A stretch of DNA of 64,000 nucleotides from Paracoccaceae bacterium (GTDB lineage: Bacteria > Pseudomonadota > Alphaproteobacteria > Rhodobacterales > Rhodobacteraceae), in the NCBI GenBank assembly GCA_021296235.1, contig JAGWAS010000006.1, forward strand, positions 22,075 through 86,074, in the 5' to 3' direction. Of this stretch, positions 1 to 64,000 are shown piece after piece. The position numbers and the translations under genes were made by a program. A model generated the notes under the pieces. It was not told where the DNA came from. It saw only the letters and a list, made by a program, of their open reading frames with translations, and ran no database searches. How positions within the stretch are numbered: position 1 is the stretch's first letter; each line of letters begins with the position of its first letter.

Positions 1-248
1 CGACTTCGTGCAACGGACCAAAATTTGGCCCAACTCATTTTCCAGCGATTGCCCGCACAGAAAGCAGGAGCCGGAAAAATATCGCTGACGAATGGGTCCA
101 CCCCAGCAAGCCGGACGGTGTCCAATTTCCCGGTGTAAAGCGACTACTTGCCAGCTGTTTCAACCGCTGCCGCAGTCAACAATCCCGGACTGTGAATCGG
201 CGGCGACTGCGGAGTGGCAAGAAATTTCCTTGGGGAAAAGTGCTGCAG

Positions 249-1280
249 CTAACCGCCGGTCAGGGACTCAACTACCATCGCGTTGACCGCCTTCAGAAAG
301 GTCAGGCGATCAAATCCCTCGGGATCCTTCGCGACGGGGATGTTCTCTTTTTCTGTCAACCATTTGGGAAATGGGGAGATGAATGCATAGTGATGCCCTG
401 CGATGGTTTCGAGTTTGGCGGGCACCCTTAAGCTTGCAACCTCATAAAGTGGCACGGCATGAAATTTCGGTTTGGCGATACGATCCTCCTTGAACGCAAT
501 GACTGTCAGTTCCGCAATCGCCAGTGAAGCACCCAAATCAAGCCCCTGATAGATGGGTGCGATCGCTACCGCATTACCGGTGATGATTGGTGCATTGCGG
601 AACGGATCCGTCGTCAAACGCAGATCGATTTCATGCCTAAACGACTGTATCAATCGATTGAGGAACCCCGGATCTTCACAGAATTCGTTATCCACTCGAC
701 CGTTTGCCTGACAATGCCTCTCCGCCCTTTTCGATTCAAATCCCGCGCCAGAAGCCAGGAGAATTGTGGCCGCGCCAAGGGAATAGCCGACTCCATGCAC
801 CGGCCCCTCGGAGATATGGTCTTTGAATTCAGGGGATTCACGGACAAACTTCAAAGCTCTTGCCAACTCAAGATAGCGATGGTCCAATGCCTGTGCAGTC
901 TTGCGCCCTCCCACCAGATAGTCGGCTTCGTGCTGAGGCGCGATCACAAAAAATCCCGCTTCCGCCAATATCTGAGCGGTCAGATGGTGATTGCGGTATC
1001 GCCCTCCATTCCCATGTGAAAACAGAACCACTTTGTGCCGACCTGCCCGAACGGGAGCATCTTTGGCCATTTCGGTGTCGAAAGGCCCCAGCCGTTGCAG
1101 TTTCACCGGTGTGTCGCTGGGATACCAGAGGCCAATCTGCATGCCTTGTGCCTCAACCTCGCGGAACCCGGCGGCAAGAGAGGCCGAATGCCACAGGAGA
1201 AGGAACCCAACCATCAGGAAAACCGGCACGGCTGCGGATCCGCTTGCCATTGAATTCCGATCAAGTTTCAATTGCATCAT
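249..1280 (-). CDS. alpha/beta hydrolase, predicted dienelactone-hydrolase-like, with N-terminal signal/anchor
   Basis: 343-aa ORF with hydrophobic N-terminus; VVLFSHGNGG and GVGYSLGAAT (nucleophile elbow) motifs. Confidence 0.8.
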   Translation of the reverse strand: MMQLKLDRNSMASGSAAVPVFLMVGFLLLWHSASLAAGFREVEAQGMQIGLWYPSDTPVKLQRLGPFDTEMAKDAPVRAGRHKVVLFSHGNGGRYRNHHLTAQILAEAGFFVIAPQHEADYLVGGRKTAQALDHRYLELARALKFVRESPEFKDHISEGPVHGVGYSLGAATILLASGAGFESKRAERHCQANGRVDNEFCEDPGFLNRLIQSFRHEIDLRLTTDPFRNAPIITGNAVAIAPIYQGLDLGASLAIAELTVIAFKEDRIAKPKFHAVPLYEVASLRVPAKLETIAGHHYAFISPFPKWLTEKENIPVAKDPEGFDRLTFLKAVNAMVVESLTGG

Positions 1281-1666
1281 TGGACTATTCCTTGCCAGTA
1301 TCCGGTCATACCGCGATGTATCTGTTTTCCGTTGAGCCCGGAAATCTGTTCCCGGATGATTCAGGAGCGCGTGCGATAGTTCCAGCCAATACGGAGGGGT
1401 GGAATTGGTTGCGTCAGGCCAATTGGCGGGATGTCGCGTGGTACGAGTCTTGGCGGAAATTGGTGTAAACCGGAAGGAAATGCTTGCGCCGGGCCGTTGC
1501 TGACGGGAGTTTGGTTCCCCGTTGGCGGACCGGGGATTGGTTTCGACACCATTTAACCCGCTTGCCCCGGAAGGATTGTAGTTGGTATCCCTGCGGATAC
1601 GGCCCTTAGGCAGTCCAAATCCACAGATATGATGCTGGGGCGATTCACGAACGGACGGAATTCAAG

Positions 1667-2050
1667 ATGCATTCAATGATCAATCCCGGCACCATCCACC
1701 CGCCATTCGCCAACTATTCACATGGGGTTCTCACCGGGCAAGGTGCACTCTTCGTTTCCGGCCAGCTGGGTGTCCTGGCGGATGGAACGGTTCCCGATGA
1801 CGCATTTGGGCAGGCGATGGCCTGCTTTGGAAACGTTGAGCAAATCCTGTTCGGTGCGGGGTTGCAAAAGCGCCATGTTGTTCGGATCAATGCGTTTGTT
1901 ACCGACCGGGAATACCTGCGCCCCTATATGGAGGCCCGCGACTGCTGGATCAGTGAATTGGAACTCCTCCCAGCCTCAACACTGGTCATCGTCCAAGGAT
2001 TTGCTCGCCCCGAATTCAAGGTGGAGGTGGAGATAACCGCCAGCGCATAG
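1667..2050 (+). CDS. RidA family (YjgF/YER057c/UK114) protein
   Basis: 127 aa; FVSGQLGVLADG...VVRINAFVTD pattern typical of the family. Confidence 0.85.
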   Translation: MHSMINPGTIHPPFANYSHGVLTGQGALFVSGQLGVLADGTVPDDAFGQAMACFGNVEQILFGAGLQKRHVVRINAFVTDREYLRPYMEARDCWISELELLPASTLVIVQGFARPEFKVEVEITASA

Positions 2051-2065
2051 TTCAAGCCGCGTCGC

Positions 2066-2419
2066 TCAGGCGTGGGTCCAAACCGCAAATTCGCTGCCGG
2101 ACGGTTCGGTGAAGTGAAATCGCCGACCGCCTGGAAACTCAAAGATCTCCTTCACGATACAACCGCCGGCACCAATGATCGAGGCCCGGGTTTTCTCAAG
2201 TGTATCGCTGTAGAAGACAATCAATGCCGCACCTGTCTCCGACCGGCTCGAAAGATCTGATGGGAAAAAGCCTCCGTCAATGCCGGCATCAGAAAATGCT
2301 GTGTAATTCGGTCCGTAGTCGGTGAACTTCCAGCCGAATACCTCTGCAAAGAACTTTTTTGTCAATTCAAGGTCGGTGCTGGGGAATTCCACATAGTCGA
2401 TCTTCAGGTGTGCGCCCAT
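2066..2419 (-). CDS. VOC family protein (glyoxalase-like)
   Basis: IDYVEFPSTDLELTKKFFAEVFGWKFTDYGPNYTAF is typical VOC. Confidence 0.88.
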   Translation of the reverse strand: MGAHLKIDYVEFPSTDLELTKKFFAEVFGWKFTDYGPNYTAFSDAGIDGGFFPSDLSSRSETGAALIVFYSDTLEKTRASIIGAGGCIVKEIFEFPGGRRFHFTEPSGSEFAVWTHA

Positions 2420-2788
2420 CGCCTTAATTCCCCCGGTGAAGCATCTTTCCCGAATGAAGTCTATTGCGAATCATGTCAATTTCCAAATCTGGAATTCGGT
2501 GTGCGCAGACCGGACATGGGTTGAAGCCACCCGTTGAATCAATGTCGCAATTTTTCATCCTGGGCTGCGTTCAGAACACTGGCAACAGATGTTCCAGACC
2601 GAAAATCGGCAATTGCAACTCGACTCTTGGTCAGCAGTCGGGGAAAATAGAGCCCTCAGAGCCGAATCGTTCCTAAACCCTGGCCGCAGGCAATGCCTCG
2701 GGCTGGTGATATTTGGAGTTGCAGATTCCGGCATTGGTAAGGAGGCAAAAAAGTTAACGGAAAGCAATACAGAAGCGAAATCTTCAAA

Positions 2789-3538
2789 TTGCAGCTTGAA
2801 TTGGTGAAGCTGCAGGGATGGGTAAAGGCAACGGGCCAGAAGTTCGTTGTCGTGTTTGAAGGCAGGGATGCGGCCGGGAAGGGTGGCGCAATTAAGGCCA
2901 TTCTTCAGTACCTGAATCCGAGAATAGTCCGGACCGCGGCTTTGCCGGCGCCCACTGAACGAGAACGGACGCAATGGTATTTCCAGCGATATGTGGCCCA
3001 TTTGCCGGCGGCTGGCGAAATCGTTCTGTTCGACCGCAGTTGGTACAACCGGGCGGGTGTGGAACGGGTGATGGAATTCTGCACGGAGGACGAATACCGC
3101 GAATTCCTTCGTTCTTGCCCCGAATTTGAGCGCATGTTGGTCAGATCCGGCATAACGGTCATAAAATACTGGTTTTCGGTTTCCGATGCGGAACAGGAGA
3201 AACGGTTCCGCAGCAGGTTGAAAGAGCCTCACAAACGATGGAAGCTTTCAGCAATGGATCTCGAATCAAGGAACCGCTGGGTCGAGTATTCGCGGGCCAA
3301 GGACGAAATGTTCGCGCACACCGACATCGAACAGGCACCGTGGCACGTTGTGAACGCAGACAACAAGCGAAAGGCGAGGTTGAACTGCATTCGACACCTG
3401 CTCGGTCGGATTCCATATGGCGACCTGACGCCGGATGCCATTGAACTGCCGCCGCGAGTAGGGTCCGAGCACTATCAGCGACCGCCGATGTCGCATCAGA
3501 AGTTCGTTGAGGACTGGTATTCGCCCAAAGCGGACTGA
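2789..3538 (+). CDS. ppk2: polyphosphate kinase 2 (PPK2 family)
   Basis: Walker A FEGRDAAGKGGAIKAI, lid FDRSWYNRAGVERVM; homology appears to begin upstream of the TTG at 2789 (see finding). Confidence 0.92.
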   Translation: MQLELVKLQGWVKATGQKFVVVFEGRDAAGKGGAIKAILQYLNPRIVRTAALPAPTERERTQWYFQRYVAHLPAAGEIVLFDRSWYNRAGVERVMEFCTEDEYREFLRSCPEFERMLVRSGITVIKYWFSVSDAEQEKRFRSRLKEPHKRWKLSAMDLESRNRWVEYSRAKDEMFAHTDIEQAPWHVVNADNKRKARLNCIRHLLGRIPYGDLTPDAIELPPRVGSEHYQRPPMSHQKFVEDWYSPKAD

Positions 3539-3565
3539 GCTCTGCAGATTGGTTGGCGATGGTCT

Positions 3566-4543
3566 TCAATCCAAGACTTCGGGATTGACCACCATCGCAG
3601 GATTGAGCTTGCCATCAATGCCATCAATTGCGTTTCTGATGGCCAGGATACCCATTGCCTTCAAGGAATTGTCGGTGAGCGCTGCCGAATGAGGGCTGAG
3701 CACAATTCTCGGTTCGTCCAACAGCGGTGAATCGGCCGCCAAAGGTTCTGTCTCAAAGGTGTCGAGACCGGCACCAAACAGCCGGCCTTCCTTCACCCGA
3801 CTGACAAGCGCGGATTCATCCACTAAACCGCCGCGGCTGACATTGATGACGATGGCACTTTCCGGAAGCAGATCCAATTCCGCTGGCCCAAGCAGACCTT
3901 TCGTTTCCGGCGTAAGAGGCAGATGCAGGCTGACAATGTCAGAGCTCGTGATTCCATCCTCAAGCCGTTCTGCAACGGTGTGGCTGCAAGGCTGTGGAAT
4001 TGCCACATATGGGTCATGCACCACCACATTCATTCCGAAGGCCTCGGCGAGCGCGGCGACCTTTTGGCCGATCCTTCCGTAGCCTACGACAAGCAATGTC
4101 TTGCCGCAAAGTTCCCGGCCGACAAGGCGGGAACGTATGGCAAAATTCCCTCCCCGGACAGCAGAGTCGGCCTCGGCTCCGGCTCTTGCCGCCGACAGCA
4201 TCAGGTGGATTGCGTGTTCCGCAACCGAGGTCGAATTGGCATTGGCGGTAACTGCAACGGCGATCTTCCGTTCCGTGCAGTATTCAACCGGAACATTGTC
4301 ATAGCCCACACCGTGGCGCGAAATTACCCGCAGATTCGGTGCAGCATCGAGAATGTCCTCGGTCAGCGGTCCCACTCGAACCGTTAATGCGTGTGCATCG
4401 GCAATCGCAGCTGCAAGCCTGATGGGTGGTTCGTGATCAACGACATTCCATTCGATGTCAGGCCTGCATTCGAGAACCGAATACGCATCCGGCTGCAGCG
4501 GCTCGATTACGACAAGTTTCCTCAATGTCCGTAACGCACCCAA
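3566..4543 (-). CDS. D-isomer-specific 2-hydroxyacid dehydrogenase family protein (phosphoglycerate-dehydrogenase-like)
   Basis: GYGRIGQKVAALAEAFGMNVVVHDPY Rossmann fold; NVSRGGLVDE; SPHSAALT. Confidence 0.88.
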   Translation of the reverse strand: MGALRTLRKLVVIEPLQPDAYSVLECRPDIEWNVVDHEPPIRLAAAIADAHALTVRVGPLTEDILDAAPNLRVISRHGVGYDNVPVEYCTERKIAVAVTANANSTSVAEHAIHLMLSAARAGAEADSAVRGGNFAIRSRLVGRELCGKTLLVVGYGRIGQKVAALAEAFGMNVVVHDPYVAIPQPCSHTVAERLEDGITSSDIVSLHLPLTPETKGLLGPAELDLLPESAIVINVSRGGLVDESALVSRVKEGRLFGAGLDTFETEPLAADSPLLDEPRIVLSPHSAALTDNSLKAMGILAIRNAIDGIDGKLNPAMVVNPEVLD

Positions 4544-4577
4544 TGAAGGGGAAGCTCGACCGATAGTCGTTTACCCA

Positions 4578-5696
4578 TCATGTGAAATCTGTCCAACGGG
4601 CGCGCATGGTCGAATCTTTGATTGCTTCAACCAGCCGTTGAATCCGCAAACCTGCAGCGAAATTGAACGGTTCGGACCGCTCTTCTGCGATGGCTTCGAT
4701 AAAATCCCTGATCTCAATCGCCTTGAGGTCGTTGTATCCCAGTTGATGACCAGGCGCGACACAGAATTCACCGTAAGGCGCATGCTCCGGACCGGCCAAA
4801 AGTGTTCGAAATCCTTCAGTGCGCCCGTCTGTGCCCGTTTCATGCAGGCGCAGTTCGTTCAGGCGGTTCTGATCAAACGTAATGGCACCATCGCTTCCGT
4901 AAATCTCGAACGCATGCTGCATTTTCTGTCCGGATGCCATCCAGTTCGCCTCAATGCTCCCGGATGCGCCATTTTCAAATCGCAGGAATGCGCGTCCCAC
5001 ATCGTCAACGTTCACCCGAACTTCGCTGCCTTCTGAGGTGCGGCGTTCTTGGATTGCGGTGTGCATGTCGCCGCAAACCCCGATGATCGGTCCGATTAGA
5101 TATTCTGCAGTGGCAATTATGTGGCTCCCGAGATCGGCTGTGGCACCGCCGCCGCGGCTGTCGTGACGCCAACTCCAGGGAGCGGCCCTGTCGGCCATGT
5201 AATCTTCGGCGTGAATTCCCCTGAATGAACGAATCTCCCCAATTCTTCCTTCCGAGATCAGTTTCTTTGCCAAACGGAACATCGGGTTTGCAAGGTAGTT
5301 GAATCCCACTTGGGTCTTTACACCCGCGAGTTCAGCAGCCTTGGTCATTTCCGTTGCCTCGGTGACATCCACCGCAAGTGGTTTTTCGCAATAGATGTGC
5401 TTTCCGGCAGCCAATCCGGCAATTGCCATTGGCCGGTGCAGGGCATTGGGTGCGGTGATGTCCAAGACATCAATTCCAGGATCGGCGGCCAGTTCCTCCC
5501 AGGAATCCGCATGACGCCGGAAACCGTAGCGGGACATTGCAGCCCGTGCCAATTCCGGGGTTGCATCGGCAATGCACTCAAGTTCGATCCTGACAGGAAG
5601 GTCGAATACCCTTGCGGCGGTGGCAAAGCCGAAGATGTGGGTCTTCCCCATGAAGCCTGAACCGATGAGGCCGATTCGCAACTGTGGCTTGTTCAT
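4578..5696 (-). CDS. Gfo/Idh/MocA family oxidoreductase
   Basis: IGLIGSGFMGKTHIFGF; GKHIYCEKPLAVDV. Confidence 0.9.
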   Translation of the reverse strand: MNKPQLRIGLIGSGFMGKTHIFGFATAARVFDLPVRIELECIADATPELARAAMSRYGFRRHADSWEELAADPGIDVLDITAPNALHRPMAIAGLAAGKHIYCEKPLAVDVTEATEMTKAAELAGVKTQVGFNYLANPMFRLAKKLISEGRIGEIRSFRGIHAEDYMADRAAPWSWRHDSRGGGATADLGSHIIATAEYLIGPIIGVCGDMHTAIQERRTSEGSEVRVNVDDVGRAFLRFENGASGSIEANWMASGQKMQHAFEIYGSDGAITFDQNRLNELRLHETGTDGRTEGFRTLLAGPEHAPYGEFCVAPGHQLGYNDLKAIEIRDFIEAIAEERSEPFNFAAGLRIQRLVEAIKDSTMRARWTDFT

Positions 5697-5839
5697 GCCG
5701 AGATACCAAATGGTGTCATGGCCCCGCGCTCGCCGAAACTGATCGCCACCGCCGTTGCTGATCGGTAGGGGATTGACCCATCCCCCGGGATCTGAACTTC
5801 GGGTGGATGGACTCTTTGAACTTCCTGCATCTCAGTTCA

Positions 5840-6856
5840 TCAGTCGACTTCGTCAACGGCTACCACCCGCTTTTCGGATAGGGAGAGGTATGCCGCCTCG
5901 GCAAGGACGAGTGCGCGCCTTCCATCCTCAAATCCGACCTCCGGTTGCGTTCCGTTCATAACGCAGTCGGCGAATGCACCAATTTCCGCCCAATAGGCTT
6001 CCCTGTATCTTTCCACGAAGAAATTCTGATATGGCTCCTGCGCCGCCGTTTGGCTGGCGGAGTGTCTGCGCAAGGCATGCGGGGTTTGGTTTTCGCTTTG
6101 CAACATGCCATCCGACCCAAGGATTTCAACTCTTTGGTCATAGCCATAAACGGCGACCCTGGAGTTGTTGATGATGCATTGCCTTCCGGTTGCGGTTCGC
6201 ATGGTGATCATTGCAGTGTCGTAATCTCCAATCCTGTTCATCAGTTCAGGATCAATGAGCCGATTGGCCAGTGCTACAACCTCAACCGGTTCTTCGCCGA
6301 GAATGAACCGTGCCATGTCAAAGTCATGGATTGTCATATCTCGAAAAATGCCACCCGAAACCGCACAATATTCAGAAGGCGGCATCGCCGGATCCCTTGA
6401 AATTATGATCAATTGCCGCAATTCACCGACTTCTCCGGCGAGAAGTGCATTGCGGCAGGCCCGGTGGCCCGGGTCGAACCTGCGATTGAATCCGATTTGA
6501 ACCGGAACCGTAGAATCAGCGATCCTGTCCCGACAAAGATTAACTCTTGCGAGATCAAGATCGATTGGTTTTTCGCACAGGACGGGCTTGCATGCTGCGA
6601 CTGCGCTTTCAATGTAGTCGGCGTGGGTTTCCGTCGCAGTGGCGATCAGAACAGCATCGATTTCCGGATTTGCAAAAATCTCGTCCGCGTGTCCGCAGGC
6701 GATTGCACCATGTGTGTCCGCCGCATTTTTCGAAGCAGAGTCGTCAATGTCGTAGACAGCGGCCAATTTCGTTTTTGGATGCATGTTTATGTTGGCTGCA
6801 TGCATAATTCCGATGCGTCCGCATCCCAACAAGCCGATGCGCAGAACGTCGCCCAT
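5840..6856 (-). CDS. Gfo/Idh/MocA family oxidoreductase, inositol 2-dehydrogenase-like
   Basis: IGLLGCGRIGIMHAANI; VLCEKPIDLDL; IGFNRRFDPG; IHDFDMARF resemble IolG-type enzymes. Confidence 0.85.
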   Translation of the reverse strand: MGDVLRIGLLGCGRIGIMHAANINMHPKTKLAAVYDIDDSASKNAADTHGAIACGHADEIFANPEIDAVLIATATETHADYIESAVAACKPVLCEKPIDLDLARVNLCRDRIADSTVPVQIGFNRRFDPGHRACRNALLAGEVGELRQLIIISRDPAMPPSEYCAVSGGIFRDMTIHDFDMARFILGEEPVEVVALANRLIDPELMNRIGDYDTAMITMRTATGRQCIINNSRVAVYGYDQRVEILGSDGMLQSENQTPHALRRHSASQTAAQEPYQNFFVERYREAYWAEIGAFADCVMNGTQPEVGFEDGRRALVLAEAAYLSLSEKRVVAVDEVD

Positions 6857-7062
6857 TTCTCAATCTCGCAGTTTTTCCTCCAACGGGGAAGTGGCTAATT
6901 CAAGTATCCCGATTTGTAAATCGGCCCGGCGGGGCAACCGGCCGATTAACAAAAAATGGACGCGCACATCGGAAACAGAAGCGCAGCCTTGCACATTGGG
7001 CCTGCGCAAGAATAGAAATTGGCGACCGCGGCACTGTGCCGAAGAACGGAAGGCACAAATTG

Positions 7063-8202
7063 ATGCAGAGACTGAACTGGGGATTGATTGGGGGAGGCGA
7101 GGGCAGTCAGATCGGATTCGTGCACCGAGCCGGTGCGGAAATCGACAGATTGTTTGAACTTCGTGCAGGAGCGTTCGATGTCAACCCTGCCAAAAGCGTG
7201 GAGTTCGGCAACTCACTTGGTCTCGACCCCACAAGAGTGCAGGGCACATGGCGCGACCTTCTCCTTTCCGAGAAAGACAGGCCGGATCGCTTGGATCTTG
7301 TTACCGTGGCCACGCCGAATGCGACACACTTTGAAATCAGCAAGGCATTTCTTGAAGCTGGGTTCAACGTCTTCTGCGAGAAACCACTGACAACGACACT
7401 CGATGAAGCGCGGCGGTTGGAGGTCCTTGCCAATGAGCGCGGCCTGATATGCGCGGTGAATTTTGGCTATTCCGGATATCCGATGGTTCGGCACATGCGT
7501 TCGCTGGTGAGCCAGGGCGTGTTGGGCGCAATAAGGTTGGTCAAAGCGGAATTCGCAGCAGGATTTCTTGCTGATTCATCTTTCGACGACAATCCCCGGG
7601 TTCGTTGGCGCTTTGATCCGGAACAGGCCGGCAACTCGTTGGTTATGGCCGACATGGGATGCCACGCAATGCACCTCGTCACATTCGTAACTGGCCAGAA
7701 GGTTCGCAGCCTGTCCGCTGACCTGGCGACAGGGGTGGAGGGCAGGGGACTTGAGGATGATGCTCTCGTTGCATTTCGCACCACCGAAGGAGCAATCGGA
7801 CGCCTGTGGGTCAGCGGACTTGCAACCGGCCGCACGCACGGGCTGACTCTTCAAATCTTCGGCGAGCAGGGAGGACTGTCCTGGGAGCAGGAGCAACCGG
7901 AACAACTCAATTTCACACCCATGGGCAAGGCATCAAGAATACTGGAGCGGGGCATGGATGGCATTTCCAAAGAGGCCGCTGCCGCAAACCGCATTACGGT
8001 TGGGCATCCTGAGGGGATGGTTCTGGCATTTGCCAACCTCTACCGGGACATTGCAAGTGAAATCCGTGCAAGATGCACCCGCAGCAGAAGCGCCGATCCG
8101 GTTCTGTTCCCCGACGTAAGCGACGGGCGCCACATGGTTGAGGTTGTTTGCGCAGCCGTCGAATCGAGCAGAAATGCGGGTGCTTGGCAGTCGCTGGAAT
8201 AA
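7063..8202 (+). CDS. Gfo/Idh/MocA family oxidoreductase
   Basis: WGLIGGGEGSQIGFVHR; NVFCEKPLTTTLDEA; longer ORF opens at 7036 but homology starts near 7063. Confidence 0.88.
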   Translation: MQRLNWGLIGGGEGSQIGFVHRAGAEIDRLFELRAGAFDVNPAKSVEFGNSLGLDPTRVQGTWRDLLLSEKDRPDRLDLVTVATPNATHFEISKAFLEAGFNVFCEKPLTTTLDEARRLEVLANERGLICAVNFGYSGYPMVRHMRSLVSQGVLGAIRLVKAEFAAGFLADSSFDDNPRVRWRFDPEQAGNSLVMADMGCHAMHLVTFVTGQKVRSLSADLATGVEGRGLEDDALVAFRTTEGAIGRLWVSGLATGRTHGLTLQIFGEQGGLSWEQEQPEQLNFTPMGKASRILERGMDGISKEAAAANRITVGHPEGMVLAFANLYRDIASEIRARCTRSRSADPVLFPDVSDGRHMVEVVCAAVESSRNAGAWQSLE

Positions 8203-8230
8203 GTTGATTTGGCAGGGGTGGATTGCAGTG

Positions 8231-8245
8231 TTGCCCAACGGGCAA
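8231..8245 (+). terminator. candidate terminator hairpin after the Gfo/Idh/MocA gene
   Basis: TTGCCC-aac-GGGCAA followed by ATTT. Confidence 0.35.
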
Positions 8246-8922
8246 ATTTCCGAGACATGATTCGAGTGTGCAGCGGAAGATGTGCCGAACACAGTAAAGC
8301 TCGTCTTGAAACAGGTCTGGCAAAGACAATTGCCGCTCTTGAGACGGGTCGCGACCTGAACGGATTTTAATCAGGAGACTTACGACGTTATCCCTGTGGG
8401 ATCAGTCTATTTTGAACGGTCACCCCAGATTAACCTGTCACTTACATGGCAACATCCATCCAGAAACGAGCTACTACATGCCTTCCGTGCGCAGCGCACG
8501 ATCAATGAGTTGTCAGGAAGAGCAGTGCCAACGAACCGATGAACTTCCGGTAGACGACCTTGGGAGCCCAATAATGGCTGAACCAAGGTTCCTGGTTTAC
8601 ATCTGCGGAAGCGACCGAGGTTGTGGAGGTTTGGCCCGATCCGTGAACGAAGTCCAGCCTCCCCATGGTGATCATGATCTCGCCGCAACCGTCTGCGAAT
8701 TCGGGTCAGACCAATGCATTCGTGTATGCAGATGCGAAGAGGTTCCGTCGAATTGCCCGGGCGGGTAAGGGGTCAATGCGGGTTTTGCGCTGCGTTGCGC
8801 CAAACGTCGGTGATGTCCGCTGCGAGCCGCTTTCGTCGCTCTCATTGTCCGGTGCCCCTCGCCCTCAGCGGACCCTACGAACCCGCGCCGAGAGTTGGCC
8901 ATGAACGATCAATTATTTGGAA

Positions 8923-8946
8923 AAATTAGGAAATGAACTCTAATTT
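8923..8946. promoter_or_regulatory. inverted repeat in AT-rich leader of the dimethylglycine-dehydrogenase-like gene (candidate operator)
   Basis: AAATTAG-N10-CTAATTT, perfect 7-bp half-sites, about 60 bp upstream of the CDS. Confidence 0.35.
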
Positions 8947-9008
8947 ATTGAAAGATTGCAATCAGGTATTGCCGGTATGGCAAAATCGCCTCCAATGAGC
9001 AGCAGGAC

Positions 9009-11459
9009 ATGCCGGGGAATGAGATGAAATCGCGCACAAAAGTTGTGGTAATCGGAGGCGGCATAGCCGGCTGCTCGACACTCTATCATCTAACGCAGGA
9101 AGGGTGGAGCGATGTTGTTCTGGTTGAGCGGAACGAGCTTACCAGCGGAACGACCTGGCACTCGGCTGCGCAGGTGACGAATTTCGGGATGAATCAAACG
9201 ATGGTGGGGTTGAAAACCCACTCGATCAATCTCTACAGGGAGCTGGCTGAGGATCCTGAGTATCCGATCAACTACCATCACGGCGATGGCGGCATCCGGC
9301 TGGCCAACACCGAAGAACAGATGCAGGGTTATCGTCACTTTGCATCCATGGCGCGCGGAATGGATGTGCATTTCGAGGTGATTGATGCCAGGGAATGTGC
9401 GCGGCGCCATCCACTAATCTCGACCGAAAACCTGATCGGTGGACTTTGGGATCCACTGGACGGTGACATTGATCCGGCCCAACTCTGCCAGGCACTTGCC
9501 CGGCGCGCACGTAAGGCGGGGGCCGAAATTTATCGCAATACGCCGGTCGTGGCGCTGACACAGCACAGAGATCACACTTGGACAGTTCACACGGAACAAG
9601 GGGATATCGACTGTGACATTGTTGTGAACGCCTGCGGATATCGGGTGAATGAGTTAGGCACGATGATGGGGGTGCACCACCCAGTCGCCTCAATGGAGCA
9701 CCAGTATTTCGTAACCGAGGAAATCGCTGCGATTCGAGAGGCCGGCCATCGCATGCCACTGTTGCGCTGCCCGATCTCGGACTATTACTGCCGCCAGGAA
9801 AAGAACGGGCTGCTGGTCGGCTTCTATGAACAGGATTGCAGGATCTGGGGCATGGACGGGATTGATCCGAATTTCGTCAATTCGCTTTGCCCCGATGATC
9901 TGGACCGCGTGTCCGATGTGGTTGAAGGTGCCTTTGCCCGCATGCCCGCACTCATGGAAGTGGGCATTCACACCATCGTCAATGGCCCCATCACGTACAC
10001 TATTGACGGTGCGCCGCTGGTCGGACCGATCCCCGGCAAGCGAAACGCTTTCTGCATCATTGGCCTGCGCGCGGGCCTCGGCGAAGGTGGCGGCCATGGC
10101 TGGCTTCTGGCGCAGCAGATCGTTCATGGCGAAGCCTGCTATGACATGTGGTGCCTTGATCCCCGTCGCTTCACCGGTCACGCCAATGTCGAACTGACCG
10201 CAATTAAGGCAATAGAGGATTACCGGAACGAATTCCGGTTTCATTTCCCGCACGAGCATCGTTCGGCCGGACGTCCTGCCAAGACCACCCCCCTGACGCC
10301 GGTTCTGGCAGCCGAAGGGGCTGAGTTCACCACCGTCAATGGATGGGAACGGGTTGACTACATCAGGCCCGCCCCGGATTTTCATGCGTCGCTTAGCTTC
10401 AACTTCGACGAGGCTTTCGATGTGGTCGCTTCCGAAGTGACGAACGTGCAGGAGAATGTGGGGCTTTGCGAGGTCAGTGGCTTCAACCGGTTCGAGATAA
10501 CTGGTTCCGATCGCCACGCGTTTCTTGACCGGATGTTCTGCGGCAACGTCGTCAAGCGGGATGGTCGGGTGGGGCTTGGATATCTTCTGAACCAACACGG
10601 CATGATCAAAGGGGAGGCGACGGTTGCCAATCTGCCTGCATCTGATCGCGGGCCTGAACGTGTGTGGTATGGCTCCGCTGCGGCAAGTGAGTTCCACGAT
10701 ATGGATTGGCTGACCCAGCACGTCAGTGAATGCGAGGACGTGCGAATCCGCAGCCTGACCAATGACCAGACAATCCTGGTGCTGGCCGGACCGAAAGCGC
10801 GCGACGTGCTTTCGTTCTGTTCACGCGGCAACTGGTCACGAAAGGCCTTCCCCTGGCTCAGCGTCCGCGAGTGCTTCATCGGCTTCGCCTCGGCAACCGT
10901 CATGGGCGTGAGTTTTTCGGGTGAACTGGCCTACGAAATCCATGTTCCGAATGCGTCGCTCCATGCAGCCTATCTGGCACTCCGGGAAGCAGGCGAACCG
11001 CATGGGTTGAAACTATTTGGCTCGCGCGCTGTGGAGTCGATGCGGATGGAAAAGGGATTCCTGCATTGGAAGGCCGAACTGATCACTGAATTCGACCCGT
11101 TCGAGACTTCGCTGGACCGGTTTGTGAAGTTGGAGAAGGGCGATTTCGTCGGAAAAGAGGCCCTCCTCAAACGGCGGGAAAACAGCCCTAGCAGGAAGCT
11201 TGTGACCTTGCAGATCGACACAACCCACGCGCCCGCACACGGCGGTGCCTCGCTGATGCGGGGCGGCAGAGTCGTAGGTACCGTTACCTCGGGCGACTGG
11301 GGGCACCGGGTTGGAATGAACCTCGCCTATGCATTCGTTGACCCCGACCTGGCCGAGATTGGCGGCACCATGCAGCTGGATCTGTGTGGTGTGCTGGTTG
11401 GGGCCGAAGTCATTGCTCCATCGCCGTATGATCACGGTCATGCGCGAATTCGAAGTTGA
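9009..11459 (+). CDS. FAD-dependent oxidoreductase with C-terminal GcvT-like domain (dimethylglycine/sarcosine dehydrogenase family)
   Basis: VVVIGGGIAGCSTLYHLT FAD-binding motif; LTSGTTWHSAAQV; C-terminal GcvT-like FSGELAYEIHVPN. Confidence 0.88.
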   Translation: MPGNEMKSRTKVVVIGGGIAGCSTLYHLTQEGWSDVVLVERNELTSGTTWHSAAQVTNFGMNQTMVGLKTHSINLYRELAEDPEYPINYHHGDGGIRLANTEEQMQGYRHFASMARGMDVHFEVIDARECARRHPLISTENLIGGLWDPLDGDIDPAQLCQALARRARKAGAEIYRNTPVVALTQHRDHTWTVHTEQGDIDCDIVVNACGYRVNELGTMMGVHHPVASMEHQYFVTEEIAAIREAGHRMPLLRCPISDYYCRQEKNGLLVGFYEQDCRIWGMDGIDPNFVNSLCPDDLDRVSDVVEGAFARMPALMEVGIHTIVNGPITYTIDGAPLVGPIPGKRNAFCIIGLRAGLGEGGGHGWLLAQQIVHGEACYDMWCLDPRRFTGHANVELTAIKAIEDYRNEFRFHFPHEHRSAGRPAKTTPLTPVLAAEGAEFTTVNGWERVDYIRPAPDFHASLSFNFDEAFDVVASEVTNVQENVGLCEVSGFNRFEITGSDRHAFLDRMFCGNVVKRDGRVGLGYLLNQHGMIKGEATVANLPASDRGPERVWYGSAAASEFHDMDWLTQHVSECEDVRIRSLTNDQTILVLAGPKARDVLSFCSRGNWSRKAFPWLSVRECFIGFASATVMGVSFSGELAYEIHVPNASLHAAYLALREAGEPHGLKLFGSRAVESMRMEKGFLHWKAELITEFDPFETSLDRFVKLEKGDFVGKEALLKRRENSPSRKLVTLQIDTTHAPAHGGASLMRGGRVVGTVTSGDWGHRVGMNLAYAFVDPDLAEIGGTMQLDLCGVLVGAEVIAPSPYDHGHARIRS

Positions 11460-11684
11460 ACCTGTCGTGAACGAAGGGCACGCAACAGCCCTTGTCGAAA
11501 ATGGCCTGGCACCGTCATTGTTGCACAAATCGGTTTTTGAACACAGTTCCGCTTTGCCGGGACAAATTTTGCCCATGGACCCCATGATGGGGATGCCAAG
11601 AGCGCTGGCGGCGTTCGGCACTGCGACGGAGGCTTGAGAATCCGGCACCAATCGGTTGTTGCGTAGGTCAGAACGGTCCAGAAT

Positions 11685-11864
11685 TTAAGTGGTTTGAGGA
11701 CTGATCAGTGATTGTCCTTCTGGGATCTGCTCGGAATGTTCTACGCCCACATCGCGCAACATGCTGTCAGAGTTTTCTCCCAACTCTTTCATTTTGCGGA
11801 TGATTCGCCGGCGTGCCAGAAGGTGCGCCGCTTCAGTCCACGCGTTTGCGGGTTTTCTCCGCAT
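11685..11864 (-). CDS. small DUF1127-like protein (59 aa)
   Basis: ATG at 11864; LLARRRIIRKMKELGENSDSMLRDVGVEHSEI-like core matches the DUF1127 pattern. Confidence 0.5.
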   Translation of the reverse strand: MRRKPANAWTEAAHLLARRRIIRKMKELGENSDSMLRDVGVEHSEQIPEGQSLISPQTT

Positions 11865-12078
11865 GAACCTGGCTTGATCGTAAAGCGGACCCAATCCCGC
11901 AGTGTCTGAACAGCAATCCGGTTGAGGCGACTGCCCGGGATCGCAAGGGTTTGTTCTGCCTTGGCGCGGAACGCGACCGACCGTTTGGCATCTGGTGATC
12001 CCAGTCTTTGGTTGGTTCTGCAAAACCCTTGCTGGCGGATTCAAACAATGCCGTAGATCATTGACGAACCGCAACTGA

Positions 12079-13233
12079 TCATGGCCAGAGGACTTCACTG
12101 GCGATTCTTGCTCCCTCACAGAGTGCCCCAAGCTTTGCCCAAACAATGCGAGGTTCGACTTCAGTCTTGTAGGTTGCCTGAGAGGAAAAGCCACAATCCA
12201 CTCCTGCAATGACATTTTCCCTGCCGACACGTTCGGCGAAGCGGACAATCCGCTCCGCCACATAGTCGGGATGCTCGACGACGCTGGTTGAGTGAGTAAC
12301 CACTCCAGGGATTATGATCTTGCCTTCCGGCAATTTCACGTTCTCCCAAAGGTGATACTCATGCTCGTGGCGGGGATTGCCTGCCTCAAATGAATACGCA
12401 CCTGCATTCACAGCCAAGACCTGATTGATCATTCGGGGCAGGTCAGGTTCATGAATTCGCGGTCCCTGGTTAATTCCATAGCAGGTATGGAATCGAATTT
12501 TTTCTTCCGGGATGCCCTTGAGACTGTGATTAATTGCTTCAACATACAATGAGACCTTTGCAATGCGCTCCGGTTCTTCAAGAGACCTGTCCATGTAGAT
12601 ATTTGGCATGAAGGGGTCATCCACCTGAAGTAGCAACCCTGCATCGATGATCGCCCTGTATTCCTCAGAAAGCGCGTCTGCCACCGCAAACAGATAGCTC
12701 TCTTCGGTCTCGTAGTGTTCGTTGAAACCAACGCCGGTTACGGCGGCACAAGGCATGAATGCCTCGGTGCAGCCGAACTTGCCGATGGCAGATTTCAGGT
12801 TTTCGAGATCAACCCGCAGTGCCTCGTGTCCGACATAGGATATTTCCCCGACACAGCACATTGCGACAGAGGGAACGATGGCTGCGCCAAGATGAGCGCG
12901 GTTGAAGTACTCCAAATAGAACTCAGGAAAGGCCTCGCGCTCTTCCTCGTAGAAGTCGAGACCCGCGTTTGGCCGCGGATCAAAGCCAACCAACCTTTCA
13001 TTGATGTAGACCGCATGGCCCGGCTTCGACATTTCACCATCGGCCACAATGTCGATGCCCACTTCAACCTGCTTGGCAACCATCTCTTCCACCGCTCGGT
13101 TCAACATATGCGCGAACAGTTGCTCGTCCACACCGCTTCCATCAAACCGTTGCTTCAGCATGTCCAACAGATCATGTGGCCTCGGAAGGCTACCAACATG
13201 GGTGGTTAGAATTCGCTCAATGCTGTGTCTCAC
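12079..13233 (-). CDS. cobalamin-independent methionine synthase II (MetE C-terminal-domain-like) methyltransferase
   Basis: THVGSLPRP N-terminus; DGEMSKPGHAVYI; RFHTCYGINQGPR; AGVDCGFSS zinc/substrate-region motifs of the family. Confidence 0.85.
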   Translation of the reverse strand: MRHSIERILTTHVGSLPRPHDLLDMLKQRFDGSGVDEQLFAHMLNRAVEEMVAKQVEVGIDIVADGEMSKPGHAVYINERLVGFDPRPNAGLDFYEEEREAFPEFYLEYFNRAHLGAAIVPSVAMCCVGEISYVGHEALRVDLENLKSAIGKFGCTEAFMPCAAVTGVGFNEHYETEESYLFAVADALSEEYRAIIDAGLLLQVDDPFMPNIYMDRSLEEPERIAKVSLYVEAINHSLKGIPEEKIRFHTCYGINQGPRIHEPDLPRMINQVLAVNAGAYSFEAGNPRHEHEYHLWENVKLPEGKIIIPGVVTHSTSVVEHPDYVAERIVRFAERVGRENVIAGVDCGFSSQATYKTEVEPRIVWAKLGALCEGARIASEVLWP

Positions 13234-14009
13234 GTGAACGCCTTTCCTTAGGCCTGACCGATTGCAACCTCATCACCGGCAGGTTGTCGTTCTTCCGCCA
13301 CTGCGCCGGACCGATCCAATGGCCGTTGACAGTCTTCAAGCTGATCCCACCTTAGCTCAAACGCAATTCATCTGCCATTCACTGTGAGCCCAGGAACGGA
13401 TTGTCACAGGTTTCTGGTTTGGCTGGCGAGACCCATAGCCGTCCTGGATATGGCGCGCGTCCCGCTGGCCGCAGGAAGAACGGAGCGGATTGCGAATTGG
13501 GTTGATTCGAGCGGATCAAACAGGGAATTTTGCTAGATCTGGTTTGCTTTTACTACGAAGACAGCCACTCACTGGGCAATGGCGTCTCCAGTTACCGAAG
13601 AACTTGCGCCAATGTCCCTAGCATAAACTATGTGCTGCATGTGCTATGGCGGGCTCAGCATTTGGGCCAGCAGTTGCCGGAGTTTGGCGCAGGCGAATGT
13701 CTCTTCAGTGATATGTGAATCTTGCGAATCACGATCTTGATTGCATGACGCTTGACCACCAACAATGATCGTCATTTCCGGGTTGAATTTTGGATAGGGG
13801 CAAACTCAATCTGCAACCGCCCCGCCCGGCAAGCCAAACGGCGGACCCCATGGGCCCTTGAGATCGATACCGCGTCCTCAGCCAATCCATTTGACATCAT
13901 TGCCTTTCCGGATTCATTTCTGCCAGCACTCCGACCCGTCTGGTTGCCGCATCCGCTGTCTCAACTTACTGGAGATAGCGGCATGCAACGCAAAACTACT
14001 GAGGGAAAT

Positions 14010-14084
14010 TGGCTGGGGTGGTAGGATTCGAACCTACGATACACGGTACCAAAAACCGCTGCCTTACCACTTGGCTACACCCCA
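14010..14084 (-). tRNA. tRNA-Gln(TTG)
   Basis: Reverse complement TGGGGTGTAGCCAAGTGGTAAGGCAGCGGTTTTTGGTACCGTGTATCGTAGGTTCGAATCCTACCACCCCAGCCA folds as a cloverleaf; anticodon loop TTTTGGT; CCA encoded. Confidence 0.96.
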
Positions 14085-14727
14085 AAATCGAGTGCCGGAA
14101 CTTAAGGTCGGCGACAGCATGGTGCAACCCCCGATCTGCCGTCCGGAATTGCTGTTTCACTTATGCTCCTTCTGGAAATCGGCGCATAGTTTCCGGACCA
14201 TCAGGATCCTGACCAAACAAACGCAGTTGGGCGGAACTTCAACTTTGTCGTTAAATGGTGAGTTTTCCTTGTGGATGCACATCCATCAATTGTCGCTCCG
14301 GTGGATCGAAATCAGGGCAAGCAATGAGGTAACGATGTCGGTTGACGCACTCTGGCGGCTACGGGCCGCGCAAAGCAGCACGGCAATTGTCCAAGCCCAA
14401 TTCGTTCAGCAATGCCACAACGCGCTCCACCTTAGACTGGCTGCGGATGGCGTGCGCCAAATAATCCCCTGCGCTTCGCTCCGTCAGGTTCGTTTTCAAG
14501 GTCGACCTTCACTTCGCGCCGATGCAGGCTCGGTTACCGGCACCGCAAATCGACAACTGTCTTTTGGCCCTTTCCAACTTTCATCGATCGATCGGATTCG
14601 GCGCAGAAACACAGATCAAAGGCGCAACAAACCCCGGCAAGTTGTCCCTATTGCAAAAAATGGTAACAGGGGCATTGCCGGACGCACCTCACAAGCGGAT
14701 GATCATCCGTTATTGTAGTTAATCTGT

Positions 14728-15975
14728 TTGTCTGAATCGCACCCGCATATTGAGCAGATTGATTTGACGATGCCGGAATCATTCACCAAGTCATTTACAC
14801 AGCAGGAAGCGTTGCCGCCTGAGGCAATTCAGGCAGCCAACAGGATCCTCGGCGGCGCCCGTCTTCACCGTTACGGAGGTTCGACGGAAGATCCGGGCGC
14901 AGCAATGGAACTCGAACGAGCATTTGCCAAGTGGCAGGGGGCCCGGTTCTGCCTTGCCTGCGCGTCAGGTGGACAGGCGATACAGATATCGTTGCTCGCG
15001 AACTTGGTTGAGCGCGGCGACCCGGTGCTGACCAATGGATTCACCTTGGCGCCGGTACCCGGTGCCATTCGTGCGGTTGGAGCCTGTCCGGTCTTGGTGG
15101 AAATCACCGACGACCTGGTCATCGACTGCAAACACCTCCTTGCCAAAGCCAAATCGTCGGGCGCCAAAGTTCTTCTGCTTTCGCATATGAGGGGCCATCT
15201 GGCGGATATGACACGGGTGGTTGAGCTTTGCTCCGATCTTGGAATTCTGCTGATTGAGGATTGCGCACACACAATGGGGGCGACTTTTCGCGGCATAAAG
15301 AGCGGTAATTTCGGCAGCGCAGCGTGTTTTTCGACACAAACCTACAAGCACATCAATTCTGGAGAAGGAGGATTGTTCACGACCAATAATCCTGATGCAA
15401 TGGCGCGGGCGGTGATCCTGTCGGGTTCATACATGAACTACGACATGCACGGCACATTGCCAGACGCTGCCCACTTTGAAAGTTCAAAATACGACTGTCC
15501 AAACCTGTCGTCCCGAATGGACAATCTGCGTGCGGCAATTTTGCTTCCTCAACTTCTTGGATTGGATGATGCAGTTGCCGCTTGGAACCAACGCTATCAA
15601 ATAGTTGCGAGTGCACTTTCCAAACTGGGTCCGACGGTGGCAATTCCGGATTCGCTGCCGGGTGCAGATCGCGTCGGTAGTTCGGTTCAGTTTCGCATTC
15701 CTGACTTCTCCAGCCACGATTGTGCTTCTCTGCAGGACAGGTTGAGGGAGCGGGGCATAAAGTTGGCGTGGTTTGGCAAAGGTGAACCGACCGGATTCAC
15801 ATCATCGCACCGGCACTGGCGATATCTTGACAGCCAATTGCTTCCAAATACCGACCGGATTCTGAGTACTCTGTTTGACCTGCGCCTGCCTCTCAGTTTC
15901 AGCAAAGATGATTGCACGTTGCTGGGCCGTATCCTGGTCGACGAAATATCCAGAATTGCGCAAATTGGAAATTGA
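14728..15975 (+). CDS. DegT/DnrJ/EryC1/StrS family aminotransferase
   Basis: Contains LIEDCAHTMGATFRGIKSGNFGSAACFSTQTYKHINSGEGGLFTT (PLP-Lys motif). Confidence 0.9.
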   Translation: MSESHPHIEQIDLTMPESFTKSFTQQEALPPEAIQAANRILGGARLHRYGGSTEDPGAAMELERAFAKWQGARFCLACASGGQAIQISLLANLVERGDPVLTNGFTLAPVPGAIRAVGACPVLVEITDDLVIDCKHLLAKAKSSGAKVLLLSHMRGHLADMTRVVELCSDLGILLIEDCAHTMGATFRGIKSGNFGSAACFSTQTYKHINSGEGGLFTTNNPDAMARAVILSGSYMNYDMHGTLPDAAHFESSKYDCPNLSSRMDNLRAAILLPQLLGLDDAVAAWNQRYQIVASALSKLGPTVAIPDSLPGADRVGSSVQFRIPDFSSHDCASLQDRLRERGIKLAWFGKGEPTGFTSSHRHWRYLDSQLLPNTDRILSTLFDLRLPLSFSKDDCTLLGRILVDEISRIAQIGN

Positions 15976-16082
15976 GCTGCCCCAAGCTCCCGAAATCAAT
16001 GCCGACCAGGCTTTTGGACATCCTTCCATGGACTCCTCATCCAGATTGCGTAGGGCGGTTGGCAGTCATTTTGCCTGTGGGA

Positions 16083-16101
16083 TGCCGGAAGCACTCCGGC
16101 A
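16083..16101. terminator. candidate terminator hairpin between convergent DegT and cysNC genes
   Basis: TGCCGGA-agcac-TCCGGCA perfect 7-bp stem; no U tract. Confidence 0.35.
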
Positions 16102-16489
16102 CCTGCCTTCCTCATTCCCCTCCTGCGTGCCTCGCCGCCATGCCGAGTATGCTGAAGTCCGCGAACTTGCCCCCTGGCTCTTAGCCCTCCGGAAGGGCTC
16201 GGTTCCATCCGCTTGAACGTGTTCAACACTGTATCCTGTCGTTTCCGCTGTCCACATGGGGTCGCAATGAAGAGATGTGCTTTCTGTCAAGCGGTGTGCA
16301 AATGTTGCCGACAGCATGGGACACGGGAAATCCGCACGCATGGTTGTGTATCCAGCTGAGGCTGGTCTGTACAGTGGGCATCCGGGTCGAGGGCCGACCA
16401 ATTTCAAATGCCATCGGACGTTCAACGTTGGGAATTCAACCGGCCGAAGGAAGACACTGGTTATGACCGAACCGTTCGAAAGTCGCGGA

Positions 16490-18388
16490 TCAACGCAGCG
16501 TTTTGAGCGTGCGTACGATTGCATCGGCGGCTTCGTCCGCAGGCAGTTTCGTCGTATCAATGTGCAGTTCCGGACATTCCGGTCGCTCGTAGGACGAATC
16601 GATCCCCGTGAAATTCAAGAGTTTGCCGCTGCGGGCCTTTGCATACAGTCCTTTTGGATCGCGCTCTTCACAGACGCTGAGGGGAGCATCAATGAAAATT
16701 TCCAGAAATTCTCCGTCCTCCAAGAGCGAACGAGCAAATTGGCGTTCGGACCGAAAGGGGGAAATGAAGGATACGATAACGATTAGACCTGCATCGATCA
16801 TCAGCTTCGCCACCTCCGCAACCCTGCGAATGTTCTCCACCCGGTCCGGGTCGGTGAATCCCAGGTCCCGATTCAGCCCGTGCCGCAGGTTGTCGCCGTC
16901 AAGCAGATAGGTATGCATTCCCAATGCGTGGAGCTTCTGTTCCAGCAGATCGGCAATCGTCGATTTTCCGGCTCCGGACAACCCGGTAAGCCAAATCACG
17001 CAGGGCTTCTGACCGATGGCGGCGGCGCGAAGTGATTTGTCGACCTTCATCTCTTGCCAGATGACGTTGCCGCCTCGGCGAAGCGCAAAGCCGATTAATC
17101 CGGCACCGACAGTTGCGTTTGTGAATCGATCAATGAGCACAAATGATCCCGTTTGCCGGTTCTCGATGTAGGGATCGAACGGCACTCGACGATCAAGGGA
17201 AATCTTGCAGTAACCGATTTCGTTCATTTCCAGGGTCTTGGCTGCCAATTGATTCAGCGAGTTCACGTCAATCCGGTGGGTCAGGTCACTGATTCGGGCG
17301 ATGGCGCAAGCACTGGCGAATCTTGCCAGATATTGCCGTTCCGGAAGCATTGGCTGCGTGTCCAACCAGATCAAATGGGCGGCAAAATGGTCTGTAGTGT
17401 TCGGCGGACTCCCGGCGGCGGCAATCATGTCACCGCGGCTGACATCGATTTCATCACCAAGCACGAGCGTAACCGACTGTCCCGCGACCGCATTTTCCAA
17501 ATCACTGGAGGGCCCGACAATGCGCCTCACGCATGACGTATGGCCAGACGGGCAGACAACGACCGGCATCCCGCGCTTGATGGAACCCGATGCCACAGTG
17601 CCGCTGAAGCCACGAAAATCAGGGTTCGGACGGTTGATCCACTGTACAGGCAGGCGAAAACCGCATGCCGCATTGTCCCTGTGGGATTCAGTGGTTTCAA
17701 GCAATTCCAAGACAGTGGGACCGTCGTACCATGGAATTCCGCCGCAAACCGAACAGACGTTTTCGCCTGTCAACGCAGAAATCGGCACGGCGGCAACATC
17801 CTGAAATTTCAATTCGCTTGCGAAACTTTTGTAATCGTCAGAGATGGTTTGGAACATCGCGGCATTGTGGCCAACAAGATCCATCTTGTTGACTGCCAGA
17901 ATGACATGGCGAATACCCATCAGTGAGGCAATATGGCTGTGTCGGCGTGTCTGTGTCAGGATTCCCTTGCGCACATCCACAAGAATGAGTGCAAGATCGG
18001 CGGCGGTGGCGCCCACAACCATGTTGCGCGTGTATTGCTCGTGACCGGGCGTATCGATTGCGATGAATCTGCGTCGGTTGGTTTCGAAGTGACGCCACGC
18101 CACATCAATGGTAATTCCCTGTTCGCGCTCCGCCTGCAAACCGTCCACCAGCAAGGCCAGATCTACATCGTCCCCCTGGGTGCCATGGACCCTGCTTGCT
18201 GTTCCGGCTTCCTCGAATTGATCTTCAGGAACCGTCCCGGAATCACAAAGCAGCCGGCCAAGGAGGGTCGACTTGCCGTCATCCACGGATCCGCAGATGA
18301 TGAACCGCAGTAGTTCCTTTTTGGTCTGCGGGGAGGAAAGTTCCTTCGTGCCGTTTGATTTGACCGACACGTGATCGGCGGCCGGCAT
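16490..18388 (-). CDS. cysNC: bifunctional sulfate adenylyltransferase subunit 1 / adenylylsulfate kinase (CysN-CysC fusion)
   Basis: [15 protein letters not shown] and [13 protein letters not shown] GTPase motifs; C-terminal [19 protein letters not shown] kinase. Confidence 0.95.
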
Positions 18389-19290
18389 CAGAAATATCCC
18401 TCTTGCTTCTTTTTTTCCATGGATCCCGCCTGATCCTTGTCAATGGCCCTGCCTTGTCTTTCGGATATGCGGCTCCTCTGCAATTCCATGATTATTTCCG
18501 GGACGGTTGCCGCATCGGAAACAATGGCACCGGTCAACGGGTAGCATCCAAGGGTGCGGAACCGAACCATCATCTCCTTTGGTGTTTCGCCCGGCTCCAG
18601 CGGAAACCGATCGTCGTCAACCACGACATGCAGCCCGGCGCGTTTCACAACCGGGCGCATTGCCGCAAAATAGAGAGATGCCAAGGGTATGCCCTCGCGA
18701 TCAATGTAGTTCCAGACATCCAGTTCGGTCCAATTGGACAGGGGGAACACGCGTACGTTTTCACCGGGTGCGATTTGGGTGTTGTAGATGTTCCAGAGTT
18801 CTGGTCGTTGGTTCCTCGGGTCCCAACGCTGCTCACTGCTGCGAAATGAAAATACCCTTTCCTTGGCACGTGATTTTTCCTCGTCGCGCCTCGCCCCGCC
18901 GAGTGCCGCATCGAACCCATGGTTGCTGAGTGCCTGCTTGAGTGCCTCGGTTTTCATCACTTTGGTGTATGCCACCGAATCATGGCTGAACGGATTGATT
19001 CCCCGTTCAAGACCATCCCGATTGACATGGACAATCAACTGGAATCCCTTCCTCTCCGCGATCTCATCGCGAAATCGAATCATCTCGCGGAACTTCCAGG
19101 TCGTGTCGATATGCAAAAGGGGAAACGGAGGCTTGCCTGGCGCAAAGGCCTTCAATGCCAAATGAAGCATCACCGCAGAGTCCTTGCCTACGGAATACAG
19201 CATCACCGGCTTTTGAAATCCGGCCGCCACTTCGCGCATGATGTGGATGCTCTCAGATTCGAGGCGATCAAGGTGGCTCAACATGGGCAA
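18388..19290 (-). CDS. cysD: sulfate adenylyltransferase subunit 2
   Basis: [33 protein letters not shown]; ends at cysNC start. Confidence 0.96.
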
Positions 19291-19684
19291 GGAACAAAAT
19301 GGTTCGAATGACGGTTAGATTAAATTCCGATACTCAAATCGGCTCCATTTGCCAATGGATGTTTGATATCAAGGCGGTTGCAGCAAAGGACAGCAAAAAA
19401 ACGCCAAGGGTCTGAGAGCTCAAAGAAAAAAATGCTGACAATGCTCCCCCAATCAACTTCGGATCGGTTGATCGGCTTTGGTCTGGAAGCGTTTGTGCAT
19501 CAAATCACGGGAAATTCTCAGTTTGTTGCCGAACGCCATGGCTGGCCTGATCAAGCGTTCCGAATTGCCTCCTGCGTCGTTGTGGCCATGGCCAACAGCC
19601 CAGGAATTCCGGTTGGCACCCAATTTCCACGTACAATGTTTGTTGCGGCGGCAACTTCCCCTGATCTGGAGCAGGGGCCCAGGA

Positions 19685-20530
19685 TCACAACAGAACCGGT
19701 TTCGCCTTTGCGATACCGTCAAGCTCTGTCAAAACTTCAAGCAACTCTCTGATTTCGTTGATTTGGATCATATTCGGACCGTCGCTTGGTGCATTGTCTG
19801 GGTTTTCGTGGGTCTCAATGAAGACGACCGCAACTCCGATCGCAACCGCGGCCCTGGCAATGACTTGGGCGAATTCCCGCCGCCCGCCTGACGAGCCGCC
19901 TCGACCGCCGGGTTCCTGAACCGAATGAGTTGCGTCGATTGCAACCGGAAAACCGGTGCTTGCCATGATTGGAAGGCCGCGCATGTCATTGACTAGGGCG
20001 TTGTAGCCGAAGCAGCTTCCACGTTCACAGAGGATTATTCTGTCGTTTCCGGCAGATCTGATCTTTTCCAATATGTTGCTGACATCCCAAGGTGCCAGGA
20101 ACTGACCTTTTTTGACATTGACGGCCGCACCGGACGCGCCGGCTGCAAGCAGGAGGTCGGTTTGGCGGCAGAGAAAGGCAGGAATCTGAATGGCATCGAC
20201 GTGGCTGGCCGCCTCGGCGCACTGGGATGCATCATGCACGTCGGTCAGCACCGGACAGCCGATTTGTTTCCGAACCTCTGCCAGTATCTCAAGGCCGGCA
20301 CTGCTGCCGGGACCGCGGATTCCATCCAAAGACGACCTGTTTGCCTTGTCGAAAGACGATTTGAAGATGAACCCTGTTCCTGCTTCCTTGGCAAATTCGG
20401 CAAGGGTGCCGGCGATTTCAAGCGAGTGCTCAAGCCCTTCAATCTGACAAGGTCCCGCAATCAGCACGAAAGGCAGATTGTTGGCAATCTTGAGCGGACC
20501 AATCTCGATTGTTCTTATTGGGTTGCTCAT
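19685..20530 (-). CDS. kdsA: 3-deoxy-8-phosphooctulonate synthase
   Basis: LIAGPCQIEG; FKSSFDKANRSS; GPGSSAGLEIL; FIETHENPDNAPSDGPN. Confidence 0.96.
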   Translation of the reverse strand: MSNPIRTIEIGPLKIANNLPFVLIAGPCQIEGLEHSLEIAGTLAEFAKEAGTGFIFKSSFDKANRSSLDGIRGPGSSAGLEILAEVRKQIGCPVLTDVHDASQCAEAASHVDAIQIPAFLCRQTDLLLAAGASGAAVNVKKGQFLAPWDVSNILEKIRSAGNDRIILCERGSCFGYNALVNDMRGLPIMASTGFPVAIDATHSVQEPGGRGGSSGGRREFAQVIARAAVAIGVAVVFIETHENPDNAPSDGPNMIQINEIRELLEVLTELDGIAKAKPVLL

Positions 20531-20725
20531 GACGGTGTCCTCTAATGCAACCGCTGCAGGGAGCGGAAAATGAGCGTGGCCGTTGCCAGGAAACGTCGGC
20601 AGCAGTCCGGTTGCCGTCGCAGATAACTTGCATGCGCAGCCTTTCGGGTCAATCGGGTACTCAAACTTCAGCCTGCGGAGTTTGTACTGGCTGACAACGC
20701 CGACAACAACTTCCGAAACTCTCGA

Positions 20726-21985
20726 TCAATCCACCTTCTCAACCGGAAAAAACCTGGCGACGATGAATGCAAACACTGCCGCGAACAAGCTGAGGAGGGC
20801 ACCCATCTTCGCTGCATCCTGTACCGGTCCGGGATCAAACGCGACGCTGGCGATGAACAGGGATACGGTGAATCCAATGGCCGCAATGAACCCGACAATC
20901 ACAATGTCGGAGAGGTTCATGCCTTTTGGCATTCCCAGTTGCAACGGCCCCGCCGCCAACCAACCAAATAGAAAAATCCCGACGGGCTTGCCGACGATCA
21001 GTCCCAAAAGAACGAGTACCGTCGGTGTCCCAAACGCAGAGAACACCACGCCTGCATTTGCCAAACCGAAGAAGAAGAGGATAACCTCAACAGGTTTTTC
21101 AAGATTGTGCTCAATCCTGTTGAGCATGTCGAGACGCTTTGGTTCGGCGTGGACAAATATGCCATAGTCATGATCGGAGTGCGGAATGGCGGCAATTATC
21201 GGCAACAGGCCCAGCGCCGGATGCAAGCCGGACTCCTGAAACCCGTACCAGCACAACGCTCCGCCCACAGCATAGGGAAGGGCCAGAAAATTCCGTTCAA
21301 CGAATGTGGATGCGCTTCTTCCGCCATTGGGGTTGCTGCGATCAAGATGGCGAGGCAACCAATTGAACAGCAGGTAGACTGCGCCGGTGGCGGCGACCGG
21401 CAGCAACAGCCATTCCGGTTGCAGGTCACCTGATGGATAAAATACGGCGAGAATGATGAGCCCTGCGGCATCGTCCGCAATGGCCAGCAAGAGGAGGAAT
21501 GCGACCGCAGGATGGCGGCGCCCGAATATCAACCGGCCGACCAAATACGAGAATGCAATGTCTGTGGCTGTAGGAATTGCCCACCCGTTGGCAACCGCAG
21601 AATAGGTTTCCGAACCCAGAATGAGTGCCAGGCCGAGATAGACTGCAATCGGTCCGAACATGCCGCCGGCTGTGGCAAAGAGTGGTGTGAAGGCCTTCCT
21701 GCCCCTGAGCGAACCGTCCTTGAGTGCAATGGCTTCCCATACCTCCTTGCCTGCAACCGCAAAGAAAAAGGCCATCAGGACATCATTTATCAGGTAATGG
21801 AACGTGAGAACCCGGCCGGATCCTTCGCCGCCCTTTTGGTAGCCGATGATGCTGTCCTTCAGAAGAATTCCGTCAATGATTTCGTGGTAGCTGTGCGGGC
21901 TGATGTTGGCCCATGCCAATGCGAGCGCTGCGCCGGATATCAGGAGCAATGAATAGTCGGCGATAAACTTCCAGGTTCTTTTCAT
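20726..21985 (-). CDS. nhaA: Na+/H+ antiporter NhaA
   Basis: INDVLMAFFFAVAGKEVWEA; PTATDIAFS; LLLLAIADDAAGLIILAVFY; upstream in-frame extension to 22099 probably not translated. Confidence 0.93.
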   Translation of the reverse strand: MKRTWKFIADYSLLLISGAALALAWANISPHSYHEIIDGILLKDSIIGYQKGGEGSGRVLTFHYLINDVLMAFFFAVAGKEVWEAIALKDGSLRGRKAFTPLFATAGGMFGPIAVYLGLALILGSETYSAVANGWAIPTATDIAFSYLVGRLIFGRRHPAVAFLLLLAIADDAAGLIILAVFYPSGDLQPEWLLLPVAATGAVYLLFNWLPRHLDRSNPNGGRSASTFVERNFLALPYAVGGALCWYGFQESGLHPALGLLPIIAAIPHSDHDYGIFVHAEPKRLDMLNRIEHNLEKPVEVILFFFGLANAGVVFSAFGTPTVLVLLGLIVGKPVGIFLFGWLAAGPLQLGMPKGMNLSDIVIVGFIAAIGFTVSLFIASVAFDPGPVQDAAKMGALLSLFAAVFAFIVARFFPVEKVD

Positions 21986-22598
21986 TTTCTGCCTTGGCCT
22001 AACCCGTTTCTTGGGCAACTGGCCGTCTGTCGAAAAAAAATTCTCCGGATTCCAAATCCGGTAGAATTTCCTCGTTTGACCTGTTGCAGTTGCCTCCAAT
22101 TATTCCAATCTCAATTGACTTGCAAACCAAGCTCGTATGACCTCTGGCATCGGCATTCGTTGGTTGGGGCGGGGCCGTGAAACGATTGTTGAACCGATCA
22201 AGGGAATTCACCAATCCTGTTTGCTGACAGCCTTGGGTAGTCAGGAATGTACGAAATGGGTCTGTCGGCAAATGACTGCAGCGGGTCGGTGTTGAGAACC
22301 TTGAGGAACCATTGGTACACGGGCGCATGACCGAATCGCCATGGCTTCGGAGGATGGATAGTGATGCATGCTCAGAGAATGCCCCACTGCCATGTACTTC
22401 TGCTGCAACAAAATGCGACACCGACATCAGCAGGACACCGGAAACGGTGGAAGTGTCCGGCCTGGCAGGTTGGTTGCCGGGCAGGGGTTGCCGATTGCAG
22501 CATTTTCGGGGGAAATCGATTGGTGGCGGTAGGCGTCGACATGGAACACTGCAACGGAATTGCCATTCGGGTCAGTGCAAGGGAAGTAAACCGGGAAC

Positions 22599-23201
22599 AT
22601 GATTGAACCAATTGAAAAAATTGGAGAATTGATAGCGAGTTGCAGGGTTTGCAATGACCGGTTTGCAGCGACTGCAACCGCTCACAGGCCAAGACCGGTT
22701 TTCTGGTGCGAACCGACTGCAAAGCTGCTGGTGGCAGGGCAGGCACCTGGAGCCCGGGTGCACGCAAGTGGTGTCTTTTTTGACGATGCTTCGGGTGAAC
22801 GGTTGCGGGATTGGATGGGTTTGGACAGGACGACTTTCTATGACCGCAGACGCATTGCCATCCTGCCCATGGCATTCTGCTTTCCCGGTTACGACCGAAA
22901 CGGCTCCGACTTGCCTCCTCCGACAGTTTGCGCAAGGCTCTGGCGAAACAGGGTAATTGCGCAGTTGCCTGATGTCAGGACAACTCTGCTCATTGGCCGG
23001 CATGCTCAACTCTGGCATCTTGGCGATCGGGCGCGTTGCGGCGTAAGAGAGTTGGTTGAAGGGTGGAGGGATCATGCGCCGGAGTATTTTCCCATGCCCC
23101 ATCCCAGTTGGCGCAACAACGCACTTGTTGCCGGATTGAAGGGATTTGAGGAGGAATTGCTGCCTGCTTTGCAGAAGCGGGTGAGGGAACTGCTCAGCTG
23201 A
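22599..23201 (+). CDS. uracil-DNA glycosylase family protein
   Basis: LLVAGQAPGARVHASGVFFDDASGERLRDWMG; PMPHPSWRNN. Confidence 0.85.
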   Translation: MIEPIEKIGELIASCRVCNDRFAATATAHRPRPVFWCEPTAKLLVAGQAPGARVHASGVFFDDASGERLRDWMGLDRTTFYDRRRIAILPMAFCFPGYDRNGSDLPPPTVCARLWRNRVIAQLPDVRTTLLIGRHAQLWHLGDRARCGVRELVEGWRDHAPEYFPMPHPSWRNNALVAGLKGFEEELLPALQKRVRELLS

Positions 23202-23207
23202 ATTCAG

Positions 23208-24146
23208 TCAGTAGCCCCGTTGCCGGTCAACAACATGCAGGAACGGCTCGCCGGCCCCGCCCCGGCGCATGTTTTCGGCAATTACCTGCGAGGCTGTCCT
23301 GAAGCGGGTTTCCGATGCGATGTGAGGCCATACCGAAATCTTCGGATGCGTCCAGAACGGGTGTTGGGCGGGCAGCGGCTCTTGCCGGAACACATCCAAT
23401 GTCGCATGCGAAACTGTTCCGTTGTCAATTGCCGCGACAAGATCGCCCTCGTCGACGAGGGCCCCTCTGCCGGAATTGATAAGCACAACGCCGCGTCGGC
23501 ATTTTGCAAACAGTGAGGCGTTGCAAATGTTCTCGGTATCGTTGGTGTGGGGCAGCAGAAGCACCAAAATATCCGCCTCTGATACTGCCGATTCAAGACC
23601 GTCGTTGCCGGACCGGCAATCAATGCCCCTGATGTTCTTGACGGTTCGGCTCCATCCGAGCACGCGAAAATTTAGGGAGTTTAGTGCTCTTGCGCAATCC
23701 GAACCCAATTGTCCAAGTCCCAGAACGGCAACCGTCCGATCTCGAGCCAGCGGTGGTCCGAGGTGCTGCAGCCATTCACCCGGCTTTGCATCCAGGAAGC
23801 GGTCGAAATCGAGATGATGGCGAAGCACCTGACCAACAACCCATTCAGTCATTCCTTCTATCATGCCCGGATCGACCATTCGGCAGATTGGACACCCGAT
23901 TGTCGAATTGCTGGCAAGTGTTTCCACACCGGCCCACAGGCTGAGCACAGCCTTCAGATTGACGAATCCTGAGAAATCGCGAAGCCCGCCGTCAGGTGAA
24001 TAGACGACGTAGTCATATTTGGCTGGGTCATCACAGGCAAAATCGATCTCCGATTTCACTCTTGCCTCTTCTAGGGCTGCATTGAGGGAATCAACCCAAT
24101 CGGCAAAGTGCTTTGCGTCGGCAGAAAACAGCACGTTGACGGTCAT
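23208..24146 (-). CDS. glyoxylate/hydroxypyruvate reductase A-like
   Basis: LGLGQLGSDCARALNSLNFRVLGWSRT; INSGRGALVDEGDL; WPHIASET. Confidence 0.85.
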   Translation of the reverse strand: MTVNVLFSADAKHFADWVDSLNAALEEARVKSEIDFACDDPAKYDYVVYSPDGGLRDFSGFVNLKAVLSLWAGVETLASNSTIGCPICRMVDPGMIEGMTEWVVGQVLRHHLDFDRFLDAKPGEWLQHLGPPLARDRTVAVLGLGQLGSDCARALNSLNFRVLGWSRTVKNIRGIDCRSGNDGLESAVSEADILVLLLPHTNDTENICNASLFAKCRRGVVLINSGRGALVDEGDLVAAIDNGTVSHATLDVFRQEPLPAQHPFWTHPKISVWPHIASETRFRTASQVIAENMRRGGAGEPFLHVVDRQRGY

Positions 24147-25294
24147 TGCTCGGATCTCCGGCTCGCATGGATGTGGGCACTTTCAATCAGCCCGAATGCT
24201 GCAAATGTCATTAAAAGCGCAGTTCCGCCATAGGATATCAGCGGAAGCGGTATCCCCACCACAGGTATCAGGCCGGAAACCATCGCAAGGTTTGCGGAGA
24301 AATGAAGAAAGAAAACACTCGACAGTCCAATGACCAACAATGCACAAAACCGGTCACCGCACCGGATGGCAAACCTGATGCAAAAACCAGAGATGAAACC
24401 ATAGAATGCCAAGATCACAAGACACCAAATCAGGCCGAATTCCTCAGCGAGCGTCGTGAAGACAAAATCCGTGTGTTTTTCCGGAAGGAAGTTCAACTGG
24501 CTCTGCGTTCCCTGAAGATAGCCGCGCCCGTGCAACCCGCCGGATCCAAACGCGATTTTTGACTGCGTCGTATGATATCCGGCGTCGAAGGGATCACTGT
24601 CAGGATTGAGGAAGGTTTCGATGCGCCGGTATTGATAGTCCTCAAGGATTTGCCAGTCGGTGTCCCGGCTTAGCAGCACTGTTGAAGCGACCCCTATGGC
24701 AAGAAGCCCCACCGCAGCGAAATACCGGAAATTGACGCCGGCAGCGAACATGACGGCAGCACCGCTCAATGCGATCATTACCGCGGTACCGAGATCGGGT
24801 TGCCGGAACACCAACAGAACCGGAACCAGTGTCAGCAATACCGGAAGCGCAATCCACAGCGGACGCGAAACTCTTTTCTGCGGCAATTCGGCATAGAGCG
24901 CGGCGAGGACCAGAATCAGGCAAATCTTCACAAATTCCGACGGCTGAACCCTCAGGGCGCCCACCTCAAGCCATCTTTGAGCTCCCTTGACCGCTGCACC
25001 GCTCAGTTCAACCGCAATCAGCAGGGCGATTGAGACAAGGTAGAGGGGCAGGGCGGTGGCCTGCCAAAACCGGGTTGGCGTAAGGGCAATTGCAAACAAA
25101 ATCGCAAGGCCAACGAGCCCCCTCTGGATTTGAGCACTGGCCCACGGCGAAAAATCACCTCCGGCAACCGAATAGAGTGCAACAACTCCAATGGCACTTG
25201 TGGTGATCACAAGGCAAAGGAGCGTCCAATTGAACTTTGTCAGCTTATCCACCGACGAACCGAACAGTTGCCGGTTTTCGTTGGTATGAATCAT
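24143..25294 (-). CDS. rodA: rod shape-determining SEDS protein RodA
   Basis: SEDS family topology; RPSEFVK-like VQPSEFVKICLIL; GIPLPLISYGGTALL. Confidence 0.93.
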   Translation of the reverse strand: MIHTNENRQLFGSSVDKLTKFNWTLLCLVITTSAIGVVALYSVAGGDFSPWASAQIQRGLVGLAILFAIALTPTRFWQATALPLYLVSIALLIAVELSGAAVKGAQRWLEVGALRVQPSEFVKICLILVLAALYAELPQKRVSRPLWIALPVLLTLVPVLLVFRQPDLGTAVMIALSGAAVMFAAGVNFRYFAAVGLLAIGVASTVLLSRDTDWQILEDYQYRRIETFLNPDSDPFDAGYHTTQSKIAFGSGGLHGRGYLQGTQSQLNFLPEKHTDFVFTTLAEEFGLIWCLVILAFYGFISGFCIRFAIRCGDRFCALLVIGLSSVFFLHFSANLAMVSGLIPVVGIPLPLISYGGTALLMTFAAFGLIESAHIHASRRSEQ

Positions 25295-27243
25295 GCTTGG
25301 GTGACCCCTTGGATCGGATTTCCGTCTGGATCGGGGTTGTCCAGTTCCAATTCCAACTGTTCCCTCTGGATTCGTTTTCTCTGTTTTTCGGGATATGCTT
25401 CAAGTGGGGGCAATCGGCCGTAGTGGGCGCGCATGAGCAGGTCGCGCACGATTGGGGCTGCAACCTTGGAGCCACTGCCCCCATGTTCGATAATCACGGC
25501 GGCGACGATCGTCGGATCGTCGTAAGGGGCGAACCCGCAGAATAGTGCATGGTCTCTCAATTGGGTGGGCAAATCCTCATAGCTCGGGATTCCCGATTCA
25601 CGGGTTTCTTCCGTGATGGTGCGCACTTGGCTCGTGCCTGTCTTGCCGGCAATTATGAATGAGGGATCAGCAGATCTTGATTCGTGGGCGGTTCCATTCT
25701 TGTCGTTTGTAACGGCATACATGCCGTCGCGAATGAGATTGAGGTAAACTGAAGAGATATCAAGGGGATGCCATTTTTCTGGAGTTGCCGGGACTCCGCC
25801 CACGGACATAAGCATGCGGGGTTTTACCTGAAGTCCGGTCGCGATGCGTGCGGTCATGACGGCCAACTGCAAAGCCGAGGCAAGAATGAACCCTTGGCCG
25901 ATTCCGGCGTTCAGCGTGTCGCCCAGCAACCAAGCCTGACCTTCTGTCTCAAGCTTCCAAGATTTGGTCGGCAGTTTGCCAGTGGCGACATCCGGCATCG
26001 GCAATTCGTGCTGCGTGCCAAATCCAAGCCGGTTCGCCATGTTGTTGATCCTTTCGATTCCAACGCGTTCCGCCATTTGGTAGTAGTAGACATCACAGGA
26101 TTCACTGAGTCCCTTGCGCAGATTGACCTTTCCGTGCCCATTCCTTCGCCAGCAATGGAAGTTGCGGTTCTGGACTTCATGCCTGCCGTCGCAGACAATT
26201 TCCTCCTCAGGATCGACAAACCCAGATTCGAGCGCGGCAAGTGCCGTTACCATCTTGAATGTCGAACCCGGTGGATAGAGTCCCCGCATTGATCGGTTGA
26301 CCAAGGGACTTCCGGGCGTTTTCAGAAGCTGTTCGAATTCCGCCACGGTATGGCCAGATACGAATTTGTTGGGGTCAAAGGTGGGCACAGAGACCGACGC
26401 GAGAATGTGGCCGGATCTGGCGTTCATCACAATGGCTGCCGCCGCCGCAGCCCCGATCCTGGCTGAAGCATAGTTCTGCAGCCGTCGATCTATTGTGACC
26501 TGCAGGTCGCTGCCGGGCTTGGCGTCAACCCGGTTCAACTCGCGCACTTCCCGACCTTGAACATTGATCTCAATCTTCCTGTTGCCCGCATTGCCGCGGA
26601 GCTGCCGATCCATGCTCTTTTCCAAGCCGGTTTTGCCGATTTGGAATTTCGGAACATGAAGGAGCGGGTCGCGGTCGCGGACATTTTCCTGTTCGGTGCG
26701 GTCGACCGGACCGACATAGCCGACCACATGGGCAAGCTCGGACCCAAACGGATAGTGCCTTGTGCTGCCGAATTTGGTGCTGATTCCGGGGAGCGCAGGG
26801 GCATTGGCAGACACCGCCGCAACCTGTTTCCAAGTGGCATTTTCGGCAACAATAACTGGAACAAATTCCCGTTGTGCATTGATTTCTTGTATTTTATTGC
26901 TCAATTCGGGTTCAATGATGGGAATGATGCGCGCCAGTTTTCGAAGCACCAGCTCGACATCTCCAGCTTGCTCCCTGACAATGAGTATGCGGTAGTTGAG
27001 ATTGTTGTCGGCAAGCACGGTTCCACTGCGGTCGAATACTCGGCCCCTCAGCGGTTCGAGCATGCTTATGTTGATCCGGTTGCGTTCCGCCAAGCCACTC
27101 AGTTGTTCCGACTCGGTAACCTGCAGGTAACGCAACCGCCCCGCTATCGCGAGAAGGAGTGCAAGCTTCGCTCCTCCGATCATGATGGCGCGTCGGGTCA
27201 GCGACCTTTGCTCCTCCACCTCGATTTCGGGTCGGCCCATCAC
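25291..27243 (-). CDS. mrdA: penicillin-binding protein 2
   Basis: RGLYPPGSTFKM SxxK; SCDVYYY; GKTGTSQV KTG motif; cluster position. Confidence 0.95.
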   Translation of the reverse strand: MMGRPEIEVEEQRSLTRRAIMIGGAKLALLLAIAGRLRYLQVTESEQLSGLAERNRINISMLEPLRGRVFDRSGTVLADNNLNYRILIVREQAGDVELVLRKLARIIPIIEPELSNKIQEINAQREFVPVIVAENATWKQVAAVSANAPALPGISTKFGSTRHYPFGSELAHVVGYVGPVDRTEQENVRDRDPLLHVPKFQIGKTGLEKSMDRQLRGNAGNRKIEINVQGREVRELNRVDAKPGSDLQVTIDRRLQNYASARIGAAAAAAIVMNARSGHILASVSVPTFDPNKFVSGHTVAEFEQLLKTPGSPLVNRSMRGLYPPGSTFKMVTALAALESGFVDPEEEIVCDGRHEVQNRNFHCWRRNGHGKVNLRKGLSESCDVYYYQMAERVGIERINNMANRLGFGTQHELPMPDVATGKLPTKSWKLETEGQAWLLGDTLNAGIGQGFILASALQLAVMTARIATGLQVKPRMLMSVGGVPATPEKWHPLDISSVYLNLIRDGMYAVTNDKNGTAHESRSADPSFIIAGKTGTSQVRTITEETRESGIPSYEDLPTQLRDHALFCGFAPYDDPTIVAAVIIEHGGSGSKVAAPIVRDLLMRAHYGRLPPLEAYPEKQRKRIQREQLELELDNPDPDGNPIQGVTQA

Positions 27244-27776
27244 CGGCTACCTTCCATCAGGCCGGTTTTGATGGAGCTTGACTTGCGAATGCGAAACACA
27301 AGATTCGTTGTGGCCACGATCAGGGGGTATGCGAGGACGGTTGCGAGCAAATTCAGCAAAACCGTCCGCATATCCGGCACCGGCACCAGCGACATCGCAA
27401 GGATGAGTTGATAGATCAAGATCATTGCGCTGTACGCCGAAGCCATCACTACCCATTCATAGGTGAAAGGCAGGAATTTGATCCTGTCGACAATTGACCG
27501 AAAAAACTCGGCAGCCAAGAGAACCAAGGCAGCCCACAGGCCGAGCGGTTGCAAAAACAGTAGTTCGGCAACCAGAACGGCAACAACAATTACGGCAGGA
27601 CTGACCAATTCAGGGCGACGCAGCCTCCAAGCCGCGATGAAGCAAAACAGCAGGTCCGGCCAAGGCAGGGGGGCAAGGGAACTGGATTCCTGCGGCAGCA
27701 AACTGAACATCAACAGCAGGTAGGCGGTAACCGCAAACAACAGGTTGTATGTCAGGATATGAGTTTGACCGAACAT
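27240..27776 (-). CDS. mreD: rod shape-determining protein MreD
   Basis: Multi-TM protein between mreC and mrdA; ATG at 27776 follows mreC; the 27986 ORF start would overlap mreC. Confidence 0.82.
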   Translation of the reverse strand: MFGQTHILTYNLLFAVTAYLLLMFSLLPQESSSLAPLPWPDLLFCFIAAWRLRRPELVSPAVIVVAVLVAELLFLQPLGLWAALVLLAAEFFRSIVDRIKFLPFTYEWVVMASAYSAMILIYQLILAMSLVPVPDMRTVLLNLLATVLAYPLIVATTNLVFRIRKSSSIKTGLMEGSR

Positions 27777-27780
27777 GGAA

Positions 27781-28683
27781 TCACCTTCCGGTCGCTTGGT
27801 CGAAGTTACCGTGAGAGGGTATGACCAGAATATCGCTGCTTGCCTCAACCGCTTCAGGCGGCCTGCTTCTGATGATGATGACGAATTCGAGATTGCCGAG
27901 ATTCGCCGCCGGCAAGACCCCAACCTGACCGTTTTGATCAATGGAAACCGTGCCGACCAAAAGATCGGGCGGAAATACTCCACCATCGCCGGACGTATAC
28001 AGGCTGTCGCCTGGGGTTATCTGGTTCAGGTTGCTGACGAGTCTTATCAATGGAAGCGAACGATCGTTGCCTGACACAATGCCCCTCGCACCGGACGGCT
28101 TGATTTTGACTGGAACCTGACTGCTGGAATCGGTGAGGAGCATGACCCTCGAGGATGTCCTGCCCACTCCGGAAATTCGTCCCAAGAGGCCGCTCCCGTC
28201 CAGCACCGCCCATCCGTCGGATACCCCGTTTCGTCTGCCAACATTCACGAGTACCGAGTTTCTGAACGCTCCGCTGGTATCGGCGGTGACCTGCGCCGAA
28301 ATGGTTGGCAATTCCCCGCTCAGCTGGACATTGGCGACTTCCCTCAGCGCTGCATTCTGCTGTTCGAGGGCAATGGCCCTCTGGCGCCATTCCTGGAGCT
28401 TTCGGTTTTCCTCTTCAAGTTCCGCCACCCTGTCGACGACACTCGAAAAATCGCCAATTGCCTTGAATGCATCGGTTGCAAAATTGACCGGGCTCATGCC
28501 AATTTCAAATGCGGGAAGTAACCTGTCCACAAGATCGGCCCTGACTGCGGCCATTCTATCGTTGTCGATGCGCCAGAATATGAATAATCCGAAGAGGAAC
28601 AGCGCTGTCAGTGCAATGACCAGCCGCCGAAGCGGTCGGCGCACGAGGAGATTGGAGTCGCTGTCGTTGTTGAGGTTTGTCAC
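27781..28683 (-). CDS. mreC: rod shape-determining protein MreC
   Basis: LEEENRKLQEWRQRAIALEQQNAALREV coiled coil after TM; VNVGRRNGVSDGWAVLDGSGLLGRI; synteny. Confidence 0.92.
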   Translation of the reverse strand: MTNLNNDSDSNLLVRRPLRRLVIALTALFLFGLFIFWRIDNDRMAAVRADLVDRLLPAFEIGMSPVNFATDAFKAIGDFSSVVDRVAELEEENRKLQEWRQRAIALEQQNAALREVANVQLSGELPTISAQVTADTSGAFRNSVLVNVGRRNGVSDGWAVLDGSGLLGRISGVGRTSSRVMLLTDSSSQVPVKIKPSGARGIVSGNDRSLPLIRLVSNLNQITPGDSLYTSGDGGVFPPDLLVGTVSIDQNGQVGVLPAANLGNLEFVIIIRSRPPEAVEASSDILVIPSHGNFDQATGR

Positions 28684-28701
28684 GATTGATGTTGTCGGGC
28701 C

Positions 28702-29748
28702 TCAGCTTTCGTAGTCGATCAGTTTGAACCCAGGGTGTGCGGCTTCGATGTCGAGGGCCTGCCCGGTTCCGAGCACGACGCACTTCAATGGATCCTGTGC
28801 CACAGCAACAGGCAGCCCTGTGTGCAACCTCAATTCTTCGTCAATGTCCCTGAGCAGTGCTCCTCCACCGGTGAGGATAATCCCGGTGTCGGAGATGTCG
28901 GCAGCGAGGTCAGGGGGCGTATGAAGCAATGCTCTCGACACGGCCTCTCTAATTTGTCTGACCGGGTCGGCGAACGCCTCCGCCATTTGCGCCTGGCTGA
29001 GCAACATCTCGCGGGGTGTTCCATGTGTGCCGTCACTGCCCCGCAGGTTGGCAGTGTCCCCAACCCCGTCCTTGGGCTTGCGGGCGATGCCGAGATACTT
29101 CTTGAGGTGTTCCGCCGCTGCCATTCCAAGGTTGATGTTATATTTGATTCGAAGAAACTCGGTGAGTGCCTCGTCCAGCCGGTCGCCTGCAATCCTGATC
29201 GAAGTCGCATAAACAATTCCGCCAAGCGAGAGTACCGCAACCTCTGTCGTGCCGCCGCCGATGTCGACAATCATGCATCCCCTGGCGTCAGCAATGTTCA
29301 TTCCGGCGCCAATTGCCGCGGCCACGGGTTCCAACACGAGGCCGGCTTGGCGGGCACCCGCGGACAGGACCGACTGGCGAATCGCCCGTTTCTCAACTTG
29401 CGTGGCCCCGTGCGGCACACAGACGATGATGCGCGGCTTCGAAATGGATGAGCGCCGACGGGTCTTTCGGATGAAGTGCCGAATCATCTCTTCTGCAACG
29501 GAAAAATCGGCTATGACGCCGTCTCGCAACGGTCGGATCACCTCAATTGTTCCTGGGGTGCGGCCGACCATTGCCTTCGCTTCTTCGCCCACGGCAAGAA
29601 CCCGGCGGGGACCGTTGCTGATCTGGTAGGCGACTACAGAGGGTTCATCAAGCACAAGGCCCTCACCCTTAACATAGACGAGTGTATTGGCCGTCCCAAG
29701 GTCAATCGCGATATCGTAAGTCAGAATCCAATTGAATATGGAGAACAT
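28702..29748 (-). CDS. mreB: rod shape-determining protein MreB (actin-like)
   Basis: IDLGTANTLVYVKGEGLVLDEPSVVA; MIVDIGGGTTEVAVLSLGGIV. Confidence 0.97.
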   Translation of the reverse strand: MFSIFNWILTYDIAIDLGTANTLVYVKGEGLVLDEPSVVAYQISNGPRRVLAVGEEAKAMVGRTPGTIEVIRPLRDGVIADFSVAEEMIRHFIRKTRRRSSISKPRIIVCVPHGATQVEKRAIRQSVLSAGARQAGLVLEPVAAAIGAGMNIADARGCMIVDIGGGTTEVAVLSLGGIVYATSIRIAGDRLDEALTEFLRIKYNINLGMAAAEHLKKYLGIARKPKDGVGDTANLRGSDGTHGTPREMLLSQAQMAEAFADPVRQIREAVSRALLHTPPDLAADISDTGIILTGGGALLRDIDEELRLHTGLPVAVAQDPLKCVVLGTGQALDIEAAHPGFKLIDYES

Positions 29749-29891
29749 CTGCTCATAAACCCGTTGTACCGCGCCGTCGTAACGACGGTTCTTTCCGGCA
29801 TTGTCTTGCCCTTAATCACATTACGCGCAATCAAGGTAAAGGAGCAAGCTCAAGACTTACTGCATATCCGGATTCGCCGCGAATGGTAACG

Positions 29892-29919
29892 GCGCGTGCA
29901 TCAAAAGCGATGCACGCGC
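29892..29919 (-). terminator. strong hairpin between leuA and mreB (likely leuA terminator)
   Basis: GCGCGTGCATC-aaaagc-GATGCACGCGC, perfect 11-bp stem directly after leuA; no U tract. Confidence 0.6.
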
Positions 29920-29934
29920 ACTGAGTCTGCGGTT

Positions 29935-31503
29935 TCACGCCACTTCCGAAACCTGATTGGGGGCTGTTTTGGAGCGCCGGTAGAGCAAATTGTTGAGGGC
30001 GTTCACATATGCTTTGGCCGAGGCTAGGATTGTGTCGGTGTCGTTGGACTGGCCCACCACGATTCGGCCGTTTTCCTCCAGCCTGACGCTGACTGTTGCC
30101 TGTGCGTCGGTTCCTTCGGTTACTGCCTGGACATGATACAACAGCAGTTTTGCATCATGTGCAAACACCTTGTTGACGGCATTGAATGCCGCATCGACCG
30201 GGCCGTCGCCCTCTGACTCGACCTTATGCGAGACACCATCGACCAGTATGGTCAGTTCAGCGGTCTGAGGTGCAATTGAACCGCAAACGACGCGCAGGTG
30301 CTCAACCTTAAGATGCTCATCCACCGCCTCATTGGCACTGGACTGCATCAAGGCAATCAGATCCTCGTCAAATATCTCCTTTTTTTTGTCGGAAAGCGCC
30401 TTGAACTGAACAAACACGTCGTTGAGGCGGTTTTCGCCGACATCATAACCCAACTCCTCAAGCTTCTTCCGGAGCGCTGCCCTCCCGGAGTGCTTGCCCA
30501 TGACAAGATTTGTCGAAGCAAGCCCGACATCCTCCGGCCGCATGATTTCGTAGGTGCCGGCATGCTTGATCATTCCGTCCTGATGGATTCCGGATTCATG
30601 GGCAAATGCGTTCTTTCCGACGATTGCCTTGTTGTATTGAACCGGAAAGCCGGTTGCGTCGGCCACGGACCTTGATGCCTGCATGATTCGCTTGGTGTCG
30701 ACACCGGTCGCATACGGCATGATGTCATTGCGAACCCGCATCGCCATCACGATTTCCTCAAGCGCGGCATTTCCGGCGCGCTCGCCGAGGCCGTTGATTG
30801 TGCACTCAACCTGACGGGCGCCGGCGATGACGGCTGCCAGGGAATTTGCAACGGCCATGCCGAGGTCGTCGTGGCAGTGTGTTGACAGGGTAACACTGTC
30901 GATTCCCGGTACGCGCTCGCGCAGCATCCTTATGATTTCAGCGCTCTCTGACGGTGCGGTGTAGCCCACCGTATCGGGGATGTTGATGGTGGTTGCACCG
31001 GAGCGCATCGCCGTCTCAACGGTCCGGCACAGAAAATCATGTTCGGTGCGGGTGCCGTCTTCAGGTGACCACTGCACATCGTCGGTATATTTTCGGGCGT
31101 ATTCGACCGAGCGGGCGATTGCATCGATGACATCCTCCGATTGCATCTTCAGTTTGAACTTCATGTGCAGTGGGGATGTCGAGATAAAGGTATGAATGCG
31201 CGGCCGTTTCGCATCCTTCAATGCGGCCCCGGCACGATCAATGTCGGAGAGGGAAGAACGGGCAAGTCCGCAGACCGAAGCATTCCTGGTGCAGCGCGAT
31301 ATTTCCTGAACGGCCCTGAAGTCACCTTCCGAGGCGATCGGGAATCCGGCCTCAATAATGTCGACTCCCATTTCGTCCAGCAGGTTTGCGATTTCAATCT
31401 TTTCGTCGAGCGTCATGGTTGCACCCGGCGATTGTTCGCCGTCGCGCAACGTGGTGTCAAATATCAGAACCCGGTCCTGATTGTCGCTAAAAGCGTTTTC
31501 CAT
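29935..31503 (-). CDS. leuA: 2-isopropylmalate synthase
   Basis: VLIFDTTLRDGEQSPGATM; STHCHDDLGMAVANS; INGLGERAGNAALEE. Confidence 0.96.
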   Translation of the reverse strand: MENAFSDNQDRVLIFDTTLRDGEQSPGATMTLDEKIEIANLLDEMGVDIIEAGFPIASEGDFRAVQEISRCTRNASVCGLARSSLSDIDRAGAALKDAKRPRIHTFISTSPLHMKFKLKMQSEDVIDAIARSVEYARKYTDDVQWSPEDGTRTEHDFLCRTVETAMRSGATTINIPDTVGYTAPSESAEIIRMLRERVPGIDSVTLSTHCHDDLGMAVANSLAAVIAGARQVECTINGLGERAGNAALEEIVMAMRVRNDIMPYATGVDTKRIMQASRSVADATGFPVQYNKAIVGKNAFAHESGIHQDGMIKHAGTYEIMRPEDVGLASTNLVMGKHSGRAALRKKLEELGYDVGENRLNDVFVQFKALSDKKKEIFDEDLIALMQSSANEAVDEHLKVEHLRVVCGSIAPQTAELTILVDGVSHKVESEGDGPVDAAFNAVNKVFAHDAKLLLYHVQAVTEGTDAQATVSVRLEENGRIVVGQSNDTDTILASAKAYVNALNNLLYRRSKTAPNQVSEVA

Positions 31504-31562
31504 GAGAGCATCCGATTTGGCTTTTTGGTTTGATCCAGTTTGCCGGTGCGTTCCATTTTCCC

Positions 31563-31601
31563 CTGAGCCGGCGCACCGTCGCCGTGACGCTCAGAGGCCG
31601 G
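31563..31601 (-). promoter_or_regulatory. putative attenuator-like alternative hairpins in leuA leader
   Basis: CTGAGC(31589-31594)/GCTCAG(31563-31568) plus GCCG/CGGC stem; exclusive alternative pairing of CCGGC(31597-31601) with GCCGG(31568-31572); no U run. Confidence 0.45.
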
Positions 31602-31671
31602 AAAGGAGAAGTGTCAGATTGCCCCGACCCGATTCCGAAAACTCATTGAATCTGGAATAAGCCATAATCAT
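31591..31671 (-). CDS. putative Leu-rich leader peptide of leuA (MIMAYSRFNEFSESGRGNLTLLLSGL)
   Basis: 26-codon ORF ending CTG ACA CTT CTC CTT TCC GGC CTC TGA immediately before alternative hairpins and leuA. Confidence 0.6.
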   Translation of the reverse strand: MIMAYSRFNEFSESGRGNLTLLLSGL

Positions 31672-31774
31672 TATGAAAATAGTTTAGCACAATGGTTTCG
31701 TCAAAAAAGGCCATTGGTGTTTTTTGACGGCAAACTCCGGTTGTCTGCCCAGAAGTGTTGCAAATTGGTCAGCA

Positions 31775-33256
31775 TCACTCTGTCGTGGGCGATCCACCAT
31801 CGCCGAGCAGTTGGCCTCGGTGGAACTCGACTTGGGAAACGTTGCCATTGGACTGGCGTGCAATTCCGTTTCCGTGTGGCAGGCCGTCAGCCCAATCACC
31901 TTCATAGCTGTATCCGTTCGGATACACAGCTTTGCCCTTGCCGGATCGGACCCCATTGGTGAACTGACCCTCGAACATTGTGCCGTCATTGTACCTTTCG
32001 ACACCGGTCCCGTGTTTTTTCCCTTCCATCCAGTCGCCTTCATAGCTGTATCCGTCAGGCCCGATGAATCGTCCGACACCGTGGAAGATGAAATCGCGAA
32101 GTTCGCCCGAATACGTTGATCCGTCGGGGAACCAGATCTCGCTCTGCCCTTCAATCCGTCCATTTGACCAATTGCCCCGATAAACAGCACCATCGCTCGT
32201 GGTCAATGCGCCGGCGCCATGAGGTGCCGTTCCCGAAATCCGCCCCGAATAGACATCCCCATCGGCATAGGTGATTGTTCCCTGGCCGTCCAGAACTCCA
32301 AGATTCCAATCGCCTTCAACGATCGTGCCGCCGGATGAGGTGTATCGTCCGGCACCGTGGCGCTTCCCGAACTCGAAACCGCCTTCATGGACATCTCCGT
32401 TCGCATAGGTCAACCTCCCGCTGCCGTGGGTTTTGCCGTCCAACCATTCACCCTCGTAGATTGGGCCATCGACCGCCTCAAGTGCGCCGTGCCCGTGCGG
32501 AACTCCATTCTTGACCCCACCGCGAAAGACAGAACCGCCGGCAAGTTTGATTGTGGCATTTCCGTGCAGTTCACCTGCGACCCACTCGCCTACGATGATG
32601 GTTCCGTCCGGCAACGTTTGACTTCCCTTTCCATGTCGCTGCCCATTTTGAAACATGCCGGAATGAACGGTTCCGTCAGGAGCGGTCAGCGAGCCGGCGC
32701 CATGCGCTGCGCCATTTGCAAATTGCCCCCGGTAAACAGTGCCGTCCGGCAATACCTCCGCACCTGCCCCGTTCAGGAGGCCACTCGACCAGTTTCCCTC
32801 CTGCCGGCGGCCATCGGGGTGAACGAACACGCCGCTGCCATTCCTCTCGCCATCGTCGAACTGGCCAGTATAGACGGAGCCATCCACGAAGCTGTACGAC
32901 CCAAGGCCACTGATGCGGTCCTCTTGCCATTGCCCTTCGTAAATCTCGCCGTTCTCAAATGTCATCGTGCCGATGCCGTGTTTCAGGCCCGAATCGAATT
33001 GGCCCGAATACACCGATCCGTCCGGATACTTCACCAAAGCTTCGCCGTGCTGTTTGCCGGACCTCCAGCCTCCATCGTAGACATAGCCGTTGCGGAGACG
33101 CAGCAGCCCATTGCCGTGGCGTTGGCCGTCCCGCAAATCCCCGGAGTAGGTTGTTCCGTTCTGCTTGACGGCGTTTTCGCCGGAATGCGCACTCATGCCC
33201 GCCAATGTGAGGAGAATGGCCGGAATGGTGGCGGCGATAAAGACCTTGGTGGACAT
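31775..33256 (-). CDS. secreted MORN-repeat protein (20 tandem 23-aa repeats)
   Basis: Signal-peptide-like MSTKVFIAATIPAILLTLAGMSAHS then uninterrupted DGxxYxGxWxxGxxHGxGxxxxx repeats; ORF opens at 33454 but this extension overlaps nadE. Confidence 0.88.
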   Translation of the reverse strand: MSTKVFIAATIPAILLTLAGMSAHSGENAVKQNGTTYSGDLRDGQRHGNGLLRLRNGYVYDGGWRSGKQHGEALVKYPDGSVYSGQFDSGLKHGIGTMTFENGEIYEGQWQEDRISGLGSYSFVDGSVYTGQFDDGERNGSGVFVHPDGRRQEGNWSSGLLNGAGAEVLPDGTVYRGQFANGAAHGAGSLTAPDGTVHSGMFQNGQRHGKGSQTLPDGTIIVGEWVAGELHGNATIKLAGGSVFRGGVKNGVPHGHGALEAVDGPIYEGEWLDGKTHGSGRLTYANGDVHEGGFEFGKRHGAGRYTSSGGTIVEGDWNLGVLDGQGTITYADGDVYSGRISGTAPHGAGALTTSDGAVYRGNWSNGRIEGQSEIWFPDGSTYSGELRDFIFHGVGRFIGPDGYSYEGDWMEGKKHGTGVERYNDGTMFEGQFTNGVRSGKGKAVYPNGYSYEGDWADGLPHGNGIARQSNGNVSQVEFHRGQLLGDGGSPTTE

Positions 33257-33335
33257 CAGGTTTCTGTTCCTTGCCGAAAGCGCGCCATGTATAAGCAAAT
33301 AGGTTCGCCGTGTCTGCAAAAGTTGAAGAAGCCCC

Positions 33336-35009
33336 GTGTCTGAGATCTTTCGGCTCATCCTTGCCCAAGAAAATGCGACGGTCGGTGATCTGACCGGAAA
33401 TGCCGCCAAGGTCATTCGTCTCCACCGGGACCCGGTTTGCCGAACAGCAGACATGTTGGCTTTCCCGGAAATGTTCCTTTCCGGCTATCCAGTTCAGGAC
33501 CTTGTTCTTAAACGGGCTTTTGTCGAAGGCTGCCGCAACGCGCTGAACCAAGTGATGGATGCCTGTGCCGATGGCCCTGCGGTCGGGGTTGGTGCGCCCT
33601 GCATTGTGGATGGCAAGCTCCACAACGCCTATTTTGTTCTTCACCAGGGGCAGGTTGCCGCCAGGATCCTGAAGCATTGCCTCCCCAACAGCGAAGTGTT
33701 TGACGAGAAAAGGCAGTTTTCGGCGGGACCGATCTGCGGACCCTTTCGGATCGGACCGGTTCGAATCGGAACCCCGATCTGCGAAGACGCATGGAGTCCG
33801 GACGTTGCGGAAACGTTGGCTGAATCGGGCGCACAGATAATCATCGTTCCCAACGGCTCGCCGTACCATCGAGGCAAGATGGACATCCGGTTTTCGCACA
33901 TGGTGGCGCGGGTCGTGGAAACCGGATTGCCGCTGGCATACCTCAATCTTGTTGGTGGTCAGGATGACCTGATTTTCGATGGCGGGTCTTTCGTTCTTAA
34001 CCCCGGCGGAGCCTTGGCATTGCAGATGCCGCCATTTGACAGAACCGTGCAGCTTGTCGAATTCAAAAGCGGCAGCGATGGCTGGACGGCTGTTCCAGGC
34101 TCATGTGCAAAACATGGGGATGAGTGGGAGAGCGATTATCGGGCGATGGTCGAGTCGATTCGGGACTATGCGGCAAAGAGCGGGTTTTCCTCGGCGCTGA
34201 TTGGTCTTTCGGGTGGAGTCGACAGCGCATTGGTTGCAACCATCGCCGTCGATGCCATCGGCCCCGGCAATGTCCGCTGTGTCATGTTGCCATCAGGTTT
34301 CACATCGCGCGAATCGTTGGAGGACGCAGGCGAAGCGGCGGATCTTCTCGGTTGCCGGTTGGATCGGATTGGGATCGGCGATCTTCAGGGCATGGCGGAG
34401 AGGACATTGGCCCCATTGTTTGAGGGACACGAACGCGGAACCGCGGAGGAGAACATCCAATCGCGCCTTCGGGGATTGCTGCTCATGGCGATTTCCAACA
34501 AGTTCGGAGAATTGCTGCTGACGACCGGGAACAAGTCGGAAGCTGCGGTTGGATATGCCACGATTTATGGCGACATGGCCGGGGGGTACAACCCGATAAA
34601 GGACCTGTACAAGACGAGGGTGTTTGCGACCTGCAGGTGGCGAAATGAAAATCACCGGAACTGGATGCATGGTCCGCTTGGCAAGTGCGTGCCGGACCGC
34701 ATTCTGACGAAGCCGCCTTCAGCGGAACTCAGGCCTGATCAAAAGGATATTGACAGTCTGCCGCCCTATGAATCCCTTGACGGCATTCTTGAACAATTGA
34801 TCGACAATGACCTTTCGGTTGATGAGGTGGTTTCGAATGGATTTGACCCGGAGACGGTAACGCAGGTGGAACAGCTGATCTATGCTTCCGAACACAAGAG
34901 GTTTCAGTCTGCACCGGGGGTTCGGCTGACCGGACGTGCACTTTGGCTTGACCGCCGCTATCCAATCGTAAATCACTGGCGGGATACCGCCGGGCAGAAA
35001 AAGGGGTGA
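33336..35009 (+). CDS. nadE: glutamine-dependent NAD+ synthetase
   Basis: Nitrilase-type domain (GTPICEDAWSP) plus LIGLSGGVDSALVATI and LLTTGNKSEAAVGYATIYGDMAGGYNPIKDLYKT. Confidence 0.94.
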   Translation: MSEIFRLILAQENATVGDLTGNAAKVIRLHRDPVCRTADMLAFPEMFLSGYPVQDLVLKRAFVEGCRNALNQVMDACADGPAVGVGAPCIVDGKLHNAYFVLHQGQVAARILKHCLPNSEVFDEKRQFSAGPICGPFRIGPVRIGTPICEDAWSPDVAETLAESGAQIIIVPNGSPYHRGKMDIRFSHMVARVVETGLPLAYLNLVGGQDDLIFDGGSFVLNPGGALALQMPPFDRTVQLVEFKSGSDGWTAVPGSCAKHGDEWESDYRAMVESIRDYAAKSGFSSALIGLSGGVDSALVATIAVDAIGPGNVRCVMLPSGFTSRESLEDAGEAADLLGCRLDRIGIGDLQGMAERTLAPLFEGHERGTAEENIQSRLRGLLLMAISNKFGELLLTTGNKSEAAVGYATIYGDMAGGYNPIKDLYKTRVFATCRWRNENHRNWMHGPLGKCVPDRILTKPPSAELRPDQKDIDSLPPYESLDGILEQLIDNDLSVDEVVSNGFDPETVTQVEQLIYASEHKRFQSAPGVRLTGRALWLDRRYPIVNHWRDTAGQKKG

Positions 35010-35164
35010 AGGAGGATGTTGACGGAAGCATCCATCTTGGGCGCCAATTGCCCTTCAACCCCTCCACAGCCAACGATCCAAATGGAGATGGTTCCCATGG
35101 CATGCTTTCCAAAAGTGCCGAAAAAGGCGAATTCCGGCTTCCTTGGGTCGGGCAAGGGCCCAGC

Positions 35165-36481
35165 ATGACAACAACCAGGTTTGCGCCTTCGCCAACAGGG
35201 CATCTCCACATTGGGAATCTCCGGACGGCCCTGTTCAATTTCCTGATATCCCGGAAATCAGGCGGAACGTTCATACTTCGTCTTGACGATACCGATCCTG
35301 AGCGGTCTCGCCCAGAGTTTGCTGATTCGATTAGGTTTGACCTTGATTGGCTTGGGCTTCATTGGGACCGCATCGAAAGGCAATCCGACAGGTTGGAGCT
35401 CTATGCCGAAGCAGCAGATCGCCTGCGGCAGAGCGGCAGGCTCTATGAGTGTTTTGAAACCCCGGAGGAGCTATCGCTGAAGCGGCGGGTGCAACTGCGT
35501 GCCGGCAAGGCGCCTGTCTACGACCGGGAAGGTCTTTTCCTGACAAAAGAACAAAGGGATGAACTTGGAGCCGTTCGACCTGGATATTGGCGGTTTCGCT
35601 TGGATCGGGAACGCATCGAATGGGATGACGGCATTCAGGGACGAATCTCGATTGACGCTGCAAGCGTATCGGATCCCGTGTTGGTCAGGGCCGATGGCCA
35701 GTTCCTCTATACGCATGCGTCGGTGGTGGACGATATTGACATGGGGATCAGCAACATCGTCAGGGGTGCAGATCACATCACCAACACGGCGACACAAATC
35801 CAGATAATGCGACAGTTGGGGGCTGAACCTCCCATTTTTGCCCACCATTCGATGTTAACCGGAAAGGATGGCGGCCCGCTGGCCAAGCGCACAGGTTCCC
35901 ACAGCGTCCGTGGATTGCGGCAGGCTGGAATCGAGCCGATGACGATCCTCTCGATGTTGGCGTCCGTCGGAACGTCCGATCCGCCAAGATTCGTGCCCGA
36001 GCCGGAAGAACTCGCCGGGTTGTTTGATCTCGCGGCATTCAGCGCGGCGCCGGCCAGGATTGATGACGGGGATTTCCGGGCGTTCAACGCGAAGGTCCTT
36101 GCATCCAGCCCGTTCGAATTCGCCGCTGAAGCGGTTTCGGAATTGGACGTGCCGCCGAATCTTGCGCACAGGTTCTGGGAGACGACTCGGGAGAACATCT
36201 CGACGATGGCCGAGTTGCGGGATTGGTGGTCCATATTCCGGGACGGTGCGGATTCGGTTGTGGAGCCGGCGGACAGTGAGTTTGTCCGCCTTGCATTGGA
36301 CATGCTTCCGGAACCTCCCTACGGCGCGGACACTTGGAAATCTTGGACCGGACTTGTTAGTGAGCGGACGGGGCGCAGGGGCAAGTCGCTATTCATGCCA
36401 CTGCGGCTGGCATTGACCGGACGGCGGTCGGGCCCTGACATGTCGAACGTCATGCAGCTTGTCCAAGTTGTGAGACGATAG
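35165..36481 (+). CDS. gltX: glutamate--tRNA ligase
   Basis: TRFAPSPTGHLHIGNLRTALFNFL; LRLDDTDPERS; in-frame extension to 35006 unlikely. Confidence 0.93.
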   Translation: MTTTRFAPSPTGHLHIGNLRTALFNFLISRKSGGTFILRLDDTDPERSRPEFADSIRFDLDWLGLHWDRIERQSDRLELYAEAADRLRQSGRLYECFETPEELSLKRRVQLRAGKAPVYDREGLFLTKEQRDELGAVRPGYWRFRLDRERIEWDDGIQGRISIDAASVSDPVLVRADGQFLYTHASVVDDIDMGISNIVRGADHITNTATQIQIMRQLGAEPPIFAHHSMLTGKDGGPLAKRTGSHSVRGLRQAGIEPMTILSMLASVGTSDPPRFVPEPEELAGLFDLAAFSAAPARIDDGDFRAFNAKVLASSPFEFAAEAVSELDVPPNLAHRFWETTRENISTMAELRDWWSIFRDGADSVVEPADSEFVRLALDMLPEPPYGADTWKSWTGLVSERTGRRGKSLFMPLRLALTGRRSGPDMSNVMQLVQVVRR

Positions 36482-36641
36482 TGTCTGCGGCACGTCCATT
36501 TGTGTCTCTTCGGCCCGTCTCAGGCAGGTCGGATCAATTGGGTGGAAAGTTCGAACGGTTGAGTGGATGACTGTACTTTGCAATGTTCAGGCTTATGCCA
36601 CCGTTGGTCCGGCTTACCCCATGGGATGACAATTGCCGGAA

Positions 36642-37814
36642 ATGACAAACATTCCAGAAAGCAATCTTTGCTGCACACCGCTTCACCGTCAGCATTTGGC
36701 ATTGGGCGCAAAAATGGTTCCATTCGCCGGCTACGAATTGCCGGTTCAGTATCGCACCGGAATAATCGGCGAGCACCTGCACACGAGAAAATCGGCAGGA
36801 TTGTTCGATGTCAGCCACATGGGGCAAATATTGCTTTGGCCGAACTCAGGCAATCCCGCCGATGCCGCACTTGAGCTTGAGAAACTGGTTCCCGCCGACA
36901 TCGCCGGATTGAGGGACGGAAGGCAGCGCTATGGTCTGTTTACGGATGCTGGCGGCGGTATCCTTGACGATTTCATTGTCGCAAGAAGGGGCAACCACTT
37001 TCTTCTGATTGTCAATGCGTCCCGCAAGGCGCAGGATTTCGAACGGCTACAGGACTATGTCGGCCAGTGCTGCAGGCTTCAGATGCTGGAGGACAGGGCA
37101 CTGATTGCGCTGCAGGGGCCAGAGTCCGGATCCGTTCTTGAAAAACTCGTTCCGGGGGCCGCCGACTTGAATTTCATGGAATCACGTGACTTCATGTTCC
37201 AAGGCTCGGCGCTGTGGATTTCGCGGTCGGGATACACTGGCGAAGACGGATTTGAGATATCTGTTCCCGCCGATGTCTCGGAAGGACTCTTCTCCGATCT
37301 CCTGGAGCAGAAGGCCGTGCAGCCGGCAGGACTTGGCTCAAGGGATTCACTCAGGCTGGAGGCAGGACTTTGCCTCCATGGAAGCGACATTGATGATTCC
37401 ACAAGCCCGGTCGAGGCAGCGCTTGAATGGGCCATTCCCGACGTGCGGCGAATCGGTGGCCGAAGGGCGGGCGGGTTTCCCGGAGACGCACGAGTGCTTT
37501 CTGAGCTGGCGGATGGTGCAGGTCGCCGTCGGGTTGGAATTCGGCCGGAAGGAAAGGCACCGATGCGCCACGGGACGGTGGTTCATGCGGATCAGGAGGG
37601 CAGAAGACGGATCGGATTGGTTACATCTGGCGGCTATGGGCCGTCAGTGGGCGGTCCGGTCTCAATGGGCTATGTCGAGATCGAGTTTGCGATTTCCGGA
37701 ACTCTGGTGTTCTGCGAGGTCAGAGGGCGAATGCTGCCAGCCAAGGTTCATTCCATGCCCTTCATCGAACATCGATACAACAGAATGAGGAGACCGGATC
37801 GTGAAGTTCACTGA
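36642..37814 (+). CDS. gcvT: glycine cleavage system aminomethyltransferase (T protein)
   Basis: [26 protein letters not shown]; followed by gcvH and gcvP. Confidence 0.94.
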
Positions 37815-38160
37815 AGATCATGAATGGGTGGATTTGGACGGGGCAGTGATTACCGTTGGAATAACTGAATTTGCGGTGGAGCAGCTTGGTGACATAGTTT
37901 TTGTGGAACTTCCTGAGCAAGGAAGTGAAGTTGAGGCCGGCGAGGATGTCGCAGTCGTTGAAAGTGTCAAGGCTGCATCGGATGTTTTCGCCCCTGCATC
38001 CGGCTCCATCACCGAAGTCAATGAGGCCATTGCGGACAATCCTTCCCTTGTGAATGAAGATCCGCTCGGAAACGGTTGGTTTTTCAAGATAAAGCTTGAT
38101 GATCCCGACGTTTGCAACAACTTCCTGGATGAGGAGGGTTATCGGGCATTGACCCAGTAG
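37801..38160 (+). CDS. gcvH: glycine cleavage system H protein
   Basis: [12 protein letters not shown]; lipoyl-Lys motif [19 protein letters not shown]. Confidence 0.96.
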
Positions 38161-38177
38161 CAAAACGGAATCGGCAA

Positions 38178-41000
38178 ATGACAAATTCGGACCAAACCTA
38201 CAATCCCGACGACTTCGCAAACCTTCGTCACATTGGCCCATCGAGACGGGAATTGTCGGACATGTTGCGGGAGGTGGGGTTTGGATCTGAGGAGGAACTG
38301 GTCCGATTGGCACTTCCCGAATGCATCAATCCGGGGCGGTTCGACAGCCTTGGTGATCCGTTGACGGAGCAACAGACACTGGATCTGATCAGGGCAACAG
38401 CTGCCAGGAACAGGCAATTCATCTCACTGATCGGCATGGGGTACCATCGCACGGCCACTCCACCGGTCATTCTCCGCAACATTCTTGAAAATCCTGCTTG
38501 GTATACGGCCTATACTCCGTATCAACCGGAAATCAGCCAGGGGCGACTCGAGGTATTGCTGAATTTCCAAACAATGGTTTGCGATCTGACCGGCATGGAG
38601 GTGGCGAACGCCTCGCTGCTTGACGAGGCCACGGCGGGCGCCGAGGCCATGGCGATGGCCCGGCGACTGTCACGCTCGAAATCTCCGGCGTTTTTTGTCG
38701 ACAGAAATTGTCATCCGCAGACAATCGCCGTCATTCGCACACGTGCCCACTCGCTCGGAATTGAACTTGATGTCGGTTGCCCAATGAGCGACCTGCGCAC
38801 CGATGGCGTATTCGGTGCACTGTTTCAATCACCCGGAACTGATGGCAGGGTCTTTGATTTCACCGACTTGGTATCGCAGCTGCACGAAGCGAAGGCGATC
38901 GCTGCAGTGGCAACCGACCTTCTTGCTCTCGCAATACTTAAGGAACCGGGCGCAATGGGTGCCGACATCGCAGTTGGATCAACCCAAAGGTTCGGCGTTC
39001 CTCTGGGCTACGGTGGACCGCATGCCGGCTTCATATCAACCAGGGATGCCTACAAGCGCGACCTGCCCGGTCGCATAGTCGGCATTTCCGTGGACAGCTG
39101 CGGCAGGGAGGCCTACCGGCTGGCGCTACAAACCAGGGAACAGCATATCCGCAGGCAGAAGGCGAAATCGAACATCTGCACGGCGCAGGTGTTGCCGGCG
39201 GTGATGGCGGGGCTCTACGCCGTATTCCATGGGGCCGATGGCATAAGGGCGATCGCGCTGCGGGTGCATCACCAAGCCGTGGCCTTGAAGAAGGTGCTTC
39301 GTGAGGCGGGTATTGCGGTCGGGTCGGGACCCCATTTCGATACGCTGACTGTTCATGTCGGAACAGAGCAGAGGAATATCTTGGCAGCTGCAATGGGGGC
39401 CGGGATCAACTTCAGGAAGATTGGCGACGACCGCATCGGTATTGCCCTTGATGAATTGGTGGACAGTCGATTGCTGACCGCCATTGCCGACGCATTCGGC
39501 ATCTCGGCTGACTTCACCCGGATCCATCTTGACTGTTCACTTCCGGATGATCTGCGGCGGAAATCTGATTACCTTCAGCACGGGGCATTTCATCACAATC
39601 GATCTGAGACGGCGATGTTGCGCTACATGCGCAGGTTGGCCGACAAGGACCTGGCGCTTGACAGAACAATGATCCCGCTCGGGTCCTGCACCATGAAACT
39701 CAATGCAACCACGGAAATGATTCCGGCAACATGGCCGGAATTCGGACAGATTCATCCCTACGTCCCGCCTGATCAGGCAGAGGGATACAGCCGCATGATC
39801 AGTGACCTGGAAAGCAAACTTTGCGAACTCACCGGCTTTGACGCAATTTCGATGCAGCCGAATTCCGGGGCTCAGGGTGAGTTTGCGGGTCTCATGGCAA
39901 TTCGCGCCCATCACAAGCACAACGGGGACAACCGGCGCACGGTGTGCCTGATTCCGAAATCGGCACATGGGACCAATGCGGCTTCGGCGCAGATGGCCGG
40001 AATGAAGGTGGTCGAAATCGGTACAATGGAAGACGGAACCGTTGACGTGGATGATTTGCTGAATCAAGCCGGCAAGGCGGGTGATGCATTGGCGGCAACG
40101 ATGATAACGTACCCGTCAACGCACGGTGTGTTCGAGGACACCATTCGGGACGTAACCAAAATCACGCACCAATTTGGTGGCCAAGTCTATTATGACGGCG
40201 CAAATCTCAATGCGTTGGTCGGAATTGCAAGACCGGGAGATCTCGGGGCGGATGTCGGCCACCTGAATTTGCACAAGACCTTCTGCATTCCGCATGGTGG
40301 CGGCGGACCCGGCATGGGGCCGATTGGAGTGAAGGCGCATTTGGCTCGGTTCCTTCCGGGCGATCCAATCTCGGCGGATTGCAGCAGTGCAATTTCCGCC
40401 ACCATGCACGGATCTGCGTCGATCTTGCCCGTTTCCTGGGCCTACATGCTTCTAATGGGCGGGGACGGGCTGGCCAGGGCAACACGAATTGCCATAGTCA
40501 ACGCCAACTACATCGCCCACAGACTTAGGAAAAAATACGAGATCTGCTATTCCGGCAACGGTGGGCTGGTTGCCCATGAGTGCATCATTGACGTTCGCAC
40601 GGCCGTTGAGGGCACTGGGTTGACAGTCGATGACGTAGCCAAGCGCCTGATTGATTGCGGGTTTCACCCGCCGACGATGAGTTGGCCGGTTGCAGGCACA
40701 CTGATGGTGGAACCAACAGAATCTGAACCCAAGGAAGAACTCGACAGATTTTGCGATTCCATGCTCGGCATCATGGAGGAAATCGACGCCGTAAGGGAGG
40801 GCAGGGTGCCTCCTGACAACAACGCTCTGGTGAATGCGCCGCACACGTTGGAGGATCTAACCGGAGATTGGCAGAGGCCATATTGCCGGGAGCGGGCGTT
40901 CTTTCCGCCCGGTTGCCTCAGGGAGTTCAAGTATTGGCCCCCGGTCAATCGGATTGACAATGTCTGGGGCGACAGGAACTTTTTCGGAATTCGCCGCTGA
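38178..41000 (+). CDS. gcvP: glycine dehydrogenase (decarboxylating), full-length P protein
   Basis: 940 aa; [37 protein letters not shown] site. Confidence 0.97.
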
Positions 41001-41080
41001 GGGCAAAACTGCCCGGTCTCAGGGAATTCGGATGCCAGCTTGACAGATGCGCAAGCAGCCTGCAAATAAATCTGCACAGT

Positions 41081-41156
<76 letters not shown>

Positions 41157-41332
41157 TCCAAACTTACGGCATGAGGCAACTGGCCGGGTGTTTCTTTGCC
41201 CGCGCATGCGATTTTCGAACGGAGTTTTGCCCAAATACTTCTGCAAAACGGGCCACTGCATGTGGTGGATGGTGGCGGTCTTGGCCGCTTACCGCTCGGC
41301 AAGCCGGGTTGGTTCGAGGTGGCGGCGGAGTT

Positions 41333-42319
41333 TCATTCTGCGGCCAAGGCAGATGCCGCACAGCCCTTTAATGCCAGATAGTCATCGGTCACGACTGACA
41401 CTGAAAATCTTCTCATGAATTCACTGTAGTCGCCCTTTCTGCGAAATGCGGACTCGAATCCGAATTCAAGCAGATGCGGTGCCAACCCTCGCACGACGCC
41501 GCCAACCAAGTATATTCCGTCGTTCGGCAGATGGTGCAATGCAAGATCACCAACCACCGTCCCAAGGATGCCCGTCAAGATCCTTCCCGTTTTCTCCCAT
41601 TCAACTGTCTTAAGAAACCCGGAATCATGTTCGGTTCTTGATTGAGGAGAGGCAGTTGGGTTCAATCGGCAAATCCAATTGTGGATGGCCTTTACACCGC
41701 GGCCCGACAGGGCATCTTCAATTCCAGCGTAGCCATTCAGCCGTTCGATTTCCAATTTGAGGTCATGTTCGAGTTCAGAGCGAACCGGCAAGGTTACCCT
41801 GCCGCATTCGGCATCCGAGACAATTGGTCCAGAGGATGTACTGATAACAAGCGCGGTATTGAAGCCGGTGCCGACATTCACCACCAACTGCTTGCCGCTG
41901 GGAATACAGGACGGGAGATGAGGTTCAGTCCGGCCGCAGACAAGGTGCACATCTCTGGATTCCGCCATGTTCAAACCAAAACCGATGGCGGTGAGATCGT
42001 TGATGATCATTGCTGTTCCGCATTCGGCGGCATTCGACAGCGAGTCGACTTCAATTGTCCAGTCGATATTGGTGAGACTCGCACGGCGAGGTTCGACCGG
42101 GCCAGCCACCGCAACGCAGCAGCCTTCAAGTTCAATGTTGCCGAAGTCACTGCGAAATTTGCGAACAATGTCCTCGAAGCAACTGAATTCACAGTTCAGA
42201 TATCTCTTGATCGAGTCTCGATCGACCAGGCCATTCTCGGCGTAACCCAACCTTGAGTTTGTTCCGCCGATGTCGGCAACCAGAAACGGCTTGCAGAATT
42301 CGCCGTCAGATTTGGACAT
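41333..42319 (-). CDS. glk: glucokinase
   Basis: FLVADIGGTNSRLG; VNVGTGFNTALV; IYLVGGVVRGL; next to eda/edd. Confidence 0.88.
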   Translation of the reverse strand: MSKSDGEFCKPFLVADIGGTNSRLGYAENGLVDRDSIKRYLNCEFSCFEDIVRKFRSDFGNIELEGCCVAVAGPVEPRRASLTNIDWTIEVDSLSNAAECGTAMIINDLTAIGFGLNMAESRDVHLVCGRTEPHLPSCIPSGKQLVVNVGTGFNTALVISTSSGPIVSDAECGRVTLPVRSELEHDLKLEIERLNGYAGIEDALSGRGVKAIHNWICRLNPTASPQSRTEHDSGFLKTVEWEKTGRILTGILGTVVGDLALHHLPNDGIYLVGGVVRGLAPHLLEFGFESAFRRKGDYSEFMRRFSVSVVTDDYLALKGCAASALAAE

Positions 42320-42967
42320 GCTGATCGGCAAATTCCCGTTCCTTTCCACAGCAGGACGTTCTGCACAGTCGCGAATGGGAGACCAAGACAGTGGCCTCTT
42401 CAATCGAATTGGTTGTGCAGTGATCCAAGTTCCTTGATTTGTTCAATTTTCCAACCGTAATCGCGTCGAGTTGGCGGCTGTCACTATCATCTTCGGCGGT
42501 CCCCGCCATCAATGATGGAGCGACCCATGTGGCATATGAAACTCCATGCATGCCTCGCATTCCGTTCAATTCGGGTCAGAAAAGTTGGCCGGAAGAACAT
42601 CCCTGCTCATTTTCCCATCAGGTTTGATTGAGGCAACATTCGGTTCGGCGACGGGTTTGATTCGGCGTGCCGGCGTAACAAAGTCCGCCGGCACGAAAAA
42701 ACGATTTCGGAGGAACTCGATTGCCTTGTCCTCCCATCCAGCTTCCTGCACCGATCAGGCATTGCAGGCATGAGGCAATCACTTCGCTCACGGATTTGTG
42801 TATGAAAACGAACGCAAACAATGTTGGGCTTGTGAAAAGGGGCTTCGTATCCTGCCTTGATTGTCCAAAAAATGCCTTCGGCCGCGTGAGCTTTTGCGTC
42901 GATGGCTTCCGGTTGCCGCGTCCGCAAAGATCTGCCAAAACCCGCCGACGAAACGTTGAACACGTCG

Positions 42968-43618
42968 TCAATCGCTGATTTTGCCGAGAGAATGGGCTTG
43001 GGCGGCGAGACGGCGGATATCATTCCATCTGCATTCACTGACAGCTTCCGGCGGTGCGATCCAGGATCCGCCGACACAAACGACATTGTTCAAAGCGAGA
43101 TAGCTTTCGACGTTTTCCGGATTGATTCCCCCGGTCGGGCAAAACCTGACATTTGGTAGCGGACCGGAAAGTGCCTTTAGGGCCCGATGGCCACCGACGG
43201 CTTCGGCCGGGAAGAATTTGAGGAATGTGAACCCTTGATTCTGAAGGTGCATGATTTCCGATGCGGTCGCCGCGCCCGGCAACAGGGGAAGTTCCAAACT
43301 GGAACAGGCCTCAATGATCGGAATCGATGACCCCGGAGAGACTCCAAACACCGCCCCGGCGGACTTGGCAGCTTCGGCATGGGCCGGATTGAGGATGCTG
43401 CCGGCACCGACGACGCATCCAGAGACTGAGGAAATCCGCTCAATGGCCGCCAACGCCATCTCAGTGCGGAGGGTGACTTCGATGACGTGCAATCCGCCCT
43501 CGGCCAATGCAGATGCCAGTGGAATTGCATCAGCTTCATTTGCAATCTCCAAAACCGGAATTACGGGAACCTGTCCAAGAATTGCCTCAAGGCCGCGGCA
43601 AGGTCGATTGGCTGTCAA
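42968..43618 (-). CDS. eda: 2-dehydro-3-deoxy-phosphogluconate aldolase
   Basis: [44 protein letters not shown]. Confidence 0.95.
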
Positions 43619-45432
43619 AGTTCTTCTCCGATGAGAATGGCGCTGGCGCCTGCATCGGCGGATCCAGACTGTGCCCGAAAGAGACCAAAGAGTTCACGAC
43701 CGCAACCTTCCGCATCAGGGGGCGGTTGGGAAATTGGGTTGCGGGAGTCAAATCCGTCCGAGATCACATCCAAACGGCCCGCAGCTGCATCCAGCCGAAT
43801 CATATCTCCATCGCGAACTTTCGAGATTGCACCGCCATCAGCCGCTTCCGGTGCAATGTGAATGGCCGCGGGCACTTTGCCCGATGCTCCTGACATTCTT
43901 CCATCCGTGATCAAGCCCACCTTGTGACCTCGATCGAGAAGCACAGACAACAGGGGAGTCAGCGAATGGAGCTCCGGCATGCCGTTCGACTTGGGTCCTT
44001 GAAACCTGACCACTATAACACCATCCCGGTTGAGTTCACCGCTGTCGAATGCTCTCCGAACGGATTCCTGATCGGAAAAGGTCCTGGCCGGTGCCTCGAC
44101 CAGATGATGTTCCGGCTTGACTGCAGAAATCTTGATGATTCCCCGGCCCAGGTTTCCCGTCAGCGTCCTGAGGCCGCCATTTTGTGCAAATGGTTCGTTA
44201 ACGGGTCGGACAATCCGCTCATTCTCTGATCGGCTGTTCCCCGATTCCCAGACCAGCGCACCATTTCGCAATTTGGGTTCCATGGTGTAGCTCCGGAGCC
44301 CGTCACCAAAAACGGTCTCGACATCGGCGTGAAGCAGCTTTGCCTCAAGCAATTCACCGATCAGGAAACCAAGACCGCCGGCAGCATGAAAGTGGTTAAC
44401 GTCCGCCAAACCATTGGGATAAACCCTTGCGAGCAGGGGCACGGCTTCGGAAACCGCCGAGAAATCTTCCGCAGCCAAAATAATTCCGGCAGCACGCGCC
44501 ATGGCGATCAGGTGCAGGACCAAATTGGTGGATCCGCCGGTTGCCATCAATCCGACCATTCCGTTCACAAATGCCCGCTCGTCAAGAATGCGCCATACAG
44601 GCCGGTAGTCCGTCCCCTGCGCTGTAATTTCAGAGACGCGAACGGCTGCGGCGGCTGTCAGGGCATCACGCATTTCTGTTCCGGGATTTACGAAGGAGGC
44701 ACCAGGCAGGTGGAGCCCCATGAACTCCATGAGCATTTGATTGGTGTTTGCGGTTCCATAGAAGGTGCATGTTCCGGGACCGTGATAGGATGCCATCTCC
44801 GCTTCCATGAGTTCGGAACGCGATACCCGGCCGGCGGCAAATTCCTGACGAACCATTGCCTTTTCGTCGTTGGCAAGACCGGATGTCATCGGACCCGATG
44901 GCACAAATATTGCGGGCAGGTGCCCGAATGTAGCAGCGGCGATGATCATTCCCGGCACGATCTTGTCACAAACGCCGAGGAATAGGGCGCCGTCATAGGT
45001 GTTGTGGCTGAGTGCGATGCCGGACGCCAAGGCGATCACGTCGCGCGAAAACAAAGACAATTCCATTCCCGGCCGACCTTGAGTTACGCCATCGCACATC
45101 GCAGGGACGCCGCCCGCAACTTGGGCGGTTGCACCTGCATTCCGGGCTGCACCCTTGATGATCGCCGGAAAACGCTCATAGGGTTGATGCGACGACAGCA
45201 TGTCGTTGTAGGCGGTTACGATCGCCAAGTTGGGTGAGTCGGAACCCGCCAGCCTTGTTTTGTCATGTTCCATTGCGGCGTATGCGTGTGCCTGATTGCC
45301 GCAGGACAGATGCCCGCGGTAAGCACCGGCCTCCATGGCCCTGCGCATGCGGTCAACATATGCAGCCCGAGTCTTTTCGCTTCGGCGGCGGATTTGCCGA
45401 GTTGTCGCGTCAATTCTGGTGTCGATGGACAT
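43615..45432 (-). CDS. edd: phosphogluconate dehydratase
   Basis: [39 protein letters not shown]; overlaps eda by 4 bp. Confidence 0.95.
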
Positions 45433-45564
45433 TTCCATGTTCCGGTCAGGTTGAACCGGTCTATTGCTTTGATTTGGACGAATCGAACATTTGCACGGAA
45501 TTCTCAAGTGAAAACGACAGGAAAGAACACGGAAGGGTTTACGTCAGCCCAATCAGCGGAAGGG

Positions 45565-46761
45565 ATGAATTCCTCGGCTGTAGCAAAGTTGGTGGTGGTC
45601 GGGGCGGGAACGATCGGCATGCGCCACATCATGGCCATCAATCTCTGCCCAGGTGCAAAATTGGCGGGAGTGGCCGAGAAAGATGAAAGTGTGCGCGCCG
45701 AACTCGCAGGAAAAGGAATTGCCGTCAGCCCGAATGTGGAGCGGTTGGTTGAAGATTCCCAACCTGACGGTGTGATCATAGCGACTCCGACCGATGCCCA
45801 TTGCCATTCGGCATTGCCGGTGATTTCAGCCGGAATTCCGGTTCTTGTGGAAAAACCCATTGCGGCCTCGTTGAATGAGTCTGAAGCAATTGCTGCCGCA
45901 GCTGCGCAGGCGGGCACCCAGGTCCTTGTTGGGCACCAAAGGCGATATCATCCTCAGGCAGCGATGGCGCGGGAAATGATCAGGACAGGCAAACTCGGCG
46001 AAATTTTGCTGGTTTCGGGCGTGTGGGGCGTTCGCAAGCACGAAGGTTACTATCGGCAGGGATTCCGAAGAACTCGGGAAGCCGGCCCTGTCATGATCAA
46101 CTTCATTCACGACATCGACATGCTTCGTCATGTCCTCGGAGAAATCGAATCCGTGGCCGCCAGATTGTCGAATAAAATTGGCGGAGGATTGAAGGAGGAT
46201 GCCGGCGTCGTCTCAATGAAATTTGCATCGGGAGCATTGGGATCGTTTGCTCTTTCCGATCGCGTGACCTCGCCCTGGTCCTGGGAATCCGCAACCGGTG
46301 AAAACCGGATTGTGCCGGACGCGGGGCAAAACTGCTTCCGGTTCATGGGAACCGAGTCGTCGCTGGACTTCCCGAACCTGGTGCACTGGACGCATGAAGG
46401 CGGGAAGGGGGATTGGAGCAGGTCAATATCGGGAGAGCAAATCAAGTGTCAACGAATTGATCCTTTTGTCAGTCAGTTGAATCATTTTCTTGATGTGATT
46501 CATGGCCTTGCCAAACCCTTGATAGATGTCAGGGATGCCACTGCAAGTCTGCGTGCTGCACTTGCCGTGCTTGAGGCTGCCGATTCGGGCTGTTGGGTTG
46601 AACTGCAAAGACCCCAGCGGTTGCCGAAGGCAGCGGGCGCCGGAACGTCAGTTTGGATCGCTTCATTCTCAGTTTCATTCGAGAAATTCCAGACAGGTTT
46701 CGAGTTCGGAATCTTCAATTTTTGGCGTTTCTGCAGGGCCCGGGATATTACCCGCTTCTGA
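45565..46761 (+). CDS. Gfo/Idh/MocA family oxidoreductase
   Basis: LVVVGAGTIGMRHIMAI; VLVEKPIAASLNESEAIAAAA; ORF opening at 45265 is antisense to edd. Confidence 0.85.
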   Translation: MNSSAVAKLVVVGAGTIGMRHIMAINLCPGAKLAGVAEKDESVRAELAGKGIAVSPNVERLVEDSQPDGVIIATPTDAHCHSALPVISAGIPVLVEKPIAASLNESEAIAAAAAQAGTQVLVGHQRRYHPQAAMAREMIRTGKLGEILLVSGVWGVRKHEGYYRQGFRRTREAGPVMINFIHDIDMLRHVLGEIESVAARLSNKIGGGLKEDAGVVSMKFASGALGSFALSDRVTSPWSWESATGENRIVPDAGQNCFRFMGTESSLDFPNLVHWTHEGGKGDWSRSISGEQIKCQRIDPFVSQLNHFLDVIHGLAKPLIDVRDATASLRAALAVLEAADSGCWVELQRPQRLPKAAGAGTSVWIASFSVSFEKFQTGFEFGIFNFWRFCRARDITRF

Positions 46762-46789
46762 GGCGGTTCGGAATATAGTCAGGTTGCAA

Positions 46790-47179
46790 TGCGCTCGTTC
46801 CAAAATTCTTTCCGCAGGTGCCGGAGGTTGCCGCGGGCGCGTCCATGTCTCGGTGGATCGGCTGTGTCGCCATAAAGTGTACGGCGAGCGCCTCATGAAG
46901 TCCATTTGCGTTCGCCCATTTGGGCCTGCATGTCGGCAACGGCCACGGCTTGAAGAGCGGGACGAGCCGACCACGAGCGTCATGCCTTCACTGCGGGCAA
47001 TTTCGATCATGCGCTTTAGATCCTCCATGTGCTTGAGGTGAAGCGCATCTCCCGGCCGGTTGGCGGATGTGGTTCCAAACAAACTGAAGTTACGCATGGT
47101 CGATGCCGAATTCCGACATCACCGCCAGTGAATGATGAAGATCACGGCTCACGCCATCGCATATGAGGCCCAGTTTCAC
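46790..47179 (-). pseudogene. decayed TIM-barrel sugar phosphate isomerase/epimerase-like gene
   Basis: GTG at 47179: VKLGLICDGVSRDLHHSLAVMSEFGIDHA-TAA(47090-47092); homology resumes in another frame as GDALHLKHMEDLKRMIEIARSEGMTLV, then degrades. Confidence 0.65.
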
Positions 47180-48055
47180 CCGTCTCCACCGCCCTTTCTC
47201 AGTCCGGTGCCGACTATGTCCTCCATGATCTTTGTAACGGCCCAGTTGTCACCTTCGGGATGCTTGGTGATACCGGCCTGAAACAATTGCATTGCTGTTG
47301 CGGCCGTAAAAAGCGGCACTCCGGAGTCGCGGGCAAGGTCCATCGCGATCGTCATATCCTTGTGCATGGTCGCTATGTGACTGCCGGTGCCTTCGAACCG
47401 TCCTTCGATGATGTTCTCCATTGCGGTGTTCGCCGCCGTCGAGCTGGCGCTTGAGGTTGAGACCACCTTTTGAAATGCCTCGGCCCGCACCCCGGATTTC
47501 GCCGCTAGAACGGTGGCCTCGAATGTGGCGGTGAATATTGATCCGATGAGGGACTGCAGGCACGCCTTGACCGTTTGTCCCATGCCGGGTTCGGATCCGA
47601 CATGGTGAATTGTGGCGCTCACCGCTTCCATGACCTCGCGATTGTCGTTCAGCAATTCTTCATTTGCTGCGGCCATCATTGTCAGCGTGCCGGATTGGGC
47701 ACCCGGAAATCCACCGCTGACCGGTGAATCGATTGGCCAGTTCCCGGGTTTCGGAGGCGGTTATGGTTGCCGTCAGGATGATTGTCGATCCGGATGGCAT
47801 GCTTTTGGCCAGACCGTTGTCGCCGAAGATCACCGATCTTGCCTGACAGCCGTTCATCACCATGACAAATGCGGCAATTACTCCTTCACCGGCAACTGCG
47901 GCGTTCTCTGCGGGATATCCGCCCATTTCCTCGAATGCTATCATCCGGGTCTGGGACAGGTCGAAGCCGGAAACTGCAAAGCCGGCCCGGATCAGGTTTC
48001 GCGCCAATCCCGATCCCATTTCGCCAAGACCGACGACGCCCACGCGCTGTTTCAT
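47176..48055 (-). pseudogene. frameshifted 3-hydroxyisobutyrate/L-threonate dehydrogenase-like gene
   Basis: MKQRVGVVGLGEMGSGLARNLIRAG (48055 down) is out of frame with DSPVSGGFPGAQSGTLTMMAAANEELL...FKVV-type C-terminal half ending 47176; shift near 47720-47740. Confidence 0.75.
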
Positions 48056-48216
48056 GATTCCCTCACAATCACTGCAGGCAGTGCCCGTTGCTGCCCGTCT
48101 GCATCAACTTGGCTGTGGCACAGCTTCAATCCGAACTTGCTTGATGTTGTCAATTCCCGACGTCGGACGCTTCGTTCGGAACAATCTGCGCAATGCGCCA
48201 AAATCGTAAAGCTGCA

Positions 48217-49653
48217 TCACCCTGCGGCTCCAAGTGTTGCAGACAGTTCCTTGGTTACCAGATACGCCTGCATGACATCATCCTCGGTGCATTCAAATGT
48301 TCCGGCCGCGACCCGAATGACGGTGCTGCCGCGACAGCTTGCACGGGTGAGAAATATCCGCCCATCGTCATTGATCAAATTGCACAACCTTCGTGTCAAC
48401 TCATCGGGATCTCCGTTTCCGGGGTTGAAACGAAAGGCAAACAAGGCCAGCGGACTGCTTGAAATCACTTCGAATTCCGGGTCGTCGCGAAACATACGTT
48501 CGACCTTTCGAACCCAAGCCACATGGTTGCGCATCATCGTTCGCAATCCCTCGAGCCCATATGCCCGAAGGACAAACCATAGCTTCAATGCCCGGAATCT
48601 TCTTCCTAGTGGGATCGTCATCTCACTGTAGTCCACAACTTCGAATTCGGTGTCGGTTTCCAGGTATTCCGGGCGAAGACCCAGCGTTTTCCTTTGCGGT
48701 CCGGGATCGGAAAGAAACTGGATCGAGCAGTCAAGCTGTGCACCAATCCACTTGTGCGGGTTCATGACCAAGGAGTCTGCACCTTCAACCCCTTTCCATA
48801 TGTTCCTGAATTCCGGACAAATCATCGCTGATCCGGCCCATGCGGCGTCGACGTGGCAATAAAGGTCAAAGGACTTTGCCACTTTGATGATTTCCGCAAC
48901 ATTGTCGCAGGCCCCATTTGCTGTTCCGCCAACACAGATGACCACCCCGGCAGGCTGCAGTCCGGCGTCAATGTCCCGCCCTATCGCGATTCGCAATTTA
49001 TCGGGGTTCATGGCCAGATTTTCGTTGGTTGGGATCTTCAATAGGTTTCTGTCCCCAATTCCGGCAATGCGGACGGCCTTGTCGATGGAGGAGTGGTTTT
49101 CCCCCGAAGCATAGATCCTAATAGTGTTTTGACCCTGCAAGCCTTGGCTGTTTCCAGCCCAGCGCAAGGTGCGCTCGCGCATTGTAAGCACCGCACAGAT
49201 GGTCGCGGTTGTGGCTGTGTCATGGATTAGGCCGGTGAAGTGGGAAGGCAATCCAACCGCGCCGCGGAGCCATTCGATCATCCTGCCTTCGAGTTCGCTG
49301 GCGGCAGGGGATGCCTGCCAAAGCATGCAGTTGCATGACATTGAATTCGCGAGATGTTCAGCAAGGATGGACGCCGGAGCTGCATTTGCGGGAAAATAGG
49401 CCAGGAATCTTGGGTGCTGCCAATGAGTCATCGCGTCCGGCACCAGCCGTTCGAAATCGGCGAAAATGTTTTCCATGGGTTCGGGAAGTTCCGGCGGCAT
49501 TGAAGGAATCAAGGCGGCGAATTCACCCGGAACGGAATTTGACCTGACCGGACGATCCTTCAACGTTGCATAGTAGCGGGTCGCCCATTCGCCCGCCCGT
49601 GCCGACCAATGGCCGAGGTCCGAATATCTCATCGCGATCAGAGCTTGAATCAA
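48217..49653 (-). CDS. PLP-dependent aromatic-L-amino-acid decarboxylase-like protein
   Basis: WQHPRFLAYFPANAAPASILAE; HVDAAWAGSAMICPEFR; MNPHKWIGAQLDCS PLP-Lys. Confidence 0.9.
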   Translation of the reverse strand: MIQALIAMRYSDLGHWSARAGEWATRYYATLKDRPVRSNSVPGEFAALIPSMPPELPEPMENIFADFERLVPDAMTHWQHPRFLAYFPANAAPASILAEHLANSMSCNCMLWQASPAASELEGRMIEWLRGAVGLPSHFTGLIHDTATTATICAVLTMRERTLRWAGNSQGLQGQNTIRIYASGENHSSIDKAVRIAGIGDRNLLKIPTNENLAMNPDKLRIAIGRDIDAGLQPAGVVICVGGTANGACDNVAEIIKVAKSFDLYCHVDAAWAGSAMICPEFRNIWKGVEGADSLVMNPHKWIGAQLDCSIQFLSDPGPQRKTLGLRPEYLETDTEFEVVDYSEMTIPLGRRFRALKLWFVLRAYGLEGLRTMMRNHVAWVRKVERMFRDDPEFEVISSSPLALFAFRFNPGNGDPDELTRRLCNLINDDGRIFLTRASCRGSTVIRVAAGTFECTEDDVMQAYLVTKELSATLGAAG

Positions 49654-50855
49654 GCCGCCGCAGGTGCGGCGGTCGCCGACCGATTGCGGGCAAGTTCCCC
49701 GGCCACCGAAGCAAGCCTGCGGAGGGCATCGCCGAGATCCTCGGCGGGAACGGTCATGGCGACGCGCACGTGTCCGGCAGCCGAACGGCCGAAACTCTCA
49801 CCCGGCATCACCGCGATTCGTTCATGTTCGAGGAGGTGAAGGGCAAAGTCCCGGCCGCTGAGACCGGTGGCTCTGACGTCGAGCATAAGGTACATGGCTC
49901 CCATTGGCGGAACCAGCGAAACGACTCGCTGATTTCGTAGGACATCAAGTGCAACCGACAACCTCCTCCGGAACGGTTCTGCAACCTTGGGTTCGAATTC
50001 CAAATCCCGGTTGAGTGCGTATAGCGCGGCATCCTGAATGTATTCTGGAACGCCGAAGGTAACGACCGTCAACAGTTCGCCCAGCGCGTTCATGATTTCG
50101 GCGGGGCCAGCCAGCCATCCAACGCGCGACCCGGTCATGGCAAAGGATTTTGACATTGATCCGATGACAAATGTCCGCTCCTGCATGCCATCAAGGGCCC
50201 GAATTGAGGCATGTTCACCAGACCAGATCTGGGTGTCGTACACCTCATCGGAAATGACCCAAAGATCGTGTTTTTGAGCTGCTGCGGCGATCATCGCGAT
50301 CGTTTCTTGCGGATAGATCGTGCCGGTGGGATTGTTTGGTGAATTGAACAGAAGGCTCGTTGCCCCAACTGCAGCTTGGTCGAGCGCTTTGCCTTCTGGC
50401 CTGAAATCCCGCCTTGGGCTTGTCGCCACCGGAACCGGTGTGCCGCCCGCGGCCATGATCGTTCCCGGATATGTCGGATAGTAGGGATCAAAGAAAAGTG
50501 CCTTATCGCCTGGGTTGAGAATCGCCAAGTGGGAAACCAGAAGTGCGCCCTGACCACCGCACGTGATGACAACATTTTCAATTCCGGTTGGAACCCCGGT
50601 TCTTTTCTCAATTCGGGTGGCTACCGCCTTCCTGAGGGCTGTTGTTCCCGAAACCACACTGTAACCGGTTCTGCCTCTTGATGCGCTTTCGGACATTTCG
50701 GCAAGAATGGCTGGATCTGTTGGAATGTCATGGTCGCCGACGGTCAAATTGACAACGGCTTCTCCAGCCTCCTTCAACTCTCTTGCCCTGTAATAGGGCT
50801 CCCAAGCACCGGAATCGGTCTTGAGCAAATTGAGAATTCGCCTGGCGAGTTGCAT
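49650..50855 (-). CDS. class I/II PLP-dependent aminotransferase
   Basis: NSPNNPTGTIYP; SDEVYD; GSMSKSFAMTGSRVGW PLP-Lys. Confidence 0.92.
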   Translation of the reverse strand: MQLARRILNLLKTDSGAWEPYYRARELKEAGEAVVNLTVGDHDIPTDPAILAEMSESASRGRTGYSVVSGTTALRKAVATRIEKRTGVPTGIENVVITCGGQGALLVSHLAILNPGDKALFFDPYYPTYPGTIMAAGGTPVPVATSPRRDFRPEGKALDQAAVGATSLLFNSPNNPTGTIYPQETIAMIAAAAQKHDLWVISDEVYDTQIWSGEHASIRALDGMQERTFVIGSMSKSFAMTGSRVGWLAGPAEIMNALGELLTVVTFGVPEYIQDAALYALNRDLEFEPKVAEPFRRRLSVALDVLRNQRVVSLVPPMGAMYLMLDVRATGLSGRDFALHLLEHERIAVMPGESFGRSAAGHVRVAMTVPAEDLGDALRRLASVAGELARNRSATAAPAAA

Positions 50856-51079
50856 GTGCACTCCTTCGGCCCGCAACCAACCACACCCGAAATTGAGTTC
50901 CGGTGAATCCGGTTGCATTCAGTCAGAAATGGGTTAATACAACCCACCATGAACGCGGCACAATCCATAATTTTCGGCATTTCGATTACCTGCTGACATC
51001 GTCAGCCGGGCCGTTCCTTCATCTCCAAACAGACTCAAACCGACAGGGCCCGGCAGGCCAGAGTTTGATCGAGTTTCAG

Positions 51080-52519
51080 ATGGCACAATTGCGATTTCAC
51101 AACACGAAAACCGGACAGAAGGAGGAGTTCGAGCCGATTGAGCCGGGCAGGGTGCGAATGTATGCTTGCGGACCCACGGTCTATGATCGGGCCCATATCG
51201 GAAATGCCCGTCAGGCGGTTGTGTTCGATGTCCTTTTCCGGCTTCTCCGGAACCTTTATGGCGAAGGCGTCCTTTATGTCCGCAACATTACGGACGTTGA
51301 TGACAAGATCAATGCGCGCGCCCTTGAGTTGTGGAATTCGGATGGGGCGCAATCCTTGGCGGACGTCGTGCGCGTCATCACCAATGAGACAATCGAGTGG
51401 TACAGAGAGGATATGGGTGCCCTCTCGGTGCTGACGCCCGATTTGGAACCGCGAGCCACCGAATTCATTCCCGAGATGATTGAGTTGATATTGCGGCTGC
51501 TCGAGGGTGGATTTGCATATGTCGCCGAAGGTCACGTTCTGTTCAGTGTTGATGCATATTCAGCCTACGGTGATTTTTCACGCAGATCGCCTGAGGACAT
51601 GGAAGCTGGCGCGAGAGTCGAAATTGCCCCCTACAAGAGAAATCCGGTCGATTTTGTCCTCTGGAAGCCGTCGGACTCAAATGAGCCTGGCTGGGACTCG
51701 CCTTGGGGACGGGGACGGCCGGGATGGCACATCGAATGCTCGGCAATGAGCCTGAAGCTGCTCGGAAACAACTTCGACATTCATGCCGGCGGCGCCGACC
51801 TGATCTTTCCGCATCATGAGAATGAAATTGCACAGAGCATCTGCGCCAATCCAGGTTCTGAATTCGCAAGGTATTGGATGCACAACGGTTTGTTGACCGT
51901 GAATGGCAGAAAGATGTCCAAGAGCCTGGGCAATGTCATCACAATCAAGGATTTGACAAACAAGGGCATAAGCGGCGGGGCAATTCGGCTCACCCTTCTG
52001 TCGACCCACTACAGGCAATCGCTGGACTGGACCGAAACGAAGCTTGAGGAAAACACCCGGGCGATGGAGCGTTGGGCCGGGATGATGGAGGATGCTCCGA
52101 ACTGCACCGGAGCCGTTTCGCCTGAGATTGTTGCGGCACTTTCGGATGATCTCAACACACCCAAGGCAATTGCCGAGCTACACCGGCTTGCCAAGGAGGG
52201 CGATTTTGGTTCGCTGAAGGCATCGGTTGAATTGCTTGGCCTATTGACTGGCGAAAGCGGGACCGGCCGGGTTCAGGTTGAAGACGGCATGCAGAATTTG
52301 ATTGAGCGGCTGCTGCAGGAGCGGGCCGGAGCCAGAGGGCGTCGGCATTTTGATGAGGCCGACAGAATCCGCGACCTCCTTTTGTCGGCAGGCGTTGAAA
52401 TCAAGGACGGCCCGCAGGGAACAGAATGGAGTGCGACATCACGATTCAATCCGGACCGGCTGGAACAGGGTAATCCGGGAGATTCCGCAATTGTGGGAGG
52501 TTTTGCAGATGACGGCTGA
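51080..52519 (+). CDS. cysS: cysteine--tRNA ligase
   Basis: [41 protein letters not shown]. Confidence 0.96.
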
Positions 52520-54134
52520 ACGGCTGACGCTCTACGACACGACACTGCGGGATGGCCAACAGACGCAGGGAGTTCAGTTTTCGCCCGACGAAAAACTGAA
52601 GGTGGCCGCGGCTCTTGATGAATTGGGCCTTGACTACATTGAAGCAGGTTGGCCCGGTGCCAACCCAACCGACAGCGAGTTCTTTGCCCGCATGCCGCAG
52701 ACATCTCATTCCAGGATCACCGCATTCGGAATGACAAAGAGAACCGGCCGCTCAGCTTCCAACGATGAATTGTTGGCTGAAGTGATGAACGCCGGCACCC
52801 GGTCGGTGTGCCTCGTCGGCAAATCCCATGATTTCCATGTCACAAACGCTCTGCGGGTGTCACTTGCGGAAAATCTCGAGAACATTGCGCTGTCGGTCAA
52901 GCATTTGGTCGAGAACGGATTTGAGGCACTCTTCGACGCCGAACATTTCTTTGACGGATATCGTTCCAACAGAGGTTATGCGCTTGAATGTGTCATCGCT
53001 GCTTTCGAAGCGGGCGCAAGGTGGATTGTGCTTTGCGACACCAATGGCGGTACCCTGCCACCTGTCGTGGGGGATGTAACCGCAGATGTAATCGATGCCG
53101 GAATCCCCGGAGAAAGGGTTGGCATCCACACGCATGATGATACCGGAACCGCTGTTGCCGGAGCACTGGCAGCTGTCGATTCCGGGGCACGGCAGATCCA
53201 GGGAACGCTAAACGGGTTGGGCGAGAGATGCGGCAATGCAAATTTTATGACGATCATTCCAACGCTGCTGCTGAAGGAACCCTACAAATCAAAATATGTC
53301 ACAAATGTTTCCGCATGCGGATTGTCAAAACTGACCAGGGTTTCGCGTCTGCTTGATGACATCCTAAACCGCGTGCCGGACAAATCAGCCCCATATGTGG
53401 GATCCTCCGCCTTTGTGCACAAGGCTGGGCTGCATGCCTCCGCGGTCGCCAGGGATCCAAGCACCTATGAGCATGTCGATCCTGGCGAAGTCGGAAACCA
53501 AAGGGTCATTCCAATGTCCAACCAGGCAGGCAAGTCCAACCTGGTTGCCCGACTGGATGAGGCGGGCATCGCCGTCAGCAGGGGAGATAGCCGCCTTTCC
53601 CAAATCATCGAAGTGGTGAAGCGACGTGAGAGCAAAGGCTACAGCTACGACACTGCCCAAGCCTCCTTTGAATTGCTGGCGCGCAGGATTCTGGGGAAGA
53701 TGCCAAAATACTTTTCGGTTGAGGCATTCAAGGTAACGGTGGAGCGGACGATGCAGGAGGATGTTGGATCCAGCACAAATTCGTTGGGAGAAGCTGTCAT
53801 CGACATTGCGGGGGAGAGGAGGAAGTCGGTTTCCGACGGCACAGATGGCAGGGAGGTTGACAATGGACCGGTGCATGCATTGGCAAGGGCGGTTCATAAG
53901 GATTTGGGCTGCTATCAGTCATATATTGACGACATGCGCCTGGTGGACTTCAAGGTGCGGATTACGAGCGGAGGCACTGAGGCGGTAACCCGGGTGATCA
54001 TCGACAGTGAAGACAGAAACGGAAAGCGCTGGTCGACCGTTGGGGTTTCGCCCAATATCATCAACGCCTCATTGGAAGCGCTTGTCGATGCCATCAACTG
54101 GAAACTTATCAGGGATCGGGCTCCCCCCCCATGA
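52509..54134 (+). CDS. cimA: (R)-citramalate synthase
   Basis: LTLYDTTLRDGQQTQGVQFS; EAGWPGANPTD; LCDTNGGTLP; overlaps cysS end. Confidence 0.92.
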   Translation: MTAERLTLYDTTLRDGQQTQGVQFSPDEKLKVAAALDELGLDYIEAGWPGANPTDSEFFARMPQTSHSRITAFGMTKRTGRSASNDELLAEVMNAGTRSVCLVGKSHDFHVTNALRVSLAENLENIALSVKHLVENGFEALFDAEHFFDGYRSNRGYALECVIAAFEAGARWIVLCDTNGGTLPPVVGDVTADVIDAGIPGERVGIHTHDDTGTAVAGALAAVDSGARQIQGTLNGLGERCGNANFMTIIPTLLLKEPYKSKYVTNVSACGLSKLTRVSRLLDDILNRVPDKSAPYVGSSAFVHKAGLHASAVARDPSTYEHVDPGEVGNQRVIPMSNQAGKSNLVARLDEAGIAVSRGDSRLSQIIEVVKRRESKGYSYDTAQASFELLARRILGKMPKYFSVEAFKVTVERTMQEDVGSSTNSLGEAVIDIAGERRKSVSDGTDGREVDNGPVHALARAVHKDLGCYQSYIDDMRLVDFKVRITSGGTEAVTRVIIDSEDRNGKRWSTVGVSPNIINASLEALVDAINWKLIRDRAPPP

Positions 54135-54904
54135 ACGCACGGGTCGTCGCTGAGATAGTTCAAAGTCGCGATCCTGACCGATTCCTGTCTGCGCACAGCG
54201 CCCCCGCTCCCCGGAGGCGTCATCTTTTTGCAATTTATGGGTTCAATTCCGAAGTGTCGCGGGCGGCTTGGGTTACCAACGAACCAATGCTCGCCAGGAT
54301 CCGGCTTCAATGGTGGAAAGACGCAGTCAACGCAATTTGTGATGGGCATGATCCACCCAAGCATGAGGTTGCGCTGGAACTTGCGCGCACAATATCAACC
54401 TTCGGGTTTCGGCGAACCCCATTTGAAGAGGTGATAGAAGCACGGGCGTCCGATGTTGATGCGCCCGATGGCGCATGTGCGGGCGGTTTCGACAGCTACA
54501 TCAACTCAACCTCCGGCAACGTCATGTGGTTGGCGGCGCTTGCCCTCGGTGCTCCCAACAAGACGGAAGACACGATACGTGATTTTGCCTGGGGAGCCGG
54601 TGTGGCCGCATATGTCAGGGCTTTGCCCGAGCTTGTCGAAAGGGGCAGGGCATGGATCGACCCGGCCGACAGTTCGATTTCCGGTTTGTTGTTGGAGGCC
54701 AGAGAACGCATAACTGCCGCCCGTTCAAACCGAAGGTCATTGCCAAGGTATGCGGCACCCGCCCTTCTTGCGGGCTGGAGGGCTTCAAGCACACTTGACA
54801 GGGCCATTTCAAATCCGGGACTGATAGCTGCGGGGAGGCTTGCCGAATCTGAATTCCGGCGGCGCGGTGTTCTTGCCTGGCGAAGCGCAACTGGCTTGTG
54901 GTGA
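54131..54904 (+). CDS. squalene/phytoene synthase family protein (NDUFAF6-like)
   Basis: RRRHLFAIYGFNSEVSRAAWVTNEPMLARIRLQWWKDAV; ATGA overlap with cimA. Confidence 0.82.
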   Translation: MNARVVAEIVQSRDPDRFLSAHSAPAPRRRHLFAIYGFNSEVSRAAWVTNEPMLARIRLQWWKDAVNAICDGHDPPKHEVALELARTISTFGFRRTPFEEVIEARASDVDAPDGACAGGFDSYINSTSGNVMWLAALALGAPNKTEDTIRDFAWGAGVAAYVRALPELVERGRAWIDPADSSISGLLLEARERITAARSNRRSLPRYAAPALLAGWRASSTLDRAISNPGLIAAGRLAESEFRRRGVLAWRSATGLW

Positions 54905-54921
54905 CGGCGCCGCATCCGCAG

Positions 54922-56130
54922 TCAGACGGGCTTGGGTCTCCTGAACCTGAGCCATAGCAGCGCACATCCCGCGAGCAGCAGGAACGGCACCATGGCCAAG
55001 TTCACCGACGTCCAGCCCTCCTGAACCGTTCCGCCGGCGCAGTTCATTAGGGTACCGGACGCAATCGACGCAACTGTTACGCAACCGAAGACAATCATGT
55101 CGTTAAGGCCCTGAACCCGCCCGCGTTCTTCCGGTGCATGTGCGTCAACCAGCATGGCGGTTGCACCTATGAACCCGAAGTTCCATCCGATCCCGAGCAG
55201 CACCAGTGCCCCGAAGAAGTTGTAGAGTTCGATTCCGGAGAGCCCCAATGAGCCGGATGTGGCAAGCAGGGCAAGACCCACGGCGACGATTCTCCTTGCT
55301 CCGAATCGGGCGATCAAATGACCGGTGAAGAATGATGGCGCAAACATTGCCAGAACATGTGCCGACACCACGTCAGCTGCTCTGTTTTCGGAAAATCCGC
55401 ACCCGACCACGGCAAGGGGCGTGGCAGTCATGGTAAGATTCATCAGCGCGTAGGACACCATGGCACAGACAATCGAAACAACAATTTCCGGCGTCGCAAG
55501 CAACTCCCGATAGCTCCTTGGAGGTTTGGGGTTGGTCTGCTTCCTGACCGGAACCGGAATGTCGAGCAGCAGGAAGAGAAAGACACCAATGATGTTGAGG
55601 GCAATGGCCGCAATGTAGGTGCCCACGAACGGAACCACATAGGCCTGCGCAGTCAATTTGACGAGTTGTGGTCCAACTATGGCAGCTGCAAGGCCGCCGG
55701 CCATCACATAGGAAATGGCCTTCGGGCGAAACGCCTCAGAGGCGGTGTCGGCAGCGGCAAATCTCAAAAATCCGTTGGCGGACATGTAGATGCCGGTGCA
55801 GTATGAAGCGACCAAGAACAGGGGAAATGAAGATAGATACAGGGCGTATGCCCCCAGCAGTCCTCCCATGCAGCCCGCCGTTGCGCCGACAATGAACCCG
55901 GCAACCCTGCCAAATTTCTGCATGACTTGGCTGAGCCAGGGGGCGGTCGTCATTGAACCAAAAACGATCAGAGATATTGGCAGGGTGGCCCAGCACACAT
56001 TCGAGGCCAATGACTGTCCGGCAAGGCCGCCAACGGTAAAGACCATTGGCAACTGCGCCCCTGCAGTGGCCTGAGCGAGAACCAACACCGCCACATTGCG
56101 TTTCTGGCGATTTGAAATGAACGGCAACAT
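54922..56130 (-). CDS. MFS transporter
   Basis: About 12 hydrophobic segments; LVDAHAPEERGRVQGLNDMIVFG MFS loop. Confidence 0.87.
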   Translation of the reverse strand: MLPFISNRQKRNVAVLVLAQATAGAQLPMVFTVGGLAGQSLASNVCWATLPISLIVFGSMTTAPWLSQVMQKFGRVAGFIVGATAGCMGGLLGAYALYLSSFPLFLVASYCTGIYMSANGFLRFAAADTASEAFRPKAISYVMAGGLAAAIVGPQLVKLTAQAYVVPFVGTYIAAIALNIIGVFLFLLLDIPVPVRKQTNPKPPRSYRELLATPEIVVSIVCAMVSYALMNLTMTATPLAVVGCGFSENRAADVVSAHVLAMFAPSFFTGHLIARFGARRIVAVGLALLATSGSLGLSGIELYNFFGALVLLGIGWNFGFIGATAMLVDAHAPEERGRVQGLNDMIVFGCVTVASIASGTLMNCAGGTVQEGWTSVNLAMVPFLLLAGCALLWLRFRRPKPV

Positions 56131-56286
56131 CCTGAGGTCCGTAGTTTCCGCCGCGATCTGCTGCAATAGGCAATTTCGCCACCGTGTAAATGCTGCCGAG
56201 TCATTGCGGTTTGAGCTCAGGTTGTCCGGGGAGGGTGATTGCTGTAGCGGTGGCGCCACCATTGTTCCAGGTCGCCGATTCCTTCC

Positions 56287-56916
56287 ATGAATTCAAAAAT
56301 CATCAAAGGTCGTGCAGAAATTGAGGAGGGGCTGCTCCACATTTGCTCCGTTGAACCCAAATTTTTCAGTGCGGCAGAAGTTTCAGGTCCGCTGCCAACC
56401 CGCTTGCGCGATGAGGGATTTACGACCTTGTTGGATATTATCGTCAGCCAGCAGTTGTCCGTTGCCTCGGCAAACGCGATCTGGGCGAGATTGAAGGATG
56501 CAGGGCTCACCCGGCGTTCAGCGCTCTGCAGTGCCGATATCAACGATTTGAGGGCATGTGGCCTGTCACGGCAAAAGGCCCAATATGCAACGGCCCTCGC
56601 ACAAAGCAACTTGGACTATTCGGAGTTGGCCGGAGTGGATGACGACGAGGTTGTGGAGCAGTTGACCAGAATCAGGGGAATTGGAGTTTGGACAGCTGAA
56701 ATCTATGCCATGTTCGCCCTGGGCCGGTCGGACGTTATCGCAGCGGGCGATCTTGCGCTCCGTGAAAGTGCCAGAATGCTGTTTGGTTATCAGGAGCGGC
56801 CCACGGTGAAAGAGCTGAGGAAAATGTCAGAACCTTGGTCGCCTTGGCGGGCCGTTGCGTCCCGTCTGCTGTGGGCATACTACCGGGCCGCATCCAATAG
56901 GGAAGGCATAAGATGA
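56287..56916 (+). CDS. DNA-3-methyladenine glycosylase II-like (HhH-GPD)
   Basis: FTTLLDIIVSQQLSVASANAIWARL; LTRIRGIGVWTAEIYAMFALGRSDVIAAGDLAL. Confidence 0.9.
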   Translation: MNSKIIKGRAEIEEGLLHICSVEPKFFSAAEVSGPLPTRLRDEGFTTLLDIIVSQQLSVASANAIWARLKDAGLTRRSALCSADINDLRACGLSRQKAQYATALAQSNLDYSELAGVDDDEVVEQLTRIRGIGVWTAEIYAMFALGRSDVIAAGDLALRESARMLFGYQERPTVKELRKMSEPWSPWRAVASRLLWAYYRAASNREGIR

Positions 56917-57575
56917 GCAGCCAATTCAACGTGCATCGTGCCGATGCAAAATCCGGTGAAACGGAAAGTATGGTTGTCCTGCTTCACGGTTATGGGGCGA
57001 ATGGTGGCGATCTGCTGGGATTGTCCGAGGTTTGGGGGCCCAGCATGCCAAACACCCTCTTCGTGGCACCCGATGCGCCCAGCCCGTGCGACAGCCACCC
57101 CGCCGGCCGGCAATGGTTTCCAATTGAGGCTGCAGGTCCCGTTGACCGCATGGATATGATTCACAATTTGATTAGATCATTCAATGAATTGAACGAGTTT
57201 CTTGATGCCGAGAATGAAAGGGCCGGCGTTCCTGAAGAGAAATCGATACTGGTGGGATTTTCCCAAGGAACGATGATGGCACTTCATGTGGGTCTTCGCA
57301 GGCAACGACAACTGGCCGGCATTGTCGGTTATTCCGGCAAATTGCTGAACCCGTCGCTGCTGGAATCCGAGTTGGTCTCAAGGCCGCCGGTAATGCTGGT
57401 TCACGGTCAAGATGATGAAGTTGTCCCGTCATCGCAATCTATCGAGGCGGATGAGTTCCTGAAGCGCAGCGGGATCAACTCTCAGCTCTACCTTGCACCG
57501 AGGCTTGGCCACAGCATAGACATGTTCGGACTTGGCTTGGCACTGAATTTCATGAAAACGCATCTGGACAGTTAG
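56913..57575 (+). CDS. phospholipase/carboxylesterase family alpha/beta hydrolase
   Basis: VVLLHGYGANGGDLLGLSEVW; ILVGFSQGTMMALHVGL; HGQDDEVVP. Confidence 0.9.
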   Translation: MSSQFNVHRADAKSGETESMVVLLHGYGANGGDLLGLSEVWGPSMPNTLFVAPDAPSPCDSHPAGRQWFPIEAAGPVDRMDMIHNLIRSFNELNEFLDAENERAGVPEEKSILVGFSQGTMMALHVGLRRQRQLAGIVGYSGKLLNPSLLESELVSRPPVMLVHGQDDEVVPSSQSIEADEFLKRSGINSQLYLAPRLGHSIDMFGLGLALNFMKTHLDS

Positions 57576-57651
57576 GCCGCACCGTTTCGGCAGTTCGGGT
57601 GGAGGCACCTATGACAAAATTGGCGGCCTGTTCACGCAATTGGAGAATCCG

Positions 57652-58236
57652 ATGACAACCCAACAGGAAATACTCGATTTCTGGTTTGCAGAAATTTCAC
57701 CGATGGAGCAGTTCATGGGCGGACCGGAGTTGGATGAACGGATCAAGTCGAGATTCGGGCAGTCATGGGAAAGGGCGGTTGCCGGAGAGTTCAGGGATTG
57801 GTTGGACACATCCGACGGTGCGGTTGCGTTGATCATTCTCTTGGATCAGTTTCCCAGAAATATGTTTCGCGGTTCTGGAAAATCCTTCGACAGCGATGCG
57901 CTTGCCCGGGAATGCGCAAGCGTTGCGATTGAGGCGGGCCATGACATGCTGCAACCGGAGCGCAGGCGCCTGTTCATTTACATGCCCTACATGCATTCGG
58001 AGGGTCCGGCAGATCAGGAGCACTGCGTGGAGTTAATTCGGGACCGACTCCCGGAAACCGGGGCGCTGAACCTTTTGCACGCCCGGGCACATCGAGACAT
58101 CATTGGGCTGTTTGGTCGGTTCCCTTACCGCAACGAAGCCCTCGGGCGCGAAAGCACTCGGGAAGAGATCAAATGGCTGAAGGATGTGGGCTACCGAAAA
58201 TTCGTTGAGCAGCTTGAAGCTGCAAAGGGGTCCTGA
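57652..58236 (+). CDS. DUF924 family protein
   Basis: QEILDFWFAEISP; ALIILLDQFPRNMFRGS; FIYMPYMHSE. Confidence 0.92.
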   Translation: MTTQQEILDFWFAEISPMEQFMGGPELDERIKSRFGQSWERAVAGEFRDWLDTSDGAVALIILLDQFPRNMFRGSGKSFDSDALARECASVAIEAGHDMLQPERRRLFIYMPYMHSEGPADQEHCVELIRDRLPETGALNLLHARAHRDIIGLFGRFPYRNEALGRESTREEIKWLKDVGYRKFVEQLEAAKGS

Positions 58237-58292
58237 CCGAAACCGACGAAGCATGCCAGACCCGAATTGGGTTGGGGATTGCTCGCGACGCG

Positions 58293-59039
58293 TCAATCCT
58301 GGCAGGCATTCAACACGGCTGCAAAATCATCCCCATTCAGGGAAGCTCCGCCGACAAGCCCACCGTCCACATCCCTGGTTCCAAAAATCTCGGCAGAGTT
58401 TTTTGGATTGACCGATCCACCATAAACGATTGCGATGTTTTCGGCTGCTCTTGATCCCAGCAGCTTGGAACAGTGGGACCTTATGAACCCGTGAGCATCC
58501 TCTATCTGCGTCCTTTCCGCCGTCCTTCCGGTTCCGATCGCCCACACCGGCTCATATGCGACAACCAGGTTCCGGTCGTTGGCGGTTTCCGGAATGCTTT
58601 CTGACAGCTGATCTCCGACAACCTGATGGGTTCTGCCTGCAAGGCGTTCATGTTCCGTCTCACCAACGCAGAGGATGGTTTTTAGACCCGCGGAAATGCA
58701 TGCCTTCGCCTTGCTGCGGACGAGTTCGTTGGATTCACCATGTCCAACCCGCCGTTCCGAATGTCCGACAATGCAATGTGTGGCACCGGCATCAGCGAGC
58801 ATGCGGGCGGACACATTTCCGGTGTATGCGCCAGCTTCCAACTGGTGACAATCCTGCCCACCCGTTTCGATGGCGAATTCGGACAAGAGCTCCGACATGC
58901 GATGGATCAGGGTTGATGGTGGACATACAACAGCGGTCAAATTCGCTGGAATCGACAAGCCCTTAAACTTGGCTACTTCGCCAAGGTCGATGCCGGTGCC
59001 GTTCATCTTCCAGTTTCCTGCAATCAGTCTTTGACGCAA
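58293..59039 (-). CDS. tpiA: triosephosphate isomerase
   Basis: RLIAGNWKMNG; VGHSERR; VAYEPVWAIGTGRTA; IVYGGSVNPKN; start probably TTG at 59039 (ORF open to 59090). Confidence 0.95.
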   Translation of the reverse strand: MRQRLIAGNWKMNGTGIDLGEVAKFKGLSIPANLTAVVCPPSTLIHRMSELLSEFAIETGGQDCHQLEAGAYTGNVSARMLADAGATHCIVGHSERRVGHGESNELVRSKAKACISAGLKTILCVGETEHERLAGRTHQVVGDQLSESIPETANDRNLVVAYEPVWAIGTGRTAERTQIEDAHGFIRSHCSKLLGSRAAENIAIVYGGSVNPKNSAEIFGTRDVDGGLVGGASLNGDDFAAVLNACQD

Positions 59040-59150
59040 CGTGAGCCTCCGGTCATTTGCTGCGGTTACAGTCTGGTGATGCCGCTGCAAGTTGGTCGGT
59101 TTGGCGCCGCGTCTCCAGTGAGGTGCAAGTGTGTGAGAAGGCTCCGAATT

Positions 59151-59504
59151 TCAATCATCGCCCTTGAATTTGATTGACTCGCCGCATCCGCAGGCTTCGG
59201 CGACGTTCGGATTGTTAAATCTGAATCCGGATTCCAGAAGTGTGGCCCCATAGTCGATTTCGGTCCCGAACAAGAACATCTGTGCCATGGGTGCGATCAT
59301 GACCCTTGCTCCGTCCTGTTCCACAACTTCGTCATGCTCGCAAACGCGATCAACAAACTCCATGGTGTATTCCATGCCGGCGCATCCGCCTTTCTTGACA
59401 CCGATCCGGAGCCCCTCCTTGCCGGATTGGTTCATCAGGCGAACAATCTGTGTTGCCGCGGAATTGGTAAGAGATATTGCTTGGCTATTTGGCGTTCCGA
59501 ACAT
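59151..59504 (-). CDS. HesB/IscA/SufA-type iron-sulfur cluster assembly accessory protein
   Basis: GLRIGVKKGGCAGMEYTMEFV; FNNPNVAEACGCGESIKF three-Cys motif. Confidence 0.94.
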   Translation of the reverse strand: MFGTPNSQAISLTNSAATQIVRLMNQSGKEGLRIGVKKGGCAGMEYTMEFVDRVCEHDEVVEQDGARVMIAPMAQMFLFGTEIDYGATLLESGFRFNNPNVAEACGCGESIKFKGDD

Positions 59505-59587
59505 CTGGAAATTAGTCCTTTCGGCACCCAATTCTGACTTTCAATGCAACTGAATGGTCGAATTCCGGCAGTTGCGCAAGAGATCGG

Positions 59588-59956
59588 TTACATGAAGCCC
59601 AATTCAAGTCTGGCTTCGTCCGACATCATCTCCATGCCCCAAGGCGGATCCCAAGTCAGCTCGACATTTACGCTCTTGACGCCTGCAAGAGGTTCAACGG
59701 CATCCGCCAGCCAGCCGGGCATCTCTCCGGCAACCGGGCAGCCCGGTGCAGTGAGCGTCATGATCAATTGCACATCTCCCTCGTCTCCGATGTCAATCGT
59801 GTAGATCAGTCCGAGGTCGTAAATGTTGACCGGAATCTCCGGATCATACACCGAGCGACAAGCCTCAACAATCGTGTCATGCAACGGATGGTCGACGCTG
59901 GAAGGTCTGATGAGGGGCGGCCCCTCCATTAGGTGTTCGTCTGTGACTGCCATCAT
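59588..59956 (-). CDS. SufT-like MIP18/DUF59 family protein
   Basis: SVYDPEIPVNIYDLGLIYTI; MTLTAPGCPVAGEMPGWLADAV. Confidence 0.92.
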   Translation of the reverse strand: MMAVTDEHLMEGPPLIRPSSVDHPLHDTIVEACRSVYDPEIPVNIYDLGLIYTIDIGDEGDVQLIMTLTAPGCPVAGEMPGWLADAVEPLAGVKSVNVELTWDPPWGMEMMSDEARLELGFM

Positions 59957-61081
59957 TGATTGCCAGGGAATTGAAGCTCGTAACTGAAAATAGCGGCAAA
60001 CTTGAAAAAGTCTAGTGTTTCAGTCGGAATTGAATTCGTAAAGAGGTCGTGTCTTGCTGAACGCAATTGGGCCGCCCCTGCTTGCAGACCCCGTCAAGCA
60101 AACCGGCAGCTCCCGCTGAATTGAGAATCTTCTGTAAAGCCCATTTGTCGGCATGCAGTGAGAGTGAGGTTTGTCGAGATGCCAATAGCCGCTGCCCTGC
60201 TCAACCAACTGCATTTGACTGGATGTGGAGACCTTTCAGACCAAGTGGTGAATTGAGAAACTCAAGACACGCGGAACTTTCACATGTCTGGCTTCCAGTT
60301 GCGACATGCAATTGCTGTGGGCCAACATGGTGTTTGAGGTCGGAATCGGGTTGGTTACCCAAGCTCAATGATCTTAGGTCAAGACTGTCATTCTGACTCC
60401 GCAATTCCAATCCATCGCATCAAGCTGGAATTTCGGGATAGGATTTTCTCTGGCACCCCATGCAAAATCAGGATTTTGAGCGCACAGTCCCGAACCAACT
60501 TGGCATTTGCATCGCAGCCTTCCATTCCGTGGCAAGCTTCAGGACTTCAACTGGCCCCTCTTGAAACATCATCGGCTGCGCCATTGTCGTAAGGGCCTGG
60601 TGCGAGTTCGATTGAGGACAGACTTCATTTGGTGTCAGTGAACCGAGATAGGTGGGAGAGGCCACCAAGCTACGCATCGGAATTCCATTCGGCGTGAAGA
60701 GGTTGATGCCTTGTACCCAGCCAACAGCAATCGGCACTCCGAAAATCACCCAGCAATTGGAATTTCGGCGAACGACGGAAAACCCGGAGTCTTTGGGTGT
60801 TTTGCGGGAAGTATTGACGGTTCGAACGAAGATGACTTAAGTTCGGTCTAAGAGAAAATGCAAACATTCGATCCATGATTGAATGGCGGAAGCAAAAAAA
60901 GATGGACTCCTTTGCAAGGGGGAAAACGATTGGCAAACCGGAGGTCATGGGGATTCCAATGATTGTGAACAGCAATGTCTGGAAATATTGGATCAGAACT
61001 TGGTCCCGAACTGAAAAACAGCAGGCCCATCAGTTTCAGCCAACCAGAATACCCAGAATCCATATCGCTTTCCTCGGCGAC

Positions 61082-63547
61082 TTGTCGGCCCCATTCCGAA
61101 TCCTTGGAATTCCAAGATCGTTCGTCGTATGCTCGGCTCTCATGGTCTGGGTTGCAGCTGGTTCATCCAATCCTCGTGTGGCAGTGGCAGATGATTTGCG
61201 GCAGGTGTTCACGATTGAAAGGGAGGAGATTGAAAGTTCAGGGATTCCGAACGTTTTTGATCTTCTGTATGAGCGTGCTGGAATCAACACATACGGCACA
61301 AACCACTCCAAATTGTTTGGTTGGTCGCACACTGTGGTTCTCCTGAACGGGAGGCCTCTGCCGAATGTCGCCGTTTCATATACTTTGGAAGCTCTCCCCC
61401 TATCTGCTGTCGAACGCATTGAAATTCTGAAAGACAACCGTGCTGTTTCGGTTGGTGAGAATGCGATCGGCGGGGCAGTGAACATCGTGCTTCGCAGCGA
61501 TTTTGAAGGTACCGAGATCCGAACCGGAATCGGCAGACCAGGACTGAAGGGGGGAGATTCCGACCATGCGAGTTTGCTCTGGGGAGGTCCGTTGGGCAAA
61601 GGGCATTTGATGATTGGTGTGGATCGAATTGGCAATCAACAAATCATAGATGCCGACAGGCGCTACAGCCGAGCGGAATACAATAGGGGTGGCACAACGG
61701 ATTTCAGCAACACCGTGGGCGTTTCCGATCTCGGCAACACTGTCTTCTATCAGGATAACAATGGCAATCTGAAGTCGGCTGCACTGGGCAACTGTGATGG
61801 CGAAGGGTATGTTAAAATCCAGAATCCGCGGGATGCTGTCGGTGACGGCTGCGGCTTTGCCTATGCAGACATTTCTTGGCAGACGGAACGATTTGAGAGG
61901 GACGGCACATTTTTGATCTTCGACCATCCGCTGGGCGAAGACGCGGAGGTGTATCTCGAAGCAAGGTATGCAATGGGGAATTCACTCTTTCGCTATGCCC
62001 CGTCACCTGACTTGCTCCGGTTTGAATCCTCCGACCCAGCCTTTAACACGATCATATCGCAGCTTGATGCCTCCACCGCCGCTGAAATTTCAAGTGCGGG
62101 TGTCCTCCAGCTTGGCCATCGTTTTGTTGGGCACGGCAACCGCGATTGGGGATGGGACATAAGGGAACATGACGTCACGCTGGGGATGAGAGGAATATTC
62201 GCAGATGGCATCGGCTACGATGCATATATTCGAGGCTATCGACAGGAGCTGGATGAGGCATCGAACACTTTCGTCAACGGAATAGAGGTTCGCAACCAAA
62301 TTAACGATGGCAATTACGATCTCACCAACCCGCTTTCGACCGACCCCGACCACCAACAAGCCATAGCCGACAGCAGCCTCGAACACACGCGCATCGCCTC
62401 CACCAAGCGTCGTTCTGCAGGAATTGAGCTAAGCGGGACCATCAACCCATTTTATGGCCGTGATCTGGGTTGGACACTCGGCATTGAGGCCGAGTTCAGA
62501 AACCTAAACAACAGGTTTCGCTACAGGGATGCCTCCGACAACCAAGTCGAAGCGTCAAATGTGCTGGGTTCCGGTGGATTGCCGGTTTCTGGCGAAAGGA
62601 AACGTCGGTCCGGATTTTCTGAAATTGTGATCCCGATCACCAAGCGCTGGGATGTTCAGGTCGCTGGACGTTTCGACAGTTTCAACGACGCCGGAACCAC
62701 AAGAAACCATGACATTTCAACTCGATTTCAGATTAACGACCGCTTGGCAATTAGGGGCGCGCTGAGCAAGGGCGAGGCGGTGCCCACGATCTATGCGATG
62801 AACGCCGACCCTTCGACAACTCATCCTTATGTATCGGTCAACGGTTCTTTGCTCCAGGTCGAACGCACGACTTCGGGAAATCCAAATCTCAAGCCGTACG
62901 ACACCGAGAGCTTCAATCTGGGATTTGCTTATAAGCTGGGCGCATTCGAAATGAATGTGGATGGTTTCCGAGTCAAGCAATCCGACAGACCGAGCGTGGC
63001 GTCAACCCAATCCATTATTAATCTCTATGAGTCTTCTGGTGCTGCCGGTCTTCCCGATGGAGTGATGGTGAATCCGGAAGTTGCGGATTACACAGTGACC
63101 GGACCTTGGGCCAATATCCTTTCGACAACGACCTCCGGTGTTGACATGCGCCTTGATTATACCCTTGACACACGCTGGTTGCGCGTAACGGATTCAAAGA
63201 GCGGTGAATATGGCGGGCTTGAGCAGGATTCACTCAATCCGCGCGATCGAATTCACTCGTCCGTCCGAGCCAGCATTGACAGCCTGACCTTTGGCTGGAG
63301 CGTCACTCATAACTCCAAGTTCAAGAGCAATCTGGTCAACGATTTCTATCCATCATGGACGGGCCATGATATTTCATTGACTTGGCGGGATGCGCTGGGG
63401 GTTGAAGGGTTGGTGGCGACGGGTGGGGTGCTCAACTTGACCGATGAGGGTCCGCCCACGGTGCCATCGTCGCCCAGCTTGATCGCGTCAAGCTACGATA
63501 CCAGGCTTGGCAGAACCCTTTTTCTAACTACCAAGGTTTCTTGGTAG
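61082..63547 (+). CDS. TonB-dependent receptor
   Basis: Plug domain IPNVFDLLYERAGINTYG...VVLLNGRPLPN...IEILKDNRAVSVGENAIGGAVNIVLR; beta-barrel C-term; likely TTG start gives signal peptide MSAPFRILGIPRSFVVCSALMVWVAAG. Confidence 0.88.
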   Translation: MSAPFRILGIPRSFVVCSALMVWVAAGSSNPRVAVADDLRQVFTIEREEIESSGIPNVFDLLYERAGINTYGTNHSKLFGWSHTVVLLNGRPLPNVAVSYTLEALPLSAVERIEILKDNRAVSVGENAIGGAVNIVLRSDFEGTEIRTGIGRPGLKGGDSDHASLLWGGPLGKGHLMIGVDRIGNQQIIDADRRYSRAEYNRGGTTDFSNTVGVSDLGNTVFYQDNNGNLKSAALGNCDGEGYVKIQNPRDAVGDGCGFAYADISWQTERFERDGTFLIFDHPLGEDAEVYLEARYAMGNSLFRYAPSPDLLRFESSDPAFNTIISQLDASTAAEISSAGVLQLGHRFVGHGNRDWGWDIREHDVTLGMRGIFADGIGYDAYIRGYRQELDEASNTFVNGIEVRNQINDGNYDLTNPLSTDPDHQQAIADSSLEHTRIASTKRRSAGIELSGTINPFYGRDLGWTLGIEAEFRNLNNRFRYRDASDNQVEASNVLGSGGLPVSGERKRRSGFSEIVIPITKRWDVQVAGRFDSFNDAGTTRNHDISTRFQINDRLAIRGALSKGEAVPTIYAMNADPSTTHPYVSVNGSLLQVERTTSGNPNLKPYDTESFNLGFAYKLGAFEMNVDGFRVKQSDRPSVASTQSIINLYESSGAAGLPDGVMVNPEVADYTVTGPWANILSTTTSGVDMRLDYTLDTRWLRVTDSKSGEYGGLEQDSLNPRDRIHSSVRASIDSLTFGWSVTHNSKFKSNLVNDFYPSWTGHDISLTWRDALGVEGLVATGGVLNLTDEGPPTVPSSPSLIASSYDTRLGRTLFLTTKVSW

Positions 63548-63571
63548 GAAGGGGAAACACACAACGAACAT

Positions 63572-63740
63572 ATGTACCCTGAATTTGTGCGGAATATTCG
63601 CGATGTCATTGAATTGTGTGTAGATCGGTCGGATTGTTCAATGGTGCTCTCGGTGGATGAGCAGGCGCTGAATGCTGGTACTTGGACGCGAGCGGGGGTA
63701 TTGCTCCCGGCGAACAAGTTGCACCCGACTTTCGTGCCGC
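63572..63740 (+). mobile_element. IS630-family transposase fragment
   Basis: YPEFVRNIRDVIELCVDRSDCSMVLSVDEQALNAGTWTRAGVLLPA resembles the FVxKVRDxVGLYxxPPxxALVLSVDEKSQIQALDRTQPGLP segment of IS630 transposases. Confidence 0.5.
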
Positions 63741-64000
63741 AGCGGCAGCGGTTCCGAATATTTCGCTTCGGACGTGAGATGGCTCAGTGCCCGTCCAACT
63801 CCGTCATCGCGGTTAGACTGCCGCACGGTCTTCGAAACGGAGCGACTTAACCTGAAGCTTGATGGCAATTCGGCGAAGCGTGAAACAAGGCGTTGTTGAA
63901 TCATGCGAAGCAGCGGAAGTCACTCGGCAACGAATAGGGGCTGTGATCGAAAATTCGTCGGTATTTGGGCCGCCGGCATCGCAGTTTATGATGGTCGGCG

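Follow-up and report, generated by a model that had tools for sequence, protein, structure and literature searches.

In enterobacteria, the leu operon is controlled by an attenuator (Rfam Leu_leader) in which a leader peptide with Leu codons precedes leuA and transcription ends by intrinsic termination. In Actinobacteria, leuA is preceded by the LEU element, which also has a Leu leader peptide; its Leu codons form a helix with the Shine-Dalgarno sequence, a pseudoknot is conserved as well, and its mechanism was left open (Seliverstov et al. 2005, PMC1262725). The trpL attenuator of Sinorhizobium meliloti (rnTrpL/peTrpL) begins with a leaderless ORF and is a transcription attenuator that yields an sRNA (PMC10117765). 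In Rhodobacterales, the uORFC-8-2 motif before cysS consists of a short ORF with Cys codons, conserved stems and a terminal U run (Brewer et al. 2021, PMC8632094), and the main text of that paper has no mention of leuA. We found no paper on an alphaproteobacterial leuA leader; older surveys (Vitreschak 2004; Lopatovskaya 2010) may list one, and parts of it have possibly been noted before.

We analysed a 64,000-nt stretch of DNA (the window) from a Paracoccaceae bacterium in which leuA, on the minus strand, is preceded by such a leader. By design, it appears closest to the actinobacterial LEU element: both stand before leuA, have a leader peptide with a run of Leu codons and no obvious terminator, contain a conserved pseudoknot (here by covariation within the family) and let the Leu codons pair with sequence ahead of leuA (here in many relatives). 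The likeness is one of design, between elements of different phyla. Moreover, the Leu codons of the LEU element pair with the leuA Shine-Dalgarno sequence itself, whereas here the pairing strand lies mostly 7 to 23 nt, and typically about 20 nt, upstream of the AUG and the window copy has no visible Leu-codon helix; a hairpin (P2) here also encloses the stop codon of the leader ORF, which is very probably leaderless or nearly so in the family. With S. meliloti trpL it shares being an alphaproteobacterial amino-acid leader peptide from a leaderless ORF. The earlier note on this DNA had drawn that parallel, which holds for the leaderless ORF (from promoter spacing in the own family) but not for the rest, since there is no terminator-like U run here and trpL yields an sRNA. 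The enterobacterial attenuator likewise has a Leu-codon leader peptide before leuA, but here there was no Rfam match and no terminator-like U run. With uORFC-8-2 the leader has in common the order, a short ORF with cognate amino-acid codons and conserved stems, while the terminal U run and the Cys codons belong to uORFC-8-2. The Rfam search gave no match in the window at the gathering threshold and none in nine relatives at E ≤ 1, and Leu_leader in particular matched neither.

The leuA gene (positions 29935 to 31503, minus strand, 522 aa) encodes a genuine 2-isopropylmalate synthase, with 703 bits to NCBIfam TIGR00973, over the cut-off, and the Pfam domains HMGL-like, HCS_D2 and LeuA_dimer. 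We infer that it is the gene under control of the leader element. It is followed in the window by mreB and probably also mreC. Directly upstream of the leader, on the same strand, lies a gene for a large MORN-repeat protein (31775-33454; nine stretches passing the Pfam MORN cut-off), whose stop is about 100 nt before the leader ATG. The window also has a second LeuA-family protein on the plus strand (52515-54119), with HMGL-like, HCS_D2 and LeuA_dimer domains and 218 bits to TIGR00973, below the cut-off, which is possibly a citramalate synthase; the leader model found no match before this gene.

The leader ORF occupies positions 31591 to 31671 of the minus strand and encodes 26 aa (MIMAYSRFNEFSESGRGNLTLLLSGL) followed by TGA (31593-31591). 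The earlier note had read this 26-codon ORF from the ATG at 31671 and called it Leu-rich, and direct reading gave the same ORF, with Leu at five of the final eight residues. The putative control codons (31603-31617) are CTG at 31617, CTT at 31611, CTC at 31608 and CTT at 31605, and a further Leu codon, CTC at 31596, stands next to the stop. For comparison, leuA loci were sampled from the window's own genus, its own family and the whole class. Of 204 leuA upstream regions, 172 had a short Leu-rich ORF with its stop inside a hairpin; the earlier note had made its reading of a Leu leader peptide depend on a small ORF and Leu codons in relatives, and within the same family 102 of 110 upstream regions had the leader, with ORF position and Leu codons conserved. 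Leader and P2 were also present in most other alphaproteobacterial leuA upstream regions. Because the whole arrangement recurs in relatives, it is confirmed as real and conserved, far beyond chance. Some of the regions counted as lacking the leader had an imperfect copy (L009, L029) or lay at the end of a contig. In five loci of the same family (L024, L128, L139, L196 and L244), inspection by eye placed leuA directly behind a cupin-like gene without a leader of its own; these are possibly second leuA copies or a lineage in which the control was lost. When the more distant loci L056-L110 were searched for this layout, a good fit was found only in the alphaproteobacterial Devosia (L082) and Pseudorhodoplanes (L094).

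The Leu codons are conserved by position (-21, -18, -15 and -12). Leu stood at codon position -12 in 101 of 101 members of the same family and 67 of 68 other Alphaproteobacteria, and at -18 in 93/101 and 63/68, respectively. Within the Leu run of the same family, the rare codons CTT and CTA made up 59% of the Leu codons, compared with 9% in the leuA ORFs, although at -12 the pairing in helix P1 (below) would partly demand the same bias. The consensus leader end was G-L-L-L-L-S-R-L-stop in the same family and L-R/L-L-x-x-P-stop in the more distant alphaproteobacterial groups. In distant members such as L032, L034, L048 and L203, the leader closes with L-R-L-x-x-P-stop, and CTT CGA CTT is a frequent codon string there. 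With just two Leu codons fixed in these distant leaders, sensing may rest on few codons or also on the Arg codon.

A covariance model of the leader end and P2 recognized the window's own copy with E = 8.9e-8. Because strict filters were used for the large sets, the following match counts are lower bounds: at least 123 of 387 alphaproteobacterial genomes had a match, nearly all in single copy, and of 299 genomes sampled across the phylum at least 69 matched, every one of them of the class Alphaproteobacteria, with 0 matches outside it. Three genomes gave two matches each, and in two of these both were the same place on the two strands. In every genome compared by eye, leuA lay on the strand of the match and no further than about 250 nt downstream of it. 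Matches also occurred in G048 (C1:209889-209948) and other f13 genomes, and at least in G048 the gene behind the element belongs to another, only weakly similar type within the LeuA family, an indication that the element is tied to the function.

For the promoter, by-eye alignment with relatives gave the consensus CTTTTC-17-TATAGT-7/8-ATG, and the probable promoter of the leader transcript in the window is CTTTTT (31709-31704), 17 nt, TAAACT (31686-31681), minus strand. The earlier note had proposed TTGACG (31704-31699), 17 nt, TATTTT (31681-31676); a simple scan finds this pair at 31704-31676, but the relatives make the overlapping CTTTTT-17-TAAACT the better reading. The TAAACT ends 9 nt before the leader ATG and predicts a start 1 to 2 nt before the ATG at 31671, whereas the previously proposed pair would put the start inside the ATG. 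A -10-like hexamer ended 6 to 9 nt before an in-frame leader ATG in 92% of the family, compared with 11% for any ATG in shuffled sequence, and the spacing was 7 or 8 nt in 85 of the 95 clear family cases. SD-like sequences preceded the leader ATG in just 3/101 family members and the leuA AUG in 44/101. Both the (near-)leaderless ORF and the lack of a Shine-Dalgarno sequence that the earlier note had described thus agree with the family, and the spacing in relatives predicts a start at the ATG, not downstream of 31671. Because of the -10 spacing and the rarity of SD-like sequences, the leader is very likely translated leaderless or nearly so in the window's family; the leaderless -10 spacing was not seen in the other Alphaproteobacteria.

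The leader stop codon lies in the 5' arm of P2 (CCTCTGAGC, 31589-31597), which pairs with the 3' arm GCTCAGGGG (31560-31568). A stop-codon stem had been given before as CTGAGC/GCTCAG; it is present with the stop inside, but its actual length is 9 bp, longer than described. Aligned across 77 alphaproteobacterial sequences, this stem proved to be conserved with compensatory changes: 96.4% of the P2 cells were paired, both sides had changed in 7 of 10 pairs, and there were 55 double-change cells compared with 15.7 ± 3.0 in shuffles. The stop codon was inside P2 throughout the set, a CUUA was nearly invariant in sequence, and the loop was variable, its sequence poorly conserved across the class. 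The plain minimum-energy fold of the window leader recovered P2, but its stability was not above that of shuffles (z = -0.89). A generic MAFFT alignment of the whole leader with column covariation misaligned beyond P2, and many of its top pairs were artefacts; therefore, motif-anchored and swapped-strand tests were used for the remaining pairings.

Members of the same family carry GG[C/T]GC towards the 3' end of the P2 loop, and this motif can pair with GC[G/A]CC located 3 to 13 nt downstream of P2. In the window, the two strands are CGGTGCG (31572-31578) and CGCACCG (31544-31550), both on the minus strand. Motif-anchored covariation in the 92 relatives with both motifs gave a middle pair of C:G in 78, T:A in 7, T:G in 7 and C with A in 0 (Fisher p = 4e-7), and the next pair outwards, which was unused in motif choice, was Watson-Crick in 63/92 compared with 31 ± 4 in shuffles; because these shuffles preserve how closely the species are related, the p-values should be taken as guides. 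The downstream motif occurred in 94% of the sequences and in 17% of shuffled ones. The window carries the T:A version, a double change giving GGTGC/GCACC, and its genus-mate L007 has TTTGGTGC/GCACCAAA. The covariation is clear, and in the same family the P2 loop is predicted to form a pseudoknot with the strand just downstream; in the other Alphaproteobacteria the pairing was not significant (p = 0.43).

A compact pseudoknot with a nearly invariant CUUA would also suit a binding site for a protein or a small ligand, with the Leu codons secondary, as has been proposed for the actinobacterial LEU element (PMC1262725). We regard such binding as rather improbable, since Leu is strongly selected at fixed positions with rare synonymous codons and the P2 loops, unlike a ligand pocket, are poorly conserved across the class.

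The earlier note had instead proposed an alternative fold, CCGGC with GCCGG, excluding the stop-codon stem as in amino-acid attenuators. The 5-bp complementarity exists in the window (31601-31597 with 31572-31568) but is not conserved in relatives: own strands scored 11.74 and species-swapped strands 11.75 (p = 0.34, 101 relatives), and the pairing is most likely incidental. The conserved second and third pairings are the loop-to-downstream pseudoknot and, in many relatives, P1. That note had also observed that no U run follows the hairpin and had doubted classical intrinsic termination. Indeed, the window has no U run from P2 to leuA, UUUU occurred within 12 nt after P2 in 0/101 family members and anywhere before the leuA AUG in only 3/101, and the doubt is well founded. 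Because no U run follows P2, intrinsic termination at the leuA leader is unlikely, and classical attenuation as a whole, for which a leader peptide, control codons and hairpins are at hand, is hardly credible with these U-run counts and with the competing fold not conserved.

The third pairing, P1, would join the Leu codons and the Ser and Arg codons that follow (UCCUUAGCC) to the strand GGCUAAGGA, some 20 nt ahead of the AUG of leuA. In the same family, own strands paired better than species-swapped strands in two tests (p = 1.9e-7 and 2.3e-8), and duplex energies gave the same result (p = 2.0e-9). Own strands were also better in the other Alphaproteobacteria (p about 1e-5 to 5e-3), and a control that set the loop against that downstream region showed no difference (p = 0.87). 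Compensated forms include CTAAGCTG/CAGCTTAG, CTACTAAGC/GCTTAGTAG, TCTTGGCT/AGCCAAGA and CTGATCCTAAT/ATTAGGATCAG. The 3' strand mostly ends 16 to 23 nt before the leuA AUG, which is too far for it to be the Shine-Dalgarno sequence itself, and in a minority 7 to 9 nt before it. A strong P1 score was obtained for only about 39% of the same family. In the window copy, there was no P1 above chance (own duplex -5.9 kcal/mol, swapped -8.1 kcal/mol), and in the genus-mate L007 it was not detectable. On this comparison P1 belongs to the family and cannot be claimed for the window copy, because the window strands pair no better than chance, and the last regulatory step there may differ.

The occurrence of the stop codon inside P2 throughout the set could also be read to mean that the hairpin and pseudoknot act mainly on mRNA stability or on how the leader ribosome is released or rescued, with leuA affected indirectly. 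We consider this highly improbable, since it leaves unexplained the covariation of the Leu codons with the leuA-proximal strand in P1.

The reading that we prefer, at a probability of roughly 60%, is a cis-acting Leu-sensing leader in which a Leu-starved ribosome would stall on the Leu codons and let leuA be expressed, probably at the level of translation initiation. With enough Leu, the ribosome would finish the leader and leave, and P1, P2 and the pseudoknot would fold beside the leuA start region, with P1 closing the element, so that leuA initiation would be held down. When Leu-tRNA is short, the ribosome would stall on the Leu codons, which are part of the P1 5' strand just before P2; P1 could then not form, the leuA region would be open and leuA would be expressed. 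P2, the pseudoknot and P1 are mutually compatible, and the switch would be ribosome-driven. The spacing is consistent with the leuA-proximal strand being freed when Leu is short: the Leu run extends from -21 to -12, the P1 5' strand from about -14 to -6 and P2 from -4, and a ribosome, which covers about 12 nt beyond the codon being translated (value cited in PMC4833913), would when waiting at -21 or -18 cover most of the P1 5' strand and not P2. Experiments cited in the paper on the similar actinobacterial element (PMC1262725) found leader-codon mutations to behave unlike classical attenuation, which counts against this reading, as do the P1 results for the window copy, for L007 and for the weaker-scoring part of the family, and the unremarkable stability of the plain window fold.

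With no U run, leuA would more likely be controlled at translation initiation, or secondly through Rho, than by intrinsic termination. A Leu-sensing leader might thus work by Rho-dependent (factor-dependent) termination, in which leader translation or stalling decides the access of Rho to RNA polymerase before leuA. A leader ORF with control codons and no U run would suit this, and the actinobacterial paper raises Rho for terminator-less leaders (PMC1262725), but Rho by itself needs neither a conserved pseudoknot nor a helix reaching the leuA start region, and we therefore think it unlikely, though worth keeping in mind.

We give even odds to the broader proposal that this is an undescribed RNA family, widespread in Alphaproteobacteria, in which a Leu leader ORF has its stop codon in a pseudoknotted element controlling leuA translation without a terminator, much like in Actinobacteria. 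Such an element, which Rfam lacks, would control the committed step of leucine biosynthesis in a class that is both large and important ecologically, and its pairings are precise and testable. It also bears on the old puzzle of the actinobacterial LEU element, whose leader peptide and pseudoknot before leuA were recognized without the mechanism becoming clear: that question could be tested in this other lineage, where the design is similar, the leader ORF very probably leaderless and the genetics easy (Rhodobacter, Phaeobacter, Paracoccus).
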